The position numbers and the translations under genes are program-made. Below are positions 1 to 64,000 of a stretch of 64,000 nucleotides of DNA, one piece after another. Source of the DNA: Cenarchaeum symbiosum A (GTDB taxonomy: Archaea; Thermoproteota; Nitrososphaeria; Nitrososphaerales; Nitrosopumilaceae). The notes beneath the pieces were generated by a model, which was not told the origin of the DNA, did not search any database, and saw nothing but the letters and a program-made list of their open reading frames with translations. Numbering within the stretch: the stretch's first letter is position 1; the number at the start of each line of letters is the position of its first letter. The DNA lies in the NCBI GenBank assembly GCA_000200715.1, contig DP000238.1, positions 680,154 to 744,153 of the forward strand. Direction: 5' to 3'.

Positions 1-2
1 AC

Positions 3-3000
3 GTGACGTTCTCTCCTGACGGCCTGACCATGCTGTTAAGCGATACTGCCAGTGATACTGTGGTAAAGTACACCCTAGATGAGCCATATGGGATAGCCGG
101 CGCCGTTTATGCGGAATCTATATACATCGGCGACAGGGCCAGCACCTTGGGAGCCCTGTCGTTTACCCCCGACGGCCTCAGGATGACGGTGGCAGATATA
201 CGTGGCGTTAGAATAATCCAGTACGACCTGCCGGGCCCGTACGAGCTGTCGTGGCCCGGGCAGCCCGTTACAGGGGGGCTGGTCGTGATCCCGAGGGATA
301 ACCTTCCAGGGGGCGCCACGTTTGTGCCGGACGGGGAGACGCTGCTATACGTAGGTGCCACAAATGACGAGCTGTACGCCTGCAGGCTGGGAATCCCGTA
401 TGATGTCAGTACGCTCTTCTGCGATGATGGAGGGGAGATTCCCGGCATGGTGAACCGTCCAACCGGCGTGGTCTTTGCGGATGACGGCCTTTCCGTGTTC
501 ATATCCAGCAAGGTTGGCAGCGGCAGCAACGATCCCGACGGCGCGATATACCAGTTCGGGCTGATGCATGCGTTTGCCCGTGAATCGGCTTTCAACCATA
601 ATCTTGAATTCACAGGTGAGACGACGCTTGACGTGTCGGGCACGGCCAACAATACAGAAGGCCTGGCGTTAAGCGGTGACGGCAATACGCTGTTTGTTCT
701 GGGAAACGTCGGGGTCGCATCGTCGAATATCTCATACGGCATACAGACGTACAACCTTCCTACATCGTTTGAGCTGGCCGGCGCAGTGCAGGGGGAGAGC
801 GTGGAACTGGGGCTGGTTGAGCCGACGGGCTTGGCATTTACCAGCGACGGGATGCGATTATACATTGTAGACAAGGGGACAGGGCTGCTCTGGTGGTACG
901 ACCTGTCGCTCCCCTACAGCATACTGGGGATCAGCGCCTCGGGATACCTCGATGTGGGGTCGGTTGATACTGCGATAGAGGATGTCATATTACACAGCAG
1001 AGATTCGGCCGTATACCTGCTGGGCTCCGGCAGGGACGCAGTATACGGGTACGGCCTCGGCATAGACGGCCTTGCAAGCTATGCATTGATCACCCCCGAC
1101 CGGCCGGAGCTTGGGATAGAATCCGCCGTGTACGACAGCGGAACAGGTGCCCTAAGGGTGGTGTTTACGGACGATATAGAGGGAGGGTCGCTGGACCCGG
1201 CTGGCCTTCGCATGACAAACGGGACCGAGGATGATGTTCTACTGTCCCGCGCGGACGGGCCTGTTCTAGACGGCCGCACGGCCAGCTTTGAGCTGGGCAC
1301 AGAGAGGAACTTTACCGAGCCGAGTCTCGGGTTTGACACGCTTGCCGTGCATGGGACGGACGGGGGGGTATTCCCGTCGCAGTTTGCATTCCCGGAGGAG
1401 CCGCTGGAGTATGCGGGCGAGTTTGTCCCCCCCGTCGGTGATGGGGTTTCGGGTGTGGCGTTCTCGACAGACGGGTCAAAGATGTTCGCATCGCTGGAGG
1501 TTATTCCATCGCATGTCATAGCCCAGTACCCCCTGACGGAACCCTTTAACAGCTCGAATGCCTCTACTGCGTCCAGCCGCCCCGTGGGCGGGTCGGCATC
1601 GGGGGCAGAACAGAGCGAGACTGGGGAGCCATCCGGCGTGGCATTCTCGCCCGGCGGTGCAGAGATGTTCGTCTCTAGCCACGAGACAGGGACGGTGGCC
1701 CGGTACCATCTGGTATCGGAGTTTGAGATAGACGGGGCGGTCTATCTCTCAAACCTGGATACCACCAGTCAGGATCCAAACCCCACGGGGCTGGCGGTAT
1801 CGGCGGACGGGGGCACCCTGTTTATCTCCGGGAATGAGACAGACTCGATATACAGCTATGAATTATCCCTGCTTGATGTCGAGGGCGCCAGACACAGGGG
1901 CACGCTGGACGTCTCTGGGAATACAACAGATCCCACAGGTGTCTCGCTCTCCGGGGACGGCCTGGAGCTGTTCCTTACGGCGGGCGAGACCGGGGAGATA
2001 CACCGGTATACGCTGGCCCTGCCGTATTCACTGGACGGGGCAGTGTATGATGGCAGTTTTGACACCTTCGAGGATGAACCACAGGACATAACCTTCTCGC
2101 CAGACGGCCTGGACCTGTATGTTGCGGGGCCCGGCGGGATACACCGGTACCTTGCTGATACGGCCGTGCTCAATGTAACCGAGATTCCCATTGTGGAGGC
2201 GCCCGAGAAAACCGAACTGTTTCCAGTCGACGCGCCTAACATCAGCGACGCGTCCCCACCAGGGGATGATCTTATAAAAATAGACATGACCGACGTGTTC
2301 AGATTCGAGTTTAATGACGACGATCCCCGGGTGGTAATCAGCACGCCCGGAGTGCATAGAATCAACGTCGTGGATGCGTCCTCTGTCAATGAGAACATCG
2401 CGCGCACCCTCAACATGGGCACGCCTGTTTCAGGGCCGGATTACGACATCACAGTAGGCGATACTCCCTTTGTTAACGATACGAGGATAGTTGACGATAT
2501 GGCGCCGAAGCGGATCACCTTCATCGAAACTCCCGCCGTGTCCGATGATGATCCTGTTCTGCGCATCAACGGCACACTGGTCATGATGGAAGTGGACGTG
2601 GGCGGCGCCGGCTCCAACACCGTGGTCGCCACGCTGAACAGCATCGAGCGCACCCTGACGGTGGTATTTGACCGTGAAATGGATGTAGAATCTGTGGATC
2701 CGCCCCGCATCACTGTGGTTGACACCGACGATCCCTCCAAAAGGGTGACCCTGCAGTCCCTTGTAACCCTGGATGATTCAGAGACCCTGACATTCTCGCT
2801 CAGTGACGATGACCTGATCACGCTGGATGGATCCGATAATCTTGAGGTCCGCTTTGATCTGGGGGCGCTGCGCGATACTGCCGGCGGCCCCTTCCCCGAG
2901 TTCGGGCTGCCAGAACCTGCCTACGGCCGAGTCTTGCACCTTGGCAGTCAGGACAGCGAGCCCACCGGGCTGGCATTCTCGAACGACGGCATGAGATTGT

Positions 3001-3455
3001 TCGTATCTGGAAAGCAAGGTGACTCCGTATACCAGTACTCACTGGGTGATCTATTCAACATTACATCGGCCACATTTGACTACAGCAGGGCTGTCTTGAC
3101 CGCGCCCGAGGATCTCGCCTTCTCCAGGGACGGATCCCTCATGCTGGTGCTCGGAACGGCCGGCGGCGAGAGCCTCGTATACGGATACTCGCTGGAGAGG
3201 CCGTTTGACATATCGGAGATCTCACTTGCAGACGAGATGAATGTGACGGGTAATGGCCGCTCCACCGGAATGACCTTCTCGGACGACGGCACGGACATGC
3301 TGCTGGTGCGCGGCGGCGGCTTTGGCACCTCATTGCATTATGTGCTGTCCGATCCCTTTAACGTGAGCAGCGCCACTCTAGCCGATCCCGCCGAGCAGTT
3401 CCTCGGTGACGGGATAAGCGAGGCACGGGGAATTGCCCTGTCCCGGACGAGATGA
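3..3455 (+). CDS. Giant surface beta-propeller protein, first reading frame, 5' end outside window
   Basis: Secreted or cell-surface protein, by inference. About 1150 residues are visible and no true start is seen, because the repeats run straight off the window edge. The sequence is a series of roughly 45-50 residue blades of the type GLAFSxDGxxLFV...YQYxLxxPFDI, as in YVTN/NHL-type propellers. Two segments (near residues 380-410 and 880-950) resemble SwmB-like domains ('LRVVFTDD', 'LTVVFDREMD'). The frame ends 'GIALSRTR' in the middle of a blade, and the next frame continues that blade, so the stop is probably artificial. Ligand and role are unknown; S-layer, adhesion or host contact are guesses. 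Confidence 0.85.
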   Translation: MTFSPDGLTMLLSDTASDTVVKYTLDEPYGIAGAVYAESIYIGDRASTLGALSFTPDGLRMTVADIRGVRIIQYDLPGPYELSWPGQPVTGGLVVIPRDNLPGGATFVPDGETLLYVGATNDELYACRLGIPYDVSTLFCDDGGEIPGMVNRPTGVVFADDGLSVFISSKVGSGSNDPDGAIYQFGLMHAFARESAFNHNLEFTGETTLDVSGTANNTEGLALSGDGNTLFVLGNVGVASSNISYGIQTYNLPTSFELAGAVQGESVELGLVEPTGLAFTSDGMRLYIVDKGTGLLWWYDLSLPYSILGISASGYLDVGSVDTAIEDVILHSRDSAVYLLGSGRDAVYGYGLGIDGLASYALITPDRPELGIESAVYDSGTGALRVVFTDDIEGGSLDPAGLRMTNGTEDDVLLSRADGPVLDGRTASFELGTERNFTEPSLGFDTLAVHGTDGGVFPSQFAFPEEPLEYAGEFVPPVGDGVSGVAFSTDGSKMFASLEVIPSHVIAQYPLTEPFNSSNASTASSRPVGGSASGAEQSETGEPSGVAFSPGGAEMFVSSHETGTVARYHLVSEFEIDGAVYLSNLDTTSQDPNPTGLAVSADGGTLFISGNETDSIYSYELSLLDVEGARHRGTLDVSGNTTDPTGVSLSGDGLELFLTAGETGEIHRYTLALPYSLDGAVYDGSFDTFEDEPQDITFSPDGLDLYVAGPGGIHRYLADTAVLNVTEIPIVEAPEKTELFPVDAPNISDASPPGDDLIKIDMTDVFRFEFNDDDPRVVISTPGVHRINVVDASSVNENIARTLNMGTPVSGPDYDITVGDTPFVNDTRIVDDMAPKRITFIETPAVSDDDPVLRINGTLVMMEVDVGGAGSNTVVATLNSIERTLTVVFDREMDVESVDPPRITVVDTDDPSKRVTLQSLVTLDDSETLTFSLSDDDLITLDGSDNLEVRFDLGALRDTAGGPFPEFGLPEPAYGRVLHLGSQDSEPTGLAFSNDGMRLFVSGKQGDSVYQYSLGDLFNITSATFDYSRAVLTAPEDLAFSRDGSLMLVLGTAGGESLVYGYSLERPFDISEISLADEMNVTGNGRSTGMTFSDDGTDMLLVRGGGFGTSLHYVLSDPFNVSSATLADPAEQFLGDGISEARGIALSRTR

Positions 3456-5281
3456 GCATATACGTGATAGACCTTAACGGCACCGTCATCACGTCCGAGA
3501 TGAGCGGCCAGTTTAGCATGGACTCACTGGCAGAATCCGGAAGATTCACTGCACGGGATGCGGGCTCATCCGGCATCGTCTTTGGCCCCGGCGGCACCGC
3601 CTTGTTCATAGTAAACGAAGAGGCCGCCACCATTGCGCGGTACCAGCTCAGCCTGCCGTACACGCCTACCGACCCGCCGTCTACATCCCACATGATACCC
3701 GGGGCCGCGGGCGTCACATTTGCCATGGCAGGCAGCCTGATGTACGTGTCAGGCCCGGACGGGATCGAAACGTATGATCTGGGCACGCCGTTTGATATCA
3801 ATAGCTTGGTGCCACGCGGCCCACTCGTTACCCTCCCAGAGGTCACAGGCCCGCTGGATGTGGAGATTGCCGCCGACGGCACCTCCATATTCGTCGTCAA
3901 CGGCAGCGATACGATATACAAGTACAACCTGACTGCCCCGTATAACACGGTTAACCCCGCCTTTAATGGCACCCTTGATGTCTCCGGCACGGCGGGCAAC
4001 GCCACCGGAATCACATTCTCTGACGACGGCACGAGGCTGTTTGTCGTGGGAAGCAGAGTCCATACGTACAACCTGGCTGCCCCGTACGACATATCCTCGA
4101 ACGTCAGTGCAAGATCGTTTGATCTGTCGGGCCAGGATGCGGCACCGACTGACGTCTTGTTCTCGCCCGAAGGCCTGAGGATGTTCGTCTCCGGCTCGGG
4201 GAACAGCTCGCTCCACATGTACGGCCTTTTAGAAGGGTACAACACGGATACTGCCGTATACGCCGAATCATTCTCCCCCCGGGGAACAGCAGGCGACCCC
4301 TTGGGTATTGCGTACGCCTCCGGCGGACTGGCTCTTGTCATACCGGACGGTGATCAGGCCCACGAGTATCCACTGGGCAGGCAGGTGGTCATTCTGGCCC
4401 CCGGGCTGAACCCGACGGACAGGCCGGCCCAGTCGGACATGGTGCCCGATCTGCCACACACGATAATCCCGGCCCCAGAGATCGTCCCGGCCCCGGCCCC
4501 GCGGCCAAGGGGCGGCGGCGGTGGCGGCGGAGGAGGGGGCGGCGGCTCCCTTGTAGGCGGCACGGGCCTCGGGTATGATGCATCGTTCGAGTTTGCCGCC
4601 GGCGGGACAGACGTGCTGCGCGGCTCCTCCATACGCCTCGCCCCCGGGGATGATCTGGTCATAGAACCGGTGCTCGTGCCCGGGGACTTTTTGAGCGTCT
4701 TTGACATGGAGATAGTCTTTACCGGCCCCGACGGGATAGCTGCCGAAGTGTACTATAACCGCCTGGGCGCCTTCTTTGCAAAGCAGTGCGCCGGCGATCC
4801 GTCAGAATCCGGGATGGTGCTGACCTGCGATGAATCGTCGATAATATCAGGGGCGGCAGTCCCCCTGCTCGCGGGCGGCTCCCTTGAGAGCATAACGATA
4901 CCCATGGAGGGCGAGTTTGCAGGAACAGTGAGCATAATGCTCCGCGACAACCAGGGGATAACGCTTGCCACGCACGACCGCGACAGGTTCAGCCTGACCA
5001 CCGGGCAGCCATTAGAGCCCCTGGCTGAGGTTCCTGGCCCTGCAGAGACTGAAGCGCCAGGCCCCCGCGACGAGCCGGGGCGGGCCATGGATCCGACAGA
5101 ACAGGAGAGGGAGCAGGACAGGGCGCCTGACCGGCCCGCTGATTCGCAGGATGAGCCGGAGCAGGCAGAGGCCCCTGCGGATATGCAGGATGATGAGCCG
5201 GAGACAGCCGAGCCAGAAGAGCCCAGCTTGGGCTTCTTTGAAGCGATAGGCGAATTCTTTAGATCGCTGTTTGGCCTCTGA
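3452..5281 (+). CDS. Surface beta-propeller protein, second reading frame (C-terminal part)
   Basis: 609 residues. The start ATG overlaps the previous stop (ATGA), but the codons just upstream in this frame read P-D-E before 'MSIYVIDLNG', which completes a blade begun in the other frame. I take it as the C-terminal third of one protein. Propeller blades fill residues 1-310. A proline-rich link and an 11-glycine tract (about residues 353-363) lead to a beta-rich domain with two cysteines (about 375-520). An acidic Glu/Pro/Asp tail follows, ending in a short hydrophobic aromatic helix ('FFEAIGEFFRSLFGL') that could be a membrane or wall anchor. Confidence 0.85.
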   Translation: MSIYVIDLNGTVITSEMSGQFSMDSLAESGRFTARDAGSSGIVFGPGGTALFIVNEEAATIARYQLSLPYTPTDPPSTSHMIPGAAGVTFAMAGSLMYVSGPDGIETYDLGTPFDINSLVPRGPLVTLPEVTGPLDVEIAADGTSIFVVNGSDTIYKYNLTAPYNTVNPAFNGTLDVSGTAGNATGITFSDDGTRLFVVGSRVHTYNLAAPYDISSNVSARSFDLSGQDAAPTDVLFSPEGLRMFVSGSGNSSLHMYGLLEGYNTDTAVYAESFSPRGTAGDPLGIAYASGGLALVIPDGDQAHEYPLGRQVVILAPGLNPTDRPAQSDMVPDLPHTIIPAPEIVPAPAPRPRGGGGGGGGGGGGSLVGGTGLGYDASFEFAAGGTDVLRGSSIRLAPGDDLVIEPVLVPGDFLSVFDMEIVFTGPDGIAAEVYYNRLGAFFAKQCAGDPSESGMVLTCDESSIISGAAVPLLAGGSLESITIPMEGEFAGTVSIMLRDNQGITLATHDRDRFSLTTGQPLEPLAEVPGPAETEAPGPRDEPGRAMDPTEQEREQDRAPDRPADSQDEPEQAEAPADMQDDEPETAEPEEPSLGFFEAIGEFFRSLFGL

Positions 5282-5356
5282 TACTGCCGGAATAGCCACA
5301 GCCACCCTGGGTGGTCTTGATGCATTATGCCGTGGGGTACCGGGCGGCTAGCCCTG

Positions 5357-5542
5357 CTAGCCGACGAACCTGCCAAGGTCGAGCCCTTCTGTGCCCTCCC
5401 TTTCTATATCGCTTATGTCGTCCTGCCCGCCCTGTTCTGGCTCCTGCATGGGCTCCGCCCCCGGGAGCCCTGCTATGCCGCGCCTGACTTCCATCTTTAG
5501 CACCTCGTCGTCCCCCTCTAGTATGAGCGTTAGATCCTCCAT
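5357..5542 (-). CDS. Small acidic protein, 61 aa
   Basis: Begins MEDLTLILEGDDEVLKMEVR and ends in an acidic, Gln-rich tail ('GQDDISDIEREGTEGLDLGRFVG'). Composition is like a real soluble protein and unlike the Arg/Pro-rich translations of noncoding DNA nearby. The frame stays open upstream, but that part looks noncoding, so I chose the internal ATG. It converges on the surface-protein gene. Function not recognised. Confidence 0.4.
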   Translation of the reverse strand: MEDLTLILEGDDEVLKMEVRRGIAGLPGAEPMQEPEQGGQDDISDIEREGTEGLDLGRFVG

Positions 5543-5914
5543 GCACCTACGCACGTTTAGTTTGATTCCCCTCCGCAGGCAGGGCCAGAGCCTCCTATCG
5601 AATGATGACGGCGTGGTTATGTACCTCTTCTGTCTTGCAGTGTTCAGTATCCGCCCCATACACGCCCATGCCTGCGGGGAATAAAAGGCCCCCAAGCGTG
5701 TCCGTGACCGGCCCCCACATTCCGCACCTACTATACAAAGGCCCCCCGGCATGGCCGGTCCATGGGGTGCGGTTTACTAACAAAAACAACCAGATCACCA
5801 AAAACGACAGGAACATCCCAACTATACACCCCCCACCACGAAATCCCTCCACCTGACTCAACTATGTTGCCCACAGGCTCCAGTACCCGCACCGCCCGGA
5901 CCCTTTTTCACACC
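5543..5914. other. Intergenic, no gene seen
   Basis: C-rich with short A-rich patches around 5775-5815. Open frames exist on both strands but have noncoding-like composition and no initiation signal. Nothing recognised. Confidence 0.5.
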
Positions 5915-6024
5915 TGATGCAACACCTGACACACGCCTGATACTACACACGCCTGATACGACACCCTGCACTACACTCCTGACATTATACACACCTGATA
6001 CAACACCCGACACACGCCTGATAG
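5915..6024 (+). repeat. Degenerate CCTGATAC-type tandem repeat
   Basis: The word ACAC(G)CCTGATAC and its variants recur irregularly, for example near 5930, 5946, 5989 and 6010. Spacing varies, so this is not CRISPR-like. It lies just upstream of a hammerhead ribozyme. A TATA-like ATTATAC at about 5984-5990 lies inside it. Confidence 0.55.
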
Positions 6025-6035
6025 ACCACACACGA

Positions 6036-6081
6036 GCCATCCTGACGAGGATTTCATATCCGAAACCTTATGGTCGATGGC
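6036..6081 (+). ncRNA. Type I hammerhead ribozyme HHR1, overlapping a start codon
   Basis: All core positions are present: CTGACGA (6042-6048), GAA plus A15.1 (6062-6065), U16.1 (6074) and cleavage base C17 (6075). Stem II is GGAT/ATCC with loop TTCAT. Stem III is ACC/GGT with a UUAU loop. Stem I is open-ended, GCCATC (6036-6041) with GATGGC (6076-6081), 6 of 6 pairs, so this is type I. Predicted cleavage is after 6075, one base before the ATG of the nuclease-like gene, which would leave a nearly leaderless mRNA. Hammerheads have been reported from archaea, to my recollection including this lineage. Activity here is inferred. Confidence 0.85.
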
Positions 6082-6760
6082 AATCATCAAGAGCCTGGCC
6101 TTCTCGGCCGCCTTCTCGCTTGTATCCCTGATAGTATTCAGCCTAGGCACCGCGTATATCGTGCCCTGGATGCTGCAGGCATACGAGCAGGCGGACTTTT
6201 GGGACGGATGGGCAGAATACACGTACGGCATCAAAGGGGCAGAATATCCCCACGAGATCAAAGGGGCAGAATATCCCCACGACATCAAAGGGGCAGAGCC
6301 CGCAGCGGACGCCCCCTACGATGCGCCCGGCACAACGCCACTAGCAGAGACACCTGCCATCATATACGGCGCAGCAGACCCTCCCCCGTGGGATGCGGTC
6401 CGCAGCGGGACTGTCGGCCTGACCATAGACGGCGACACCCTGTACATAGACGGCACCAGCATCCGGCTGGCACTAGTCGACGCCCCAGAAAGGGGCGAGG
6501 CAGGCCACGAAGAGGCGGGAAGCCTGCTCCGGGAGTACTGCCCGGGGGATACTGCCGTCGTATACGATACAGACTCCCTCCAGCAGGACCCCTACGGCCG
6601 CACAATAGCAAAGGTGTGGTGTTATGGGCACCCGCCCTCCTCGCCTGACCGCTCTGTAAACGAACTGCTCATAGATGCAGGCGCGGCATCGCTGTACGGC
6701 AGGTTCTGCAAGGCAAGCGAGTTTGGCATGCAACAGTGGGCTCAAGACGCCGGCTGCTAA
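6077..6760 (+). CDS. Membrane-anchored staphylococcal-nuclease-like (SNase) protein, 227 aa
   Basis: An N-terminal hydrophobic segment (about residues 5-33) acts as signal or anchor. A linker carries three copies of IKGAEYPH (about 52-74), then an SNase/TNase OB-fold domain (about 110-225). Family signatures are visible: 'IRLALVDAPE' with the first Arg and the Asp, a Glu in 'GHEEAG', and 'DPYGRTIAKVWC' with the second active-site Arg. Members cleave DNA and RNA using Ca2+. An extracellular location would suit nutrient scavenging or defence (inference). The start ATG lies in the 3' strand of hammerhead stem I, with no Shine-Dalgarno site. Confidence 0.85.
   Translation: MAIIKSLAFSAAFSLVSLIVFSLGTAYIVPWMLQAYEQADFWDGWAEYTYGIKGAEYPHEIKGAEYPHDIKGAEPAADAPYDAPGTTPLAETPAIIYGAADPPPWDAVRSGTVGLTIDGDTLYIDGTSIRLALVDAPERGEAGHEEAGSLLREYCPGDTAVVYDTDSLQQDPYGRTIAKVWCYGHPPSSPDRSVNELLIDAGAASLYGRFCKASEFGMQQWAQDAGC
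6230..6297 (+). repeat. 27-bp direct repeat inside the nuclease-like gene
   Basis: Two full copies and about half of a third, in frame, encoding the IKGAEYPH(E/D) linker units. Exact DNA identity suggests recent expansion. Confidence 0.85.
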
Positions 6761-6763
6761 AAG

Positions 6764-6777
6764 GCCCCTACAGGGGC
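6764..6777 (+). terminator. Hairpin just after the nuclease-like gene
   Basis: GCCCC-TACA-GGGGC starts three bases after the stop codon. A short T-run follows at about 6792-6800. A terminator or a 3'-end stabiliser is plausible. The CCCTACAGGG core is the same as helix P2 of several L1 leaders. Confidence 0.45.
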
Positions 6778-6994
6778 ACCTGTTATCCCCCCGTTTTTCT
6801 TTGGGGAACAAGCCATCCTGGCGGGGACTTTGGTCCAAAACCCGGCAGATGGCAACACAACATCCCCGCGGGCAGCCCCGGCTCACAGCCGAGGCGCCCA
6901 GAGGGCAACAGACCGCGTCCTTGATACGGGGCGCGGAAAAACCGGTGCGCGCGAGTGCCGCCAAGGCGGACGCGTACCCGCACCGGCATTTTTT
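6778..6994. other. Intergenic, no gene supported
   Basis: GC-rich with several open frames on both strands, none with initiation signals or protein-like composition. It ends in a T-run (about 6989-6994) that directly precedes the first L1 leader, as at most other L1 copies. Confidence 0.4.
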
Positions 6995-7096
6995 GACCTG
7001 GCAATCCTTCCAAACCCGCTGCGAATTTTCTATGCACCCCTTTTGGGGCTGACAGGCAGGCGGGTGTGGGAAAGGCTGTTCCGGCGTGAGGCCGGT
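6995..7096 (+). promoter_or_regulatory. Leader L1, copy 1 (most divergent)
   Basis: Starts GACCTGGCAATCC. Keeps P1 (ACCCGC/GCGGGT), P2 with a different sequence (CCCC-TTTT-GGGG), the GTGTGGGAAAGGC strand and P3 (CCGGC/GCCGG). The P1-P2 junction differs and the P4/ribosome-site part is missing. Conserved pairing despite divergence supports a structured RNA. Confidence 0.7.
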
Positions 7097-7382
7097 TGAA
7101 ATGTCAATGCAGGCCGGAGAGAGACCGGAGGCGGGATTCTTACACCCCGTGCGGCCCATGCCGCGAACTATACAGTCCGGTGCCTGGTTTCAGGCACATC
7201 AAATACCGGGAGAGACAGCCGCCGTAGCACCGTCAGATTCTGCGCGGTGCGGCAATAGACTGCGGCGGCAGCCCACAAGGGGGCGCCCCATTTTTCTACA
7301 GGGGGCGATGAAGACAACCATTCCAGCCCGGAATACATGCAAGGTACGGCGACGCGCCGGCACCGGACAGAGGTGATTTACC
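7097..7382 (+). other. Leader region of the 317-aa gene, hairpin at 7180-7197
   Basis: Contains a perfect hairpin GTGCCTG-GTTT-CAGGCAC at 7180-7197. A 22-codon frame starts at 7309 (MKTTIPARNTCK...) and ends at the gene's GAGGTG ribosome site, which recalls the short frames in front of the coil genes. An overlapping 96-codon frame from 7086 is not convincing. Confidence 0.35.
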
Positions 7383-8336
7383 ATGGCACAATTTACCGAC
7401 GAACAGCTAGACGACATCTGCGAGGGCCTCTCGTGCATATTCGGCGAGAAGGTCTCGCTTTTGCGCGCAGGCCTGGGGACCGCGTTTACCACGGAGAACG
7501 GCGGCATGATAGCCGAGCTCTCCGGCAAAAAGGTGGTGACCACGGCCGGAAAGGCGATGTACTTCAAGTACAACATGCTCAAGAAAATATCAGGCGAGCT
7601 GCACAGCACAAGGATACTCGACCACGGCTCGTTCATGTACCGCTGGTTTACGTACGCCGACAAGGCATGCGGCCTTGTGCGCAGGGGCGAAGGGCACATG
7701 CCCGACTGCCTTGCGTACAACGGGATGCCGGTCAACGCGAATCCGCGGACGGCCCGCAGGCTGGGACTCCCGCTCCGGACGCTCCGGGGTTGGAGCACCC
7801 TCGGCTTTGCCGGGGCCGACGGCATGGTGTGGTTCCGGGTGCGCAGCAGTTCTGTCGCTCACATCCTGAATGACACATCGCGCAGGGTGCACGAGCACAG
7901 GGTGCAAAACAGCCTGTACACGCCAGAGCAGCTTGCGCTGTATCAGCACGCCGAGTTTGTCCGGCGGATGCGCGCCGACGAGGCCCCGGCGGCCCCCGCG
8001 CGCGCCCGCAGGGTTCACACGGCGGATCCGGCACATGACGAGCTTGCGTCCAAAGAGCGCCGCATCCGGGAGATAGACGCCCAGATAGCGGAGCTCAAAA
8101 GCGCAGAGGGGCCAGACGCCCCGTCCGAGTATGTAGTGTACGAGGACAAGGGCGAGTACTCTCTTCCGCACATGACGGTGCACACGCCCAATCCGGGGCT
8201 CTTCCTGGAGCAGTGCTCGCTGGCAGAGTCAGAGTATGCAGAGGCATACCCTGCGCTTGCCGAGAGGCACAGAACCGAGAGCGCCCGCCGCTCCGAGCTC
8301 ATATCCGAGCTCAAAGCAGAGCGCGACTCCCTCTAG
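7383..8336 (+). CDS. Unknown protein of the island, 317 aa, C-terminal coiled coil
   Basis: Start ATG follows GAGGTG at a good distance. Residues 1-180 form a mixed domain with conserved-looking aromatic and glycine patches ('MYFKYNMLKKISGELHSTRILDHGSFMYRWFTYADKACGL' region). An Ala/Arg-rich linker (about 195-215) follows, then two charged helical stretches (about 220-240 and 275-317). No catalytic motif recognised. A nine-base T-run 28-36 bases downstream probably ends the transcript, and L1 copy 2 begins immediately after. Clearly protein-like; function unknown. Confidence 0.75.
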   Translation: MAQFTDEQLDDICEGLSCIFGEKVSLLRAGLGTAFTTENGGMIAELSGKKVVTTAGKAMYFKYNMLKKISGELHSTRILDHGSFMYRWFTYADKACGLVRRGEGHMPDCLAYNGMPVNANPRTARRLGLPLRTLRGWSTLGFAGADGMVWFRVRSSSVAHILNDTSRRVHEHRVQNSLYTPEQLALYQHAEFVRRMRADEAPAAPARARRVHTADPAHDELASKERRIREIDAQIAELKSAEGPDAPSEYVVYEDKGEYSLPHMTVHTPNPGLFLEQCSLAESEYAEAYPALAERHRTESARRSELISELKAERDSL

Positions 8337-8363
8337 GGGATAGAGCATACGCCAAGCAGGATC

Positions 8364-8372
8364 TTTTTTTTT
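8364..8372 (+). terminator. Poly-T tract (9 T)
   Basis: An oligo-T run on the sense strand is the usual archaeal intrinsic termination signal. It lies between the 317-aa gene and L1 copy 2. Confidence 0.5.
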
Positions 8373-8492
8373 GACCTGGCAATCCTTCCAAACCCGCATT
8401 ACCCTTCAGGGGGACAGGCCCGCGGGTGTGGGAAAGGCATGCCGGCGTGAGGCCGGTGGGCGGCTTTGCCGCAAATACCAGAGGTGGTAAAA
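8373..8492 (+). promoter_or_regulatory. Leader L1, copy 2
   Basis: P1 ACCCGC/GCGGGT, P2 CCC-TTCA-GGG, P3 CCGGC-GTGAG-GCCGG and P4 GCGGC/GCCGC. The ribosome site GAGG sits in the loop of a perfect TACCA/TGGTA hairpin, four bases before the ATG at 8493. Confidence 0.75.
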
Positions 8493-8891
8493 ATGGAGCA
8501 AAAAGCAGGCCTAGCTAGGCCAACAGTGCAGATACGGGACGAAGGGTCCCGGCCGAGGGGCAACATCGCCCTGAGGAGCCTCCTAAACGAGGCAGAATGG
8601 AGGACGGCTGAAAAGTCGTCTGCAATCCAGGTGATGACAGACGGGCGCGGATACCTCGTCCATCACGGCTGCGAGGACCTCGCAGAGGGAACCATCGTCT
8701 CCCGAGCGGGCTCGCGGCTCGTCGGCCTTCCGGCCGTCGCGGGGGGGCAGACCCCCCCTGACCTGTCAATCCTTCCAAACCCGCCAGTTGCCCTACAGGG
8801 GGACAGGCCCGCGGGTGTGGGAAAGGCATGCCGGCGTGAGGCCGGTGGGCGGCAAATGCCGCATGCACCAAGGTGCAGATGGAGGAAATGA
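8493..8891 (+). CDS. Unknown protein, 132 aa, 3' end read through L1 copy 3
   Basis: Starts MEQKAGLARPTVQIRDEG after the hairpin-presented site of L1 copy 2. Residues 1-90 look like a real small domain ('VMTDGRGYLVHHGCEDLAEG'). The remainder is simply the translation of the next L1 leader ('DLSILPNPPVALQGDRP...'). The native C-terminus was probably lost when the leader module was joined here, or the leader overlaps the gene end. Function unknown. Confidence 0.55.
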   Translation: MEQKAGLARPTVQIRDEGSRPRGNIALRSLLNEAEWRTAEKSSAIQVMTDGRGYLVHHGCEDLAEGTIVSRAGSRLVGLPAVAGGQTPPDLSILPNPPVALQGDRPAGVGKACRREAGGRQMPHAPRCRWRK

Positions 8892-8892
8892 A
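8760..8892 (+). promoter_or_regulatory. Leader L1, copy 3
   Basis: P1, P2 (CCC-TACA-GGG), P3 (CCGGC/GCCGG) and P4 (GCGGC/GCCGC). A further hairpin, TGCACC-AA-GGTGCA, lies before GGAGG and the ATG at 8893. Here no T-run precedes the element; it follows a C-run inside the previous frame. Confidence 0.75.
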
Positions 8893-9171
8893 ATGGACAA
8901 AGACAGGTATGGGACAGCGGGGCTGCCGGGGGAGATCACGGACTGGCCGCAGGGCACGGAATTTGATGATGCCGCCGGGCTCTCGGGATCAGAGTGCTGT
9001 CCGGCGCCGCGCCGGATCATCCCGGGGGTACGGCGGATGTTGTGCAGGATCAGTTATAAGCCTGGTACGCCGTATGGTACGGATGTTCAAAGTGGACAGG
9101 CCCGCGATGCGGGTCAACATGATGGCCCCGTACGGGGTGGGCGGCTCGATGCCGCATGGATCCGGAGGTGA
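8893..9171 (+). pseudogene. Truncated copy of the 118-aa island protein
   Basis: The first 30 or so codons match the 118-aa protein encoded from 11574 (MDKDRYGTAGLPGEITDWPQ). After about 8985 the homology is lost, and the frame runs into the promoter and L2 leader of the next gene. Compared with the intact block at 11574-12270, the middle and 3' end of the gene have been deleted. Confidence 0.6.
9054..9061 (+). promoter_or_regulatory. TATA box for L2 copy 1
   Basis: TTATAAGC, with the same octamer at the same place in all three intact blocks (12073, 18827, 25365). Transcription would start about 25 bases on, just before the L2 hairpins. Confidence 0.6.
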
Positions 9172-9176
9172 TCTGT
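9093..9176 (+). promoter_or_regulatory. Leader L2, copy 1
   Basis: Hairpins CCCGC-GAT-GCGGG and CCCC-GTAC-GGGG, a GGCGGC/GCCGC stem, and GGAGG in a GATC/GATC hairpin loop. It shares GGACAGGCCCGCG and GTGGGCGGC with L1, so the two leaders look related. Confidence 0.65.
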
Positions 9177-9251
9177 ATGAAAGAGTACAAGACAAGGCGG
9201 CAGGAAGTTGCCGCGAAGGATGCCGGGGCGGACCCGGTGGTGTGGATATGA
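9177..9251 (+). CDS. Leader peptide MKEYK type, 24 aa
   Basis: ATG follows GGAGGTGATCTGT. Encodes MKEYKTRRQEVAAKDAG... and stops in ATGA, overlapping the start of the coil gene at 9248. The same short frame with conservative changes precedes two-membrane coil genes at 12196, 18950 and 25488. It probably couples translation; whether the peptide itself acts is unknown. Confidence 0.55.
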   Translation: MKEYKTRRQEVAAKDAGADPVVWI

Positions 9252-9823
9252 CCCGAATTGGCAGGCTGGGGCGGATGATCCGTCTCGGCAGGATTGCGGG
9301 GGCTATCCGCAGGCTCGGGGCCCGCATTCCGCGACGCCGGGGAGGGCAGAAACAGCCCTCGTCCCAGGACGACGGGAAAGGGAAAAAGAGCTTTTTGCAC
9401 AAGCCCACGTTCATCATGGCCTCTCTAGTGGCCGCGGTGGGCCTTGGTGCCTCTATCCATGTATATCATGCATGGACTCCCGGTGATGCACTGGCATTGG
9501 CCGCGCTGGTAGTCTCGCCGTCTGTGGTAATGCTGGTCATGCTCTGGAGGACGCGCGACGAGGTTCGCGGCCTTGATAGGACGTTAAGTGGCATATCTAA
9601 CCTGATAGAGTCCGAGTCTGAGCTGACAAGGAAGGTTCTTGGCGGCATGGCAGGGACCCTCAAGAACATTGGCAAGACGCTCGATGGCATGAACAAGAAT
9701 TTTGAGGGCATGAACAAGAATCTTGAGGGCATGAACAAGAATCTTGAGGGCATGAACAAGAATTTTGAGGGCATGAACAAAAAGTTGGATGGCATCTCGG
9801 GGCCCGACAGGCCGGCCCCGTGA
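9248..9823 (+). CDS. Coil protein, two membrane helices and a heptad tail, 191 aa
   Basis: Layout of the family: a basic N-terminus (MTRIGRLGRMIRLGRIAG, with Arg every three or four residues), a variable charged link, two hydrophobic helices (about residues 58-76 and 82-105), then a long helical tail. Here the tail ends in five 7-residue units GMNKN(F/L)E, a strict heptad. The conserved end is 'DGISGPDRPAP'. The start was chosen for the ATGA overlap with the leader peptide and for agreement with paralogues. Likely a membrane-tethered oligomer. Function unknown; pore-forming or surface roles are guesses. Confidence 0.7.
   Translation: MTRIGRLGRMIRLGRIAGAIRRLGARIPRRRGGQKQPSSQDDGKGKKSFLHKPTFIMASLVAAVGLGASIHVYHAWTPGDALALAALVVSPSVVMLVMLWRTRDEVRGLDRTLSGISNLIESESELTRKVLGGMAGTLKNIGKTLDGMNKNFEGMNKNLEGMNKNLEGMNKNFEGMNKKLDGISGPDRPAP
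9686..9790 (+). repeat. 21-bp tandem repeat, five units, in a coil-protein gene
   Basis: GGCATGAACAAGAATYTTGAG repeated with one or two changes per unit, exactly seven codons each, so helix register is kept when copies are gained or lost. Confidence 0.85.
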
Positions 9824-10245
9824 TGGGGGCCAGCGCGGTCTCCCCGTGCCCTGAGGTGCCACGGTACCGGCGTGACCTGGATGTGTTCGGGGACGTCATG
9901 CGCGACCCCGCGGCCGTTGGAGCCCTTGTGGCGGCCGCGGGGGGCTCCGCCTTCTCCATCTATGCATATGCTGTAGGTGCACTCGAACTGGCCTTGGCCG
10001 GCCTGCTTGTTGCGCCGGCTGTGGTAATGCTGGTCATGCAGTGGAAGACGCGCGGCGAGGTCGGCCTCCTTGATAAAACACTAGACGACATGTCCGGCCT
10101 GATAACGTCCGAGTCTGAAAAGACAAGGGAGATCCTGGGCAGCACGGCAGCAACTCTCAAGAGCATAGACGGGAAGCTAGACCGCATCCCGGGGCCCCCG
10201 GCACCCACTACACTGCCGACGCGTAATGGGGGCACCTGTGCATAG
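9823..10245 (+). CDS. Coil protein, short form, 140 aa
   Basis: The start overlaps the previous stop (TGATG). A different N-terminus lacks the MTRIGRLG segment. Two hydrophobic helices (about residues 33-52 and 56-74) are followed by the family tail 'SESEKTREILGSTAATLKSIDGKLDRIPGPP'. The last residues (TLPTRNGGTCA) come from reading into a relic of the 239-aa gene in another frame, so the 3' end is a recombination joint. Confidence 0.6.
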   Translation: MGASAVSPCPEVPRYRRDLDVFGDVMRDPAAVGALVAAAGGSAFSIYAYAVGALELALAGLLVAPAVVMLVMQWKTRGEVGLLDKTLDDMSGLITSESEKTREILGSTAATLKSIDGKLDRIPGPPAPTTLPTRNGGTCA

Positions 10246-10434
10246 CAGTCCCGGATGCAGGGGCCGCAAGGTTTGCATTTGACGGCACAGGGATAGATCT
10301 CAACGGCAGGACTGTGACAATGCTCTCCAAGGCGTTCTTTCTGCTGTTCCCGTGAAGAGACGGCGTGTTCCTCAACCGGCTGCCCGCGCGGCTGCGTAGG
10401 CATGCCGAGGAACTGATGGAAAATCACGGGACTG
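10232..10434 (+). pseudogene. Decayed 3' end of the 239-aa gene, relic 1
   Basis: Translates as HLCIAVPDAGAARFAFDGTGIDLNG..., matching the last 65 residues or so of the intact protein at 23997-24716. An in-frame TGA stands at the RRDGVF position. No start exists. It abuts a T-run and L1 copy 4, as the intact gene abuts L1 copy 8. Confidence 0.75.
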
Positions 10435-10448
10435 GGATCTATTTTTTT

Positions 10449-10584
10449 GACCTGTCAATCCTTCCAAACCCGCCAGTTGCCCTACAGGGGGACAGGCCCG
10501 CGGGTGTGGGAAAGGCATGCCGGCTTGAGGCCGGTGGGCCGCCTTGTGCGGCACGGGAGTCATCCCACATCAGGAGTGATGAAA
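10449..10584 (+). promoter_or_regulatory. Leader L1, copy 4
   Basis: P1, P2 (CCC-TACA-GGG) and P3 (CCGGC-TTGAG-GCCGG). P4 has swapped bases (GCCGC-CTTGT-GCGGC), which keeps pairing. An extra GGGA-GTCA-TCCC hairpin is present, and GGAG lies in the loop of CATCA/TGATG. Confidence 0.75.
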
Positions 10585-11253
10585 ATGATAGTAATACCAA
10601 TGGATGCCAAGACCGGCAGGCCCCGAAGGGCAAAAAAGATACGCCGCGAGGCGGGCAGGCCGACCGGGCGCAGGCAGGAGCGCCAATGCGCTAGAATGGC
10701 GCAAAATAATACAGCGGATGCGCCCCCTGTACAGTGCACGGCAGCGCCGCAGGAGCCAGGCAGGGGCGATCCCAGAAACGGAGCCTACTGCAGGATAAGG
10801 GGTGCACTGCTCCGGCCGAGGACGGGCTGCAGCACGCGGTATATAGTCCGGGGCGGGGACGTCCTGTACAGGGATGCGGCAGGAAAAACTGTGGCAAAGC
10901 TTGAGGACGACTCGACCCTCTTCATAGTGGGGACAGGCGAGACCCTCGATGTCCGGTACATGTTCTCAAGGGTGCCAGGGGATCTCTTGGAATCCTGCAG
11001 GGAGTATGCCCAGACCATCGCCGGGGACCACTTTGATGATGCCCGCGGTGACGCGGCCACCATGGGGGGATGCAGCAGGTACATCATGGATGCAGATGCA
11101 GCAGACGCCCTGTTTTTTGAGGAGACTGTCCGGTATGCAGGGACATTTGTGCACCCTGGGGACAAGCGGGGCCTTGACATGTACAAGGGCGACCTTGAGG
11201 CATGCGAGGCCATACTGACGGCCCGCAGAAACGCAAGGGGCGAGCAGCCCTAA
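10585..11253 (+). CDS. Unknown island protein, 222 aa
   Basis: Starts MIVIPMDAKTGRPRRAKK. An in-frame ATG six bases upstream is possible, but the chosen one has better spacing from GGAG. A basic Arg-rich N-terminus (about residues 8-40) could bind nucleic acid. A compact domain follows ('YIVRGGDVLYRDAAGKTVAKLEDDSTLFIVGTG' region, then a helical part with 'FFEETVRYAGTFVHPGDK'). No motif recognised. It stands between L1 copy 4 and the second hammerhead ribozyme and occurs once in the window. Confidence 0.65.
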   Translation: MIVIPMDAKTGRPRRAKKIRREAGRPTGRRQERQCARMAQNNTADAPPVQCTAAPQEPGRGDPRNGAYCRIRGALLRPRTGCSTRYIVRGGDVLYRDAAGKTVAKLEDDSTLFIVGTGETLDVRYMFSRVPGDLLESCREYAQTIAGDHFDDARGDAATMGGCSRYIMDADAADALFFEETVRYAGTFVHPGDKRGLDMYKGDLEACEAILTARRNARGEQP

Positions 11254-11328
11254 AGCACGGCGGGCCCTTCAAGGCCCGCGGCCGGCAACGGCAAAAGACG
11301 GCCCCGTCCGGGCCACTCCGGGATATCC

Positions 11329-11411
11329 CGGCAGCCATACTGACGAGTCCTATGTGGACGAAACACGGCGCCAGACCACCGGTGCCGTGTCTGTGGCATT
11401 TATTGCTGCCG
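11329..11411 (+). ncRNA. Type I hammerhead ribozyme HHR2
   Basis: The core is complete: CTGACGA (11340-11346), GAAA (11360-11363), U16.1 (11390) and C17 (11391). Stem II is GTCC/GGAC with loop TATGT. Stem III extends A15.1-U16.1 with CACGGCGCC/GGTGCCGTG (one G-U) and an 8-base loop. Stem I is GCCATA/TGTGGC (one G-U); an outer CGGCA/TGCCG helix lies beyond a 9-base internal loop, suitable for the tertiary contacts of fast hammerheads. Cleavage is predicted after 11391, 48 bases before L1 copy 5, so it would separate the upstream message from the L1-led one (inference). Confidence 0.9.
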
Positions 11412-11418
11412 CAGGGGC

Positions 11419-11436
11419 GGCCCCCTGAAGGGGGCC
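11419..11436 (+). other. Strong hairpin between HHR2 and L1 copy 5
   Basis: GGCCCCC-TGAA-GGGGGCC, seven perfect pairs. No T-run follows. It may protect the new 5' end made by HHR2. Confidence 0.5.
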
Positions 11437-11439
11437 CGT

Positions 11440-11573
11440 GACCTGGCAATCCTTCCAAACCTGCTAGTTGCCCAAGTGGGGGACAGGCCCGCGGGTGTGG
11501 GAAAGGCGTGCCGGAGTGAGTCCGGTGGGCGGCAATTGCCGCATGCACCAATGGTGCAGATGGAGGAAATGAA
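11440..11573 (+). promoter_or_regulatory. Leader L1, copy 5
   Basis: P1 has ACCTGC with GCGGGT (a G-U pair replaces G-C), P2 is CCC-AAGT-GGG, and P3 is CCGGA-GTGAG-TCCGG, a compensatory change against copies 1-4. P4 is GCGGC/GCCGC, followed by TGCACC-AAT-GGTGCA and GGAGG. Confidence 0.75.
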
Positions 11574-11930
11574 ATGGACAAAGACAGGTATGGGACAGCG
11601 GGGCTGCCCCGCGAGGTCACGGACTGGCCGCAAGGCACGGGGCCTGACGATACGGTGGGGTTCTCTAGAACAGAGGGCAACCCCGTGGTCCGCTGGACCG
11701 TTGAATACGGGGCGGCCGTTGCCCGGTGGCTCACCCGGCCCTGCGGGCTGGCACTGGTACACAACAGGCACGGCTTTCGCATATCGTGCAGGGCCATGGA
11801 CGGCGAGATAACGGTGGCCGACTGGAGGGGCGTGCTGACGCCTGCCGCGCTTGCCGGCGCAGGCGGCCCCCCCAGGGGCAGCCCGTGCTATGGGCGCATA
11901 GGCGCGCTCAAACCCGGGGACAGGGCGTGA
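11574..11930 (+). CDS. 118-aa island protein, copy A
   Basis: MDKDRYGTAGLPREVTDWPQ...; a compact globular domain follows with 'VRWTVEYGAAVARWLTRPCGLALVHNRHGF' (residues about 39-68) and a Gly/Pro-rich end. Its protein sequence is identical to the copy at 24866 and nearly so to that at 18331. It always follows an L1 leader and precedes a TATA box plus L2 and a coil gene. Family not recognised. Confidence 0.65.
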   Translation: MDKDRYGTAGLPREVTDWPQGTGPDDTVGFSRTEGNPVVRWTVEYGAAVARWLTRPCGLALVHNRHGFRISCRAMDGEITVADWRGVLTPAALAGAGGPPRGSPCYGRIGALKPGDRA

Positions 11931-12072
11931 CCTGTCTTCGGGCCGGCACTCGGCCGGAATGTATACGCGGCGGGGCCCAGGATGGACCTGGGCGGGCGTG
12001 CAGTCCCGGACTGGAACCGCGGGCCTGCATGCCGGGATTATCCGTACTATGGCAGATGCCGGGCGGAACAAG
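11931..12072 (+). other. Hairpin-rich spacer between the 118-aa gene and the L2 promoter
   Basis: Contains GGCCG-GCACT-CGGCC, then GCCCAGG/CCTGGGC (loop ATGGA here, AGAGG in the copy near 18731), then CAGTC-CCG-GACTG. Stems are kept while one loop differs between copies, so part of it may act as RNA or as terminators. Confidence 0.4.
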
Positions 12073-12080
12073 TTATAAGC
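12073..12080 (+). promoter_or_regulatory. TATA box for L2 copy 2
   Basis: TTATAAGC; see the matching site at 9054. The 25-base downstream position falls at the start of L2. Confidence 0.6.
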
Positions 12081-12112
12081 CCGGACTGTTCTATGATACA
12101 GATGTTCCAAAT

Positions 12113-12195
12113 GGACAGGCCCGCGATGCGGGTCAACATGATGGCCCCGTACGGGGTGGGCGGCTTTGCGCCGCATGTATTAGGAGGTAATACGT
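12113..12195 (+). promoter_or_regulatory. Leader L2, copy 2
   Basis: CCCGC-GAT-GCGGG, CCCC-GTAC-GGGG and GCGGC/GCCGC. The ribosome site forms the 5-base loop GGAGG of a perfect GTATTA/TAATAC hairpin. Confidence 0.7.
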
Positions 12196-12270
12196 ATGAA
12201 AGAGTACAAGACAAGGCGGCAGGAAGTTGCCGCCAAAGATGCCGGGTTGGTCCCGGCAGTGATGATATGA
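12196..12270 (+). CDS. Leader peptide MKEYK type, 24 aa
   Basis: MKEYKTRRQEVAAKDAGLVP..., ending in ATGA with the coil gene at 12267. Compared with the copy at 9177, it differs only in the last third. Confidence 0.55.
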   Translation: MKEYKTRRQEVAAKDAGLVPAVMI

Positions 12271-12956
12271 CCCGCATTGGCAGGCTGGGGCGGATGATCC
12301 GTCTCGGCAGGATTGCGGGGGTTGTCCGCGGACTCGGGGACCGCATTCAGCGGCTCCGGGCAGTACAGGGATCCGCAGAAAAGGATGCGCAGAAGGAGCC
12401 ACTACGGAAGGCATTCATGACGGTGATCCAGAAGCCCTCGGGCATTGTGTCCCTGGGCATGTTCTTTGCAGGTTTGTGTTTTGCCATTTTGGGATACCAT
12501 TTGGTAAAACCAGAGCAGGCATTGAGTCTTGCATTGAGCCTTGCTGGAGTGCTTTCTGCGCCGGGGCTGGTAATGCTGTTAATGCTCTTGTCGACGCACA
12601 CCGAGGTTGTAGGCCTCAAAACAACGCTTGACAGCATATCCAAACAGCAGCTCCCCAAATCTGAGATGGCCGAGATGGCCGAGAACATCAAGGGCATGAG
12701 GGCCGAGATAAATACCGAGTCTGAAAAGACAAGGGAGGTCTTGGGTGAGATGAGGGCCGAGTCTGAAAAGACAAGGGAGGTCTTGGGTGAGATGAGGGCC
12801 GAGTCTGAAAAGACAAGGGAGGTCTTGGGTGAGATGAGGGCCGAGTCTGAAAAGACAAGGGAGGTCTTTAGCGCCATAGCAAAGACTCTCAAGAGCTTGG
12901 ACGGGAAGCTAGACGGCAACCCGGGGCCCTCAGGGCCCAAAAGGCCGGACCAGTAA
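12267..12956 (+). CDS. Coil protein, two membrane helices and 14-residue repeats, 229 aa
   Basis: Basic N-terminus MTRIGRLGRMIRLGRIAGVV, a charged link with 'GSAEKDAQKEPLRKAF', hydrophobic helices at about residues 59-78 and 85-108, then the tail. The tail holds the 'AEMAENIKGMRAE' unit and four 14-residue SEKTREVLGEMRAE units (42-bp tandem repeat), ending 'SLDGKLDGNPGPSGPKRPDQ'. The stop overlaps the next partial unit as TAATG, so translation probably continues into it. Confidence 0.7.
   Translation: MTRIGRLGRMIRLGRIAGVVRGLGDRIQRLRAVQGSAEKDAQKEPLRKAFMTVIQKPSGIVSLGMFFAGLCFAILGYHLVKPEQALSLALSLAGVLSAPGLVMLLMLLSTHTEVVGLKTTLDSISKQQLPKSEMAEMAENIKGMRAEINTESEKTREVLGEMRAESEKTREVLGEMRAESEKTREVLGEMRAESEKTREVFSAIAKTLKSLDGKLDGNPGPSGPKRPDQ
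12717..12872 (+). repeat. 42-bp tandem repeat in a coil-protein gene
   Basis: Three perfect units and most of a fourth starting GAGTCTGAAAAGACAAGGGA, 14 codons each, which equals two helical heptads. Confidence 0.85.
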
Positions 12957-13291
12957 TGCGGTCCGGCCTGTTTATTATACCGGGCATTGCAACACCGATC
13001 ATGCTGTGGATGACGCGCGGCGAGTCTGCCGGTCTTTACAGGATCATTGATGATATAGCCGACCAGCAGCTCCCCAAATCTGAGATGGCCGAGATGGCCG
13101 AGAACATCAAGGGGATAAAAACAGGGGTGCAAGGCATGAGGGCCGATATGAAGACCGAGTCTGAAAAGACAGGGAAGGTCTTGGGCAGCATAGCAGGGAC
13201 ACTCGAGGGTATGAACAAGACTCTCAAGAGCATAGACGGGAAGCTAGACGGCAACCCGGGGCTTTCAGGGCCCAAAAGGCCGGACCAGTAA
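12956..13291 (+). CDS. Coil partial unit U1, 111 aa
   Basis: Begins at TAATG after the parent gene. MRSGLFIIPGIATPIMLWMTRGE keeps about the second half of the second membrane helix, then the family tail with an added 'GVQGMRADMKTE' segment and 'LEGMNKTLKSIDGKLDG'. It corresponds to the C-terminal half of a coil gene. Only this unit and the one at 26927 are open from this first ATG; the others have TAG after eight codons. Confidence 0.5.
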   Translation: MRSGLFIIPGIATPIMLWMTRGESAGLYRIIDDIADQQLPKSEMAEMAENIKGIKTGVQGMRADMKTESEKTGKVLGSIAGTLEGMNKTLKSIDGKLDGNPGLSGPKRPDQ

Positions 13292-13335
13292 TGCGGTCCG
13301 GCCTGTTTATTATATAGGGCATTGCAACACCGATC

Positions 13336-13647
13336 ATGCTGTGGATGACGCGCGGCGAGTCTGCCGGCCTTTACAGGATCATTGATGATATAGCCGACCA
13401 GCAGCTCCCCAAATCTGAGATGGCCGAGATGGCCGAGAACATCAAGGGCATAAAGACCGAGTCTGAAAAGACAGGGAAGGTCCTGGGTAAGATGAGGGCC
13501 GAGATGAAGACCGAGTCTGGAAAGACAAGGGGGATCCTGGGCAGCATGGCAGCGACTCTCAAGAGCATAGACGGCAAGCTGGACCGCATCCCGGGGCCCC
13601 CGGCACCCGACACATTGCCGACGGGGACCGGAGGCTCCCGTGCATAG
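13336..13647 (+). CDS. Coil partial unit U2, 103 aa
   Basis: Starts at the internal ATG (MLWMTRGESAGLYR). The upstream TAATG frame stops after eight codons (TATATAG). The tail has two TE-SE/SGKTR units. The 3' end (PPAPDTLPTGTGGSRA) is formed by the joint with a decayed 239-aa gene end. No ribosome site precedes the internal ATG, so it may be reached by reinitiation or be silent. Confidence 0.4.
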   Translation: MLWMTRGESAGLYRIIDDIADQQLPKSEMAEMAENIKGIKTESEKTGKVLGKMRAEMKTESGKTRGILGSMAATLKSIDGKLDRIPGPPAPDTLPTGTGGSRA

Positions 13648-13836
13648 CGGTCTCATGCAGGGGCCGCGAGGTTTGCATTTGACGGCACGGGGATGGATCT
13701 CATCGGCAGGACCATGACGATACTCTCCAAGGTGCTCTTTCTGCCATTCCAGAGTGTGTATGGCGTGTTCCTCAATCGGGTGCCCGCGCGGCTGCGTAGG
13801 CATGCCGGGGAGCTGATGGAAAAGCACGGGGGGTAA
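13633..13836 (+). pseudogene. Decayed 3' end of the 239-aa gene, relic 2
   Basis: The DNA matches 24513-24716 closely but with frame breaks near its start and around 13735-13760. It retains 'NRVPARLRRHAGELMEKHGG' and the same T-run plus L1 junction. Confidence 0.7.
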
Positions 13837-13847
13837 GGCCTTTTTTT

Positions 13848-13967
13848 GACCTGGCAATCCTTCCAAACCCGCCAGTTGCCCAACAGGGGGACAGGCCCGC
13901 GGGTGTGGGAAAGGCATGCCGGAGTGAGTCCGGTGGGCGGCTTTGCCGCAGATACGAGGTGATAGAA
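13848..13967 (+). promoter_or_regulatory. Leader L1, copy 6
   Basis: P2 CCC-AACA-GGG, P3 CCGGA/TCCGG, P4 GCGGC-TTT-GCCGC. GAGGTGAT lies seven bases before the ATG of the first GHKL ATPase. The T-run at 13841-13847 directly precedes it. Confidence 0.75.
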
Positions 13968-16151
13968 ATGAATAATTCGATGCGCAAAAAGGCGCAGAAC
14001 AAGATGGCGGGGATAACGGGCCCAGCCGGGGCCGCGGCGCCATTGCGGGCGCCCGGGGATGGCGTTTTGTGCGGCGCGCGGCGCCGCCAAGGGAACATGA
14101 GCGGCAAGGGCTATTACAGCCCCAAGGTGGCAGGCGATGCCCCCTTTGACACGACGGGCCTTGAATCCCCCGCGGGACGCGGGACCATAGAATACGGGGT
14201 AAACTCGTCCGTGATACTAAAGAGGCTGGCCTCTGAGATATACAAGGACGCAGAATCCGGCCTCCGCGAGCTGTATACAAACGAGGCGCGCGCCTGCAGG
14301 GCCGCCAGAAGAGAGCACGGCGCGGATCCCCGCATTGTCATAGAGTGCGGCGGCTCGCTGGTAATACGCGGCGAGGACTCCCTGGGAATGTCCCGGGATG
14401 TATACAATGACGTCTATACCGTGGTGGCCCGGTCGACGAACACAGACGGGACAGAGAACGGCCAGTTTGGAATGGGCAGGCTCGCATATTACACGCTCGG
14501 GGACAGCATGCTCTTTGAGACGCGGTGCCGCAACGGCGATGCCTACTCTTTTGAGAGCGTCGACGCGTCGGAGCTGCACCCGAGGGATGCGCCTGTGCTT
14601 GATTCGTGCGGGACGCGCGTGACCGTCCCGCTGCGGGATGAAGGGCGCGGCCTGTACGGGATGGCGCGCAGGTGCGCCCGGCTCAGCGGGGTGCCCACCA
14701 TCTGGAGGACGGACTCTGGGGATGAGCTGCTCCCGCAGGGCCTCTCCGCGGGAATGCCCTGCGGGGATATAGTCGATATATCCGACGGACACATCGAGAT
14801 TGCAGCAGGCTTTGGCTGCGGCAGCCCCCGCTGGGGGGAGCGGCGCGAGGCATTTTTGGCGCGCGCGCCCATAGGAATCGGGGGCACAGGCTGGCTGCTA
14901 GGAAAGGCGTCCCGGCTGGCCATCCACTGTACGGACGAGCGCGAGTATCTTCCTGAACGCGACAGGGAGAGACTTGTGCCGGAATCCGAGAGATCAATGC
15001 TCGAGAAAGCAGAGGGGCTGCTCCGGGACAAACTCGAGGGGATGCTCTCGTTTGAGAGCTTTGAGGCCCTGCGGACCAGCCCGCACAGGCGCCTGGCTGC
15101 CCGCATGTACGGGCACATCCGGGAGGACAAGGCGGATCCCGTCCACGAATGGCTCCGGGTGATGGGGCTGGGGATCGTCACCTCTGATGGCACAAAGACG
15201 TCCATGATGGAGCTTCCCGCAGGCGCCACCCCGGTATACGCCGACAGGATAATCCGGGCAAGGGCGGATGCAATCCTGGAATACAACCCCGGGGCAGTAG
15301 TCTTCAGGTCAGAGCATGAACCTGAAGGGTTTGCCGCATGCGGAATACCGAGAATGGACGCGTACATCAAAGAGCACGGCCTGCGGCCAAGGGTGTCTAG
15401 AAGGGCCGCAAGGGCGCTCGCATACCGCACTGTCGTAAAGGGCACGGGCACGGGAATTGTACGGGAGGAGCTAGGCGGGCAGAGGCATGTGATACGGGCC
15501 TCCCCGCTGGGGCCGGCAACAGAACTGCTGGGCAGGTTTCTCTGCAGATATTCGATAACAGGCCGCAAAAACAACGCGGGCATTGACGCATCTGAGTTTC
15601 TCCAGGATGTATCAAATAGGAGCTACCGCACATCATCGGGTACTATGACTGGCCGTACAATATCCTCGCGGGACGACATACTGCTTGTCGAATCCGACAT
15701 TGTCGGCTTTGCGGGCTTTGGCGTAGATGGGTTCACGGAGGTCCTGGGGACGGCAGACGAGCTATTCGAGGTGGCGTTTTTGTGCCAGCATTCAGGGAGG
15801 AGGTTCCACACGGGGATAAACTCGCATTCAAGGGCCCCCCGGGGCGGGAAGCTTCCGGAGCTTCCGCTCGAAGGGACGGCAGGCTGCGGGCAGTTTGACG
15901 GCGCGGATGATGCCGTCCTGTGCATGTCATGCATGCGGCATACCCTCGATACGGTAAAGAGCCCGGACATACGGGAGCTGTTCTCGATGGCCGCATGCGA
16001 GATACCGCGGTCGAGGTGGAGGCGCGGAGGTGGCGACTATGCTGCCCTCAGGGAGCTGTCCGGCGACGCAGTCTCGCTTGACCGCGGGGCAAGGGCCGGC
16101 GCCGCTGCACATGATAGAGCTGATGCGCGCGGGGGCATGAACAATGGATAA
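13968..16151 (+). CDS. GHKL-fold ATPase 1, 727 aa
   Basis: Predicted ATP-binding protein of the Hsp90/MutL/topoisomerase VI/MORC superfamily. N-box 'ELYTNEARAC' with E and N (about residue 101), G1-like 'EDSLGMS' (about 136) and glycine-rich lid 'NGQFGMGRLAYYTLGD' (about 164) are in the usual order. The long C-terminal part ends with a block shared by all three paralogues ('LLVES..GFAGFGVDGFTEVLGTADELFEVAFLC'). Start: the L1-led ATG; the first 40 residues are basic and unlike the paralogues, so an internal start at 14097 is possible. T4 RIIA is a phage GHKL protein of this kind, hence a conflict role is conceivable. Confidence 0.8.
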   Translation: MNNSMRKKAQNKMAGITGPAGAAAPLRAPGDGVLCGARRRQGNMSGKGYYSPKVAGDAPFDTTGLESPAGRGTIEYGVNSSVILKRLASEIYKDAESGLRELYTNEARACRAARREHGADPRIVIECGGSLVIRGEDSLGMSRDVYNDVYTVVARSTNTDGTENGQFGMGRLAYYTLGDSMLFETRCRNGDAYSFESVDASELHPRDAPVLDSCGTRVTVPLRDEGRGLYGMARRCARLSGVPTIWRTDSGDELLPQGLSAGMPCGDIVDISDGHIEIAAGFGCGSPRWGERREAFLARAPIGIGGTGWLLGKASRLAIHCTDEREYLPERDRERLVPESERSMLEKAEGLLRDKLEGMLSFESFEALRTSPHRRLAARMYGHIREDKADPVHEWLRVMGLGIVTSDGTKTSMMELPAGATPVYADRIIRARADAILEYNPGAVVFRSEHEPEGFAACGIPRMDAYIKEHGLRPRVSRRAARALAYRTVVKGTGTGIVREELGGQRHVIRASPLGPATELLGRFLCRYSITGRKNNAGIDASEFLQDVSNRSYRTSSGTMTGRTISSRDDILLVESDIVGFAGFGVDGFTEVLGTADELFEVAFLCQHSGRRFHTGINSHSRAPRGGKLPELPLEGTAGCGQFDGADDAVLCMSCMRHTLDTVKSPDIRELFSMAACEIPRSRWRRGGGDYAALRELSGDAVSLDRGARAGAAAHDRADARGGMNNG

Positions 16152-18189
16152 GGCGGACGGGCCTGCCGCCTACGGGATGGAGCGGGACGTGGTCCTTGAC
16201 TATCTGGGCAGCGGCATATACTCTGATGATCCGCGCGCGGGGCTGCGCGAGCTGTACGCAAACGAGGCGCGCGCCTGCAGGGCAGCAGGCAGACTAGGCG
16301 CCAGGCCGAGCATATCCGTAGAGTACGACGCGCTGGATAGGCGCCTCACCATACGGGGGGAGGACTCCATGGGGATGCCCCGCCGCACATTCGAGCGCGA
16401 GTTTGCAAGGCTCGGCGATACGACAAACGCAGACGGCTCTGAAAACGGCCAGTTCGGCATGGGTCATATCGCGTATACCACGCTCGGAGACGAGATGCGC
16501 TTTGAGACCCGCTCCAGGGAGGACGGCTCTGCATACCAGTTCATCAGCAGAAAGGCCAGGACTATCGAGGACGGACTCCCGGAGCCGGATATCGAGGGGT
16601 TTGGATCTGCCGCCTCTGTGATACTGCGGGATTCTGTCGACCCTGGGGATCTTTTGGGGATGGCCCGCGAGTGCGCCCGTCTGAGCGGCGTGCCCACTGT
16701 ATGGGTGGTGTATAACGCGGCGGCAGCCGGCGGTACACTCGAGGACGGCGAGTGGCCGCTTGAACAGGGGATCGACCCCGAGGATGCGCCGGGAACAATA
16801 ACGGTCGCCGTGCAAGGAGGAGGCCTCGAGGCGCATGCCGTCTTTGGCGGGCCCCGGGAGGGCGTCCGCGGATATCTTGCAAGACTCCCAATATCGATGG
16901 AGCTTGAGCTGCCGGGCCTGCTGGGGGCTGCAAGCTCGCTTGTCATACATGCAAAAGACGAGCGGAGGTACAGGCCAATGCCCGACAGGGGGAGGCTCAC
17001 CCGGGATGCAGAAGTGGCCCTGGGGGCGGAACTGCGCCGGCTGGTCCTGCCGGCTGCCGCGCGGCGCTTTGCATTTGGGAGCTTTGAAGAGTTCCGGTCC
17101 AGCCCGCACAGGAGGGCGGTCTGCGCCGCATGGGCCGAGCTGCCGCGCAGCGGCAGGGGCCTTATCCGGGGGGATATAGGCAGGTGGCAGGCCGCGCTGG
17201 ATACGGCGGTAATCCGGCCGGATAGGAGCAGGGCCACGCTCTGGGATGCGCCGCGGCACCGCGAGATTGTCATGGCCTCTGTGCTCGATGCGCGCAGGAG
17301 CAGGGCGGTAGGCAGGGGCGCCGACGCGTGGCTGTTCCGGCCGTGCGATGCGGCAGGGGTTGATGCACTGGCCGCGCTCGGTATACTGCAGATTGAAGAA
17401 TACATGGAGGAGCACGGGATAGATGCAGGCAGGCAGGAGAGGCGGCGCGGGATAACAGTCCACGGGGCCTGCCTGAGGGATCTGTCCCGGAGCAGGAGGC
17501 GGCAGGACCTCCGCATCAGGTCGTGCAGTATGGACGGGTACGACGGAGAATATGTCGTGCGCGCAAAAAGGCTCAGGCCGGCGCTCGGGCTTTTGGACAG
17601 GATGATCCCGCGGTATATGCTGGCAGGCGAGGGAGCCGGCGTGGGCCGCAGCGAAGACGAGTTCAACGCGATGGTCTCGTCAAAAGAGTACTCTACACCG
17701 GAGGGATCCATGACGGGCTCCGGCATACTCTCCCGTGGAAGGGATATTCTGCTAGTCGAGTGCGACTATCCTGGGTTTGCAGGCTTTGAGGCAGGCGGGT
17801 TTTTGCAGGTGTCGGGCACGGCAGACGAGCTATTCGAGGTGGGATTTCTCTGCGTGAGCGGCGGCAGGACCGTCCACGTGGGGACCCACATCGGGCGCGG
17901 CGACCTGTGCGAGCGGCCCGGGGACCTTGCAAGGAGCCATCTGGTGGAGGATGATTCCCTCGGAGGGATAGCAGGAAGGTACGGCGAGCGGGGGCACCCG
18001 CTGCGTGCAGCCTCTTGTGTGCGGCACGCGGCCTATACCATACGGGATCCCCGCATAGGTAGGATGCTCGAGATGGCGGCCAAAAGCGCGGATTCCTGGG
18101 GCGAGCATTATTCTGCAGGATACGACGAGCTCAAAAAGGCGGCAGATGCGGCCCTTGCCGTACATTATACGCAGGGGCCTGCCGCCTAA
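16144..18189 (+). CDS. GHKL-fold ATPase 2, 681 aa
   Basis: The start overlaps the end of ATPase 1 by eight bases, so the pair is co-translated. N-box 'ELYANEARAC' (about residue 36), 'EDSMGMP' (about 73) and 'NGQFGMGHIAYTTLGDEMRFETR' (about 100) match paralogue 1. Conserved 'DERRYRPMPDRGRL' in the middle region resembles the motif in paralogue 3. The C-terminal block 'SGTADELFEVGFLC' is present. Two GHKL subunits in tandem could form a heterodimer (inference). A T-run and L1 copy 7 follow at once. Confidence 0.8.
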   Translation: MDKADGPAAYGMERDVVLDYLGSGIYSDDPRAGLRELYANEARACRAAGRLGARPSISVEYDALDRRLTIRGEDSMGMPRRTFEREFARLGDTTNADGSENGQFGMGHIAYTTLGDEMRFETRSREDGSAYQFISRKARTIEDGLPEPDIEGFGSAASVILRDSVDPGDLLGMARECARLSGVPTVWVVYNAAAAGGTLEDGEWPLEQGIDPEDAPGTITVAVQGGGLEAHAVFGGPREGVRGYLARLPISMELELPGLLGAASSLVIHAKDERRYRPMPDRGRLTRDAEVALGAELRRLVLPAAARRFAFGSFEEFRSSPHRRAVCAAWAELPRSGRGLIRGDIGRWQAALDTAVIRPDRSRATLWDAPRHREIVMASVLDARRSRAVGRGADAWLFRPCDAAGVDALAALGILQIEEYMEEHGIDAGRQERRRGITVHGACLRDLSRSRRRQDLRIRSCSMDGYDGEYVVRAKRLRPALGLLDRMIPRYMLAGEGAGVGRSEDEFNAMVSSKEYSTPEGSMTGSGILSRGRDILLVECDYPGFAGFEAGGFLQVSGTADELFEVGFLCVSGGRTVHVGTHIGRGDLCERPGDLARSHLVEDDSLGGIAGRYGERGHPLRAASCVRHAAYTIRDPRIGRMLEMAAKSADSWGEHYSAGYDELKKAADAALAVHYTQGPAA

Positions 18190-18197
18190 TTTTTTTT

Positions 18198-18330
18198 GAC
18201 CTGGCAATCCTTCCAAACCCGCCAGTTGCCCTACAGGGGGACAGGCCCGCGGGTGTGGGAAAGGCGTGCCGGAGTGAGTCCGGTGGGCGGCAAATGCCGC
18301 ATGCACCAAGGTGCAGATGGAGGAAATAAA
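18198..18330 (+). promoter_or_regulatory. Leader L1, copy 7
   Basis: P2 CCC-TACA-GGG, P3 CCGGA/TCCGG, P4 GCGGC/GCCGC, TGCACC-AA-GGTGCA, then GGAGG and the ATG at 18331. Opens the second copy of the 1.2 kb block. Confidence 0.75.
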
Positions 18331-18684
18331 ATGGACAAAGACAGGTATGGGACAGCGGGGCTGCCTGGGGATATCACGGACTGGCCGCAAGGCACGGGGC
18401 CTGACGATACGGTAGGGTTCTCAACAGAGGGCAACCCCGTGGTCCGCTGGACCGTTGAATACGGGGCGGCCGTTGCCCGGTGGCTCACCCGGCCCTGCGG
18501 GCTGGCACTGGTACACAACAGGCACGGCTTTCGCATATCATGCAGGGCCATGGACGGCGAGATAACGGTGGCCGACTGGAGGGGCGTGCTGACGCCTGCC
18601 GCGCTTGCCGGCGCAGGCGGCCCCCCCAGGGGCAGCCCGTGCTATGGGCGCATAGGCGCGCTCAAACCCGGGGACAGGGCGTGA
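18331..18684 (+). CDS. 118-aa island protein, copy B (117 aa)
   Basis: Differs from copies A and C near the N-terminus (GLPGDITDW rather than GLPREVTDW) and lacks one residue after GFS. Otherwise identical. Same place between L1 and the TATA/L2 pair. Confidence 0.65.
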   Translation: MDKDRYGTAGLPGDITDWPQGTGPDDTVGFSTEGNPVVRWTVEYGAAVARWLTRPCGLALVHNRHGFRISCRAMDGEITVADWRGVLTPAALAGAGGPPRGSPCYGRIGALKPGDRA

Positions 18685-18826
18685 CCTGTCTTCGGGCCGG
18701 CACTCGGCCGGAATGTATACGCGGCTGGGCCCAGGAGAGGCCTGGGCGGGCGTGCAGTCCCGGACTGGAACCGCGGGCCTGCAAGCTGGGATCATTGGGT
18801 GGATGGCAGATGCCGGGCGGAACAAG

Positions 18827-18834
18827 TTATAAGC
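18827..18834 (+). promoter_or_regulatory. TATA box for L2 copy 3
   Basis: TTATAAGC, as in the other blocks, although the preceding 40 bases differ from the block at 12030. Confidence 0.6.
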
Positions 18835-18866
18835 CCGGACTGTTCTATGATACAGATGTTCCAAAT

Positions 18867-18949
18867 GGACAGGCCCGCGGTGCGGGTCAACATGATGGCC
18901 CCGTACGGGGTGGGCGGCTTTGCGCCGCATGTATTAGGAGGTAATACGT
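18867..18949 (+). promoter_or_regulatory. Leader L2, copy 3
   Basis: As copy 2, with a loop change in the first hairpin (CCCGC-GGT-GCGGG). GGAGG in the GTATTA/TAATAC loop. Confidence 0.7.
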
Positions 18950-19024
18950 ATGAAAGAGTACAAGACAAGGCGGCAGGAAGTTGCCGCCAAAGATGCCGGG
19001 TTGGTCCCGGCAGTGATGATATGA
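18950..19024 (+). CDS. Leader peptide MKEYK type, 24 aa
   Basis: Same peptide as at 12196. ATGA overlap with the coil gene at 19021. Confidence 0.55.
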   Translation: MKEYKTRRQEVAAKDAGLVPAVMI

Positions 19025-19785
19025 CCCGCATTGGCAGGCTGGGGCGGATGATCCGTCTCGGCAGGATTGCGGGGGTTGTCCGCGGGCTCGGGGACCGCAT
19101 TCAGCGGCTCCGGGCAGGACAGGGATCCGCAGAAAAGGATGCGCAGAAGGAGCCACTACGGAAGGCATTCATGACGGTGATCCAGAAGACCTCGGGCATT
19201 GTGTCCCTGGGCATGTTCTTTGCAGGTTTGTGTTTTGCCATTTTGGGATACCATTTGGTAAAACCAGAGCAGGCATTGAGTCTTGCATTGAGCCTTGCTG
19301 GAGTGCTTTCTGCGCCGGGGCTGGTAATGCTGTTAATGCTCTTGTCGACGCACACCGAGGTTGTAGGCCTCAAAGTGAAGCTTGACGGCATATCCAAACA
19401 GCAGCTCCCCAAATCTGAGATGGCCGAGATGGCCGAGAACATCAAGGGCATGAGGGCCGAGATGCTCCCCAAAAAGGATATGGTCGAGATGGCCGAGAAC
19501 ATCAAGGGCATGAGGGCCGAGATGCTCCCCAAAAAGGATATGGCCGAGATGGCCGAGAACATCAAGGGCATGAGGGCCGAGATGCTCCCCAAAAAGGATA
19601 TGGCCGAGATGGCCGAGAACATCAAGGGCATGAGGGCCGAGATGAAGACCGAGTCTGAAAAGACAGGGAAGGTCTTGGGCAGCATAGCAGGGACACTCGA
19701 GGGTATGAACAAGACTCTCAAGAGCATAGACGGGAAGCTAGACGGCAACCCGGGGCCTTCAGTGCCCAAAAGGCCGGACCAGTAA
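19021..19785 (+). CDS. Coil protein with 20-residue repeats, 254 aa
   Basis: N-terminus and both membrane helices nearly identical to the protein at 12267, but the tail differs: four 20-residue units LPKxxMxEMAENIKGMRAEM in exact 60-bp tandem, then 'KTESEKTGKVLGSIAGTLEGMNKTLKS' and the conserved end. Same head with a different tail fits tail exchange by recombination. Followed by three partial units. Confidence 0.7.
   Translation: MTRIGRLGRMIRLGRIAGVVRGLGDRIQRLRAGQGSAEKDAQKEPLRKAFMTVIQKTSGIVSLGMFFAGLCFAILGYHLVKPEQALSLALSLAGVLSAPGLVMLLMLLSTHTEVVGLKVKLDGISKQQLPKSEMAEMAENIKGMRAEMLPKKDMVEMAENIKGMRAEMLPKKDMAEMAENIKGMRAEMLPKKDMAEMAENIKGMRAEMKTESEKTGKVLGSIAGTLEGMNKTLKSIDGKLDGNPGPSVPKRPDQ
19405..19644 (+). 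repeat. 60-bp tandem repeat, four units
   Basis: Starts CTCCCCAAA. Units 2-4 are identical apart from one base; unit 1 has AAATCTGAG where the others have AAAAAGGAT. Twenty codons each. Confidence 0.9.
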
Positions 19786-19829
19786 TGCTGTCCGGCCTGT
19801 TTATTATATAGGGCATTGCAACACCGATC

Positions 19830-20099
19830 ATGCTGTGGATGACGCGCGGCGAGTCTGCCGGCCTTTACAGGATCATTGATGATATAGCCGACCAGCAGCT
19901 CCCCAAATCTGAGATGGTCGAGATGGCCGAGAACATCAAGGGCATGAGGGCCGAGATGAAGACCGAGTCTGAAAAGACAGGGAAGGTCTTGGGCAGCATA
20001 GCAGGGACACTCGAGGGTATGAACAAGACTCTCAAGAGCATAGACGGGAAGCTAGACGGCAACCCGGGGCCTTCAGTGCCCAAAAGGCCGGACCAGTAA
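19830..20099 (+). CDS. Coil partial unit U3, 89 aa
   Basis: MLWMTRGESAGLYRIIDDIADQQ, then a short tail with one AENIKG unit and the SIAGTLEGMNKTLKS end. The preceding TAATG frame stops after eight codons. The sequence between U2, U3 and U4 copies is almost identical. Confidence 0.4.
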   Translation: MLWMTRGESAGLYRIIDDIADQQLPKSEMVEMAENIKGMRAEMKTESEKTGKVLGSIAGTLEGMNKTLKSIDGKLDGNPGPSVPKRPDQ

Positions 20100-20143
20100 T
20101 GCGGTCCGGCCTGTTTATTATATAGGGCATTGCAACACCGATC

Positions 20144-20446
20144 ATGCTGTGGATGACGCGCGGCGAGTCTGCCGGTCTTTACAGGATCATTGATGATATA
20201 GCCGACCAGCAGCTCCCCAAATCTGAGATGGTCGAGATGGCCGAGAACATCAAGGGCATGAGGGCCGAGATGAAGACCGAGTCTGAAAAGACAAGGGAGG
20301 TCCTGGGTAAGATGAGGGCCGAGATGAAGACCGAGTCTGAAAAGACAAGGGAGGTCTTTAGCGGCATAGCAAAGACTCTCAAGAGTTTGGACGGGAAGCT
20401 AGACAGCATCCCGGGGCCTTCAGGGCCCAAAAGGCCGGACCAGTAA
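20144..20446 (+). CDS. Coil partial unit U4, 100 aa
   Basis: Same head as U3. The tail has two MKTESEKTREV units and ends 'FSGIAKTLKSLDGKLDSIPGPS', a combination seen in the tail at 12267. Confidence 0.4.
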   Translation: MLWMTRGESAGLYRIIDDIADQQLPKSEMVEMAENIKGMRAEMKTESEKTREVLGKMRAEMKTESEKTREVFSGIAKTLKSLDGKLDSIPGPSGPKRPDQ

Positions 20447-20490
20447 TGCGGTCCGGCCTGTTTATTATATAGGGCATTGCAATACCGATC

Positions 20491-20769
20491 ATGCTGTGGA
20501 TGACGCGCGGCGAGTCTGCCGGTCTTTACAGGATCCTTGATGATATAGCAGACCAGATGTTCCCCAAATCTGAGATGGTCGAGATGGCCGAGAACATCAA
20601 GGGGATAAAGACCGAGTCTGAAAAGACAGGGAAGGTCCTGGCTGAGATAAAGACTGAGTCTAAAAAGACAAGGGAGATCCTGGGCAGCATGGCCGAGACT
20701 CTCAAGAGCTTGGACGGGAAGCTGGACAGCAACCCGGGGCCTCTAGGGCCAAAAAGGCCGGACCAGTAA
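20491..20769 (+). CDS. Coil partial unit U5, 92 aa
   Basis: Head with small changes (ILDDIADQMFPKSEM). The tail has 'AEIKTESKKTREILGSMAETLKSLDGKLDSN'. Last partial unit of this array; an L2 leader follows. Confidence 0.4.
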   Translation: MLWMTRGESAGLYRILDDIADQMFPKSEMVEMAENIKGIKTESEKTGKVLAEIKTESKKTREILGSMAETLKSLDGKLDSNPGPLGPKRPDQ

Positions 20770-20784
20770 TGCGTTCCGGTGGGA

Positions 20785-20840
20785 TTTTGCCCCGTACGGG
20801 GTGGGCGGCTTTGCGCCGCATGGATCAAGAGGTGATCTGT
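20785..20840 (+). promoter_or_regulatory. Leader L2, copy 4 (short form)
   Basis: Lacks the TATA box and the first hairpin. Keeps CCCC-GTAC-GGGG and GCGGC/GCCGC. The ribosome site AGAGG lies in a GATCA/TGATC loop, a full base change against the GTATTA/TAATAC stem of copies 2 and 3. Confidence 0.65.
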
Positions 20841-21554
20841 ATGAAAGAATACAAGGCGGCAGGCAGTGGCCGCGGAGGATGCCGGGACGGTCCCGGAGAT
20901 GGGGATATGACCAGCATTGGCAGGCTGGGGCGGATGATCCGCATTGGCAGGCTTGCGGGGATGATCCGCGGACTCGGGGCCCGCATCATGCGGAGCCTGG
21001 CCGGGCCGGGATCCCCCGGGGACGAGCCCGCCTGGGATACGTTCAAGGCGATAGCATGCAGGCGCATGGGCGCCGCGGCCCTGCTCATGGCCCTGTTGGG
21101 AGTGCCCGCCGCCTATATTGGATACAAGGTGGAAGACTACAATCTTGCAGTGGGCCTGGCCGCCTTGCTTATTATGCCGGGAGTGGTAATGCTGGCCATG
21201 CTCTGGACTACGCGCGGCGAGGTTATCGGCCTCAAAAATTTGCTTAATGGTATATCCGACCAGCTGCTCCCCAAAAAGGATATGGCCGAGATGGCCGAGA
21301 ACATCAAGGGCATGAGGGCCGAGATGCTCCCCAAAAAGGATATGGCCGAGATGGCCGAGAACATCAAGGGCATGAGGGCCGAGATGCTCCCCAAAAAGGA
21401 TATGGCCAAAATGGCCGAGAACATCAAGGGCATAAAGACCGAGTCTGAAAAGACAAGGGAGATCCTGGGCGGCATGGCCGAGACTCTCAAGAGCATAGAC
21501 GGGAAGCTAGACGGCAACCCGGGGCCTTCAGGGCCAAAAAGGCCGGATCCGTAA
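20841..21554 (+). CDS. Coil protein with leader peptide fused in frame, 237 aa
   Basis: Here MKEYKAAGSGRGGCRDGPGD continues without a stop into 'MTSIGRLGRMIRIGRLAGMIRG', so the leader frame and coil frame are one. Membrane helices at about residues 77-97 and 100-123 differ from the 12267 type ('AAALLMALLGVPAAYIGYKV'). The tail has three 20-residue LPKKDMAEMAENIKGMRAEM units. A start at the internal ATG (residue 24) cannot be excluded. Confidence 0.7.
   Translation: MKEYKAAGSGRGGCRDGPGDGDMTSIGRLGRMIRIGRLAGMIRGLGARIMRSLAGPGSPGDEPAWDTFKAIACRRMGAAALLMALLGVPAAYIGYKVEDYNLAVGLAALLIMPGVVMLAMLWTTRGEVIGLKNLLNGISDQLLPKKDMAEMAENIKGMRAEMLPKKDMAEMAENIKGMRAEMLPKKDMAKMAENIKGIKTESEKTREILGGMAETLKSIDGKLDGNPGPSGPKRPDP
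21267..21440 (+). repeat. 60-bp tandem repeat, three units
   Basis: Same unit as at 19405, in a coil gene whose head is only distantly related to that one. The shared tail DNA implies exchange between genes. Confidence 0.85.
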
Positions 21555-21565
21555 TGCGTTCCGGT

Positions 21566-21625
21566 GGGATTTTGCCCCGTACGGGGTGGGCGGCCTGGAG
21601 CCGCACAGACCAGGAGGTGGTTTGT
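21566..21625 (+). promoter_or_regulatory. Leader L2, copy 5
   Basis: CCCC-GTAC-GGGG, GGCGGC-CTGGA-GCCGC, and GGAGG in an ACCA/TGGT loop, again a changed but paired stem. It drives the 89-aa gene rather than a coil gene. Confidence 0.65.
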
Positions 21626-21895
21626 ATGAAACATGAAGAGACCCGGACCCGCCCGTATGACGAGGCGGTATCCGAGGGGATAAGGGGGCACGATGAGGCG
21701 GTAGGCCGGGCCGGGGAGGCCCGCATATCGTACATTGCAGATGCGGCAGTCCGCGTGCTAGAGGCAATGGACGGGCCGCTCGACGGCGGGGAGCGGGCCA
21801 TGCTGGAATGCATGGTGCGCGAGGAGTTTGAAGGAATGACCTTTGTGGGCCTCTGCTTTGAGGCCGCGCTTAGGGTGAGGGCGGGGCGGATATGA
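21626..21895 (+). CDS. Small helical acidic protein, 89 aa
   Basis: MKHEETRTRPYDEAVSEGIR...; the first residues recall the MKEYK leader peptides. Mostly helical, with 'SYIADAAVRVLEAMDGPLDGGERAMLECMVREEFEGM'. Ends in ATGA overlapping GHKL ATPase 3, so the two are translationally coupled. Possibly a partner of the ATPase; unknown. Confidence 0.65.
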   Translation: MKHEETRTRPYDEAVSEGIRGHDEAVGRAGEARISYIADAAVRVLEAMDGPLDGGERAMLECMVREEFEGMTFVGLCFEAALRVRAGRI

Positions 21896-24000
21896 CCGGG
21901 GTATATGTGCCAAAGGTCGAGCCCGACTCGCCGCTTGATCTCGGGCCGGATGCCGGCTGGATGCCGATAGAGATGGAGGCCGCTGTTGCAAAGCAGAGGC
22001 TCTCCACCGAGATATACAAAAACCCCGCATCGGGCTTTCGCGAGCTGTATACAAACGAGGCGCGCGCCTGCAGGACCGCCAGGAGGGAGCACGGCGCAGA
22101 CCCGCACATACTGGTTGCATACGACGCCCTGGACAGGGAGCTCTCCATAGAGGGCGTGGATTCTCTGGGCATGTCAAGGTGGGCCTTTGAGAACTCGTTC
22201 CGCGTGCTGTGCGCCAGCACAAACCACGACGGCACGGAGAACGGCCAGTTCGGCATGGGGCAGGCCGCGTATACGACGCTCGGTTCCCGCATGAGGTTCG
22301 AGACCCATTCCCGGGAGGACGGCTCGATGTACGCGTTCATGGGGATCGACGGCAGGGGCTTCCAGGGGGGCATCCCCATGGAGGAGAGGGGCTACGGCAG
22401 CAGGGTCTCGGTGGTGCTCCACGAGGGTGTGGATCCCGAAGAGGTCTCCGAGATGGCGGAGGCCTGCGCCCTTCTCAGCGGCGTGAGGACCGTGTATGCG
22501 GTGAGCAACTCTGCCGCGGCAGGCGGGGGCACAGGCGACGGCACGCGCGAGCTGCATACAATGGAGGAGCACCTGGAAGGCCTTGGGCGGCGCGGCATGA
22601 GGACGTGCACATTCCGCGCGTCCGGCGGCGGGATAGAGGCTGCGGCAGTATTCATCCTGTACAGGTCCCGCGGTCTCTCCGAGTTCTATTCCCCGGGCGG
22701 CGGTGTCAGGGTATTTCTTGCAAGGGCGCCCGTGGGGACGGGGATTGCATTTGACGGCATACTGGGAAGGGCCGCGCATATCATCATACATGCGACAGAC
22801 GAGCGCAGGCACCGCCCCATGCCGGACAGGGAGAGGCTGACCCGCGGCGCAGAGGATGATATCAAGGCTGCAGCGGGAGCGATGCTGCTATCCGAGATAA
22901 AAAGGCATATGCGCTTTGGCACCTTTGGGGAGATGAGGGGCAGCGGGCGCGCGCAGATGGCGTGCGCGGCGTGGGCCTGCGACCGGGATTCCGACGCACT
23001 CCCTCCCCTTACAAGGTCGTTTTGCAGGGCTTTGCGCGCAAGGGTCTGCACGGCAGACGACCGGAGCCGCGTGCCCCTTGAAGAGGCGGCCGGGGGGCGC
23101 CCGCTGGTGCTGGCCGACGCGTTTTCTGCGGGCAGGCTCGGGGCGGTTGCGGAACACGACGGCAGGGTTCTAGTGGTAAGGGGGTACGACAGGGAGAACA
23201 GGGAGCTATTAACCCGGTACAACCTGCTGCTCGGGCTGCCCACCCTTGAAGGGTACATGGAGGAACACGGCCTGCGCGCGCAGGCGCGCCGGGGCGGCCG
23301 CCAGACAGAGTACTCGTCTGCCGCATCCAGGCACGGCTACATGCCGGATACTGTCGCAGTATCGCAGGAGCTCGTCGACGAGGTGGGGGACTCGTGCATA
23401 CGCAGTGCACGGGCCCGGGAGGCGTCGCGCCTGCTTGGCGCCATTGATACCTCGTATACTATAACCCGGGACGGGCCAGCAGATGGCGGCACCCCAGAGG
23501 CGGAGTTTGTAGAGAGGGCCTCAAAGGCTTCATACCGCACCTCTGCCGGAATCATGACGGGCGCCGCCATAGCGGCAAGGGATGACATACTCCTGGTTGA
23601 ATCCGGCATGGACGGCTTTGGGGGCTTTGGCGTGGAGGGATACACCGAGGTCCTGGGGACCGCAGACGAGCTATTCGAGGTGGCGTTTTTGTGCCATTCG
23701 GCGGGCGCAAAGGCCAGCATAGGGACGGCAGGCCGCAGGCACGGCATCTGCCCGCTGCCAACGGTCGACCTTGGCGCCCACTCGATATCGGGCTGGGACG
23801 GATACTATTCTGTGGACGGCGCGTACATACTGTCATGTGTGCAGCACGCCCTTGGAACCGTAAAGAATGTAGAGCTGGCAGGGCTCATAGGCAGGCCCGC
23901 GGACCGCGGGGCCGCAAGGAATCGCGCAGAAGTGGCAATATCACTCGATGGTGCTCTGCGCGCTGCGCGGCACCCCGGGCCGTCCCGGAGTGAATCATGA
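21892..24000 (+). CDS. GHKL-fold ATPase 3, 702 aa
   Basis: N-box 'ELYTNEARAC' (about residue 51), 'VDSLGMS' (about 87) and 'NGQFGMGQAAYTTLGSRMRFETH' (about 117). 'DERRHRPMPDRERLTRGAE' (about 303) and the C-terminal 'LLVESGMDGFGGFGVEGYTEVLGTADELFEVAFLC' block match paralogues 1 and 2. Central operon position: coupled to the 89-aa gene before and the 239-aa gene after by ATGA overlaps. The extended C-terminus could be a client or partner-binding region, as in RIIA or Hsp90 (inference). Confidence 0.8.
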   Translation: MTGVYVPKVEPDSPLDLGPDAGWMPIEMEAAVAKQRLSTEIYKNPASGFRELYTNEARACRTARREHGADPHILVAYDALDRELSIEGVDSLGMSRWAFENSFRVLCASTNHDGTENGQFGMGQAAYTTLGSRMRFETHSREDGSMYAFMGIDGRGFQGGIPMEERGYGSRVSVVLHEGVDPEEVSEMAEACALLSGVRTVYAVSNSAAAGGGTGDGTRELHTMEEHLEGLGRRGMRTCTFRASGGGIEAAAVFILYRSRGLSEFYSPGGGVRVFLARAPVGTGIAFDGILGRAAHIIIHATDERRHRPMPDRERLTRGAEDDIKAAAGAMLLSEIKRHMRFGTFGEMRGSGRAQMACAAWACDRDSDALPPLTRSFCRALRARVCTADDRSRVPLEEAAGGRPLVLADAFSAGRLGAVAEHDGRVLVVRGYDRENRELLTRYNLLLGLPTLEGYMEEHGLRAQARRGGRQTEYSSAASRHGYMPDTVAVSQELVDEVGDSCIRSARAREASRLLGAIDTSYTITRDGPADGGTPEAEFVERASKASYRTSAGIMTGAAIAARDDILLVESGMDGFGGFGVEGYTEVLGTADELFEVAFLCHSAGAKASIGTAGRRHGICPLPTVDLGAHSISGWDGYYSVDGAYILSCVQHALGTVKNVELAGLIGRPADRGAARNRAEVAISLDGALRAARHPGPSRSES

Positions 24001-24716
24001 AGACGGGAAAAGAGGGCATGAGGAACCTCATTAGCGGCGACCCCGACGCCCCGGTGCTTACGTTCAAGGCCCGGGTCAGAAAGGTCAGGGGGGACCGCGT
24101 GGAGATACGCGACGCGGTAGTCAACGTGCCAAACACTCCGTACCACCGGCTCAAGTACGGCCACTACATGGGGAACAGGCTGTTCTACGACTTTGGGGAC
24201 GGGGCCTCCGTCATGGAGACATACAACGGCGGCGTCTTCAACTGCACGCTTGGCGGCAGGAGAATCCAGATAGCCGACGCGCAGGCAGTCTCCGGGGCCA
24301 TGCTCTCCGGGGACCGCGCCGAATATGCGGCGGTATTTGACGAGTGGTTCTCGTCTGCAGCCCAGGACGAGTATATCGCCAGGAGTCTGGAACAGTTTGC
24401 GGGCCGGGTGGAGGCAGTATCTGGCAAGGGCGGCAAAAGGTACGTAATAGACGGCGTATTCGACGTGGACTCCGGGGGAACGGCCCATTATATGGCCGGC
24501 GGGGAGTGGAGGCACCTGTGCATAGTGGTGTCTGATGCGGGGGCCGCAAGGTTCGCATTTGACGGCACGGAGATAGAGCTTAATGGCAGGACCGTGACGA
24601 TACTCTCCAAGGTGTTCTTTCTGCTGTTCCCGAGGAGGGACGGCGTGTTTCTCAACCAGCTGCCCGCGCGGCTGCGTAGGCATGCCGAGGAGCTGATGGA
24701 AAAGCACGGGGGGTAA
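23997..24716 (+). CDS. Unknown 239-aa protein, intact source of the three relics
   Basis: ATGA overlap with GHKL ATPase 3. MKTGKEGMRNLISGDPDAP... with beta-rich N-terminal half ('VLTFKARVRKVRGDRVEIRDAVVNVPNTPYHRLKYGHYMG') and a C-terminal part ending 'NQLPARLRRHAEELMEKHGG'. No family recognised. The last 200 bases recur as decayed fragments at 10232, 13633 and 27592, each joined to the end of a coil array and followed by L1. Confidence 0.7.
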   Translation: MKTGKEGMRNLISGDPDAPVLTFKARVRKVRGDRVEIRDAVVNVPNTPYHRLKYGHYMGNRLFYDFGDGASVMETYNGGVFNCTLGGRRIQIADAQAVSGAMLSGDRAEYAAVFDEWFSSAAQDEYIARSLEQFAGRVEAVSGKGGKRYVIDGVFDVDSGGTAHYMAGGEWRHLCIVVSDAGAARFAFDGTEIELNGRTVTILSKVFFLLFPRRDGVFLNQLPARLRRHAEELMEKHGG

Positions 24717-24731
24717 GACCCCTTTTTTTTT

Positions 24732-24865
24732 GACCTGGCAATCCTTCCAAACCTGCTAGTTGCCCAAGTGGGGGACAGGCCCGCGGGTGTGGGAAAGGCG
24801 TGCCGGAGTGAGTCCGGTGGGCGGCAATTGCCGCATGCACCAATGGTGCAGATGGAGGAAATGAA
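24732..24865 (+). promoter_or_regulatory. Leader L1, copy 8
   Basis: Same features as copy 5, including the ACCTGC/GCGGGT wobble and CCC-AAGT-GGG. A nine-base T-run precedes it. Opens the third 1.2 kb block. Confidence 0.75.
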
Positions 24866-25222
24866 ATGGACAAAGACAGGTATGGGACAGCGGGGCTGCC
24901 CCGCGAGGTCACGGACTGGCCGCAAGGCACGGGGCCTGACGATACGGTGGGGTTCTCTAGAACAGAGGGCAACCCCGTGGTCCGCTGGACCGTTGAATAC
25001 GGGGCGGCCGTTGCCCGGTGGCTCACCCGGCCCTGCGGGCTGGCACTGGTACACAACAGGCACGGCTTTCGCATATCGTGCAGGGCCATGGACGGCGAGA
25101 TAACGGTGGCCGACTGGAGGGGCGTGCTGACGCCTGCCGCGCTTGCCGGCGCAGGCGGCCCCCCCAGGGGCAGCCCGTGCTATGGGCGCATAGGCGCGCT
25201 CAAACCCGGGGACAGGGCGTGA
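24866..25222 (+). CDS. 118-aa island protein, copy C
   Basis: Protein identical to copy A at 11574. With the surrounding DNA, this points to a recent duplication or gene conversion between the two blocks. Confidence 0.65.
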   Translation: MDKDRYGTAGLPREVTDWPQGTGPDDTVGFSRTEGNPVVRWTVEYGAAVARWLTRPCGLALVHNRHGFRISCRAMDGEITVADWRGVLTPAALAGAGGPPRGSPCYGRIGALKPGDRA

Positions 25223-25364
25223 CCTGTCTTCGGGCCGGCACTCGGCCGGAATGTATACGCGGCGGGGCCCAGGATGGACCTGGGCGGGCGTGCAGTCCCG
25301 GACTGGAACCGCGGGCCTGCAAGCTGGGATCATCCGTACTATGGCAGATGCCGGGCGGAACAAG

Positions 25365-25372
25365 TTATAAGC
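25365..25372 (+). promoter_or_regulatory. TATA box for L2 copy 6
   Basis: TTATAAGC, conserved although bases just downstream differ from the block at 12073. Confidence 0.6.
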
Positions 25373-25405
25373 CAGAACTGTTCTATGATACAGATGTTCC
25401 AAATG

Positions 25406-25487
25406 GACAGGCCCGCAATGCGGGTCAACATGATGGCCCCGTACGGGGTGGGCGGCTTTGCGCCGCATGTATTAGGAGGTAATACGT
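25406..25487 (+). promoter_or_regulatory. Leader L2, copy 6
   Basis: First hairpin CCCGC-AAT-GCGGG. Otherwise as copies 2 and 3, with GGAGG in the GTATTA/TAATAC loop. Confidence 0.7.
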
Positions 25488-25562
25488 ATGAAAGAGTACA
25501 AGACAAGGCGGCAGGAAGTTGCCGCGAAGGATACCGGGGCGGACCCGGCAGTGATGATATGA
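25488..25562 (+). CDS. Leader peptide MKEYK type, 24 aa
   Basis: MKEYKTRRQEVAAKDTGADP..., a mix of the forms at 9177 and 12196. ATGA overlap with 25559. Confidence 0.55.
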   Translation: MKEYKTRRQEVAAKDTGADPAVMI

Positions 25563-26185
25563 CCCGCATTGGCAGGCTGGGGCGGATGATCCGTCTCGGC
25601 AGGATTGCGGGGGTTGTCCGCGGGCTCGGGGACCGCATTCAGCGGCTCCGGGCAGTACAGGGATCCGCAGAAAAGGATGCGCAGAAGGAGCCACTACGGA
25701 AGGCATTCATGACGGTGATCCAGAAGACCTCGGGCATTGTGTCCCTGGGCATGTTCTTTGCAGGTTTGTGTTTTGCCATTTTGGGATACCATTTGGTAAA
25801 ACCAGAGCAGGCATTGAGTCTTGCATTGAGCCTTGCTGGAGTGCTTTCTGCGCCGGGGCTGGTAATGCTGTTAATGCTCTTGTCGACGCACACCGAGGTT
25901 GTAGGCCTCAAAGTGAAGCTTGACGGCATATCCAAACAGCAGCTCCCCAAATCTGAGATGGCCGAGATGGCCGAGAACATCAAGGGCATGAGGGCCGAGA
26001 TGAAGACCGAGTCTGAAAAGACAGGGAAGGTCCTGGCTGAGATAAAGACCGAGTCTGAAAAGACAGGGAAGGTCTTGGGCAGCATAGCAGGGACACTCGA
26101 GGGTATGAACAAGACTCTCAAGAGCATAGACGGGAAGCTAGACGGCAACCCGGGGCCTTCAGGGCCCAAAAGGCCGGACCAGTAA
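25559..26185 (+). CDS. Coil protein, 208 aa
   Basis: Head identical or nearly so to those at 12267 and 19021. The tail has one AENIKG unit, two KTESEKTGKVL units and 'GSIAGTLEGMNKTLKSIDGKLDGNPGPSG'. Three genes with one head and three different tails is the clearest sign of tail variation. Confidence 0.7.
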   Translation: MTRIGRLGRMIRLGRIAGVVRGLGDRIQRLRAVQGSAEKDAQKEPLRKAFMTVIQKTSGIVSLGMFFAGLCFAILGYHLVKPEQALSLALSLAGVLSAPGLVMLLMLLSTHTEVVGLKVKLDGISKQQLPKSEMAEMAENIKGMRAEMKTESEKTGKVLAEIKTESEKTGKVLGSIAGTLEGMNKTLKSIDGKLDGNPGPSGPKRPDQ

Positions 26186-26229
26186 TGCGGTCCGGCCTGT
26201 TTATTATATAGGGCATCGCAATACCGATC

Positions 26230-26529
26230 ATGCTGTGGATGACGCGCGGCGAGTCTGCCGGCCTTTACAGGATCATTGATGATATAGCCGACCAGCAGCT
26301 CCCCAAATCTGAGATGGCCGAGATGGCCGAGAACATCAAGGGCATAAAGACCGAGTCTGAAAAGACAGGGAAGGTCCTGGCTGAGATAAAGACCGAGTCT
26401 GAAAAGACAGGGAAGGTCTTGGGCAGCATAGCAGGGACACTCGAGGGTATGAACAAGACTCTCAAGAGCATAGACGGGAAGCTAGACGGCAACCCGGGGC
26501 CTTCAGGGCCCAAAAGGCCGGACCAGTAA
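26230..26529 (+). CDS. Coil partial unit U6, 99 aa
   Basis: Head MLWMTRGESAGLYRII. The tail duplicates part of the parent's 'AEIKTESEKTGKVLGSIAG'. Upstream eight-codon frame ends in TAG. Confidence 0.4.
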   Translation: MLWMTRGESAGLYRIIDDIADQQLPKSEMAEMAENIKGIKTESEKTGKVLAEIKTESEKTGKVLGSIAGTLEGMNKTLKSIDGKLDGNPGPSGPKRPDQ

Positions 26530-26573
26530 TGCGGTCCGGCCTGTTTATTATATAGGGCATTGCAATACCGATC

Positions 26574-26927
26574 ATGTTGTGGATGACGCGCGGCGAGTCT
26601 GCCGGCCTTTACAGGATCCTTGATGATATATCCAAACAGCAGCTCCCCAAATCTGAGATGGCCGAGATGGCCGAGAACATCAAGGGCATGAGGGCCGAGA
26701 TGAAGACCGAGTCTGAAAAGACAGGGAAGGTCCTGGCTGAGATAAAGACTGAGTCTAAAAAGACAGGGAAGGTCCTGGCTGAGATAAAGACCGAGTCTGA
26801 AAAGACAGGGAAGGTCTTGGGCAGCATAGCAGGGACACTCGAGGGTATGAACAAGACTCTCAAGAGCATAGACGGGAAGCTAGACGGCAACCCGGGGCCT
26901 TCAGGGCCCAAAAGGCCGGACCAGTAA
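26574..26927 (+). CDS. Coil partial unit U7, 117 aa
   Basis: As U6, but with ISKQQ from the full-length heads in place of IADQQ and three KTGKVLAEIKTES units. Stop overlaps U8 as TAATG. Confidence 0.4.
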   Translation: MLWMTRGESAGLYRILDDISKQQLPKSEMAEMAENIKGMRAEMKTESEKTGKVLAEIKTESKKTGKVLAEIKTESEKTGKVLGSIAGTLEGMNKTLKSIDGKLDGNPGPSGPKRPDQ

Positions 26928-27229
26928 TGCGGTCCGGCCTGTTTATTATACCGGGCATTGCAATACCGATCATGCTGTGGATGACGCGCGGCGAGTCTGC
27001 CGGCCTTTACAGGATCCTTGATGATATATCCAAACAGCAGCTCCCCAAATCTGAGATGGCCGAGATGGCCGAGAACATCAAGGGCATAAAGACCGAGTCT
27101 GAAAAGACAGGGAAGGTCTTGGGCAGCATAGCAGGGACACTCGAGGGTATGAACAAGACTCTCAAGAGCATAGACGGGAAGCTAGACGGCAACCCGGGGC
27201 CTTCAGGGCCCAAAAGGCCGGACCAGTAA
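26927..27229 (+). CDS. Coil partial unit U8, 100 aa
   Basis: The second of two units open from the first ATG (MRSGLFIIPGIAIPIMLWM), because TATACCGGG replaces TATATAGGG. Short tail with one SEKTGKV unit. Confidence 0.5.
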   Translation: MRSGLFIIPGIAIPIMLWMTRGESAGLYRILDDISKQQLPKSEMAEMAENIKGIKTESEKTGKVLGSIAGTLEGMNKTLKSIDGKLDGNPGPSGPKRPDQ

Positions 27230-27273
27230 TGCGGTCCGGCCTGTTTATTATATAGGGCATTGCAATACCGATC

Positions 27274-27603
27274 ATGCTGTGGATGACGCGCGGCGAGTCT
27301 GCCGGCCTTTACAGGATCCTTGATGATATAGCCGACCAGCAGCTCCCCAAATCTGAGATGGCCGAGATGGCCGAGAACATCAAGGGCATGAGGGCCGAGA
27401 TGCTCCCCAAAAAGGATATGGCCGAGATGGCCGAGAACATCAAGGGCATGATGGCCGAGATGAAGACCGAGTCTGAAATGACAAGGAAGATCCTGGGCAG
27501 CATGTCAGCAACTCTCAAGAGCATAGACGGGAAGCTAGAAGGCATCCCGGGGCCCCCGGAACCCGTCACATTGCCGACGGGGAATGGGGGCACCTGTGTA
27601 TAG
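27274..27603 (+). CDS. Coil partial unit U9, 109 aa
   Basis: Two AEMAENIKGM units, then 'SEMTRKILGSMSATLKSIDGKLEGIPGPPEP'. The end (TLPTGNGGTCV) reads into relic 3 of the 239-aa gene, as at 10245 and 13647. Confidence 0.4.
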   Translation: MLWMTRGESAGLYRILDDIADQQLPKSEMAEMAENIKGMRAEMLPKKDMAEMAENIKGMMAEMKTESEMTRKILGSMSATLKSIDGKLEGIPGPPEPVTLPTGNGGTCV

Positions 27604-27789
27604 CGGTCTCATGCAGGGGCCGCAAGGCTCGCATTTGACGGCACGGGGATAGATCTCAACTGCAGGACCGTGACGATACTCTCCAAGGTGCCCTCTGCCA
27701 TTCCAGAGTGTGTACGGCGTGTTTCTCAAACAGCTGCCCGCGCGGCTGCGTAGGCATGCCGGGGAGCTGATGGAAAAGCGCGGGGGGTA
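27592..27789 (+). pseudogene. Decayed 3' end of the 239-aa gene, relic 3
   Basis: Matches 24510-24716 with a deletion near 27690-27705 and frame breaks. Retains 'KQLPARLRRHAGELMEKRGG' and a following T-run. Confidence 0.7.
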
Positions 27790-27801
27790 AGACCTTTTTT
27801 T

Positions 27802-27922
27802 GACCTGTCAATCCTTCCAAACCCGCCAGTTGCCCTGCAGGGGGACAGGCCCGCGGGTGTGGGAAAGGCGTGCCGGAGTGAGTCCGGTGGGCGGCAAATG
27901 CCGCAGATAAGAGGTGGTATGC
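27802..27922 (+). promoter_or_regulatory. Leader L1, copy 9
   Basis: P2 CCC-TGCA-GGG, P3 CCGGA/TCCGG, P4 GCGGC/GCCGC. GAGG before the ATG at 27923. T-run at 27795-27801. Confidence 0.75.
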
Positions 27923-28069
27923 ATGAAGCATGAACAAAAATCAGGGGCCGCATGCGGCCCGGTACAGGCCCGGAAAGGGCGCAAATGGACGGGGGCTCCG
28001 TGCGGGGCCCGGCAGTCCTGTATTGCATGTGCGGCCTGCGCATCCCAGAGGGGGCGGGGCCTTGACTAG
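27923..28069 (+). CDS. Short leader frame before ardC, 48 aa
   Basis: Begins MKHEQKSGAACGPVQARKGRK after the GAGGTGGT ribosome site. Contains a CIACAAC run that could bind metal. Its TAG overlaps the TTG start of the ArdC-like gene, the same coupling plan as the coil genes, though the peptide is unrelated. Confidence 0.45.
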   Translation: MKHEQKSGAACGPVQARKGRKWTGAPCGARQSCIACAACASQRGRGLD

Positions 28070-28907
28070 CACGGATCTTGCAAGGGCGCAGCTTGCGCGG
28101 GTGGTTGAGCTATTCTCAAGCGAGGATCTTACTACCAGCATAGAGAAGCTCTACCTTGAGGGCGACGGCACAAGGCCGAGCAGAAAGTGGACGTTCTCAA
28201 ACAGGATGCTGATGATGGTCCAGGGGACCATGGATGCCCGCGGGTACAGGCAGTGGCAGCAGGCGGGCAGGCACGTAAAGAGGGGCAGCAAGGCCATATA
28301 CATACTCGGGCCTGTAACCCGGAAGGTCAGGGATGCCGACGACCCCGATAAAGACGGGGTTGTAGTTGTTGGGTTCAGGGGGATACCCGTCTTCCGGTAT
28401 GAGGATACCGACGGCGAGCCCCTAAACGAGGTCAGGGGCGCGCCCCGGGGGATGCCGCCCCTGCACGGCGTGGCCGAGGGCTGGGGCATGACGGTCCGGT
28501 ATGATGAGAGCGAGGACGGCGAGTACGGCTCGTTCAGCCAGAAGGGCAACGAGATAAGGCTGTGCACAGACGATGTGGCGGTGTTCTTTCATGAGCTCGC
28601 CCACAAGGCCCACTCTAGGTTTGAGAGGCTCAAGGGGGGCCAGGACCCGGAACAGGAGGCGATAGCGCAGCTTTCCGCGTGCGTGCTGGCCCGGATGTAC
28701 GGGTACGACGACGATGCGTTCTCGTACACGTACATCAAGCAGTATGCAGAGGCCAGGACGCCCGAGCAGGTGGGCCGCTTCTGCTACAAGGTGCTCAACA
28801 AGGTCGAGCGCGTGCTCGACATGATACTCGGCGAGGACGGGGCTGGGGGTGGCGGGGGCCCAGGGACCGCAGGTGCCGAGGGTGCGGCCCCGGAGGCGGC
28901 GCCATGA
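28062..28907 (+). CDS. ArdC-like antirestriction protein with zincin motif, 281 aa
   Basis: N-terminal ArdC-type ssDNA-binding domain (about residues 10-110; 'WTFSNRMLMMVQGTMDARGYRQWQQAGRHVKRGSKAIYIL' region). A zincin-like metallopeptidase domain follows with HELAHKAH at about 177 (HExxH) and a downstream Glu in 'QEAIAQLSACVLARMYG' as likely third ligand. ArdC proteins occur on plasmids and phages and protect incoming DNA from restriction. The Gly-rich C-terminal tail overlaps the next coil gene (ATGA). Start: TTG at the leader-frame stop; the upstream in-frame sequence looks noncoding. Confidence 0.85.
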   Translation: MTSTDLARAQLARVVELFSSEDLTTSIEKLYLEGDGTRPSRKWTFSNRMLMMVQGTMDARGYRQWQQAGRHVKRGSKAIYILGPVTRKVRDADDPDKDGVVVVGFRGIPVFRYEDTDGEPLNEVRGAPRGMPPLHGVAEGWGMTVRYDESEDGEYGSFSQKGNEIRLCTDDVAVFFHELAHKAHSRFERLKGGQDPEQEAIAQLSACVLARMYGYDDDAFSYTYIKQYAEARTPEQVGRFCYKVLNKVERVLDMILGEDGAGGGGGPGTAGAEGAAPEAAP

Positions 28908-29518
28908 GCCGGCTTCGCAGGCTTGCGGGGGTGATCCTCAAGATCGGGGCCCGCATGCCCCGGCCCCGCTTGCCGCGGCTTCGGAAAGGGCCGCGGTCCC
29001 CCGGGGGCGAGTCCGCCTGGGATACGTTCAAGGCGATAGTATCCAAGCGCATGGGAGCCGCGGCCCTGCTCATGGTCCTGTTGGGGGCGCCCGCTGCCAT
29101 TATCGGATACGTGGTGGACGGCTACAATCTGGCAATGGGCATGGCCGCCTTGCTTATTATGCCGGGGGTGGTAATGCTGGTCATGTTCTGGACTACGCGC
29201 GTCAAGGTTGGCAGCATACTCTGCGAGCTCGACAAGATATACGGGCAGCTGGACCCGAAATCTGAGACACCCAACATGGCAACCAACATCAGGGACATGA
29301 GGGCAGAAATGAGGACCGGGTTTGAAAAGACAAGGTCCGCGATAAAGTCCGAGTCTGAGCTGACAAGGTCCGCGATAAAGTCCGAGTCTGAGCTGACAAG
29401 GAAGGTTCTTGGCGGCATAGCAGAGACGCTCAAGAGTATGGACAAGACACTTGAGAGAATGGACGGGAAGCTGGACCGCATCCCGGGGCTTTCAGAGCCC
29501 GACAGGCCGGACCCGTAA
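28904..29518 (+). CDS. Coil protein coupled to ArdC, 204 aa
   Basis: MSRLRRLAGVILKIGARMPRP; membrane helices at about 46-65 and 70-93 resemble those at 20841. The tail has repeated KSESELTRSAI and 'GGIAETLKSMDKTLERMDGKLDRIPGLSEPDRPDP'. ATGA overlap with ardC means it is made with the antirestriction protein, not with a leader peptide. Confidence 0.7.
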   Translation: MSRLRRLAGVILKIGARMPRPRLPRLRKGPRSPGGESAWDTFKAIVSKRMGAAALLMVLLGAPAAIIGYVVDGYNLAMGMAALLIMPGVVMLVMFWTTRVKVGSILCELDKIYGQLDPKSETPNMATNIRDMRAEMRTGFEKTRSAIKSESELTRSAIKSESELTRKVLGGIAETLKSMDKTLERMDGKLDRIPGLSEPDRPDP

Positions 29519-29526
29519 TGCGGTCC

Positions 29527-29587
29527 GGTGATATTTTGCCCCGTACGGGGTGCGGCTTTGCGCCGCATGGATCAAGAGGTGATCTGT
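29527..29587 (+). promoter_or_regulatory. Leader L2, copy 7
   Basis: CCCC-GTAC-GGGG, GCGGC/GCCGC, and AGAGG in GATCA/TGATC. Follows the gene stop directly, without a TATA box. Confidence 0.6.
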
Positions 29588-29743
29588 ATGAAAGAATACA
29601 AGGCGGCAGGCAATGGACATGGCCGCCTTGCTTATTATGCCGGGGGTGGTAATGCTGGTCATGTTCTGGACTACGCGCGTCAAGGTTGGCAGCATACTCT
29701 GCGAGCTCGACAAGATATACGGGCAGATGGACCCGAAATCTGA
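29588..29743 (+). CDS. Leader frame altered by deletion, 51 aa
   Basis: MKEYKAAGNGHGRLAYYAGG...; after about eight codons a deletion joins it, out of frame, to the second membrane helix region of a coil gene. Probably a by-product rather than a functional peptide. Confidence 0.3.
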   Translation: MKEYKAAGNGHGRLAYYAGGGNAGHVLDYARQGWQHTLRARQDIRADGPEI

Positions 29744-29930
29744 GACACCCAACATGGCAACCAACATCAGGGACATGAGGGCAGAGATAAAGTCCGAGTC
29801 TGAGCTGACAAGGAAGGTTCTTGGCGGCATAGCAGAGACGCTCAAGAGAATGGACAAGACACTTGAGAGAATGGACGGGAAGCTGGACCGCATCCCGGGG
29901 CTTTCAGAGCCCGACAGGCCGGACCCGTAA
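29613..29930 (+). CDS. Truncated coil protein, 105 aa
   Basis: MDMAALLIMPGVVMLVMFW: the N-terminus and first helix of the coil protein at 28904 are missing and the rest is nearly identical, with a shorter tail. The joint falls in the leader frame. No ribosome site directly precedes this ATG. Confidence 0.5.
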   Translation: MDMAALLIMPGVVMLVMFWTTRVKVGSILCELDKIYGQMDPKSETPNMATNIRDMRAEIKSESELTRKVLGGIAETLKRMDKTLERMDGKLDRIPGLSEPDRPDP

Positions 29931-29938
29931 TGCGGTCC

Positions 29939-29999
29939 GGTGATATTTTGCCCCGTACGGGGTGCGGCTTTGCGCCGCATGGATCAAGAGGTGATCTGT
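29939..29999 (+). promoter_or_regulatory. Leader L2, copy 8
   Basis: Identical in sequence to copy 7 over the hairpins and the GATCA/TGATC ribosome-site loop. Confidence 0.6.
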
Positions 30000-30599
30000 A
30001 TGAAAGAATACAAGGCGGCAGGCAGTGGCCGCGAAGGATACCGGGGCGGACCCGGCAGCGGGGATATGACCCGCATTGGCAGGCTGGGGCGGATGATCCG
30101 CCTCGGCAGGATTGCGGGGATTATCCGCGGGCTCAAATCCGGCATCACCAGGCGCCGGGCAGGCCAGAAACTGCCCTCGGCCCGGGACGACGGGGAGGGG
30201 AAAAAGAGATTTTTAAGCAAGCCTACGGTCGTCATGGCAGTTATATCGGCCATGGCGGGCCTCGGCGCCTCTATCGGAGCACTTGTTGCAGGCAAATTCG
30301 ATCAGGCGCTGGCCTTGGCCGCACTGTTTATTGCTCCGGCTGTGGTACTGCTGCTCATGCTCTGGAGGACGCGCAAGGAGGTTCACAGCCTCGATAAGAC
30401 GCTAAATGGCATAACTAGCCTGATAAAGTCCGAGTCTGAGCTGACAAGGTCCGCGATAAAGTCCGAGTCTGAGCTGACAAGGAAGGTTCTTGGCGGCATA
30501 GCAGAGACGCTCAAGAGAATGGACAAGACACTTGAGAGAATGGACGGGAAGCTGGACCGCATCCCGGGGCTTTCAGAGCCCGACAGGCCGGACCCGTAA
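30000..30599 (+). CDS. Coil protein, leader fused in frame, 199 aa
   Basis: MKEYKAAGSGREGYRGGPGSGD runs into MTRIGRLGRMIRLGRIAG. The link 'KLPSARDDGEGKKRFLSKPTVVM' and the membrane helices resemble the protein at 9248, while the tail is of the 28904 type. A head of one subfamily with the tail of another is a chimera by inspection. Confidence 0.7.
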   Translation: MKEYKAAGSGREGYRGGPGSGDMTRIGRLGRMIRLGRIAGIIRGLKSGITRRRAGQKLPSARDDGEGKKRFLSKPTVVMAVISAMAGLGASIGALVAGKFDQALALAALFIAPAVVLLLMLWRTRKEVHSLDKTLNGITSLIKSESELTRSAIKSESELTRKVLGGIAETLKRMDKTLERMDGKLDRIPGLSEPDRPDP

Positions 30600-30607
30600 T
30601 GCAGTCC

Positions 30608-30668
30608 GGTGATATTTTGCCCCGTATATAATGGACTGCTTGGCGCCGCACGGATCAGGAGGCGGCCT
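30608..30668 (+). promoter_or_regulatory. Leader L2, copy 9 (degenerate)
   Basis: CCCCGTATATAATGG replaces the palindrome and the stems are weak. GGAGG remains, followed by GTG. Confidence 0.45.
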
Positions 30669-30818
30669 GTGGGAAAATACAGGAGGCATGCGCGGGCAGC
30701 CGCAGGCGTGGCGCCAGGGGCATGCCGGGCGCCGTACCGGCGGCCCTGCATGGCAGGCCCTGTGTTGAGCGGACCCTGGAATCTGCAGGTGCTGCCGCGC
30801 AGGCGCCCCGGCTTTTAA
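30669..30818 (+). pseudogene. Degenerate leader frame at the island end, 49 codons
   Basis: GTG start at the ATG position; VGKYRRHARAAAG... vaguely recalls MKEYKTRRQEVAA. No coil gene follows. Probably a worn-out last module. Confidence 0.35.
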
Positions 30819-30969
30819 AATGACAGTCGACGTGCACACCGGGACTCTTCAGCGTGCCGGCAAGGTGCGACCCGAGGATCCGCAGTGCCCGGAGGCATGC
30901 ACAGCTAGGAACAACGCCTGGGAGGCGGTTTGTCCCGCACGGGACGGACGCCCCGGCGCCCGGAGGGGG
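30819..30969. other. Intergenic, no gene seen
   Basis: GC-rich spacer between the last L2 module and the 27-bp repeats. Nothing recognised. Confidence 0.4.
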
Positions 30970-31104
30970 CCCTCCGTGATGTGCACCAGGAGGCGGCCCT
31001 CCGTGATGTGCACCAGGAGGCGGCCCTCCGTGATGTGCACCAGGAGGCGGCCCTCCGTGATGTGCACCAGGAGGCGGCCCTCCGTGATGTGCACCAGGAG
31101 GCGG
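30970..31104 (+). repeat. 27-bp tandem repeat, five perfect units
   Basis: Unit CCCTCCGTGATGTGCACCAG plus GAGGCGG. Each unit is itself a small inverted repeat (CCTCC...GGAGG) with a GTGCAC palindrome. Length is nine codons, so open frames run through it on both strands, but no initiation signal is evident. Iteron-like sites at the end of an integrated element are one reading; a coding repeat is another. Confidence 0.9.
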
Positions 31105-31330
31105 ATGCGTCGAGAATCCGCATTACTCCGGCATGCCCGCTCTGGCATGCCGCAAAAATCCCCCTGATGATCGTGCCCATGCGGCATGTGCCCGGATCCT
31201 TCCGGGTTGGCCCGGCCCCCCTGGGGCCCCGCCGAAACCGCCCCTTCCGGGGCGGTCGGGGAGTTGGACCGCACCGTGCATTCCCGCAGGCGGGACGGGG
31301 GCCCGGTGCAGGGCCCCCGGTGCCGGCCTT
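31105..31330. other. Cluster of strong hairpins
   Basis: GCGGAT/ATCCGC, then CGGCATGCC-CGCTCT-GGCATGCCG (31129-31152, nine pairs), CCGCCCC-TTCC-GGGGCGG (about 31240-31257), and GGGGGCCC/GGGCCCCC. No gene is supported. Could be an origin, a recombination end or decayed terminators. Confidence 0.55.
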
Positions 31331-31633
31331 TTGCCCCCTAGGGCAGCAGGGCCAGCAACGGGGCATGACGAAGCCCCCATACGGCGCGGCGCCTGCAGTG
31401 CTCGCGACCCTGCCAGACCCCTGATGCCGTGGCAAGGCCTGGCATGGGGCCACGGGATATGGCGGCGCTGTGCAGGACTGGTTCTAGACGGGGGCGGAGC
31501 CTGATACGCGGATCCCCGGGGCAATCCGCATGATCGGATATGGTGAGGGGCAGACGCTTTGGCCGTCTTGAGTTGATTTCCGCACCTCTGCCTTATAGCG
31601 GCCACGATGAGCCGCTCGGCGGCATCGGTCATA
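31331..31633. other. Intergenic, no gene seen
   Basis: GC-rich without protein-like frames. Composition turns AT-richer from about 31600. Confidence 0.4.
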
Positions 31634-31645
31634 TTCTTAAATATT
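31634..31645 (+). promoter_or_regulatory. Possible TATA box of the zinc-ribbon gene
   Basis: TTCTTAAATATT, about 25 bases before a GGAGG ribosome site and the ATG at 31665. Confidence 0.4.
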
Positions 31646-31664
31646 ACTTTGGAGGAAGCATATC

Positions 31665-31937
31665 ATGTTGAATCAACTTAAGCGTATTTTGTGTGTCATC
31701 ATAGGGGTGGACGAGATAAAACTGATCTACTGCAAACTCAAGGGTCATGTATCAGACGCGGCCGAGGCACGCGCACAGTTTGAGAATGCCAGAAAAACGG
31801 TCAAATACTGCGCCACGTGCGGGGGTGCCTCGGAAAAGATCAAATATTGCACCACGTGCAGACGATGCAACTATCCATTATGGGTGACTGTGAATACTGA
31901 GAATCCACATAACTACGTGGTATCGGAAATACCCTAG
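31665..31937 (+). CDS. Small zinc-ribbon-like protein, 90 aa
   Basis: MLNQLKRILCVIIGVDEIKL; four CxxC-type cysteine pairs or near pairs in 'YCATCGGASEKIKYCTTCRRCNYP' (about residues 48-71) suggest one or two zinc sites. Good GGAGG eight to twelve bases upstream. Base composition is lower in GC than the island before it. Function unknown; nucleic-acid binding is the default guess. Confidence 0.6.
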   Translation: MLNQLKRILCVIIGVDEIKLIYCKLKGHVSDAAEARAQFENARKTVKYCATCGGASEKIKYCTTCRRCNYPLWVTVNTENPHNYVVSEIP

Positions 31938-31975
31938 ATGTCACTGAATAGTCCGGAGGATGTCCGCGGACGCTT

Positions 31976-32140
31976 CTACGGCAAGGCAGTACATTTTCTT
32001 TTTGCCATAGTTCTGTCTTCAAGTTTCATGGCAGGCCCAGGCATTTTAATTCCCTTTCCAAGCATATTGTAGATTGCAGCTTCAATTGATGTACTGGCCC
32101 TGTCTCTGTCATATGTCGTAATAATGGTAGGATGGGCTGG
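31976..32140 (-). pseudogene. Probable TnpB (IS200/IS605 OrfB) C-terminal relic
   Basis: The minus-strand translation includes 'TYDRDRASTSIEAAIYNMLGKG', which resembles the last RuvC motif of TnpB (DRDxNAAxNI), followed by a plausible C-terminal tail and a stop. No upstream domain and no zinc finger remain. Weak but specific match; this is a recognition, not a search result. Confidence 0.4.
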
Positions 32141-32253
32141 CTATGCGCGATCGATGAGTGTGATGCAATAGGGACAACACGGCAGGTGCAGTGCGGTTTT
32201 TGCTGGATCTTGTGATAATTTTTGAATATTATTATTTGCTGCAAATATCGCTC

Positions 32254-32601
32254 ATGTTAAAAGAGTTTGAGCATCAATTTCCCCTGATTATCACGATAAT
32301 CTTTGCCACGTACTTTATATGGGATCTGTTAAAACATATTGAATATCCGGATGAAGGGGATCGCCGTAATACCAAAAAACGCTCTGTGATTACTTTAAGA
32401 TGGCTTTTGCTTGCTGTGGTGTTAACATTGGCTTATTGGTCGTACGGCATAGTTCAACCGCCTATGTCCGACATGATTGACAGGGAGCAATGGACCTTGA
32501 CTTTTATCTTCCTAGTATTTGCATTGGTAGTAGGTTATAGGGCGGTCAAATGGCGCGTGGATGAACGGAGTCCATCCTATGATAAAAACCGGCACGAATA
32601 A
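32254..32601 (+). CDS. Small membrane protein, 115 aa
   Basis: Start at ATG (MLKEFEHQFPLIITIIFATYF), with an AT-rich TATA-like element about 25-30 bases upstream, fitting a leaderless message; a GTG at 32191 would add 21 residues. Three hydrophobic segments are seen (about residues 9-24, 48-68 and 82-99). Low GC compared with neighbours suggests transfer. Not recognised. Confidence 0.6.
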   Translation: MLKEFEHQFPLIITIIFATYFIWDLLKHIEYPDEGDRRNTKKRSVITLRWLLLAVVLTLAYWSYGIVQPPMSDMIDREQWTLTFIFLVFALVVGYRAVKWRVDERSPSYDKNRHE

Positions 32602-32857
32602 TCCCGGGCGCCATCTAGTATCTGTGTCATGCCGCCTCTTGCGCTGGCAGATGGTGCGTTTTTCGATGCTGTCCCTGCGGCATTTGTGGCCGCCATGTAT
32701 GGTGCGGTCCCCTCGCTGGCGGGCCACCGCCTAGGCCGTTCCGGATGGGGGTCCAGCGTGCAGGGCGGTCCGCGACGGGAACCGTGGCTCCATATCACAC
32801 GACTGGGCGCCTGCCGGATAACTTTGGCCCTGCGGGGCTATTAAGATCCGTGCCGCC
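32602..32857. other. Intergenic, no gene seen
   Basis: Short open frames on both strands lack support. CTATTAAG at about 32838 may serve the next gene. Confidence 0.4.
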
Positions 32858-33208
32858 TTGTATCTTGTGAAGCTGCAGATATCCGACCAGGGGCACCCAC
32901 ACAAGGCCTACACCAAGGTTTCACTGGCCCTGCCCAAGGGGATGGTCGAGGGGCTGGGCATGGAGGGCGGCTCAAAGGTGTACATGAGGCGCGTCCCCGG
33001 GGGCCTGGCAGTATCCAGAGTGCGCATGAACGCCGACGACATCCCCGTCTGCCTTACCGTCAGGAAGACTGCAAAGAGGGGCGTCCTGTACACGGGGTAT
33101 GCCGTGGTCATACCCGCCAGGCTTGCCGCAGGGCTTGCACTGCGCGCCGGCCTCGAGGCAAGGATGGCCCTATCACACGGCGGCATCCTGGCAAGGCTCC
33201 CCGGATAG
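32858..33208 (+). CDS. AbrB/SpoVT-like protein with two swapped-hairpin domains, 116 aa
   Basis: Two half-repeats have the pattern of AbrB-type DNA-binding domains: 'VSLALPKGMVEGLGMEGGSKVYMRRVPGGLAVSR' (about residues 22-55) and 'YAVVIPARLAAGLALRAGLEARMALSHGGILARL' (about 81-114). Likely a transcription regulator or antitoxin-type protein. No toxin gene is visible beside it. TTG start assumed; GTG nine bases on is an alternative. Confidence 0.6.
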   Translation: MYLVKLQISDQGHPHKAYTKVSLALPKGMVEGLGMEGGSKVYMRRVPGGLAVSRVRMNADDIPVCLTVRKTAKRGVLYTGYAVVIPARLAAGLALRAGLEARMALSHGGILARLPG

Positions 33209-33241
33209 CATCCAATCCCGCCGTGCACGATGCGCCCGGCA

Positions 33242-34291
33242 CTAGCCGACTGTACCGCATGCAGCCTCTTGCAGGTCTAGGCTGCCAAGGTATTCGACGA
33301 GCGGGCCCCTCCTTGCGGGGTCGAGCAGCATTCCCGCGTACCTTATCGCCTTTGCCGGGTGCCGCACACGGGTCATTATGACGGCCCCTTCCATGTCATG
33401 ATAGTACATTTTTGGCTGCATATCCAGGCCTAGATGTGATGATACATGCCGCGGCATCCCGTATACGGGCTCGCCGTGGTCGCCGTCCAGTATGATGGCG
33501 CCGCCTTCGGCCTCCCTGAGCTCCCGCACCGTCCCGTTTTTTTCCATTACGTACCTTTTTCCGCAGGGGCAGTCGTGCCTTGCCACCCCGGGGACGCGGC
33601 CGCCCTCATCACCCGGATCAGGCGGGCCCGCCCGGGGCTCTGAGTCGTCGCGCGCCCCGCCGCGCCCGGCATGCATCCTGATTATCTTTTTTAGCGCCAT
33701 CCTGTCCGGGGGGAAGCCGCCCCCGGGGCCCGCGTACCTTACCACCGTGTCTAGCGCGGCCTCTTGTTCTGTGCCCTCCAGCCGGGCGAGCGCCGGCAGT
33801 ATGTGGTATGTGGACGGGACCTCGCCGTGCTTTTTGGCCATTTCTTCGACGTACGAGGAGAGCCTGTCCAGTGCGCCCTTTGTGATGCGCAGCCCGGCCA
33901 TCTTTGCATATGCTGCTGGAAATGCGCGCAGGCTGCCGCCGGAGACAAGTGCGCCTGCCGCATATTCTAGCATCCTTGCCGGGTTTACTATCTCGGCCCT
34001 TGCATGCGACAAGTGGGCGCCCAAAAGATCCTCTGTATCGGTTATGATGCAGGGCACTTTGTCTGACGAGTTCCTCCTGTGGGCCTCCAGCACGTCGAGC
34101 CCGCCCACTGGATAGTACATTCCATCCTTGCAGCCTACCGCCACCAGGCGGCTGCACGTCCCGTCTTTTATCTCGGAGAGGATCCTCGATATGCGGGGCC
34201 CCTGCTGGATTAGCGCCGTGTACGGGGGCTCCTGCAGCTCCGATACCTTGAGCATCTCAACCCTGGGGACCGGCCCACCTGCTTCTTTCAT
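33242..34291 (-). CDS. ParB-like domain protein with zinc-binding segment, 349 aa
   Basis: The N-terminal region 'VEMLKVSELQEPPYTALIQQGPRISRILSEIKDG...YYPVGGLDVLEAHRRNSSDKVPCII' has the ParB/sulfiredoxin-like fold pattern, including a degenerate GxRR-type 'EAHRRN'. A helical middle (about 95-200) follows, then a charged linker, then a C-terminal part with 'CPCGKRYVMEKNG'. May bind DNA or nucleotide. Start chosen because a TATA box (CATATATTACC, about 34308-34318 on this strand) lies about 25 bases upstream, which suits a leaderless message. Confidence 0.6.
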   Translation of the reverse strand: MKEAGGPVPRVEMLKVSELQEPPYTALIQQGPRISRILSEIKDGTCSRLVAVGCKDGMYYPVGGLDVLEAHRRNSSDKVPCIITDTEDLLGAHLSHARAEIVNPARMLEYAAGALVSGGSLRAFPAAYAKMAGLRITKGALDRLSSYVEEMAKKHGEVPSTYHILPALARLEGTEQEAALDTVVRYAGPGGGFPPDRMALKKIIRMHAGRGGARDDSEPRAGPPDPGDEGGRVPGVARHDCPCGKRYVMEKNGTVRELREAEGGAIILDGDHGEPVYGMPRHVSSHLGLDMQPKMYYHDMEGAVIMTRVRHPAKAIRYAGMLLDPARRGPLVEYLGSLDLQEAACGTVG

Positions 34292-34307
34292 GTATGACGG
34301 TCTTTTA

Positions 34308-34318
34308 CGGTAATATAT
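34308..34318 (-). promoter_or_regulatory. TATA box of the ParB-like gene
   Basis: CATATATTACC on the minus strand, correctly spaced for a leaderless start at 34291. Confidence 0.55.
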
Positions 34319-34375
34319 GACCTTGACTGTCCAGAACGGCAAGGCCGGCGGAAAATCCGCACATAAAGAGGCTGT

Positions 34376-34741
34376 TTACCCGGAGGGGGCCCCGCGGGCG
34401 GGCCCCCGCCTGACCCTGTGCCTGCAGCAGGGGCACCTCGAGCCGTTCCACTCGAGCCACTCCCTGCAGTGTATGCAGTGGACGGCCCCGCGGGCATAGT
34501 TTCTCCTCCATGACGCATACTCTGCGCACGCCCCCCTGCAGCGCGGGCCCGGCTGGCGCGCGTTGGTCCAGGTGCGCCGCCGCGGCCGGTTGTTTCTGCA
34601 CCGGGCAGAGCACCATTTCTGCCCCCCGGTGCGGGGCTCGAACTTTTCGCCGCACAGGCGGCACCTTGCTGTCTCGTCGCTCTCCCCGTACATGGCGCGC
34701 AGGTATACCGCCCCGCTCCCCGGGGGCGCCGCGCGGATCAT
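34376..34741 (-). CDS. Zinc-finger protein, 121 aa
   Basis: Cysteine clusters: CRLCGEKF, then WCSARCRNN (about residues 24-45), and later CIHC and CPCC (about 87-106), giving two likely zinc sites in a very basic protein. The start overlaps the upstream gene's stop as ATGA. Possibly nucleic-acid binding; no named family. Confidence 0.55.
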   Translation of the reverse strand: MIRAAPPGSGAVYLRAMYGESDETARCRLCGEKFEPRTGGQKWCSARCRNNRPRRRTWTNARQPGPRCRGACAEYASWRRNYARGAVHCIHCREWLEWNGSRCPCCRHRVRRGPARGAPSG

Positions 34742-34998
34742 CTCTTCTCCCCGGGGTGCAGCCACCGCACGGAGCACCTCCCCTGGTCTGTGTGGGGGCG
34801 GGGCACCCCTGTCGTGAACTTTCCGCGCGGCCACATGATAAACGAGCTCTCCCGTATATTCAGCCCGACTTTTCGGCACAGGGGGCACGCAGCCTCGATT
34901 ATCCCCTTTTGCATCCTGTCTGTGACCACAGAATGCAGGGCCCCGCATGATCTGCACTCTGCCTCGTACCGGGGCATCCACCCGTACCCGCTGGTCAT
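34738..34998 (-). CDS. Zinc-ribbon-like protein, 86 aa
   Basis: MTSGYGWMPRYEAECRSCGALHSVVT with CxxC, then CPLCRK, a standard zinc-ribbon spacing. A hydrophobic 'ESSFIMWPRGKF' follows. Upstream in-frame sequence is noncoding-like, so I start at MTSGYG. Operon of two with the next gene. Confidence 0.5.
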   Translation of the reverse strand: MTSGYGWMPRYEAECRSCGALHSVVTDRMQKGIIEAACPLCRKVGLNIRESSFIMWPRGKFTTGVPRPHTDQGRCSVRWLHPGEKR

Positions 34999-35293
34999 GC
35001 GCAAGGCCCCCCGGCATATCGATTGCTTGTTGGGCCGCGGCCCTTGGCTGGACAGGCCGCCCGCGCCGCGCCAGATGCGGCGGCGTCCTGCCTTTTCGCG
35101 CCCTGTCTGAGATGCTCCATGGATGAGTTCCATGGGCGCGTGCATTGCAGCGTAGAAGATCTGATATTTTTTGCCTGTATGATGGCCGCACGGTGGCGCC
35201 GGCCTGTGTCTGTACTATGTGCAGTCAGGACTGTCCCTCCCCTGTGGACGGGGAGGGTGCTGCATGCGCGGCAGAGCCGGCACGTGGAGCTGA
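34999..35293. other. Intergenic, no gene seen
   Basis: GC-rich. Only improbable frames. Confidence 0.4.
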
Positions 35294-35482
35294 TGCATGC
35301 GGCGCCGCGTGCATGATAGAATATGCATGCGGCTCGACTGCGTGACTGCATGCACGGCAGAATGCACACACTGCGCTGATAAATGCGGCGCTGCGTGCAC
35401 GACAAAACGTGCATGCGACGATGCGTTCACAACAAAATGTACTTGCTGCGCGAATGCATGCGGTGATGCGTGCACGATATAA
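35294..35482 (+). repeat. Degenerate ATGCATGCGG/GTGCACG repeats
   Basis: Units of about 30 bases of the type ATGCGGCGCTGCGTGCACGA recur near 35296, 35380, 35408 and 35453, mixed with GCATGC palindromes. The plus-strand translation is Cys/Ala/Thr-rich. Probably decayed repeat DNA rather than a gene. Confidence 0.5.
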
Positions 35483-35794
35483 CCCGCGCGCGGCATGCCG
35501 CTTGTTGGAATGTTACTTCCTCCCATGTTTGACCGGAGTATCAATGAATAGAACGGAATATATAACTATCGAAGGGAACTACTCCAGCCTAGACGGCTAG
35601 GGACGGGGATGTATGAGCCCATGTTTGACCGATGTGTGTTTTTCTCCCCGTCCCATTACACTATCTCTATGTACCGTAATCTACTAATTATATTTAAAGA
35701 TCGATCCCGATCTCGGCTGATCGCTAGGTTCCGCACGGGCGGAGCGATCACTGATCACTGCGATCTAATGTGATATAAACGCGGGTTCGGGCGG
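35483..35794. other. Intergenic, promoter of the decayed secreted-protein gene
   Basis: CCCATGTTTGACCG occurs at about 35523 and again at about 35620. A GATC-rich stretch (35700-35765) precedes TGATATAAAC at 35771, the TATA box of the following pseudogene. Confidence 0.4.
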
Positions 35795-36364
35795 ATGGCT
35801 CGCGGGGATGGGATGCGGGGATCGCAGGGTTTGCGGCCCTGCTTGCGCCGTCCATGATCCCGTCAGAATCAGGCGATCGCGGAATTGTACTTTGTGGCAT
35901 GGCATAGCTGGCCCACGCGGGCGCCGGCGGGGGCGTTTTGCCGTCATAGGTCCGCAAGCAGCTGCTGGACAGCGGGGAGAGCCTGCTTATCTTGTCTGTT
36001 CAACTTGGCGGGCGCGCGGACCACCTGGTTGATACTATATGCATAACTGATTTTGACGGCGGCGTGCCAGAAGACGTGTAACGGTGGGATGCGACGCAGA
36101 TTTTTTTGGACCCGGGCCCTGCATACAGGATGATACACCGGACTATGTGGCAGGAACGGGGTTCGTTCCAATCGGCCCCCTCGAGTTTGTCGGGGGGACC
36201 AACCTGATGTCGGGCGCGACGATAAATTCCATAGCGGTCTGCCATGACGGCCGCAACATCCGCCACTGCAACCCTGCCCGGGATATCAAATTCAGTCACC
36301 GATGTGCCGGACACCGTTGTGGATGATGGAGACGTCATATCTATAGAGTGCACGTTTGACGTAT
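35795..36364 (+). pseudogene. Decayed paralogue of the secreted protein at 37287
   Basis: Matching blocks lie in different frames: 'GIAGFAALLAPSMIPSESG' near the start, 'DTICIT' mid-gene, then 'GFVPIGPLEFVGGTNLMSGATINSIAVCHDG' and 'DTVVDDGDVISIECTFDV' at the end. Stops and frame changes separate them. Its TATA box and start survive. Confidence 0.8.
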
Positions 36365-36686
36365 AGTCACCCGATACCTAGATTGCATGCATGTTTTCTC
36401 TTGGCGGCGCCTGCCGCGGGCCCGCGCCATATAGCGGCCCTTGGACTGCAGAGTGGTGGCCAGGACATGACCGCGTGGCTCCATGGTGCGGGGCGGCTTG
36501 AGGATTTTGCATTCATGTCCAGCAGGGCACCCCGTCCATGCTACCCTGTGCCTTTTCTGCTGTTATGTGCGCTAGCCGGACTCTGCTGCCGGAACCATCT
36601 GCCAGGGCCGGCCATGGTTTTGCATAAAGGCCCCGGCACATGACAGCCGCACCCCGGGGCTCTGCCGCGCCCTGCGGGGTCACGCA
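36365..36686. other. Intergenic, no gene seen
   Basis: No supported frame; GC-rich. Confidence 0.4.
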
Positions 36687-36842
36687 TTATGATACGGAAA
36701 CTACCAGATGCCCCGTTTCGCACTTTTTGCACCCGTACCCAGTTTTCCTGCCGCATTCTCCACAGCTGATGCATCGTAGATCTTGCCTGCATGCTATTTG
36801 CTGCTGCAGGCGGTACACCTGCTGCATCTCTACCGTCTGCAT
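36687..36842 (-). CDS. Very small zinc-ribbon protein, 51 aa
   Basis: MQTVEMQQVYRLQQQIACRQ... then CISCGECGRKTGYGCKKC and 'ETGHLVVSVS'. The Gln-rich helical start plus CxxCxxC...CxxC looks like a genuine short metal-binding protein, unlike its surroundings. A start five codons further in is possible. Too small for most gene callers. Confidence 0.45.
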   Translation of the reverse strand: MQTVEMQQVYRLQQQIACRQDLRCISCGECGRKTGYGCKKCETGHLVVSVS

Positions 36843-37256
36843 TCTACGCCGCCCTGCGGCGGGGCCCCATCATGCAGCCTGCATGACATATGGGCCCCGG
36901 AGGGCATAACATGCGGGGGCCAGCGGGCGGCACCGGGCCCTGTTTTAGGAGTCGGGCCTAGGGATGCGGCCCGTCATCTCCTGGGCTGCCTCATCAGACT
37001 TTGGCCGGCGCCGCAGCGGGGGGCACACCGCGGCCGGGGAGCCGCCAGCATGTTCTCGCATCCCTTGTCTTTTCCCGGCCATGGGAGGTGGCCGGCTCTG
37101 CTGGCAACCGCAGATCCCATACCGCGCCCTTCCATGCCGCGCCATCTGCCACACGGGAATGTTCCGGGCGCGGCGTCCAAGACCGTGGGAACAGGTGCGA
37201 TCTGAACTATCCTGTCCCGGCCTCAAGCTGGACTTAACCACGCCCAAATAGAATAT
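36843..37256. other. Intergenic, no gene seen
   Basis: Open frames on both strands have poor composition. Nothing recognised. Confidence 0.4.
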
Positions 37257-37266
37257 TTTATAAAGC
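37257..37266 (+). promoter_or_regulatory. TATA box of the secreted-protein gene
   Basis: TTTTATAAAG about 25 bases before the ATG at 37287, implying a leaderless message. Confidence 0.6.
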
Positions 37267-37286
37267 CTATCTCAAGGGGCTTGGCT

Positions 37287-37919
37287 ATGGCGATAAGAAG
37301 CGGCATATACGGAGCAGGGATCGCAGGATTTGCGGCCCTCTTTGCGCTGGCCATGATCCCCGCAGAATCAGGCAACAACGGCTTTGCAATGTACGGCATG
37401 GCGGAGCTGGTCCATACTAATGCCGCCGGGGATATCCTGTCTTCACAGTCGGTCCACAATCAGATCCCCGATGTGGGAGAGGACTTTTTGATCACGTCTA
37501 TATTTAACACCGCTATTGCGGACCCGGACGTGACAATAGATACGATATGCATCACTGGTTTAAACGATAATGTGATAAATGAAGACTTTTCCAGCTATTC
37601 TGCCCCCAATGACTATCGTGCACCGGGCATAACCGCCAGCGAAAACACCCCGTGTCTTAGATATGATGCTCCTACCTATACAGCCGGTGATGGAATTCTA
37701 ACAGTCGGCCCGCTTGAATATGTCGGGGACACCAACCTGGCAGCTGGTCAGTCGATAAACTCGATAATAGTCTGCCATGAGGGCAATAACAACCTCGCTC
37801 ACTGTAACGCCGGACCGGATCGCATATTTGCAATTACCGATGTCACCAACACCGTGGTAAATGATGGTGATGTCGTCTCTATAACGTACACGTTCAACGT
37901 GGTATCCGACGACGCCTAG
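37287..37919 (+). CDS. Secreted beta-rich protein, thaumarchaeal paralogous family, 210 aa
   Basis: Signal peptide MAIRSGIYGAGIAGFAALFALAMIPAESG, then 'FAMYGMAELVHTNAAGDILSSQSVHNQIPDVGEDFLITSIF', 'DTICIT', and 'INSIIVCHEGNNNLAHCN' with paired cysteines. The same plan (YGMAEIV...QTVHN...DTICLSS...LVCIATGD) is seen in the protein at 57109. Cell-surface or exported role likely; function unknown. The upstream pseudogene shows past duplication. Confidence 0.75.
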   Translation: MAIRSGIYGAGIAGFAALFALAMIPAESGNNGFAMYGMAELVHTNAAGDILSSQSVHNQIPDVGEDFLITSIFNTAIADPDVTIDTICITGLNDNVINEDFSSYSAPNDYRAPGITASENTPCLRYDAPTYTAGDGILTVGPLEYVGDTNLAAGQSINSIIVCHEGNNNLAHCNAGPDRIFAITDVTNTVVNDGDVVSITYTFNVVSDDA

Positions 37920-38656
37920 TCCTGTGTTCTGAGGACATCTGTGAATTTTGTAACTTTTATCGCTGAGAGTTGCGGCTCCAAAGTCATGACCGGTGCAGAT
38001 GTGCTCCCTAGCTGATCCCTGGCATTCTGGGCACTTGCGGAGGCTCCTGTCCCGGGGTTAACATTGACGGCATTCTCCGGCAATATTGGCTTGTGTCGGA
38101 CGGAGGCCTGTGCCCTGCCTGACAAAACGCGCAAAGGATGCAGGTACGTCTTCTCATACCGGAGAAACTGCAGTAAAGTCTGACCCGTGTATCTATTCAA
38201 CCGTGCCAACGCCTGACTCGTCGCGGATGCATGTTCGGCCGGTACCGTGAGGCATACCCGCGGGACAATCCGCGACGTTAAACGCCCAAAAAACATCGCC
38301 CTGTTTACAAAAGCAGCATGCGCATGGGAAAATTGGCACGTTCTCCGACCGTGATGCGGTGCGCACAAAGCGATGAGGCCACCGATGCGTTGAAAATAAA
38401 AGAGCGATACTGCCGCCATGGGAAAGGCCCTTCCCATGGACGCCGGTGTGCCCCGACAGCCGGTACGCGGCCCGGTAATCCCGTCAGAATACCCTGACCT
38501 GTTCTGTCCTTGTATGGGGCCGCTCCGGCTGGCTCTGCATCATTGCCATCTATCCGCAGGACGGGCGCCACCGGACAGAATTTGGAGATCCCGGAACGGG
38601 CGCATGCCGCTTCCGGCGCCCACAACGTTGATTAACCAAGGCATATGATTCCCCGC
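37920..38656. other. Intergenic, no supported gene
   Basis: A 173-codon frame on the minus strand (37916-38437) is open and moderately protein-like at its C-terminal end, but it has no start signal and overlaps the previous gene's stop. I do not call it. Confidence 0.35.
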
Positions 38657-38956
38657 ATGGCAGATATCGACGCACAAAAGGACGTATACCTGTTCTTGCA
38701 CGGCAAGATGGACCTCAAACAAAAGGCCACTGACGCCCTGGTGGCAAAGGGCTTTGCGGCAGCAAAGATAGTAATGGCCGCGCCTGACAAGGTGGGAGCA
38801 GTGGGCGACTATATGGCGATGCTCTGGATGCCCCCAAACCCGGACCAGATCAAGGTGCAGTGCATAACCGGCGTAACACCAGTAGAACCAGAAGGCATGA
38901 TTGGCCTGTGGAAGGGCGTCACAAAGGACGACCTCTTTACAATACCGCTCGGATAA
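38657..38956 (+). CDS. Conserved-looking small protein, 99 aa
   Basis: MADIDAQKDVYLFLHGKMDLKQKATDALVAKGFAAAKIVMAAPDKVGAVGDYMAMLWMPPNPDQ...; well-balanced soluble alpha/beta composition. The first MADIDA start is preferred over an ATG four codons earlier. Not recognised. Its stop lies three bases from the end of the convergent gene. Confidence 0.7.
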   Translation: MADIDAQKDVYLFLHGKMDLKQKATDALVAKGFAAAKIVMAAPDKVGAVGDYMAMLWMPPNPDQIKVQCITGVTPVEPEGMIGLWKGVTKDDLFTIPLG

Positions 38957-38959
38957 AAC

Positions 38960-39334
38960 TCAGGCCTTTGAGACCATTCGCTTGACTGCGTTTACAAGCT
39001 CGACCTTCTTTTTTATGCTCATCTCAGGCTCTACCGTGGTGAATACAATGTACTTTTTTGTGTACACGACCAGCTGGGAGACGCGCTCCCTCTCTACATG
39101 CACATACCTGACCTTTCCCAAGGTCCTGTCAAAGCCCGTGCGCATCTTCCTCCTCTCGGCCACCTGCCTGCAAAAATGCTCCTCTTCCTTCTGTGATTCC
39201 AGGGACGACTTGCCCTTTTTCATTATCCCCTCGACTATATTCCCCCTGAGGTCTATAATCGCTACAAAGCGCATCTTGGGGCTGTACGATATTATCTTTT
39301 CACATGCAGAGACCAGCACGGACTTGACAGCCAT
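38960..39334 (-). CDS. DUF6659-like protein, 124 aa
   Basis: The 'CEKIISYSPKMRFVAIIDLRGNIVEGIMKKG' opening and 'FDRTLGKVRYVHVERERVSQLVVYTKKYIVFTTVEPEM' resemble the thaumarchaeal DUF6659 family, which has a roadblock/profilin-like pattern. Role unknown, perhaps signalling or gene regulation. The family call is from memory. Confidence 0.65.
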   Translation of the reverse strand: MAVKSVLVSACEKIISYSPKMRFVAIIDLRGNIVEGIMKKGKSSLESQKEEEHFCRQVAERRKMRTGFDRTLGKVRYVHVERERVSQLVVYTKKYIVFTTVEPEMSIKKKVELVNAVKRMVSKA

Positions 39335-39380
39335 CCCTATCCCGGGTATAATACCGTGATATTAACCCTAGCCCGGGGGC

Positions 39381-39685
39381 CTACTTGATGCTGCGCCACA
39401 TCTCTGCAAATATGCCTGATAGAAACCCCCTGTATTCCTCGTCAGCAAAGTCAATCCTCTCCACCCTGCCTGTTTCAACGGCCGACCTGATTGTATCCAG
39501 GTGGTAGCAGCCCTTCCTCCCTGACGACCTGCCAAAATAGTAGGCAGGGCACGAGCAGAAGCCCGCCCCGGGGTCCGCCCAGTACTCGCTTTTCCTGCCG
39601 ACCACCGTCCAGACTCCCTTGAGCTCGGCCCGAACACGTGCCTCTTTACCCTGCTTGACGAGACCGCCTCCTCTATCCGGCCCAC
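39381..39685 (-). CDS. SWIM zinc-finger protein, broken by a frameshift
   Basis: The first part, from GTG, reads (V)GRIEEAVSSSRVKRHVFGPSSRE in one frame. The rest, 'WTVVGRKSEYWADPGAGFCSCPAYYFGRSSGRKGCYHL', is in another. The junction is near 39605-39615. CxC...CxH is the SWIM signature, and both parts together match the usual start and length (about 100 residues) of archaeal SWIM proteins, which bind DNA or proteins. Confidence 0.65.
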
Positions 39686-39718
39686 AAGGGTTTAATCCGC
39701 CGGCGCGGTATATCTCTA

Positions 39719-40447
39719 GTGGCGCAGGCGAGGATGGTCCCATCCGAGCCCGCCATGCTGCTCGAGGGGGAGAAAAAGCACTTGGTGATATCGGACCTGC
39801 ACCTAGGCATCGAGGGAACAATGGGCATGCACCTTGGGCGAAATCCCGCGGATCCCGCAATCTACCGCGTCTCAAAGATGCTCGACATTACAGGCGCGGA
39901 TTCTCTTGTATTACTGGGGGATGTAAAGTCCGGCACATCGAGGATAACCTCCGCCGAGTGGGATTCTGTGCCGGGGTTTCTAGAGAAGATGGCGGACAAG
40001 GTGGATGTGACTCTTGTCCCCGGGAACCACGACGGGGGCATATCATACATGATACCGGACTGTGTATCCGTCTCGGGGCAGTCGGGGATGATAATAGAGG
40101 GCGCATTGCTCACGCACGGCCACGCCCTGCCGCCGGAGAGCTTTGGCCATGTCGACAGGCTGGTCATGGGGCATGTGCATCCGGTATTCCGCAAGGAGGG
40201 CTCCGTCCTGCGTGGAAATAGGGTCTGGGTGCACATGACTATACAGCGGGGCTGCATATTCCCGTCGAGGGGCGGCACCTTGGGGATAACCGTAATGCCC
40301 TCGTTTGGCTCTGTGCCCGGGACCGGGCGCCGGAAGAGCACCAGAAAGTCGCCGATACTGGCAAGGGCCGACCCTTTGACTGCAAGGATCGTGACCCTTG
40401 ACGGCTCGATAATAGGAGACGAGTCGATGCTCGATGATGTGCTCTAG
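39719..40447 (+). CDS. Metallophosphoesterase, 242 aa
   Basis: All calcineurin-type motifs are in order: DLHLG (D and H, about residue 26), GDVK (about 67), GNHDG (about 101), GHAL (about 134) and GHVHP (about 149). Resembles the small archaeal ICC-like phosphoesterases often tied to DNA repair; substrate unknown. GTG start assumed; the divergent SWIM gene begins 33 bases away. The stop overlaps the stop of carB by four bases. Confidence 0.85.
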   Translation: MAQARMVPSEPAMLLEGEKKHLVISDLHLGIEGTMGMHLGRNPADPAIYRVSKMLDITGADSLVLLGDVKSGTSRITSAEWDSVPGFLEKMADKVDVTLVPGNHDGGISYMIPDCVSVSGQSGMIIEGALLTHGHALPPESFGHVDRLVMGHVHPVFRKEGSVLRGNRVWVHMTIQRGCIFPSRGGTLGITVMPSFGSVPGTGRRKSTRKSPILARADPLTARIVTLDGSIIGDESMLDDVL

Positions 40448-41598
40448 TCCTCGTACGGTTCAAGAGGGAACTTTGCAGTCTTGTTCTCGCGGAGCCATTC
40501 AAGAGTGCTGACAAAGGATTCTGCAAGCTCGGCCGTGGTTATTACAGGTATGCCAAGCTCTAGCGCCTTGCGCCTTATCTGGTATTCATCTTCGAGCATG
40601 CCCACGTACTTTTCTAGAGTGGATGTCTCCGGTATGTTGATTATAAAGTCGATATCCCTGTCTCGGAGCAGGTCCGATATGTTGGGCGTCCTATCTGGCT
40701 CGCTTATCTTGTGGACGGTGGTCACTTCTGGTATTTTATCGCGGAGAAACTCTGCGGTATGCTCTGTAGCCATGATCCCAAAGCCGAGCGCGCCGAGCCT
40801 CGAGACAGTCGGGAGGAGCCTGTCCTTGTTGCGCGTCCCCCCTATTGTGATTAGGGCGCTTCCCGACGCGGGCAGGCTGTACCCGACAGATATTAGCCCC
40901 TTGGATAGCGCGTCATAAAAGCCAGTACCAAAGCAGGCGGCCTCGCCTGTCGACTGCATCTCGACTCCGAGTACAATGTCCGCGCCATCGAGCTGCATAA
41001 ACGAGAACTGGGGCACCTTTATCCCGTACCTTGTAACGCGCTTCCACTTGTCATGGGGCACATCGGGAAGCTTGCCGCCAAGTATCGCGCCAGCGGCAAG
41101 CCGTATCAGGTTGGTCCGTACCAGCTTGGAGACAAACGGCATGGAGCGCGACGCCCGTATATTTAGCTCGATAACGTATACGCGCCCCTCGCTGACTAGA
41201 AACTGCAGGTTGAACGGGCCCCTGATGTCAAAGGCAAGGGCAATCCTTTCCGTATAGTCGGTGATGGTCTCTATTACCTTGTTGCTGAGCCTCCAGGGCG
41301 GTATGCACATCATTGCATCCCCGGAGTGCACGCCGGCGCTGTCGATATGCTCGACTACCGCGCCTATGACCACGCGCTCGCCGTCGCAGACGCCGTCAAC
41401 GTCGACCTCGAGGGAATCGAGCATGAACTTTGAGACTACAACAGGGTGGTCGGGCGAGAGCCTTGCGGCATCCCCTGCGTGCTCGCGGAGCTCGTCTTGC
41501 GACCAGACCACCCTCATGGCCGCCCCGCTGAGCACGTACGACGGCCGTATTATCACGGGGTAGCCCACCTCCTGGGCGAACTCTTTGGCATCGGACAT
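40444..41598 (-). CDS. carB: Carbamoyl-phosphate synthase large subunit, C-terminal reading frame
   Basis: Second ATP-grasp half ('GYPVIIRPSYVLSGAAMRVVW', 'VIELNIRASRSMPFVSK'), then the allosteric MGS-like domain ('LGFGIMATEHTAEFLRD', 'DFIINIPET'). The frame continues the protein that starts at 43685: the upstream frame reads 'QPPWSKLT', and here 'MSDAKEFAQEVGYP' follows after one missing base near 41598-41602. Makes carbamoyl phosphate for pyrimidines and arginine. Confidence 0.85.
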   Translation of the reverse strand: MSDAKEFAQEVGYPVIIRPSYVLSGAAMRVVWSQDELREHAGDAARLSPDHPVVVSKFMLDSLEVDVDGVCDGERVVIGAVVEHIDSAGVHSGDAMMCIPPWRLSNKVIETITDYTERIALAFDIRGPFNLQFLVSEGRVYVIELNIRASRSMPFVSKLVRTNLIRLAAGAILGGKLPDVPHDKWKRVTRYGIKVPQFSFMQLDGADIVLGVEMQSTGEAACFGTGFYDALSKGLISVGYSLPASGSALITIGGTRNKDRLLPTVSRLGALGFGIMATEHTAEFLRDKIPEVTTVHKISEPDRTPNISDLLRDRDIDFIINIPETSTLEKYVGMLEDEYQIRRKALELGIPVITTAELAESFVSTLEWLRENKTAKFPLEPYED

Positions 41599-43685
41599 GT
41601 GGTAAGCTTGCTCCAGGGCGGCTGCCTTATGTGGAGCCCATCGAGCACGCTGCTGAACTTGGAGCGGTCCTCCGCGCGGTCGACATTGGCGGCGGCAGTC
41701 CCCAGTATGGGCACGCCCTCGTCATCGAGGCCCGGAGTTAGGTTGTTTGCAGTCTGGCCGCCTACGCACGTGACGACCCCGCGGGGGCGCTCAAACTCGG
41801 CTATATCCATGATGCGCTCGTGCGTGAGCTCCTCAAAGTAGAGCCTGTCGCATATGTCATAGTCGGTAGAGACAGTCTCCGGGTTGCAGTTGACCACGGC
41901 GACGCCGCCTCCGCCCTCCTTGAGCCCCCAGACCATGTTTACTGTGCTCCAGTCAAATTCCACGCTGCTGCCTATCCTGTAGGGGCCGGCGCCGAGCACT
42001 ATGATGTCGCGGCCGGGCAATGGCGCCTCTATGTCGTTTTTTGCGCCCCCGTAGGTCATGTACAGGTAGTTTGTTTTCGCGGGCCACTCGGCTGCAAGCG
42101 TGTCTATCTGGCGGACCGCCGGGGTTATGCCCGCGTCTTTTCTTGCCTGGCGGACCTTTGACGGCATAGTCCCGGAGGCGCGCGCTATCTGAGGGTCCGA
42201 AAAGCCAGCCCCCTTGGCCTCGCGGAGCAGTTCCTTGGAGGAGCCAGTGCGCAGCCTCCCCTCTATCTCTATTATCCTGGCTATCTTTTCTATGAACCAC
42301 GGGTCTATCGCGGAGAGCGTGTGTATCCTGGATACCGTCATGCCCCTTTTTAGCGCCTCGGCAACATTGTACAATATCAAGTCGTCGTGGCGCGCAAGCC
42401 TGTCTTCGAGCTCCTCGTCGCCGCCTGTTTCGTGCGGGTTCCTGTTGAGGACCAGCCCGTCGGCGCCCGTATCGAGCATGCGTATTGCCTTTTGGAGGGA
42501 TTCCTCAAAGCTCGAGCCTATCGCCATCACCTCGCCTACCGACTTCATCGTCACGCCGAGCCTGCGGTTTGCGAGCTCGAACTTTGCAAAGTCCCACCTT
42601 GGGTGCTTGCATACGATATAATCTAGAGCGGGCTCAAAGCAAGCAGTGGTAGACTTTGTTATGTGGTTTGCAAGCTCGGGGAGAGTGTACCCGAGGCCTA
42701 TCTTTGCCGACATGTATGCAAGAGGATAGCCTGTCGCCTTGCTGGCAAGCGCAGACGAGCGTGAGAGCCGCGGGTTTATCTCTATTGCAGCAAACCTCCC
42801 GGATGCAGGATCCAGCGCATACTGTATGTTGCACTCGCCTATTATCCCCACGTGGGCTGTCGCATCGAGGGCAGCCGAGCGCATTGCATGGTATTCTCTG
42901 TTGTTTATCGTCTGGGACGGGGCCACCACTATGTTGTCGCCGGTGTGCACCCTCATCGACAGGACGTTCTCCATGTTGCATACGATGACGCCGTTTTTCG
43001 CAGAATCCCGCATGACCTCGTATTCTATCTGCTTCCAGTCTCCGATGTACTCTTCTACCAGGACCTGGCCCACCATGCTTGCGCGCGTGCCGCGCTCTAC
43101 TATCTCGTGGAGCTCTATTTCATTGCGCGCGACGCCGCCGCCCTTGCCCCCTAGGGTATACGCCACCCTGACTATCACCGGATAGCCAAGCTCGGCCGCC
43201 GCATCCCGGGCGCCGGCAAAGTCGGTCACCGTCCGGCTTTTCAATACGGGCACGCCGCAGCCGTCCATTGAATCCTTGAAGAGCTGCCTGTCTTCTGTGT
43301 TCCGTATGCCAGATACCGGGGTACCTAGGACTCGTATCCCGTACTTTTCGAGCATCCCTTCCTCGTCGAGCTTTACCCCGCAGTTGAGCGCAGTCTGCCC
43401 GCCGTATGCGAGCATCAGGCTGTCGGGCCTCTCTGATTCTATTATCGAGCCGACATATTCGGGGTTGACCGGCAGAAGGTACACCTTGTCGGCAAACCTC
43501 GTATCGGTCTGGATGGTGGCCACGTTGGGGTTGACTAGTATGCTCTCAAGCCCGTCTTCGCGTATCGCCTTGAGGCACTGGCTGCCGGAGTAGTCGAACT
43601 GGCGGCCGCTTTTGGCGGCTTTCGCCGGCCTCTCCGATCTTTATGGCCCCGCTACCTAGCACAAGTATCCTCTTTAGCGTCTCAT
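41553..43685 (-). CDS. carB: Carbamoyl-phosphate synthase large subunit, N-terminal and central reading frames
   Basis: Open from 43523 down. First ATP-grasp domain ('GYPVIVRVAYTLGGKGGG', 'AIEINPRLSRSSALASKATGYPLA'), the oligomerisation region, then the second carbamate domain ('VLGAGPYRIGSSVEFDW'). The true N-terminus, 'LKRILVLGSGAIKIGEAGE', is in another frame between about 43610 and 43680. It is cut off by a 22-base insertion (43600-43621), and a further one-base problem follows the ATG at 43685, which overlaps the carA stop (ATGA). So this gene has three frame breaks. Confidence 0.85.
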
Positions 43686-44806
43686 TTCTTGGCAGTTGAT
43701 CCCTCCTCCATGAGCGACCGCAGGCGCCTGAATATGAACCTGCAGTCGTACGGGCCCGGCGATGCCTCGGGGTGGAACTGCACGGCCATCGACCTGCCAT
43801 TTCTGTGCTTTATCCCCTCTATTGTATGGTCGTCGGTATTGGTAAACCACGGCTCGAATGCCGAACCATCGAGCGAATCTGGGTCTATGCAATAGCCGTG
43901 GTTCTGGCTGGTCACGTAGACGCGCCCCTCGGATACGTCAAGACACGGCTTGTTCTGTCCCCGGTGGCCGTACTTTAGCTTGTAGGTGCTCGCACCCCCT
44001 GCGAGGCCCATTATCTGGGCGCCAAGGCAGATGCCCAAGGTGGGAATGTTCCTTTCGATTAGGGCCCTTGCCGTCTGTATCGTTTCTGGGCACATCTGCG
44101 GGTCGCCGGGGCCGTTGCTGATGATTACGCCTTTGGGGTCGTGGGAGAGCACCTCCTGGATGGAGGCATTCCAGGGCACCCTCACCGCCTTGTACCCCAT
44201 GGATACTATGTTCCGGAGTATGGCGTTTTTTGCGCCGGCATCTATTACCACTATGCATTTGGGGCCGGATCCAAACGAGCCTGTTCCTGCTGATGCCGCT
44301 CCTGCGAGCTGCTCTGTGCCGTATGTTTTTGCACAGGCAAGACTTTCAGAGACGCCAGGCACATCTATGGGGTCCTTGGATACGGCAAGGGCGGCCATCA
44401 TAACGCCCCCGTCGCGGAGCCTCCTGGTAAGGGCCCTTGTGTCTATTCCGGAGATGCCGGGGATGCCTTCATTGTACATCCATTCGTCCAGGGTCATGGA
44501 CAGGTTCCAGTGGCTAGCGGTACTGGAGAGCTCGTGGACTACGAGGCCGCGCGCGTGTATCCTGTCTGATTCAAAGTGGGATGGTATGCCGTCTGAATCT
44601 CTCTCAGACGGGTCCGGCACCCCGTAGTTGCCCACAAGGGGGTATGTGAGGGTCAGTATCTGGCCCCCATACGACGGGTCGGTCAGCGTTTCTGTATATC
44701 CGACCATTCCTGTATTGAAGACCAGCTCGCCGTAGGTCTCGGCGGGCCTTCCAAAGCCGGATCCTTCCATTACGGTCCCGTCGCCGAGGATCAGCGCCCC
44801 GTGCAT
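43682..44806 (-). CDS. carA: Carbamoyl-phosphate synthase small subunit, 374 aa
   Basis: Glutamine amidotransferase subunit. Starts MHGALILGDGTVMEGSGFG. N-terminal domain with 'NTGMVGYTETLTDPSYGGQILTLTYPLVGNYGV'. Class I amidotransferase domain with 'ISNGPGDP', nucleophile Cys in 'GICLGAQIMGLA' and His in 'QFHPEASPGP'. Length is normal. TATA-like AAAAATATAAACC (about 44868-44880, minus strand) lies about 60 bases upstream. It forms an operon with carB. Confidence 0.9.
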   Translation of the reverse strand: MHGALILGDGTVMEGSGFGRPAETYGELVFNTGMVGYTETLTDPSYGGQILTLTYPLVGNYGVPDPSERDSDGIPSHFESDRIHARGLVVHELSSTASHWNLSMTLDEWMYNEGIPGISGIDTRALTRRLRDGGVMMAALAVSKDPIDVPGVSESLACAKTYGTEQLAGAASAGTGSFGSGPKCIVVIDAGAKNAILRNIVSMGYKAVRVPWNASIQEVLSHDPKGVIISNGPGDPQMCPETIQTARALIERNIPTLGICLGAQIMGLAGGASTYKLKYGHRGQNKPCLDVSEGRVYVTSQNHGYCIDPDSLDGSAFEPWFTNTDDHTIEGIKHRNGRSMAVQFHPEASPGPYDCRFIFRRLRSLMEEGSTAKK

Positions 44807-45167
44807 GCCTGCGTGACTGGACTTTTTTGTGTTAATGGCGACCCCCGGGGATACGCCTGCCTGCGGGTTTATATTTTTTGTAAGGGCGTGGTACTGCCCG
44901 GGGGCGGGCTGTCCTGCCCAGTGGTGGGCCCCTTGGGCGGCCCTATCATGCACGGTATGGCGCCAAATATCTTCATGCCTTTGGCCGTCCCGGGCGCCCA
45001 CCGGGCCGGGCTGTCTGTAGTGCTGGAAAAGGCAAGCGGGCCTGCGACATTTTCTGCCAGGCGCGCGGCGCTACCGCCGGAACCGCACTTCTGCGGGCCT
45101 TGCTGCCCCGGGGTTTTCCTTGTACTGTGTTGCAGGCCGATATGCGGCAACACCGCGTCCCAGAGAC
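44807..45167. other. Intergenic with the carA promoter
   Basis: Holds the TATA box for carA near 44868-44880. A plus-strand frame through 45268 has no support. Otherwise nothing seen. Confidence 0.4.
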
Positions 45168-45707
45168 TCAGCGACCTCGCTGATTGCAGAAATCGCCGAT
45201 GCTCAGTATTCTCATGTTTGGAAACAGGCCGTGGCCGCGTAGCGACAACAGGGCCCTGTCTTTTGTGACAAACTTGCTGCATCCCATGTTCTCTGCAGCC
45301 TTGAGATGGAGCATGTCCATCGAATCAGCTATCTTTCCGTGCTCGTAGAAATACCTGCGGCTGAGACGGTGCGCCTCCAAGGTCGCATCCAGCATCGCAT
45401 AGGCGTCTATCCCCTCCAGCGAAGTCTCGCAGACAGCACCACGTTCATTTATCTGACCCATGATTTTGTCGAACCCGTCGTTGACAACCTCCGGCACCTG
45501 CAGTGGGTCGATCTTCTGGAAATTGGGAAGGTGCTTTGCCATGTATCCATGCATCTCTATCCGGTTGAGCACGGACACCTTGAGCAGAAAGCCTCCGTCT
45601 TTGATCCTGGCAAAGGCACAGCCGGACTCGGCATTCTCTTCTATGTATTCGTAGATGTATAACATCGTATCAAAGTATACCTTCTCCAGCTCCGCATTAG
45701 TCCCCAT
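45168..45707 (-). CDS. PIN-domain protein, 179 aa
   Basis: MGTNAELEKVYFDTMLYIYEYIEEN with the first Asp, 'DSMDMLHLKAAENMGCSKFVTKDRALLSL' with the later acidic residues. PIN domains are metal-dependent RNases, often toxins or RNA-processing enzymes. The same C-terminal motif ends the 456-aa protein at 46621, fused to a zinc-ribbon part. The next gene upstream encodes just such a zinc-ribbon part, so the two probably act together. A longer start at 45854 is open but unlikely. Confidence 0.7.
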   Translation of the reverse strand: MGTNAELEKVYFDTMLYIYEYIEENAESGCAFARIKDGGFLLKVSVLNRIEMHGYMAKHLPNFQKIDPLQVPEVVNDGFDKIMGQINERGAVCETSLEGIDAYAMLDATLEAHRLSRRYFYEHGKIADSMDMLHLKAAENMGCSKFVTKDRALLSLRGHGLFPNMRILSIGDFCNQRGR

Positions 45708-45869
45708 GATGCTGCCCCCGGGCTGCATGTACGTGGCAGCCGGATGTAAACGGAGGCGGATGTGCCCCCTCAATGCCTCGTGCAGATACATCCACGCGTG
45801 GTCGGTAACCGGGGGGTGTCTTGGACTGGTCCTGGCAAGAGAACCGCCGCACACGGGCTGACATGACGC

Positions 45870-46502
45870 CTATCCCATCCTGTCGTTCTCTAACACCAGG
45901 GGTACGCAGACCTTTATCCTTGCCTTGTTCCTGTCGTAGGACGGAAACAACCGAGCGATGTCATTGTCGGTGCACCGTGTCCTATCACTGAGCTTCATGC
46001 GGGGAAAGTGAAGGTACAACAGATCCGTTATCTCGGAGGCAGAGTGCCCGCCTAGCGTCTCCACCATCTCCTTTACAATGAGGTCCACTTCGGAATCACC
46101 CTTGTCTTGTATTCTGCCTTTGGAAATAAAGGAGAGACTCCCACCGGGCGGATGGCGCACCGTGCTGATGCTGCCCTCATTACTAAGATTTTCCAGGGCC
46201 GTTGCTATTTCGCCCTCGTGCCTGCTCCAGCATGGCTTGAACTGGAACGGGGGCATGATGTGCCTTGCCTCTAGTAATTTGCACACAAAGCAGATGATTA
46301 TGTCGAGTTTTTCCTTCCCGTCCACCCTTTGCAGCGTGTGCACCACCGATCTTACCAGCTCCTCCCGCGGCCCCGTTTGGCATTGCGCCTCGGGGGTCGT
46401 CTCGGGTATCCTGCCGCCAAATTCCCCGTACCTGCACCGGGGGCACGTGCCGCCCCCTGACGAGTAAAAACGGACACCGCACTTGCAATCCATGGTTGGC
46501 AT
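45870..46502 (-). CDS. Zinc-ribbon protein, partner of the PIN protein, 210 aa
   Basis: MPTMDCKCGVRFYSSGGGTCPRCRYG: CxC...CxxC zinc ribbon at residues 6-23. The 'LVRSVVHTLQRVDGKEKLDIIICFVCKLLEARHIMPPFQFKP' region parallels 'LIERAVTAVRYIEDMPRMGAILEYACRLLDAYGIEPPFVL' in the 456-aa fusion, so both share a helical domain. Likely RNA- or protein-binding adaptor for the PIN nuclease (inference from the fusion). Confidence 0.7.
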   Translation of the reverse strand: MPTMDCKCGVRFYSSGGGTCPRCRYGEFGGRIPETTPEAQCQTGPREELVRSVVHTLQRVDGKEKLDIIICFVCKLLEARHIMPPFQFKPCWSRHEGEIATALENLSNEGSISTVRHPPGGSLSFISKGRIQDKGDSEVDLIVKEMVETLGGHSASEITDLLYLHFPRMKLSDRTRCTDNDIARLFPSYDRNKARIKVCVPLVLENDRMG

Positions 46503-46620
46503 GGCTGACGTGCGTCTAATCTGGTATTTAGTTATGCCGGATCATTCATGCAGGTTTCACGCGTGCCGGTCTCACCATGACGATCTTCTGCTGTAACAGC
46601 CGGCCTCGTGTCTGGCTGTC

Positions 46621-47991
46621 TCACAGCTCTCTGACATGTGTTATCATGAGTTGCCGGTGTGCAATGTACTCTCGCAGGCTGAGCATCCTTCTGTCCCATG
46701 TGACGAATTTTGTGCATTTTGCACCCGCTGCAATCTGCAGGTGCATATATTTCGAGTGTGGGAGAACAAGTTCCCTTGGATGCAGCTTCCGACCATCGCG
46801 GTAAGAATATTTCAGCTGTATGCGTGCAAGATTGATCAGATCGTCCTCATCTATGAAACCGAACTCCTCATTAATCTTGTTTGTATTCCTGGAGTCTGTA
46901 GAGGTGAAAAAATGCTTGATCTGGTCGTAGCTGTCATTAACATTCTGAAAGAGCTCGCCTTCGGGAAGTCTAGCGCGGATCTTGACTTTGGGGGACCTTG
47001 GATCGCGCCCTTCATATGTCAGGGAGAGCAGGTGGTATGCCTCCATCATGACAAGATTGGATGTTCTCAGCTTGAACTCGCCCGTCTGAATCCTCTCAAA
47101 TGCGCTGACTGTTTCTGGGCGTCTTTCCTTACTGACAAAGTCTACATACAGCGGTGGATCAAATAAATCGGCTCTCGATTCATGTCTCCTGGATAATTCA
47201 TCAAAGTCACAGTCTGCTAGGGCCGGGTAATTCCCAAGAATTCCCTCTATCTCGCTGATGTCCATGGGGTGGGTCTTGAACGGCGTCTTCTTGCCCATGG
47301 ACTTCCAGCTAATCCTTTTTCCATAAGTGTCATCCATAATGTCCCGGTGCAGGGGCAGCCCGTACTCTATGGGAATCCACTCCGGCGGGTCCTTGGGGGA
47401 GCCGGACAGTAGGTCTTTGATCCTGCCGGAGCTGCGGGCAATGGCCCCCTTGGGCTTGCCGGGGAATCGGCTGCTCACCAGCAGGTGTATCTCTGCTATC
47501 GAATGACAGTTGAGAGCCTCGGTTAGGCGTATGATCTTCCTACCTATACCTGAGTCGTCCTTTGTGAAATATTCCTCCGCCAACCGGAATTCTATGTGGT
47601 CGTCGAGGAGCCCGTAGGGGTTTATTGTCATGTGCCCTGAATCTTCCAGGTTCCGCAGGGCATCTTCCAGCTCCGCCCTGTCAATGCGGCCGTCCCGGAG
47701 CACAAAGGGCGGCTCTATCCCGTACGCATCAAGCAGCCTGCATGCATACTCTAGTATGGCGCCCATCCTTGGCATGTCCTCGATGTAGCGCACGGCGGTG
47801 ACTGCCCTCTCTATCAGGTATTCCCGCGGCCCCAAGACGTCCGCCGAACCCGCGGCCACTGGAGATTCGTCCACGCAACACGTGCATCTTCCCCCCTCCG
47901 GGGCATAGATTATCTTCATACAGCTGGCACATTTCACATCGGGCATGTGATGGATTGGAGTATCTCCTATTTTTACCTGTTGTATTGCCAT
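46621..47991 (-). CDS. Zinc-ribbon/PIN fusion protein, 456 aa
   Basis: N-terminal zinc ribbon 'CASCMKIIYAPEGGRCTCC' (about residues 20-38), helical middle domain (about 50-220), then a C-terminal PIN-like domain from 'DPPLYVDFVSKERRPETVSAFERIQ' to 'AKCTKFVTWDRRMLSLREYIAHRQ'. Intact member of a three-copy tandem family; the two copies upstream are truncated before the PIN domain. ATG start MAIQQVKIG is lost (ACG or other) in both other copies. Confidence 0.75.
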   Translation of the reverse strand: MAIQQVKIGDTPIHHMPDVKCASCMKIIYAPEGGRCTCCVDESPVAAGSADVLGPREYLIERAVTAVRYIEDMPRMGAILEYACRLLDAYGIEPPFVLRDGRIDRAELEDALRNLEDSGHMTINPYGLLDDHIEFRLAEEYFTKDDSGIGRKIIRLTEALNCHSIAEIHLLVSSRFPGKPKGAIARSSGRIKDLLSGSPKDPPEWIPIEYGLPLHRDIMDDTYGKRISWKSMGKKTPFKTHPMDISEIEGILGNYPALADCDFDELSRRHESRADLFDPPLYVDFVSKERRPETVSAFERIQTGEFKLRTSNLVMMEAYHLLSLTYEGRDPRSPKVKIRARLPEGELFQNVNDSYDQIKHFFTSTDSRNTNKINEEFGFIDEDDLINLARIQLKYSYRDGRKLHPRELVLPHSKYMHLQIAAGAKCTKFVTWDRRMLSLREYIAHRQLMITHVREL

Positions 47992-48914
47992 GCGGGTTTG
48001 GGGCTAGCTCTGTGCAGGTATCCCCCGTGGCATATCTCCATCATTACAAGATGCGACATTCTTGACTGGAATTCGCCCGGCTGGATCATCTCGCACTATG
48101 TCTATCTACGGATATTTTTCCCCGCCGGCCTACATGCAGCGGATCAAAACAAATCGCTTCTCGATTCATGTCTCCTGGATAACTCATCAAAGTCACAGTC
48201 TGCTAGGGCCGGGTAATTCCCAAGAATTCTCTCTATCTCGCTGATGTCCATGGGGTGGGTCTTGAACGGCGTCTTCTTGCCCATGGACTTCCAGCTAATC
48301 CTTTTTCCATAAGTGTCATCCATAATGTCCCGGTGCAGGGGCAGCCCGTACTCTATGGGAATCCACTCCGGCGGGTCCTTGGGGGAGCCGGACAGGAGGT
48401 CTCTGATCCTGCCGGAGCTACCGGCAATGGCCCCTTTGGGCTTGCCGGGGAAGCGACTGCTCACCAGTAAGTGTATTTCCGCTACAGAATGGCAGTTGAG
48501 AGCCTCGGTTAGGCGGATGATCTTTTCACCTACACCTGAGTCGTCCTTTGTGAAATGTTCCTCCACCAACAGAAATTCTGTGTGGTTGTCGAGGCGCCTG
48601 CTGGGGTTTATTGTCATGTGCCCTGAATCTTCCAGGTTCCGCAGGGCCTCTTCCAGCTCCGCCCTGTCAATGCGGCCGTCCCGGAGCACAAAGGGCGGCT
48701 CTATCCCGTATGCATCGAGCAGCCTGCATGCATACTCCAGTATGGCGCCCATCCTTGGCATGTCCTCGATGTAGCGCACGGCGGAGACTGCCCTCTCTAT
48801 CAGGTATTCCCGCGGCCCCGTGGCATCAGGGGATTTTCCCAGGCATATGGTGCAACTTCCTCCATCCGGGGCATAGATCATCTTCATGCAGCCGGCACAC
48901 TTTACATCAGGCAC
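47992..48914 (-). pseudogene. Truncated copy 2 of the zinc-ribbon/PIN gene
   Basis: Open from 48914 (MPDVKCAGCMKMIYAPDGG) to 48144, ending 'HESRSDLF' at TTTTGA where the intact copy has TTTGATCCA. Below that, PIN-domain remnants such as 'SHLVMMEICH' persist out of frame. The first 90% of the open part is very close to the intact copy. An expressed zinc-ribbon-only protein is possible. Confidence 0.7.
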
Positions 48915-48959
48915 GTCTGGGATCTGAACTTTTCCTATTTTTACCTGTTGTATTGACGT

Positions 48960-49908
48960 GCGGGTTTGGGGCTAGCTCTGTGCAGGTATCCCCCGTGGCA
49001 TATCTCCGTCTTGACAAAATGCGACATCCTTGACTGGAACTAGACCGCCTGGATCATCCCGCGCTCTGTCTATCTCCGGACATTTTTTCCCACCGGCCCA
49101 GTCTACATACAACGGTGGATCAAAATAAATCGGTTCTCGATTCGTGTCTTTCATATAGTTCATCAAAGTCGCATTTGGCCAACGCCGGATAATTTTTCAA
49201 AATGCCCTTGATTTTGTTGAGATCCGAGGGAGGGGCAGGCGGTGGCATCTTCTTGCCCATGGACTTCCAGATTATCCTCCTTTCATAGGTGTCATCCATG
49301 ACTTCCCGGTGCAGGGGCAGCCCATACTCAATAGGGAGCCACTCTGGCGGGTCCTTGGGGGAATCGGACAGGATGTCTTTGATCCTGCCGGAGCTGTGGG
49401 CAATGCCGCCCTTGGGCTTGCCGGGGAAGCGACTGCGCACCAGTAGGTGTATTTCCGCCACAGAATGGCAGTTGAGAGCCTCGGCTAGGCGGATGATCTT
49501 CTCACCTATGCCTGAGTCATCCTTTGTGAAACATTCCTCCACCAGCAGGAATTCTGTGTGGTCGTCGAGTAGTCTGTCGGGGGTTATTGTTATGTGCCCT
49601 GAATCTTTGAGGTTCCGCAGGGCCTCTTCCAGCTCCGTCCTGTCGATGCGGCCGTCCTGGAGCACAAAGGGCGGCTCTATCCCGTACGCATCAAGCAGCC
49701 TGCATGCATACTCCAGTATGGCGCCCATCCTTGGCATGCCCTCGACGGAGCGCACGGCGGTGACTGCCCTCTCTATCAGGTATTCCCGCGGCCCCAGGAT
49801 ATCCGCCGAACCTGCTGTCTCCGGGGATTCGTCAAGGCAACACGTGCATCTTCCACCCTCCGGGGCATAGATCATCTTCATGCAGCCGGCACACTTTACA
49901 TCAGGCAC
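48960..49908 (-). pseudogene. Truncated copy 3 of the zinc-ribbon/PIN gene
   Basis: Open from 49908 (MPDVKCAGCMKMIYAPEGGRCTCC) to 49120, then the same extra T and TGA as copy 2. 'DPPLYVDWAGGKKCPE' remains in another frame just downstream. More diverged in the last 60 residues than copy 2. A shared stop at one site suggests the break predates the last duplication or spread by conversion. Confidence 0.7.
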
Positions 49909-49950
49909 GTCTGGGATCTGAGCTTTTCCTATTTTTACCTGCCGTATTTC

Positions 49951-50078
49951 GGCTCTGGTCAGTCATAGTGATATTCCTATCTGGCATGGTCACTGTGTGA
50001 TATCATCATGGCAGGCAGGGGGACAAATATTCCTATACGGATATACTGCGGGCTCGGAGAGGCGGATAAGAGGATGCA
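49951..50078. repeat. Left arm of a 128-bp inverted repeat
   Basis: Reverse complement of 51084-51211 with three mismatches by eye. Bounds a 1 kb segment with three small genes. Confidence 0.9.
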
Positions 50079-50295
50079 GAGGGCCGGTCATGGTGACCAC
50101 TTTTCCAGCCCCTGGGAGGAGGGACATGGAACAAAAAAATAAGGATTGTGTGACAGATACACTTTCCGGTCTTGGGCAGTTCCATTTGTCCGATGTTAAA
50201 TGGGGCTGGAATCATCCGAGTTGAACCATTTGGCATGTTCCTCCGGACTTTGTTGGCCAACAGGGTCGTTCGGCTGTGTGCCTATGTCAAGCCCG
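50079..50295. other. Non-coding part of the inverted-repeat cassette
   Basis: No protein-like frame. AT-richer than average. Confidence 0.4.
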
Positions 50296-50565
50296 TCATA
50301 TTTTGTGTCGGAGAGCCGGGAGGTTCTGCGGTATCTTTGAGACGAATTTATAAACACCGGGACTGACACGTTTTATTCTTCCATCCTTGTTAAGGCTGTA
50401 AATTGACTTGCCTATGCTCTTTATTATATTGGTTTCACTCATCGATTTGAAGCTGGGGTGGGTCTTTACAATTTCCATTATATCCACTGAACCACCCTCG
50501 GTTATTTTTTCAAATGTGTCCAATATAATGCCTGTCTTGTTTGACAATTCCGGCTTCTTGCTCAT
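50296..50565 (-). CDS. Small winged-helix-like protein, 89 aa
   Basis: MSKKPELSNKTGIILDTFEKITEGGSVDIMEIVKTHPSFKSMSETNIIKSIGKSIYSLNKDGRIKRVSPGVYKF: helix-rich with a C-terminal 'GRIKRVSPGVYKF' wing, typical of winged-helix DNA-binding domains. Divergent from the genes at 50619 and 50807 and possibly their regulator. Low GC. Confidence 0.65.
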   Translation of the reverse strand: MSKKPELSNKTGIILDTFEKITEGGSVDIMEIVKTHPSFKSMSETNIIKSIGKSIYSLNKDGRIKRVSPGVYKFVSKIPQNLPALRHKI

Positions 50566-50618
50566 CTGTTTTCAGCCTCTATTATATCCGCATTCTGATA
50601 CATATTTCGGCCCTATTG

Positions 50619-50804
50619 ATGGAGAAGTTTGGTGACATGCGGACTGCCGAGTCGGCCCATCTGGCTGAGGTTCGCCTCAAATACGGCGCCAAGCCCAAGA
50701 TAAAGGCCGTCCATATACCGGCAAAAACTTCACCTAAAATCACAAAATGGATAAAAAAGCAACTTGAACCACTAGGCACAAAAGTAAGGGAGATGGCTGA
50801 CTAG
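50619..50804 (+). CDS. Small basic protein, 61 aa
   Basis: MEKFGDMRTAESAHLAEVRLKYGAKPKIKAVHIPAKTSPKITKWIKKQLEPLG...; lysine-rich, helical. TATA-like CTATTATATCC about 30-40 bases upstream. Two bases before the next gene. Confidence 0.5.
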   Translation: MEKFGDMRTAESAHLAEVRLKYGAKPKIKAVHIPAKTSPKITKWIKKQLEPLGTKVREMAD

Positions 50805-50806
50805 CC

Positions 50807-50932
50807 ATGTCACTCACACAGGCGGAGCTCGACGAGCTGAAAAAGGCATTCCCAGACGACGGCGTGGATCCCCACATGGAGGCCACGCTGGCCCCGCTTA
50901 ACGAAAAAGTCCGCCGGCGACTCCCTGACTGA
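50807..50932 (+). CDS. Very small protein, 41 aa
   Basis: MSLTQAELDELKKAFPDDGVDPHMEATLAPLNEKVRRRLPD. Directly follows the 61-aa gene. Acidic start and basic end. The pair has the size and spacing of toxin-antitoxin genes, but no family is recognised. Confidence 0.45.
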   Translation: MSLTQAELDELKKAFPDDGVDPHMEATLAPLNEKVRRRLPD

Positions 50933-51083
50933 CGCCATTTTAGGCCAGCCCAAGATTATCCGATAAATACAGGCCAACCAGCTCCGGGCCGTCGAGATTA
51001 TAGAGACTGACAAGCCACCCTATTAGGGGTCGACAACGAGTGGTACATTGATACCTGCCTGTCAAGATACTTGGTTCAACTCA
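50933..51083. other. Spacer before the right inverted repeat
   Basis: No gene seen. Confidence 0.4.
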
Positions 51084-51211
51084 TGCATCCTCTTATCCGC
51101 CTCTCCGAGCCCGCAGTGTATCCGTATAGGAATATTTGCCCCCCTGCCTGTCATGATGATATCACACAGTGACCATGCCAGATAGGAATATCACTATGAC
51201 TGACCAGAGCC
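51084..51211. repeat. Right arm of the 128-bp inverted repeat
   Basis: Pairs with 49951-50078; see that entry. Confidence 0.9.
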
Positions 51212-51480
51212 CGTATTTCAGCGCGGATTCGGGTCTCTATCCTGCCCGTGATCTCTGAATGCCATTATCTTTCACAGGACGGTTTCGCTATCCCGCCGAT
51301 ACCGTCATGCCTCCCGGCTGCCGTACCTATACTCTAGTTCCAGATGCCCCCAAAGCCGGAAGGGCGGCATGCCGAACAGCATCCATCACCAAGCCCACGT
51401 GCATCCCCCGGGCCCCGTGGATTCCCTCCACGGCCCGCGCCCCCGGCAAGCCGCCCGCGATCCCGCCACAGCACAGTTAT
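51212..51480. other. Intergenic before aIF1A
   Basis: A frame open from 51259 in phase with aIF1A has Pro/Arg/Cys-rich, noncoding-like composition. GTTAT just before the ATG is the only promoter-like element noticed. Confidence 0.4.
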
Positions 51481-51816
51481 ATGAGTACGACAGGAATGCA
51501 CCCCGTGGGAAAGCGCAAGGTGCTCAACGAGAGCGCACTCAAACAGATAAGGCTGCCAGAGGAAGGCGAGATGCTCGGCAGGGTGATAAAGCTCCTGGGC
51601 AGCGACCAGGTGCTGGTAAAATGCACCGATGAGATAACGCGCCGCGGCAGGATCCGCGGCAAGCTAAAACGCAGGATCTGGATCCGCGACAACGATATCG
51701 TGATACTGGCCCCCTGGGACTTTAAGGCGACCGAACGGGGCGACATCATCTGGCGGTTCACGCTTCCGCAGGTGGACTGGCTCAAGGACAACGACCACCT
51801 TCCGCGCGACTTTTGA
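51481..51816 (+). CDS. eif1A: Translation initiation factor aIF1A, 111 aa
   Basis: OB-fold S1-like factor binding the small ribosomal subunit A site. 'LPEEGEMLGRVIKLLGSDQVLVKCTDEITRRGRIRGKLKRRIWIRDNDIVIL' is the family core, and 'WDFKATERGDIIWRFT' the usual end. Length normal. First gene of a tightly packed cluster; the stop overlaps the next start (TTGA). Confidence 0.92.
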   Translation: MSTTGMHPVGKRKVLNESALKQIRLPEEGEMLGRVIKLLGSDQVLVKCTDEITRRGRIRGKLKRRIWIRDNDIVILAPWDFKATERGDIIWRFTLPQVDWLKDNDHLPRDF

Positions 51817-52617
51817 CGCAGGGCGCCCCGGGGCTCGACGAACCCGACCACCGCACAAGAAAGATGGAATCCCGCATAGACGGCCTCCTGTCCCGGCGCC
51901 GCCACAGCCATCTTGAGGACGGCTTCAAGGGCGACAAGGTGGTAAACGAGGTGCTAGACAGGCCCGCTGTAATGACCATATACAACATGATAAAGTCCGG
52001 CGTGATATCCGGGGTTATAGGGGCGCTCCGCGCGGGAAAGGAATCCGTGGTATTCCGTGCCAGGGGGCCGTCCGGCGAGGATGTGGCCCTCAAGGTGTAC
52101 CTTGTCACCACGTCGAGCTTCAAGCGCCGCGCCCAGTACATCGAGGGCGACCCGAGGTTCTCTAGGATACGCGGGGGCACGCGCAACATGGTCAAGATGT
52201 GGGCCAGAAAAGAGCACGCCAACCTGCGGCTCTGCCATGCGCGGGGCCTGCCTGTACCCATGCCCCTGCACGTCTCCGATAACGTGCTAGCCATGGAGTT
52301 TGTCGGCGATGATGGCATGCCCGCGCATACCCTCCTCGAATCAGAGACCTGCATGGCCGACCACGGCGAGATAATGGGCATAGTGCGGGCGCATGTACAA
52401 GGAGGCGGGGCTCGTCCATGGAGACCTATCCCCCTACAACATATTCAAGACAGAATCAGGGCTTGTAGTATTCGACATGGGCTCGGCAGTGGACAAAAGG
52501 CACCCAAACTCTTATGCCTTCCTCAAAAGAGACATTAATAACATGAGCCGGTTCTTTGTCAGAAGGGGATTGACCGTGGAGAACCCGTCAGACATACTGG
52601 GGTGGGTGACCGGATGA
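51813..52617 (+). CDS. rio1: RIO1-type serine kinase, broken by a frameshift
   Basis: Ribosome-maturation kinase. The frame from 51813 covers the N-lobe ('SGVIGALRAGKESVVFRA', 'VALKVYLVTTSSFK', 'WARKEHANLRLCHARGL', 'VLAMEFVGDDG'). Catalytic 'GLVHGDLSPYN' and 'VVFDMGSAVDKRHPNS' (metal-binding Asp) are in the frame starting at 52393. The joint lies at about 52388-52395. Start is TTG overlapping aIF1A; the ATG at 51864 is an alternative. Next gene overlaps by ATGA. Confidence 0.85.
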
Positions 52618-53198
52618 TACTAGAAAAAAGAGTAAGGATACCTTCCGAGAGGATAGCCGTCCTGATAGGAAGAAAGGGCAGCTCAAAGGCCATGATAGAG
52701 CAGTCGTGCGGCGTATCGCTGAAAGTGGACAGCGAGACCGGCGAGGCCACGGTAACCTGCACGGATGCAGAGCATGCGGCGGGCGCCTTTGCTGCCTCCG
52801 AGGTCGTATCGGCGATAGGCAGGGGCTTTTCCCCCGAAAATGCCATGACCCTTCTAGACGAGGAGAGCGCCCTGCATGTTGTCGACCTGAGGGAGTTTGC
52901 CGGCAGGTCCCCCGCCCAGATAGCCCGGGTAAAATCCAGGATAATAGGCGCCGGCGGCAGGGCCCGCAGAAACATAGAGGCGCTCAGCGGGACCAGCATT
53001 TCAGTATACGGCAGGACTGTCTCTATAATAGGCAGGGCCGACAAGCTCCGCCTAGCGGTGGATGCAATATCGCGGCTCTCGGAGGGCAGCATGCACGGGT
53101 CTGTATACGGCAGGCTCGAATCAGCCAGACGCCGCGAAAAATCAGAAAGGATGATACTCTGGGAGGGCGGGGGGCCGCCAAAGGTGCGGGCGGATTAG
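52614..53198 (+). CDS. KH-domain RNA-binding protein, Dim2/Pno1-like, 194 aa
   Basis: Two KH modules: 'IPSERIAVLIGRKGSSKAMIEQSCGVSLKVDSETGEATVT' (GRKG loop) and 'VKSRIIGAGGRARRNIEALSGTSISVYGRTVSIIG' (GAGGR). In archaea and eukaryotes such proteins help 3' processing of small-subunit rRNA, and the RIO1 neighbour fits. ATGA overlap with rio1; TopVIB starts three bases after its stop. Confidence 0.88.
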   Translation: MILEKRVRIPSERIAVLIGRKGSSKAMIEQSCGVSLKVDSETGEATVTCTDAEHAAGAFAASEVVSAIGRGFSPENAMTLLDEESALHVVDLREFAGRSPAQIARVKSRIIGAGGRARRNIEALSGTSISVYGRTVSIIGRADKLRLAVDAISRLSEGSMHGSVYGRLESARRREKSERMILWEGGGPPKVRAD

Positions 53199-53201
53199 GA
53201 A

Positions 53202-54116
53202 ATGTCCGAGGGATTCAACCAGATATCGCCTAGCGAGTTTTTCTACCGGAACCGCGACCTTGCCGGATTCAGCAATCCTACGCGCTCGCTGTATACCGCA
53301 GTCAGGGAGTTTGTAGAAAACGGCCTTGACGCGTGTGATCAGCGCGGGATACTCCCCGACATACACCTGTCCATAAAGGCCGACGACCCGGAGGCGCCAG
53401 ACCCCAAATCGTACAAGCTATCGGTAAAGGACAACGGGCCCGGGGTAGAATCGGGGCACGTGCCCCTTGCATTTGGGACCGTCCTGTACGGCTCAAAGTT
53501 CGGCCTAAAGCAGGCGCGCGGCATGTTCGGCCTTGGGGCGACAATGGCTATCCTGTACGGGCAGATAACGACAAACAGGCCGGTCACAGTAAAGAGCTCG
53601 ACAGACGGGGCCACCCGGGACGAATACGAGATGCTCCTGGACATACAAAAGAACAGGCCCGTAATACAAAAACACAAGACGTCAAAGGCCTCGGGGACCG
53701 GCCTGTCAGTTGCTATACACCTTGAAGGCGACTACTCCAAGGCGCGCTCAAAGATCCGCGACTATGTCTACCAGACCTCGCTGATCACACCGTACGCGAC
53801 GATGACCTTTGATGACCCCCGGGGGGAGCAGCTCAGGTATCCCCGGATAATAAAGGGCATGCCGGAGCCGCCCACGATAATAAGGCCCCACCCCCACGGG
53901 GTCGACGTGGAGACCATACGGAGGATGATGGTCGAAGGCGAATCCCCGATACCGCAGTTTACAGGCGATCTTGCAGAAAAGGTGCGCAAGGAGCTCGGCG
54001 TAAAGGCGGGGTGCGGCCTTGAGAAGCTGCTGGCACAAGAGTCCAAGAAAAAAATCCCTCACCAGGAATACAAGGATAGCAGTCGCCCTGGCCTCGCTGC
54101 TGGGCACGGGCCTTGA
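53202..54116 (+). CDS. top6B: DNA topoisomerase VI subunit B, N-terminal reading frame
   Basis: GHKL ATPase of the type IIB topoisomerase. 'VREFVENGLDACD' (N-box), 'VKDNGPGV' (G1) and 'ARGMFGLGATMAILYGQ' (G2 lid) are present. After 'LAQESKKKI' the frame turns to nonsense at an A7 run (54048-54054), and the rest of the protein is one frame over, starting 'SLTRNTRIAVALASLLG'. Confidence 0.9.
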   Translation: MSEGFNQISPSEFFYRNRDLAGFSNPTRSLYTAVREFVENGLDACDQRGILPDIHLSIKADDPEAPDPKSYKLSVKDNGPGVESGHVPLAFGTVLYGSKFGLKQARGMFGLGATMAILYGQITTNRPVTVKSSTDGATRDEYEMLLDIQKNRPVIQKHKTSKASGTGLSVAIHLEGDYSKARSKIRDYVYQTSLITPYATMTFDDPRGEQLRYPRIIKGMPEPPTIIRPHPHGVDVETIRRMMVEGESPIPQFTGDLAEKVRKELGVKAGCGLEKLLAQESKKKIPHQEYKDSSRPGLAAGHGP

Positions 54117-55038
54117 GGGGCTATCCCGGGTCAGGGTCGAAGGCGTGGGGGCCGGCGGCTCGAACCTGACCTACTGGGATGCGGAAAAATCAGAACAGGT
54201 GACTATCGAGCTTGACCTGGATGACGCACGGCACAAGCAGCTGGCAGGCGCCGCCATGGGCGAGACGCTCACCACATTTCTCACAAAGCGCTTTCAGCGG
54301 GTTGGCCCGGGCACTGCTGCAAAGTTTGCAGGCTTTGCCGGCCTCAAGCCGGAGAGGCGCCTCGGCTCCATGGCAAACCAGGAACTGGTAAAGCTCAGCG
54401 AATCGCTCCAAAAATTCACGGACTTTCTTCCACCCGACCCTACATGTCTAGCTCCGCTTGGCGCGGGACCGCTTGAAAAAGGGATGCTCAAGTTTTTCGA
54501 GCCGGACTTTGCCGCGGTGGTGCAGAGGCCGGCGTCGGCGTATTCGGGCTTTCCATTTGTAGTAGAGATGGGTGTCGCCTACGGGGGCGGCATATCTGTA
54601 AAGGGCCCCAAGGTGTACAGGTTTGCAAACAGGATCCCCCTGTTGTACGATGAAGGAAGCGACGTGGTCCTCAAGGTGGCAGGCGACATGGACTGGAGGA
54701 GGTACAGCGTGGGCCATGACCCGCCACTGGTGATAGTCTCCCATATCTGCTCGACGAGGATACCCTACAAGACGGTAGGCAAGGAGAACGTGGCGGACAG
54801 GCCGGAGATAGAAAGGGAGATCAGGCTTGGCATGCAGTTCATACTGCGCAAGCTCTCTTCCTATATGAAAAAGAAGGGGAGAAGCGAGATGGCGCAAAAG
54901 CGCGCAAACCTGTACTCAAAGTACATACCGCTGATAGCGCAGTTCTGCACGGAGCTCGCGGGAAGGCCCAAGGAGCCAGACTATTCGGGGCTGATCACAG
55001 GCGTATCCGAGGAGGGGAAGGTTGAAGAAAAAGTCTAA
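54019..55038 (+). CDS. top6B: DNA topoisomerase VI subunit B, C-terminal reading frame
   Basis: Holds the H2TH region end, the transducer domain ('PFVVEMGVAYGG', 'RFANRIPLLYDEGSDVVLKVAGDMDWRRYSV', 'VIVSHICSTRIPYKTVGKENVADRPEIEREIR') and the C-terminal helix ('MKKKGRSEMAQKRANLYSKYIP'). True continuation begins near 54055; residues before that are from the wrong frame. Overlaps the subunit A gene by 17 bases. Confidence 0.9.
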   Translation: MRSCWHKSPRKKSLTRNTRIAVALASLLGTGLEGLSRVRVEGVGAGGSNLTYWDAEKSEQVTIELDLDDARHKQLAGAAMGETLTTFLTKRFQRVGPGTAAKFAGFAGLKPERRLGSMANQELVKLSESLQKFTDFLPPDPTCLAPLGAGPLEKGMLKFFEPDFAAVVQRPASAYSGFPFVVEMGVAYGGGISVKGPKVYRFANRIPLLYDEGSDVVLKVAGDMDWRRYSVGHDPPLVIVSHICSTRIPYKTVGKENVADRPEIEREIRLGMQFILRKLSSYMKKKGRSEMAQKRANLYSKYIPLIAQFCTELAGRPKEPDYSGLITGVSEEGKVEEKV

Positions 55039-56257
55039 GCCAAAGGGCAGATCAAAGGGTCCAAAGGGCACAGCAAAGGGCCCTGCAAAGGGTGCGGCAA
55101 AGGGCACGGCAAAGAGTACTGCAAAGGGCACAGCAAAGGCCTCAAAGCCCGCGGGGTCCCGCAAGGCGGCCCGGGGCGCCTCGAACGCAAAGAAAAAGCA
55201 AGAGGCCCTGCTGGGCCTGCTCAAGGAGAGGGGGACCATCGCATACGGGGACCTCGAAAAGGGCGAGTTCCCCAGGTTTTCAATACCGAGCAGGTCGGTC
55301 AGCAATATCGTATATGATGACAAGACGAGACAGTACGTGCTGGGCCCAAACGCGAGCCTGCGCAGCACAAGAAACACATCACAGCTCCGCTCGTACACGC
55401 AGCTGATGTGGCTCGCATTTTTCGCAAACCGCCTGACCCGGGAGAAAAAGTCCTCGACACTAAGGGACGTCTATTATTCCTCGCAGGCGTTTGCCGTCGA
55501 CTTTGAGGACCAGTCGGAATCAGACAGCATCATAGTGGACCTTGAGGCAGTCCTGGCAAAGCCGAGAGAGGACTTTCACGTGTTTCCAGAAGAGAGGAGC
55601 AGCGTCTTTGGCGACCTTGATATCGAGTATACTGTACCGGGCTACGAGGGCAAGAGGATGAACCTCTCAAACCACCCCGACGGGTACGCGATAGGCCCGA
55701 GCCTTACCAGTGCGGAGCTTGTCAGTACTAGCGCGGAAATAGTAATAGCGATAGAGAAAGGCGGGCTGTTTACAAGGTTTGTAGAAGAACAGGTGGACAA
55801 AAAATTCAAGTCGATAATAGTGGATACGGGTGGCCAGGCGCCGCGCTCGACGAGAACACTGCTCAAGAGGCTCAACTCCGAGCTCGGGCTGCCCGTGGTT
55901 ATACTCACCGACGGGGACGTCTACGGCGAGCATATTGCAATGGTGATAAAGTCGGGATCCGCGGGCGCGGCTCATCTGCGCGAGCTGACAGTCCCCGACG
56001 CAAAGTGGGTCGGAGTATGGGCTACCGATATAGAAAAGTACAAGCTGCCCACAATCCCCATGACTGAATCCGACATAAAAAGATGCCACGACCTCAAGAG
56101 GGACCCGAGATACCAGGAGGGAATATGGAGAAAGGAACTCGAGGCGTTCTTGCGCATAAAGCGCAAGGCGGAGCTCGAAGCGTTCTCAAAGTACGGCCTG
56201 ACCAATATCACGGACAAGTATCTTCCGCAAAAGCTCGAGCTCGCAAAGAGCCTATAA
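55022..56257 (+). CDS. top6A: DNA topoisomerase VI subunit A, 411 aa
   Basis: Spo11-like catalytic subunit. Active-site Tyr in 'STLRDVYYSSQ' (about residue 151) and TOPRIM 'ILTDGDVYGEHI' (about 298). Additional N-terminal tail of about 55 residues built from KGTAK/KGPAK-type lysine repeats, longer than in most archaeal homologues, perhaps for DNA contact. TTG start inside the end of subunit B. Relaxes supercoils by double-strand passage. Confidence 0.92.
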   Translation: MKKKSKPKGRSKGPKGTAKGPAKGAAKGTAKSTAKGTAKASKPAGSRKAARGASNAKKKQEALLGLLKERGTIAYGDLEKGEFPRFSIPSRSVSNIVYDDKTRQYVLGPNASLRSTRNTSQLRSYTQLMWLAFFANRLTREKKSSTLRDVYYSSQAFAVDFEDQSESDSIIVDLEAVLAKPREDFHVFPEERSSVFGDLDIEYTVPGYEGKRMNLSNHPDGYAIGPSLTSAELVSTSAEIVIAIEKGGLFTRFVEEQVDKKFKSIIVDTGGQAPRSTRTLLKRLNSELGLPVVILTDGDVYGEHIAMVIKSGSAGAAHLRELTVPDAKWVGVWATDIEKYKLPTIPMTESDIKRCHDLKRDPRYQEGIWRKELEAFLRIKRKAELEAFSKYGLTNITDKYLPQKLELAKSL

Positions 56258-56711
56258 TCCCTTTATCCGGAGGGTAAGCACGCCGTTTCTGTACTTGAAC
56301 TCGCCTATCTGCATCTCGCCCGAGCCCTCTATCGGCACTTCTTTTGAAAAGTTGCTCCCGCCCCGTATGTATAATACGCCACTGACCCAGCCTGACCATT
56401 ATGCGGTCCTCGGGCCCCGGCACCTCTGCCACGAATACAAACTCGCCCTCGCCCTTGATGAGGTCATAGACCCAGTTCTTGGTCTCCTGCTCCCTCTGCG
56501 GGTATTCGGGCTTTTTCTCGACTGCCATCTTTTTGAGGACCCGGACCCAGTAGAACATCGTCACGGCAGCGGCCCCTACCAGTATAAAGCTGACAAACCC
56601 GGTCCCTGAGCGCTGTGACATGATGTACACTATGCCGAGGAATAGGATCACCATTATCGGTATGACAAAGTTGAGCGACTGCTCGTTTGCGTATGTCCCC
56701 TTGTATGCCAA
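56252..56711 (-). CDS. Two-helix membrane protein with a beta-rich tail, frameshifted
   Basis: MAYKGTYANEQSLNFVIPIMVILFLGIVYIM, a second helix 'GTGFVSFILVGAAAVTMFYWV', then 'KNWVYDLIKGEGEFVFVAEVPGPEDRIMVRL'. From there the sensible continuation, 'VSGVLYIRGGSNFSKEVPIEGSGEMQIGEFKYRNGVLTLRIKGL', is in another frame; one extra C near 56383-56388 (plus strand) explains it. The tail resembles a small heat-shock-like beta sandwich. Convergent with top6A, overlapping by a few bases. Confidence 0.65.
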
Positions 56712-56826
56712 CGGGCGGCACCAAGTCTACCGCAAATATAAAGATGGCAGCGCCTGGGAGATCCGCCTGTAATGGGAGGCGCCCGGCGGCCTTGGTTTTT
56801 ATACCTACGATCCCGCTTTTGGCCCG

Positions 56827-57042
56827 TTGAACGGGGGCGGCCCCGGGCTATCCGTCCGGGACATGTACATCAGGGGGACTGTCATTGCGGGAATAGTGAC
56901 CGCCCCTTCGCTGGCTGTCTTTGGGGCAAGCTGGATAATACTGGATGATCTTGTTCAGGCGGCTATAATAGGCGGGGTGGCCCACTTTGTATCCATGATA
57001 TTTGCCTTCAAGGTATCGCGCAGGCTGTTTCCTGGGAAGTAG
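56827..57042 (+). CDS. Small membrane protein, 71 aa
   Basis: Two hydrophobic helices (about residues 17-37 and 43-61), with 'DMYIRGTVIAGIVTAPSLAVFGASWIILDDLVQ'. TTG start about 25 bases after GTTTTTATACC, so leaderless. Unknown. Confidence 0.6.
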   Translation: MNGGGPGLSVRDMYIRGTVIAGIVTAPSLAVFGASWIILDDLVQAAIIGGVAHFVSMIFAFKVSRRLFPGK

Positions 57043-57108
57043 GCCGGGCAGGGATCCGCGCCCGGGGTTTTCATAAAGGATTATTAACCTGCATTTGGGG
57101 GCCATCTC

Positions 57109-57756
57109 ATGTTCAAGTGGGCATACGCGACAGGTACGGGCCTGGCTGCCATATTGGCGGTACTGGCGTTTGTCCCTGCCGGCGCCCAGAGTACCGAGGA
57201 TGCACAGTTCTATGGAATGGCAGAGATCGTGCTCAGGGACGGCGACGAGATACTCAAATCACAGACCGTCCACAACAGGCTCGTTGATTCAGGGGAGCAG
57301 TTCATACTTAATTCAGTATTCAAGACCAGTGCTTCTGCGATAACAGAACAGACAAGGATAGATACCATCTGTCTCTCATCCACTGATGTGGGTGCCGCCA
57401 ATGAGGATGACCTGTCTGGCACCTATTCCCAGCCCGTCTCCGGAAGCGCTGGGGATCCGTGCAAAGAGATCGGCAATGAGGATGTCAACACCGAGGTCAT
57501 TACGCCGGGCCCCGGCGAGCCAGGCTACGGCACCGCCACCCTTGGCCCGATAAGGTGGCAGAATATAGAGGACATTGGCGAGACCGGATTTATCCGGGGG
57601 GCGCTAGTATGCATTGCAACCGGTGACACCGCCTTTGATTCCTGTGGCGACCTTGGCACGCTCTTTGCAGCAGTGGACACGGACGATATCAACCCGACAG
57701 GCGATGAGACGGTAGACATCACATACGTGTTTGACATCTCATCGCCGAATAACTAG
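57109..57756 (+). CDS. Secreted beta-rich protein, paralogue of the one at 37287, 215 aa
   Basis: Signal peptide MFKWAYATGTGLAAILAVLAFVPAGAQ. 'FYGMAEIVLRDGDEILKSQTVHNRLVDSGEQFILNSVF', 'DTICLSSTD', 'RGALVCIATGDTAFDSCGDLG' and 'VDITYVFDIS' align with the 37287 protein in order. AT-rich TATA region (about 57077-57090) upstream. Exported, function unknown. Confidence 0.75.
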   Translation: MFKWAYATGTGLAAILAVLAFVPAGAQSTEDAQFYGMAEIVLRDGDEILKSQTVHNRLVDSGEQFILNSVFKTSASAITEQTRIDTICLSSTDVGAANEDDLSGTYSQPVSGSAGDPCKEIGNEDVNTEVITPGPGEPGYGTATLGPIRWQNIEDIGETGFIRGALVCIATGDTAFDSCGDLGTLFAAVDTDDINPTGDETVDITYVFDISSPNN

Positions 57757-57812
57757 GCATCCTATACCGCAGGACTCCAACGTATTATAACAGGTAAGAA
57801 CGGTGCCGTACC

Positions 57813-58167
57813 ATGGACCTTGATAAAATAGAGGCCGACCTTGTAGATGAGATACGCCTGACCATACCGCAGGCCGCGGCTGTTCTTGTTTGTGACCACA
57901 AGCGGAATGCAGCCGCCTATCCAGATTGCCGAAAAGTTCAACATGACCGAAGACGCAGCGCTCTCCGCGGGGGCATCGCTTGTCGACCTTGGCGCGTTCA
58001 TAGAGATGCCTGGGCCCCGCTTTGAGGCCATGCATCCGAGGTTTACGGCAGTCAACATGTACAAGAGGATGTGCGAGCGCGAGGGGATAAAGTTTGGCCG
58101 CAACAAAAAGGTGGACGCGATAGGCGCCATGCTCGAGGATGCCTACGATGATGCAAGGACTAAATAG
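57813..58167 (+). CDS. Small winged-helix-type regulator, frameshifted
   Basis: 'MDLDKIEADLVDEIRLTIPQAAAV' in the first frame; 'LFVTTSGMQPPIQIAEKFNMTEDAALSAGASLVDLGAFIEM' and 'FTAVNMYKRMCEREGIKFGRNKKVDAIGAMLEDAYDDARTK' in the next, from about 57885. The middle looks like a TrmB-type helix-turn-helix. CGTATTATAACAGG lies about 25 bases before the ATG. Probably one protein of about 118 residues. Confidence 0.6.
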
Positions 58168-58188
58168 AAGTGCGGCGGCGCGGGCGCA

Positions 58189-58587
58189 TTGAACATAGAC
58201 CCCGAGACCTGTGAGCACCAGCCGGTCTACTTTGGCGTGATCAACATAAACATAGACGAGCGGACCATAGGATCGGTAGACGTCTGGCGCTGCGGCATGT
58301 GCAAAAAGAGGTTCTGCGAGGAGAAGCAGCTGGGGATAGAGGCCATATCGGATATAGTGGGCATGCCAAAGATTGGCCCCGACGAGCTCTGGGCCGTGCT
58401 GGTCTGCAAGCTGCAAAAGGGCAAGGACAAGTGGAGGCTCATACGCATCAAGGAAAACGAGGAGATAAAGCACGAATGCCTGGGCGAAAAGATAGTCGAC
58501 CTTGCCGTAAAGGACTATACGGTCCAGGACGACCAGCATACGAGCTTTCTTGTCGACAAGCATGTAAACAGGGCGGTGGAGATCTAG
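58189..58587 (+). CDS. Conserved-looking CxxC protein, 132 aa
   Basis: 'ETCEHQPVYFGVININIDERTIGSVDVWRCGMCKKRFCEEKQLGIEAISDIVG' with His/Cys residues suited to zinc, then an alpha/beta part 'DELWAVLVCKLQKGKDKWRLIRIKENEEIKHECLGEKIVDLAVKDY'. TTG start. One base before the next gene. Unknown. Confidence 0.65.
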   Translation: MNIDPETCEHQPVYFGVININIDERTIGSVDVWRCGMCKKRFCEEKQLGIEAISDIVGMPKIGPDELWAVLVCKLQKGKDKWRLIRIKENEEIKHECLGEKIVDLAVKDYTVQDDQHTSFLVDKHVNRAVEI

Positions 58588-58872
58588 ATGGAGCTTACCG
58601 TCCATGTAAACAACATACACGGAAGCCAGATGGCGGCAAAGCTCTCCGGCAGGTTCGTCCTGAAGGGGGAGACATTCCGGTTTACCGCGATAGCGTTTGG
58701 GAGAATAGGCGGCCAGAACGTTGGCGCAAAGCTCTCAAAGGCGACGGTAAAGCGGCTCGAAAGCCTGGGCCACGACACAGAAGAGGTCATACTGGAGCTC
58801 CAAAAGAACCTCTTGCAGGGGGATCTTACCATCCCCGAGGGCGTGACGCGCGAGACCTTTGTCGACGACTAG
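58588..58872 (+). CDS. Small conserved-looking protein, 94 aa
   Basis: [83 protein letters not shown]: a beta-rich half then a helical half. In operon with the preceding gene. The stop overlaps the MTA phosphorylase stop by four bases. Unknown. Confidence 0.65.
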
Positions 58873-59654
58873 AACTCGGCCTCGGCTAGCGCGTCAGCAC
58901 ACGTGCACTTTCTATCCCGCGGTATGGTCGGGATCAGCTTTGCCAGAAGTGCCTTTGTGCGCTCTACATTGTCGGCAAGAGTCGCTAGCACTTCTTTTGC
59001 TGTGACCGCTTTTTCAGCCCATGCATCATAGTCTGTGACGGTAGATACTGACGCATAGCACATCTGCGCCTCCCTTGAGAGCTGGCATTCGGGGACCATC
59101 GTCATGCCTATGATGTCGGCGCCGGCGGCCCGGAACAGCGCGGATTCTGCGCGGGTAGAGAAGCGCGGCCCCTCTATGCAGGCGTATGTGCCCCCGTCGT
59201 GCGCGTCTCCTGCCGCATCGAGCAGGACTGTGCGCAGCTCAGGGCAGAACGGCTCGGCTACCGATATGTGTATGACCCTTCCGTCCTCAGAGAACGAGCC
59301 CTCGCGCGTACGGGTAAAGTCGAGAAACTGAGACGGGACGACAAAGCGGCCGGGGGCCAGTTCCTCCCTGAGGCTTCCCACGGCCGATGGCGCCACCACC
59401 CTGGATACACCGAGCTTTTGGAGCGCCCAGATGTTTGCCCGGTAGTTTATCTTGTGGGGGGCTATGTTGTGTTTTTTGCCGTGGCGGGGGATAAAGGCAA
59501 GCCTCCTGCCGCCTATTCCGCCGAGTGTTATCGTATCAGACGGGGCCCCGTAGGGGGTATCCATGGACAGCTCCTCCGCATTATCAAGCATGCCCGGGTC
59601 GTAGACGCCGGTTCCGCCAAATACCCCTATCTCGGCAGCCGTGTCAGTACACCA
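58869..59654 (-). CDS. mtnP: 5'-methylthioadenosine phosphorylase (PNP family), start unclear
   Basis: Splits methylthioadenosine with phosphate to adenine and methylthioribose-1-phosphate. '[15 protein letters not shown]' (phosphate loop) lies in frame from about 59634. '[30 protein letters not shown]', '[15 protein letters not shown]' and '[31 protein letters not shown]' are hallmark motifs. No ATG, GTG or TTG lies between an in-frame TAG at 59655-59657 and that loop. The first ATG (59591) would remove the loop, so a base error near the start is likely. The adenine product feeds the next enzyme. Confidence 0.88.
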
Positions 59655-60156
59655 CTAGTGATTTTCTGTTGTATCCTGCTATCTTGTCGGCGCCGCACAG
59701 CTTGGCAAGCTCGACAATAAATGCCAGGCCTGCCACCTTGCCTCCCACCTGCTCTACCAGGCTTGCGGCGGCTGCCGCTGTGCCCCCTGTCGCAAGCAGG
59801 TCGTCGCATATGATCACCCTCTCCCCGCTCTTGACCGAGCCGTGCTGGGCCTCGAGGATATCCTCCCCGTACTCTGTCTTGTATGCAAGCTTTACGGTCT
59901 TGCCGGGCAGCTTGCCCGGCTTGCGGATCATCACCATTCCCTTGCCGGATCTTGCCGACATGATTGTGGCCAGTATAAAGCCCCTGGATTCTATGCCTGC
60001 TATCACGTCAAAGTCGGCCGGGGGGTAGCGGCGGAGCAGCTCGTCTGCGGCCCATGCGAGTGCCGCCGGGTCCCGGAGGATGGGGCCTATGTCCTTGAAT
60101 AATACGCCTTTTTTGGGAAAATCGGGATAGCTTGCCAGCATTGCTTCCAGATCCAT
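59644..60156 (-). CDS. apt: Adenine phosphoribosyltransferase, 170 aa
   Basis: Converts adenine and PRPP to AMP. '[18 protein letters not shown]' at the N-terminus, '[12 protein letters not shown]', and the PRPP loop '[17 protein letters not shown]' (about residue 115) are diagnostic. Its end overlaps the MTA phosphorylase start region, so the operon recycles the adenine made there. AT-rich promoter region at about 60176-60220. Confidence 0.92.
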
Positions 60157-60267
60157 GCGTGCACGCCGTTCCGGCGCATAATAACTATTATGCGCGCATT
60201 TCTAGCATGATTAATTATCAATCCTCCTGTTACATGGGTTGTTTACACCTGCATGGGGATCAACTGT

Positions 60268-62400
60268 TTACCCGTCATAAGTAAACGTGGTATTTGCGTT
60301 GTTTTTGCCGTCGCTGGCCGCCAGCGTGTAGGTGCCCGGCCCCGGCACCGGCCAAAGTGCCTCGTGAGGGTCAGCCCTGCCCTGCGGTTTGATCGTCGCT
60401 ATCTCCTCTCCAGCTGAATAAACCAGTATGGTTATGCTGGACTGGGCCCCGTAGATCCGCGCATATGCATGGTCCCTGCCCGCTATGTCTTTGATCTCCT
60501 CGACTGCTATGACCATGCCGTCTTCTATGTCTGCCTTGACCTCGAACGGGGCCTCGCCAAAGTTGGGCCCGCTCTTTGCGATCACCTTCCACTCGCCTAA
60601 TGCGGCATCTGCGGGGACGCGGAACTCGTCCTCGTTGATCTTGCCGTTCTTGTCGGTAAACGCCTCCCTTGTCTTTACTATTGTTCCCGACGGGTCTATG
60701 AGGTCGAGTATGATCAGTATGTTGGCGCCAGACTCCCCGAGGACCAGTATAGGGTCACCCGGGGCGTACTCGGACTTGACGGTCTGCACTTTGATGGGCC
60801 CCGAGCCCGTCTGCAGGCCCACCGAGAAGGATCCCTTTGCCTGTGAATCACCCCTCTGGAGCACCACCGAGAAGACGCCCGACTTGTAGCCGTCAAGGTC
60901 GAGCGGGTGCTCCACCTTGCCGTTGGATCCCAGAAATATCCTCGGGTTGGTATGGTACTCTTGGTCCGACGGGTCCAGTATGACGAGCGATACCGTCGAT
61001 GACTGGGCCCCCGTGATCGCCAGGCGGGCCACATCACCTGCAACATAGTTGAGCTTGTCCATTGTGAATAGTATCTGCTCCATCGGCAGCTGCCCAAGGC
61101 CCACGGGCACTATCGCCCGGTGGTCTCCCTGGGCGGCATACATCACGTACGTGCCCTCGGGGTAGGCGCTAGACGTGGAAAAGTTTACCTGGACAAAGCC
61201 CGATGAGTCCACTGAGACGGTCTTTGCGGATATCTCGGCGCCCTGGGGGTTCTCTAGGACCGCCTCGAGGTCTGACCCCGCGATTGCCGTTCCATTGAAT
61301 ACCAGCTCCTCGCCGGGCTCGAACCTCTGCTTTATAGGCTCGATCCTGATATGCTCGTCGGATTCGACGGTCCACGTCTTTTCCACCGTGTTTTTCCCGT
61401 CGGTTATCTCCGCGTGATACCTGCCAAATACTGCGTCAATAGGGACCACAGCTTCATGGCTCCACGTGCCGTCAAGGTTGATCCTAGCACTGGCCGTGTT
61501 TAGCGTCTCGCCCTCGGGGAATTCATCAGTGGGCGGCGCCTTTACCGTGGCGGTCAGCGACCCGCCGGGGGCGCCCGTCCCGCCGACGGTTACAACATCC
61601 CCCGGGTTGACCACGGCGGGTATGTTGCCTACCGTAAATACAATCTCTTCCTCCCCGGGCTGCGCGACCGGCGCGTCGGCGAGCCGCAGGCTGAAGGTCT
61701 TTTCTCCCCCTGTTCCGTCCCTTACGGCAAAGTCGACCCTGTCGGCTGCAGTACCCGCGGGTATCTTTGATGTTATGACGAACGTGCCGGATTCGTCGGT
61801 GCTAAACGTATCGAGCCGGCTCTCCCCCATGAACAGCCCGAGCTCCTGGCCAGAGCCAAAGCCTGCGCCGGTAACCCTTACAGTAGATCCCACGCTGGGC
61901 TTTTCCGGTATGAACCGGAATGCAGAGCCCGGCAGGACGCCGGGGTCGGGCTCGTCGACAGGCTCGGGCTCTTCTACCGGCTCGGAGACTACAGGCGCTG
62001 GCACGGGCTCTGGCGGCGGCTCGGATACCAGTATCTTTCCAAGGCCGAGCTCGGCCTCATCTGCGCCGAGCGCCTTCCAGTTTATGCCGGGCTCCTCTAT
62101 GTTGGTCACCAGGCCGAACTTTGCTATCTCGCCTGATTCGAGCGGCAGGTCTGCCCGGAACACAAGAAGTCCCTGCGGCGAGCTTGTGCCCGTCCAGCCG
62201 TCGGGCGCCTTGAACGAGTTAAACTGAACACCTGGAGGCAGCCACAGCCGGAATGCCTCCACAGGCGGCGACCCCGTATTCTCAAACTGCATTATGGTCG
62301 ACCTGCCAAAGCCGTCCGTGCTCACGCCTATCTCCCCGTACGCTCCGTGCAGGCCAGCTGCAAGCAGGATTAGTGCCGCAGCCGCAAGAATCCTAGCCAT
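60268..62400 (-). CDS. Large secreted Ig-like surface protein, 710 aa
   Basis: Signal peptide MARILAAAALILLAAGLHGAYG. N-terminal beta domain, a Pro/Glu-rich linker (about residues 125-155, 'EPVEEPEPVDEPDPG'), then about five Ig/filamin-like domains with openings such as 'IPEKPSVGSTVRVTGAGFGSG', 'IPAVVNPGDVVTVGGTGAPGG', 'FEPGEELVFNGTAIAG' and 'SEYAPGDPILVLGESG'. No anchor seen at the C-terminus (NNANTTFTYDG). Typical of thaumarchaeal surface proteins; role unknown. GGATAAAATAAAG about 35 bases upstream may be the TATA box. An ATG two codons earlier is possible. Confidence 0.8.
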   Translation of the reverse strand: MARILAAAALILLAAGLHGAYGEIGVSTDGFGRSTIMQFENTGSPPVEAFRLWLPPGVQFNSFKAPDGWTGTSSPQGLLVFRADLPLESGEIAKFGLVTNIEEPGINWKALGADEAELGLGKILVSEPPPEPVPAPVVSEPVEEPEPVDEPDPGVLPGSAFRFIPEKPSVGSTVRVTGAGFGSGQELGLFMGESRLDTFSTDESGTFVITSKIPAGTAADRVDFAVRDGTGGEKTFSLRLADAPVAQPGEEEIVFTVGNIPAVVNPGDVVTVGGTGAPGGSLTATVKAPPTDEFPEGETLNTASARINLDGTWSHEAVVPIDAVFGRYHAEITDGKNTVEKTWTVESDEHIRIEPIKQRFEPGEELVFNGTAIAGSDLEAVLENPQGAEISAKTVSVDSSGFVQVNFSTSSAYPEGTYVMYAAQGDHRAIVPVGLGQLPMEQILFTMDKLNYVAGDVARLAITGAQSSTVSLVILDPSDQEYHTNPRIFLGSNGKVEHPLDLDGYKSGVFSVVLQRGDSQAKGSFSVGLQTGSGPIKVQTVKSEYAPGDPILVLGESGANILIILDLIDPSGTIVKTREAFTDKNGKINEDEFRVPADAALGEWKVIAKSGPNFGEAPFEVKADIEDGMVIAVEEIKDIAGRDHAYARIYGAQSSITILVYSAGEEIATIKPQGRADPHEALWPVPGPGTYTLAASDGKNNANTTFTYDG

Positions 62401-62459
62401 GCACACACCGCGCGAGACTCTTTATTTTATCCTTGGGAATACATGATGAGCAATGCATT

Positions 62460-64000
62460 TTAAGCACCTGCAGACGGCGCGCCGGAGAGGGCTTCTGCGT
62501 TCCTGTACTGTCGTACACGCTCGGCCACCAGCCTGTACAGTGTCCTGAACCTGTCCTTTGTCTTTTCTGATACAAACTCAGCCTCCCCAAGGCTCACTTT
62601 CTCGCAGATGTACCGGGTTATCTCTTCGGGCTCAAACTCGCCCCAGCCCTCCTCGTTATGGCCATCCCATACGGCACCTAAACAGGCAAGCAGGCCCTCG
62701 CGGCCGGTAGACGCCACCTCTTCCGTGGATAAGCTGGTGTACCCTTCCTCCCTGAGCTTTATCTCGTATGTCTGGTTTACCGCATGGAGATAGTCTGTCG
62801 GGTCGATATAGTCCTCCATGGACCTGACGGGGCCGTCTTCGGACTGCATGAATATGGCCTGCAGTTTTGAAAAGCCGTTGGCTAGCAGCTGGGACGCAGT
62901 CTGCCTTGATTCCTCGCCGTTATCGAGCAGGACAAACGTGTCATAGCCGTGGCTGTTGTAGAATATGGCAAGCGGGAGGACCGAGTTTCTGCTGTACGCG
63001 GGGACCACATTTAGCGGGTTCATCGATATGTTGGGGTCCTGGAGCAGCCTGTCAAAGGCGTTGAGGTACATTGAATCCGACATCGTCTCTACTATTATCA
63101 CCGGCCTTGAGTTTGTCCCGATTTCCCTGTCGGTTATCGACTGGACCAGGCCCCGGGAGAGCCCGTACAATATGGGGGTGAGCGTCTTGTCGTCTGCGCT
63201 CCAATAGTCGTAGAATATCCTGCTCAGGTGCCTCCTCTTGTCGAGCTCCACTACGAGGAGGTTCCCCGGAGTATAGTCGAATATCATAAACGGCGAGTGT
63301 GTGGCGTATAATACCTGGTTTGATCCCGCAAGGTTTCTCAGCAGGTCCGATATGCCCATCTGCTGGGTCGGGTGCAGGTTGCGCGCGGGCTCGTCAAGTA
63401 ATAGTATGGCCTCTTTGAGCTCGGCCCGCTGGGTCTCTGCTGCAAAGTTGACTATAAACGAGAACGTCCACTTGAAGCCCTCTGCCCTCCTGTTGAGAAG
63501 GCCCGTATTGGTGACCGTCCCGTCCCTGTGAACATCCGATATGACCACGCTCATTATGTTGCCCGGCTGGTATCTCAGGTCGACATGTATCGGGTCGCCC
63601 TTCCACGCGGGGTTGAGCCGGGCTGTAAGCCTGTTGCTTGCTGTATTTAGAAACTTTATGAGCTTTGAGGGGCTGTCGTGGAGAGCCTCCATCTCCTCTA
63701 CGTCCAGTTCCGCAAGATAGAACAGGTTCCTGACGGTCTCGGCCCGGTCGAACTCTTCAATGTACTCTATGCCTTCGGCCCTCTCCCCCTTGGATTCCCT
63801 TGCGTACTCGTTGAGGTTGATGTTGCCGTATATTTTCTTATAGTCGGAAAAGTAGACGAACCTCGGGTGCAGGTTCTCTGCGATATAGTTCTCTAATGCG
63901 GCCCTGTCGGTGGTCCCGGACAGGAGGTTCTCGTACCTGCTCTCCTTGTCCCGGTAGATCTCCTCCCATTCGGAGAGGACGCGGGGCTCGTCTGACGCGT
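62460..64000 (-). CDS. OLD-family-like ATP-dependent nuclease, C-terminal part, 5' end outside window
   Basis: The frame stays open to the window end. Walker B 'EAILLLDEPARNLHPTQQ', followed by 'NQVLYATHSPFMI' (H-loop), is of the ABC/AAA_21 type. A TOPRIM-like region follows: 'RPVIIVETMSDSMYLNAFDRL' and 'YDTFVLLDNGEESRQTA'. This order defines OLD-type proteins, which act in phage defence or repair. The Walker A part lies beyond the window. A helical C-terminus 'FRTLYRLVAERVRQYRN' ends it. Confidence 0.75.
   Translation of the reverse strand, partial: ASDEPRVLSEWEEIYRDKESRYENLLSGTTDRAALENYIAENLHPRFVYFSDYKKIYGNINLNEYARESKGERAEGIEYIEEFDRAETVRNLFYLAELDVEEMEALHDSPSKLIKFLNTASNRLTARLNPAWKGDPIHVDLRYQPGNIMSVVISDVHRDGTVTNTGLLNRRAEGFKWTFSFIVNFAAETQRAELKEAILLLDEPARNLHPTQQMGISDLLRNLAGSNQVLYATHSPFMIFDYTPGNLLVVELDKRRHLSRIFYDYWSADDKTLTPILYGLSRGLVQSITDREIGTNSRPVIIVETMSDSMYLNAFDRLLQDPNISMNPLNVVPAYSRNSVLPLAIFYNSHGYDTFVLLDNGEESRQTASQLLANGFSKLQAIFMQSEDGPVRSMEDYIDPTDYLHAVNQTYEIKLREEGYTSLSTEEVASTGREGLLACLGAVWDGHNEEGWGEFEPEEITRYICEKVSLGEAEFVSEKTKDRFRTLYRLVAERVRQYRNAEALSGAPSAGA

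Follow-up and report, generated by a model that had tools for sequence, protein, structure and literature searches.

A type I hammerhead motif at the start codon of an SNase-like gene in Cenarchaeum symbiosum, with conserved gene-start hammerheads in two sister genera

We have analysed 64,000 nt of the Cenarchaeum symbiosum A genome (contig DP000238.1, positions 680,154 to 744,153 of the forward strand; hereafter the window) and observed a complete type I hammerhead, designated HHR1, at window positions 6036-6081 of the + strand, where the start codon of an SNase-like gene forms part of stem I. The motif is rare, it has a second copy in the same window, and hammerheads at gene starts are conserved in two sister genera. 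We put at about even the chances that HHR1 acts in cis as a true type I hammerhead, located in the 5' leader of the SNase-like gene, and that it serves in the constitutive maturation of the transcript to a nearly leaderless mRNA and not as a switch. Transcription through HHR1, its cleavage and an effect on translation are steps that we infer from the sequence.

Structure and rarity of HHR1

A descriptor scan and fold evaluation gave stems of 6, 4 and 3 bp. By direct reading, the RNA letters of HHR1 run in the order listed here, together with the gene that begins inside the motif.

6036-6081, + strand: HHR1, whole type I hammerhead (descriptor scan, fold evaluation, generic covariance model)
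6036-6041, + strand: stem I, 5' strand, GCCAUC; partner is 6076-6081 (direct reading)
6042-6048, + strand: core C3-A9, CUGACGA (direct reading)
6049-6061, + strand: stem II, GGAU/AUCC (strands 6049-6052 and 6058-6061), with loop UUCAU (descriptor, fold)
6062-6064, + strand: core G12 A13 A14, GAA (fold evaluation)
6065-6074, + strand: stem III, ACC/GGU (strands 6065-6067 and 6072-6074), with loop UUAU and including A15.1-U16.1 (descriptor, fold)
6075-6076, + strand: predicted cleavage, C17 (C6075) / G6076 (position from the hammerhead consensus)
6076-6081, + strand: stem I, 3' strand, GAUGGC, containing the start codon 6077-6079 (ORF list, fold)
6077-6760, + strand: SNase-like gene, 227 aa, with an N-terminal hydrophobic segment (PF00565, E 2.6e-7)

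The core of the type I class (CUGANGA ... GAA, A15.1-U16.1 and H17, which is C6075) is present in full, as is the class architecture of three helices with stem I open and stems II and III closed. The first-pass annotation of this DNA had proposed a hammerhead with all conserved bases and three stems, and direct reading, descriptor and fold agree with that proposal to the exact coordinates. It had also placed the cut one base 5' of the start codon and the ATG of the SNase-like gene within the 3' strand of stem I; the former holds as a predicted position, with the single base G6076 between the cut and ATG 6077-6079, and the latter is what we observed. By eye, loop UUCAU showed no clear pairing with the flanks of stem I of the kind that a loop II-stem I tertiary contact would involve. 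In the predicted fold, an extended stem I could contain a 10/2-nt internal loop.

The SNase-like protein has relatives in many related archaea; in GTDB contigs we found only a distant bacterial one. ATG 6077 is a credible start, because no in-frame ATG, GTG or TTG lies upstream of it in the ORF and because residues 1-30 make up a hydrophobic segment, which initiation at the next in-frame Met would delete. Farther inside the gene, positions 6210-6297 hold an in-frame 27-nt repeat in 3.3 copies (IKGAEYPHE units).

The thermodynamic minimum of HHR1 is a different hairpin, without the hammerhead core, at -15.8 kcal/mol versus -12.4 kcal/mol for the hammerhead fold, a difference of 3.4 kcal/mol. 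In the conserved hammerheads of the sister genera, described below, the predicted minimum is likewise a fold other than the hammerhead, which lies 0.2-4.0 kcal/mol above it, and because these gaps are similar the objection from an alternative fold is a weak one.

Given the base and dinucleotide composition of the window, type I hammerheads whose Watson-Crick stems are no shorter than those of HHR1 are expected by chance ~1e-7 times in 64 kb and ~4e-6 times in the genome; for a much looser hammerhead descriptor the expectation is 0.02 per genome. The 2.05 Mb genome contains 39 strings of the form CUGANGA(8-20 nt)GAAA, and a stem II hairpin was present in 2 of the 39, namely HHR1 and a second element, HHR2, at 11334 (30 of the strings were checked by script on their extracted loci, the others visually). 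A generic type I covariance model, whose source was artificial sequences with a fixed core and random paired stems, scored HHR1 at 34.7 bits (E 3e-8 in the window), although E-values from this model somewhat favour HHR1, since the stem lengths were chosen after the finding had been seen. With this model, nothing else in the C. symbiosum genome scored as high as HHR1, nor did anything in three surveys of related archaea, whose overlapping sets comprised 101 relatives, 400 genomes at class level and 398 at phylum level.

The Rfam models gave no hammerhead match for HHR1, either at gathering score, a cut-off set for curation rather than a structural trait of the hammerhead class, or at E <= 10. 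The covariance-model search that had been suggested as a check on the motif thus gave a divided answer, strong with the generic type I model and negative with Rfam. Weak Rfam matches to snoR160 and CRISPR-DR10 were taken as chance. The HH9 model found no match across the genome, and no type II hammerhead was found in the window. Compared with Hammerhead_1 (RF00163), HHR1 has the same core, three stems, open stem I and cut after NUH; it differs in falling below every Rfam threshold, in its 3-bp stem III and in that no clear loop-loop contact was seen by eye. The RAGATH-1 hammerhead (RF03152) was likewise not matched by HHR1.

The second copy and hammerheads in related archaea

The elements of HHR2 are as follows.

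11334-11397, + strand: HHR2, second type I hammerhead (descriptor; fold; R1 22.7 bits)
11334-11339/11392-11397, + strand: stem I
11340-11346, + strand: CUGACGA
11347-11350/11356-11359, + strand: stem II
11360-11362, + strand: GAA
11363-11372/11381-11390, + strand: stem III
11391, + strand: C17
11393-11395, + strand: GTG within HHR2

HHR2 lies 5.3 kb downstream of HHR1, and a pattern scan of the 2.05 Mb found no further hammerheads; being the sole two found, so close together and on one strand, HHR1 and HHR2 are probably related. They have in common a C at position 7, a 4-bp stem II, a 5-nt loop II and a GCCAU/RUGGC stem I, and the GTG of HHR2, which opens a short ORF of 11 codons, occupies the place of the ATG in HHR1. 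The minimum-energy fold of HHR2 is the hammerhead; in its sequence context a competing hairpin is present. RF03152 aligned with HHR2 over 62 nt at 24.7 bits (E 0.012), under its gathering score of 56.3, and Hammerhead_1 gave 17.3 bits, also below gathering.

The window has repeats of several other kinds. A unit of ~100-165 nt that starts with TGACCTGKCAATCCTTCCAA occurs on the + strand at 8372, 8759, 10448, 11439, 13847, 18197, 24731 and 27801, with most copies directly 3' of a poly-T run. Possibly, this is a repeated structured leader; the unit had no Rfam match at gathering score, and the upstream parts of the other copies are without a hammerhead. The segment 11439-27900 is highly repetitive and includes several kilobase-scale, near-identical copies of gene blocks (up to 98%), and 47142-48954 together with 48130-49948 make up a tandem duplication of ~1.8 kb at 86% identity.

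Among 250 genomes of the family, we found a conserved hammerhead in 24 genomes of two sister genera, g8 (n=20) and g5 (n=4), at loci L066, L092, L111, L112, L114 and L120-L138. The route to g8 led from the generic model to one genome, G043, and from there to further genomes of that genus. A second covariance model, composed of seven g8 sequences and HHR1, detected the hammerheads of both genera with E 1e-14 to 1e-19; the score of HHR1 itself in this model is high by construction. Where tested against Rfam, none of these hammerheads was above threshold. Most matches of the generic model in other genomes (for example L067-L073, L091 and L094-L096) had, on inspection, no proper set of stems, appeared coding-like and were not counted.

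In all 24 genomes the gene that follows the hammerhead is homologous and encodes a secreted protein of ~200-230 aa; in g8, where this was checked, the hammerhead lies directly 3' of the stop codon of the upstream gene. The predicted cut is 10-13 nt 5' of an SD-like GGAGG or GAGGT (two carry GGGGG instead), and the ATG is ~23-30 nt 3' of the cut when start-codon choice is allowed for; automatic choice gives 16-21 nt in a few cases, in which it settled on a GTG or TTG close by or on an earlier ATG. Over all sequences, seven base pairs are changed on both sides compared with 0.6 in shuffles, several of the seven coming from HHR1, the single most divergent row; within the seven g8 sequences alone, two stem II pairs covary.

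These hammerheads resemble HHR1 in being of type I, in belonging to the leader of a chromosomal gene and in occurring in the same archaeal family. They differ in that the gene is an SD-led one for a secreted protein, the cut falls ~23-30 nt before the ATG, and the AUG is outside stem I. In G001, one other genome of the same genus as Cenarchaeum, the generic model detected no orthologue of HHR1. The SNase homologue of G001 is 47% identical along part of its length; its gene lacks a hammerhead and carries a plain TATAATA 22 nt upstream of the ATG. The sequence comparisons point to gene-start hammerheads that have probably been kept by selection in the family of g8, g5 and Cenarchaeum, and the general idea of hammerheads at gene starts in this family finds its support in the sister genera. 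This applies to the family's gene-start hammerheads as a group and does not extend to HHR1 as an individual copy.

The leader, its promoter candidates and other readings of HHR1

Three features on the 5' side of the gene bear on where its transcript begins.

5732-5739, + strand: candidate upstream TATA box TATACAAA (motif score 7.0; prediction only)
5774-6035, + strand: G-poor, nearly unstructured stretch, candidate leader of the uncut transcript (G 11.8%; the most negative GC skew of the window)
6051-6058, + strand: rival TATA-like site ATTTCATA, within stem II/loop II of HHR1 (highest score within 300 bp 5' of the gene)

No stretch of the window's + strand is poorer in G than the 262 nt of 5774-6035, on the 5' side of HHR1, which fold at -18 kcal/mol versus ~-99 kcal/mol for random stretches. 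Such weak folding and low G content suggest a stretch that would suit an open RNA leader. Part of it consists of short, degenerate repeats around ACACGCCTGATAC, and it contains eight CTGA. A transcript from the predicted TATA box at 5732-5739 would include HHR1, and further TATA-like sites of the + strand lie at 5982-5984.

The placing of ATTTCATA inside HHR1 suggests another origin for the mRNA, unlikely in our judgement but to be taken seriously, and the main source of uncertainty about HHR1: this site would be a leaderless promoter with mRNA starts at ~6077-6083, so that the main mRNA would start too late to hold HHR1, its 5' half would be missing, and the hammerhead would act at most on read-through transcripts. 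Scores as good as that of ATTTCATA, the best in those 300 bp, occur in only 0.9% of 11-position spans, gene starts genome-wide have an AT peak at about -27 to -25, and the TATAATA of the G001 homologue lies 22 nt ahead of its ATG. Yet ATTTCATA begins at -26 and most TATA sites in the genome begin at -32 to -30, a spacing to the ATG 4-6 nt shorter than usual which would put the start after the A of the ATG; the TATA-like sites at 5732 and 5982-5984 are available as alternatives, and a promoter at ATTTCATA leaves the presence of a complete hammerhead unexplained. The first-pass annotation had seen in HHR1 a ribozyme that controls access to the start codon, in which folding would mask the AUG until cleavage or unfolding; as a switch, it would need a signal that acts on folding or cleavage and so sets translation. 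The case for such a switch appears to be purely geometrical, in that the AUG is within a 6-bp stem and that a hairpin lacking the hammerhead core competes with it, and we regard it as quite improbable. Synthetic hammerhead switches that hide the SD do function in bacteria, as far as the work cited in PMC5052635 indicates, and there, as in HHR1, an element of translation start is paired in the ribozyme and is freed by the cut; those are engineered and ligand-controlled, whereas HHR1 is natural, pairs the AUG itself and has no ligand domain that we could see. We found in HHR1 neither a ligand-binding pocket nor a conserved switch, no conservation of this copy was detected beyond the species, with G001 included in the comparison, a promoter-like element overlaps it, and in the conserved ribozymes of the sister genera both AUG and SD are outside the core.

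The pairing of HHR1 with HHR2 admits a reading at larger scale, in which the 5.3-kb block between the two, 6076-11391, would be freed as a single RNA; the hammerheads that flank genes in prophages may act in this way (Perreault 2011, PMC3088659). The arrangement is similar, with two hammerheads on one strand around a block of + strand ORFs, and they are the only such pair that the pattern scan found in the genome. The prophage cases differ in that no phage gene was recognised here and in that HHR1 spans a start codon. Pfam and PHROGs scans of the interval detected neither an integrase nor a clear phage gene, poly-T runs break up the block ahead of the 8372 and 10448 copies of the repeated leader unit, and HHR2 has its competing hairpin in context; we regard excision of a unit as very unlikely. 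We give very little credence to the view that HHR1 is a chance or dead motif, one that conforms to the consensus and neither cleaves nor matters. Its lack of an Rfam score, its short stem III and its alternative fold are what one would cite for this view, together with the 4 of 18 consensus-conforming RNAs that did not cleave in vitro (Perreault 2011, PMC3088659); against it are the expectation of ~4e-6 per genome, the proximity of HHR2 and the hammerheads conserved elsewhere in the family.

Proposed maturation of mRNA 5' ends and its significance

For HHR1, we favour 5'-end maturation. A transcript would begin upstream of the motif, from a leader promoter or by read-through; HHR1 would fold during transcription and cut itself after C6075; and the cut would drop the leader, leaving a nearly leaderless nuclease mRNA that begins 5'-OH-G-AUG. 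Once the cut is made, however, GAUG could pair with CAUC 6085-6088, so that the AUG would be covered again, a point against this reading. In archaeal initiation complexes, the triphosphate of a leaderless mRNA mimics a -1 base, and the complex is less favoured when the mRNA ends in a 5' hydroxyl (PMC11698992). Because one real base stays before the AUG, the product of HHR1 might compensate for its hydroxyl end; we infer that the leftover G6076 may substitute at the ribosome for the 5' triphosphate that holds the archaeal leaderless initiation complex together.

A natural precedent, which supports this processing reading, is the HHphage hammerhead of haloviruses HF1/HF2, located 13 nt upstream of a start codon and with the 5' end of the major transcript within 3 nt of the cut (PMC3088659). 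Like HHR1, it belongs to an archaeal system and lies just 5' of the start codon of a protein gene; it differs from HHR1 in its viral origin, its core insertions and its 13-nt distance, HHR1 being chromosomal, with a canonical core, the AUG in stem I and the cut 1 nt before the AUG. Perreault 2011 (PMC3088659) reports at least three archaeal hammerheads. In the literature searched, we found no report of hammerheads in Cenarchaeum, Thaumarchaeota, Nitrosopumilus or ammonia-oxidizing archaea, with the qualification that the alignments behind those three or more archaeal hammerheads may include HHR1, HHR2 or the g8/g5 family. The novelty ascribed to the arrangement in the first-pass annotation thus survives in part: hammerheads near start codons (HHphage) and synthetic switches that hide the SD were known, as is the hammerhead class itself, but an AUG inside stem I was not found described and, as far as we have checked, is a new arrangement.

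More tentatively, and with less than even confidence, we propose that chromosomal hammerheads regularly make mRNA 5' ends across the family, giving SD leaders with a 5'-OH in the two sister genera and, in C. symbiosum, 5'-OH-G-AUG with a base that would replace the triphosphate. Few cellular hammerheads have a known biological role, and HHR1 with the 24-genome family, in which the distance to the ribosome-binding site is nearly fixed, is a directly testable case of self-cleavage making mRNA 5' ends in a cellular archaeon. HHR1 also bears on how archaeal ribosomes accept almost leaderless mRNAs with a 5'-hydroxyl. In summary, our observations suggest that RNA self-cutting shapes the front ends of some mRNAs in C. 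symbiosum and related archaea.
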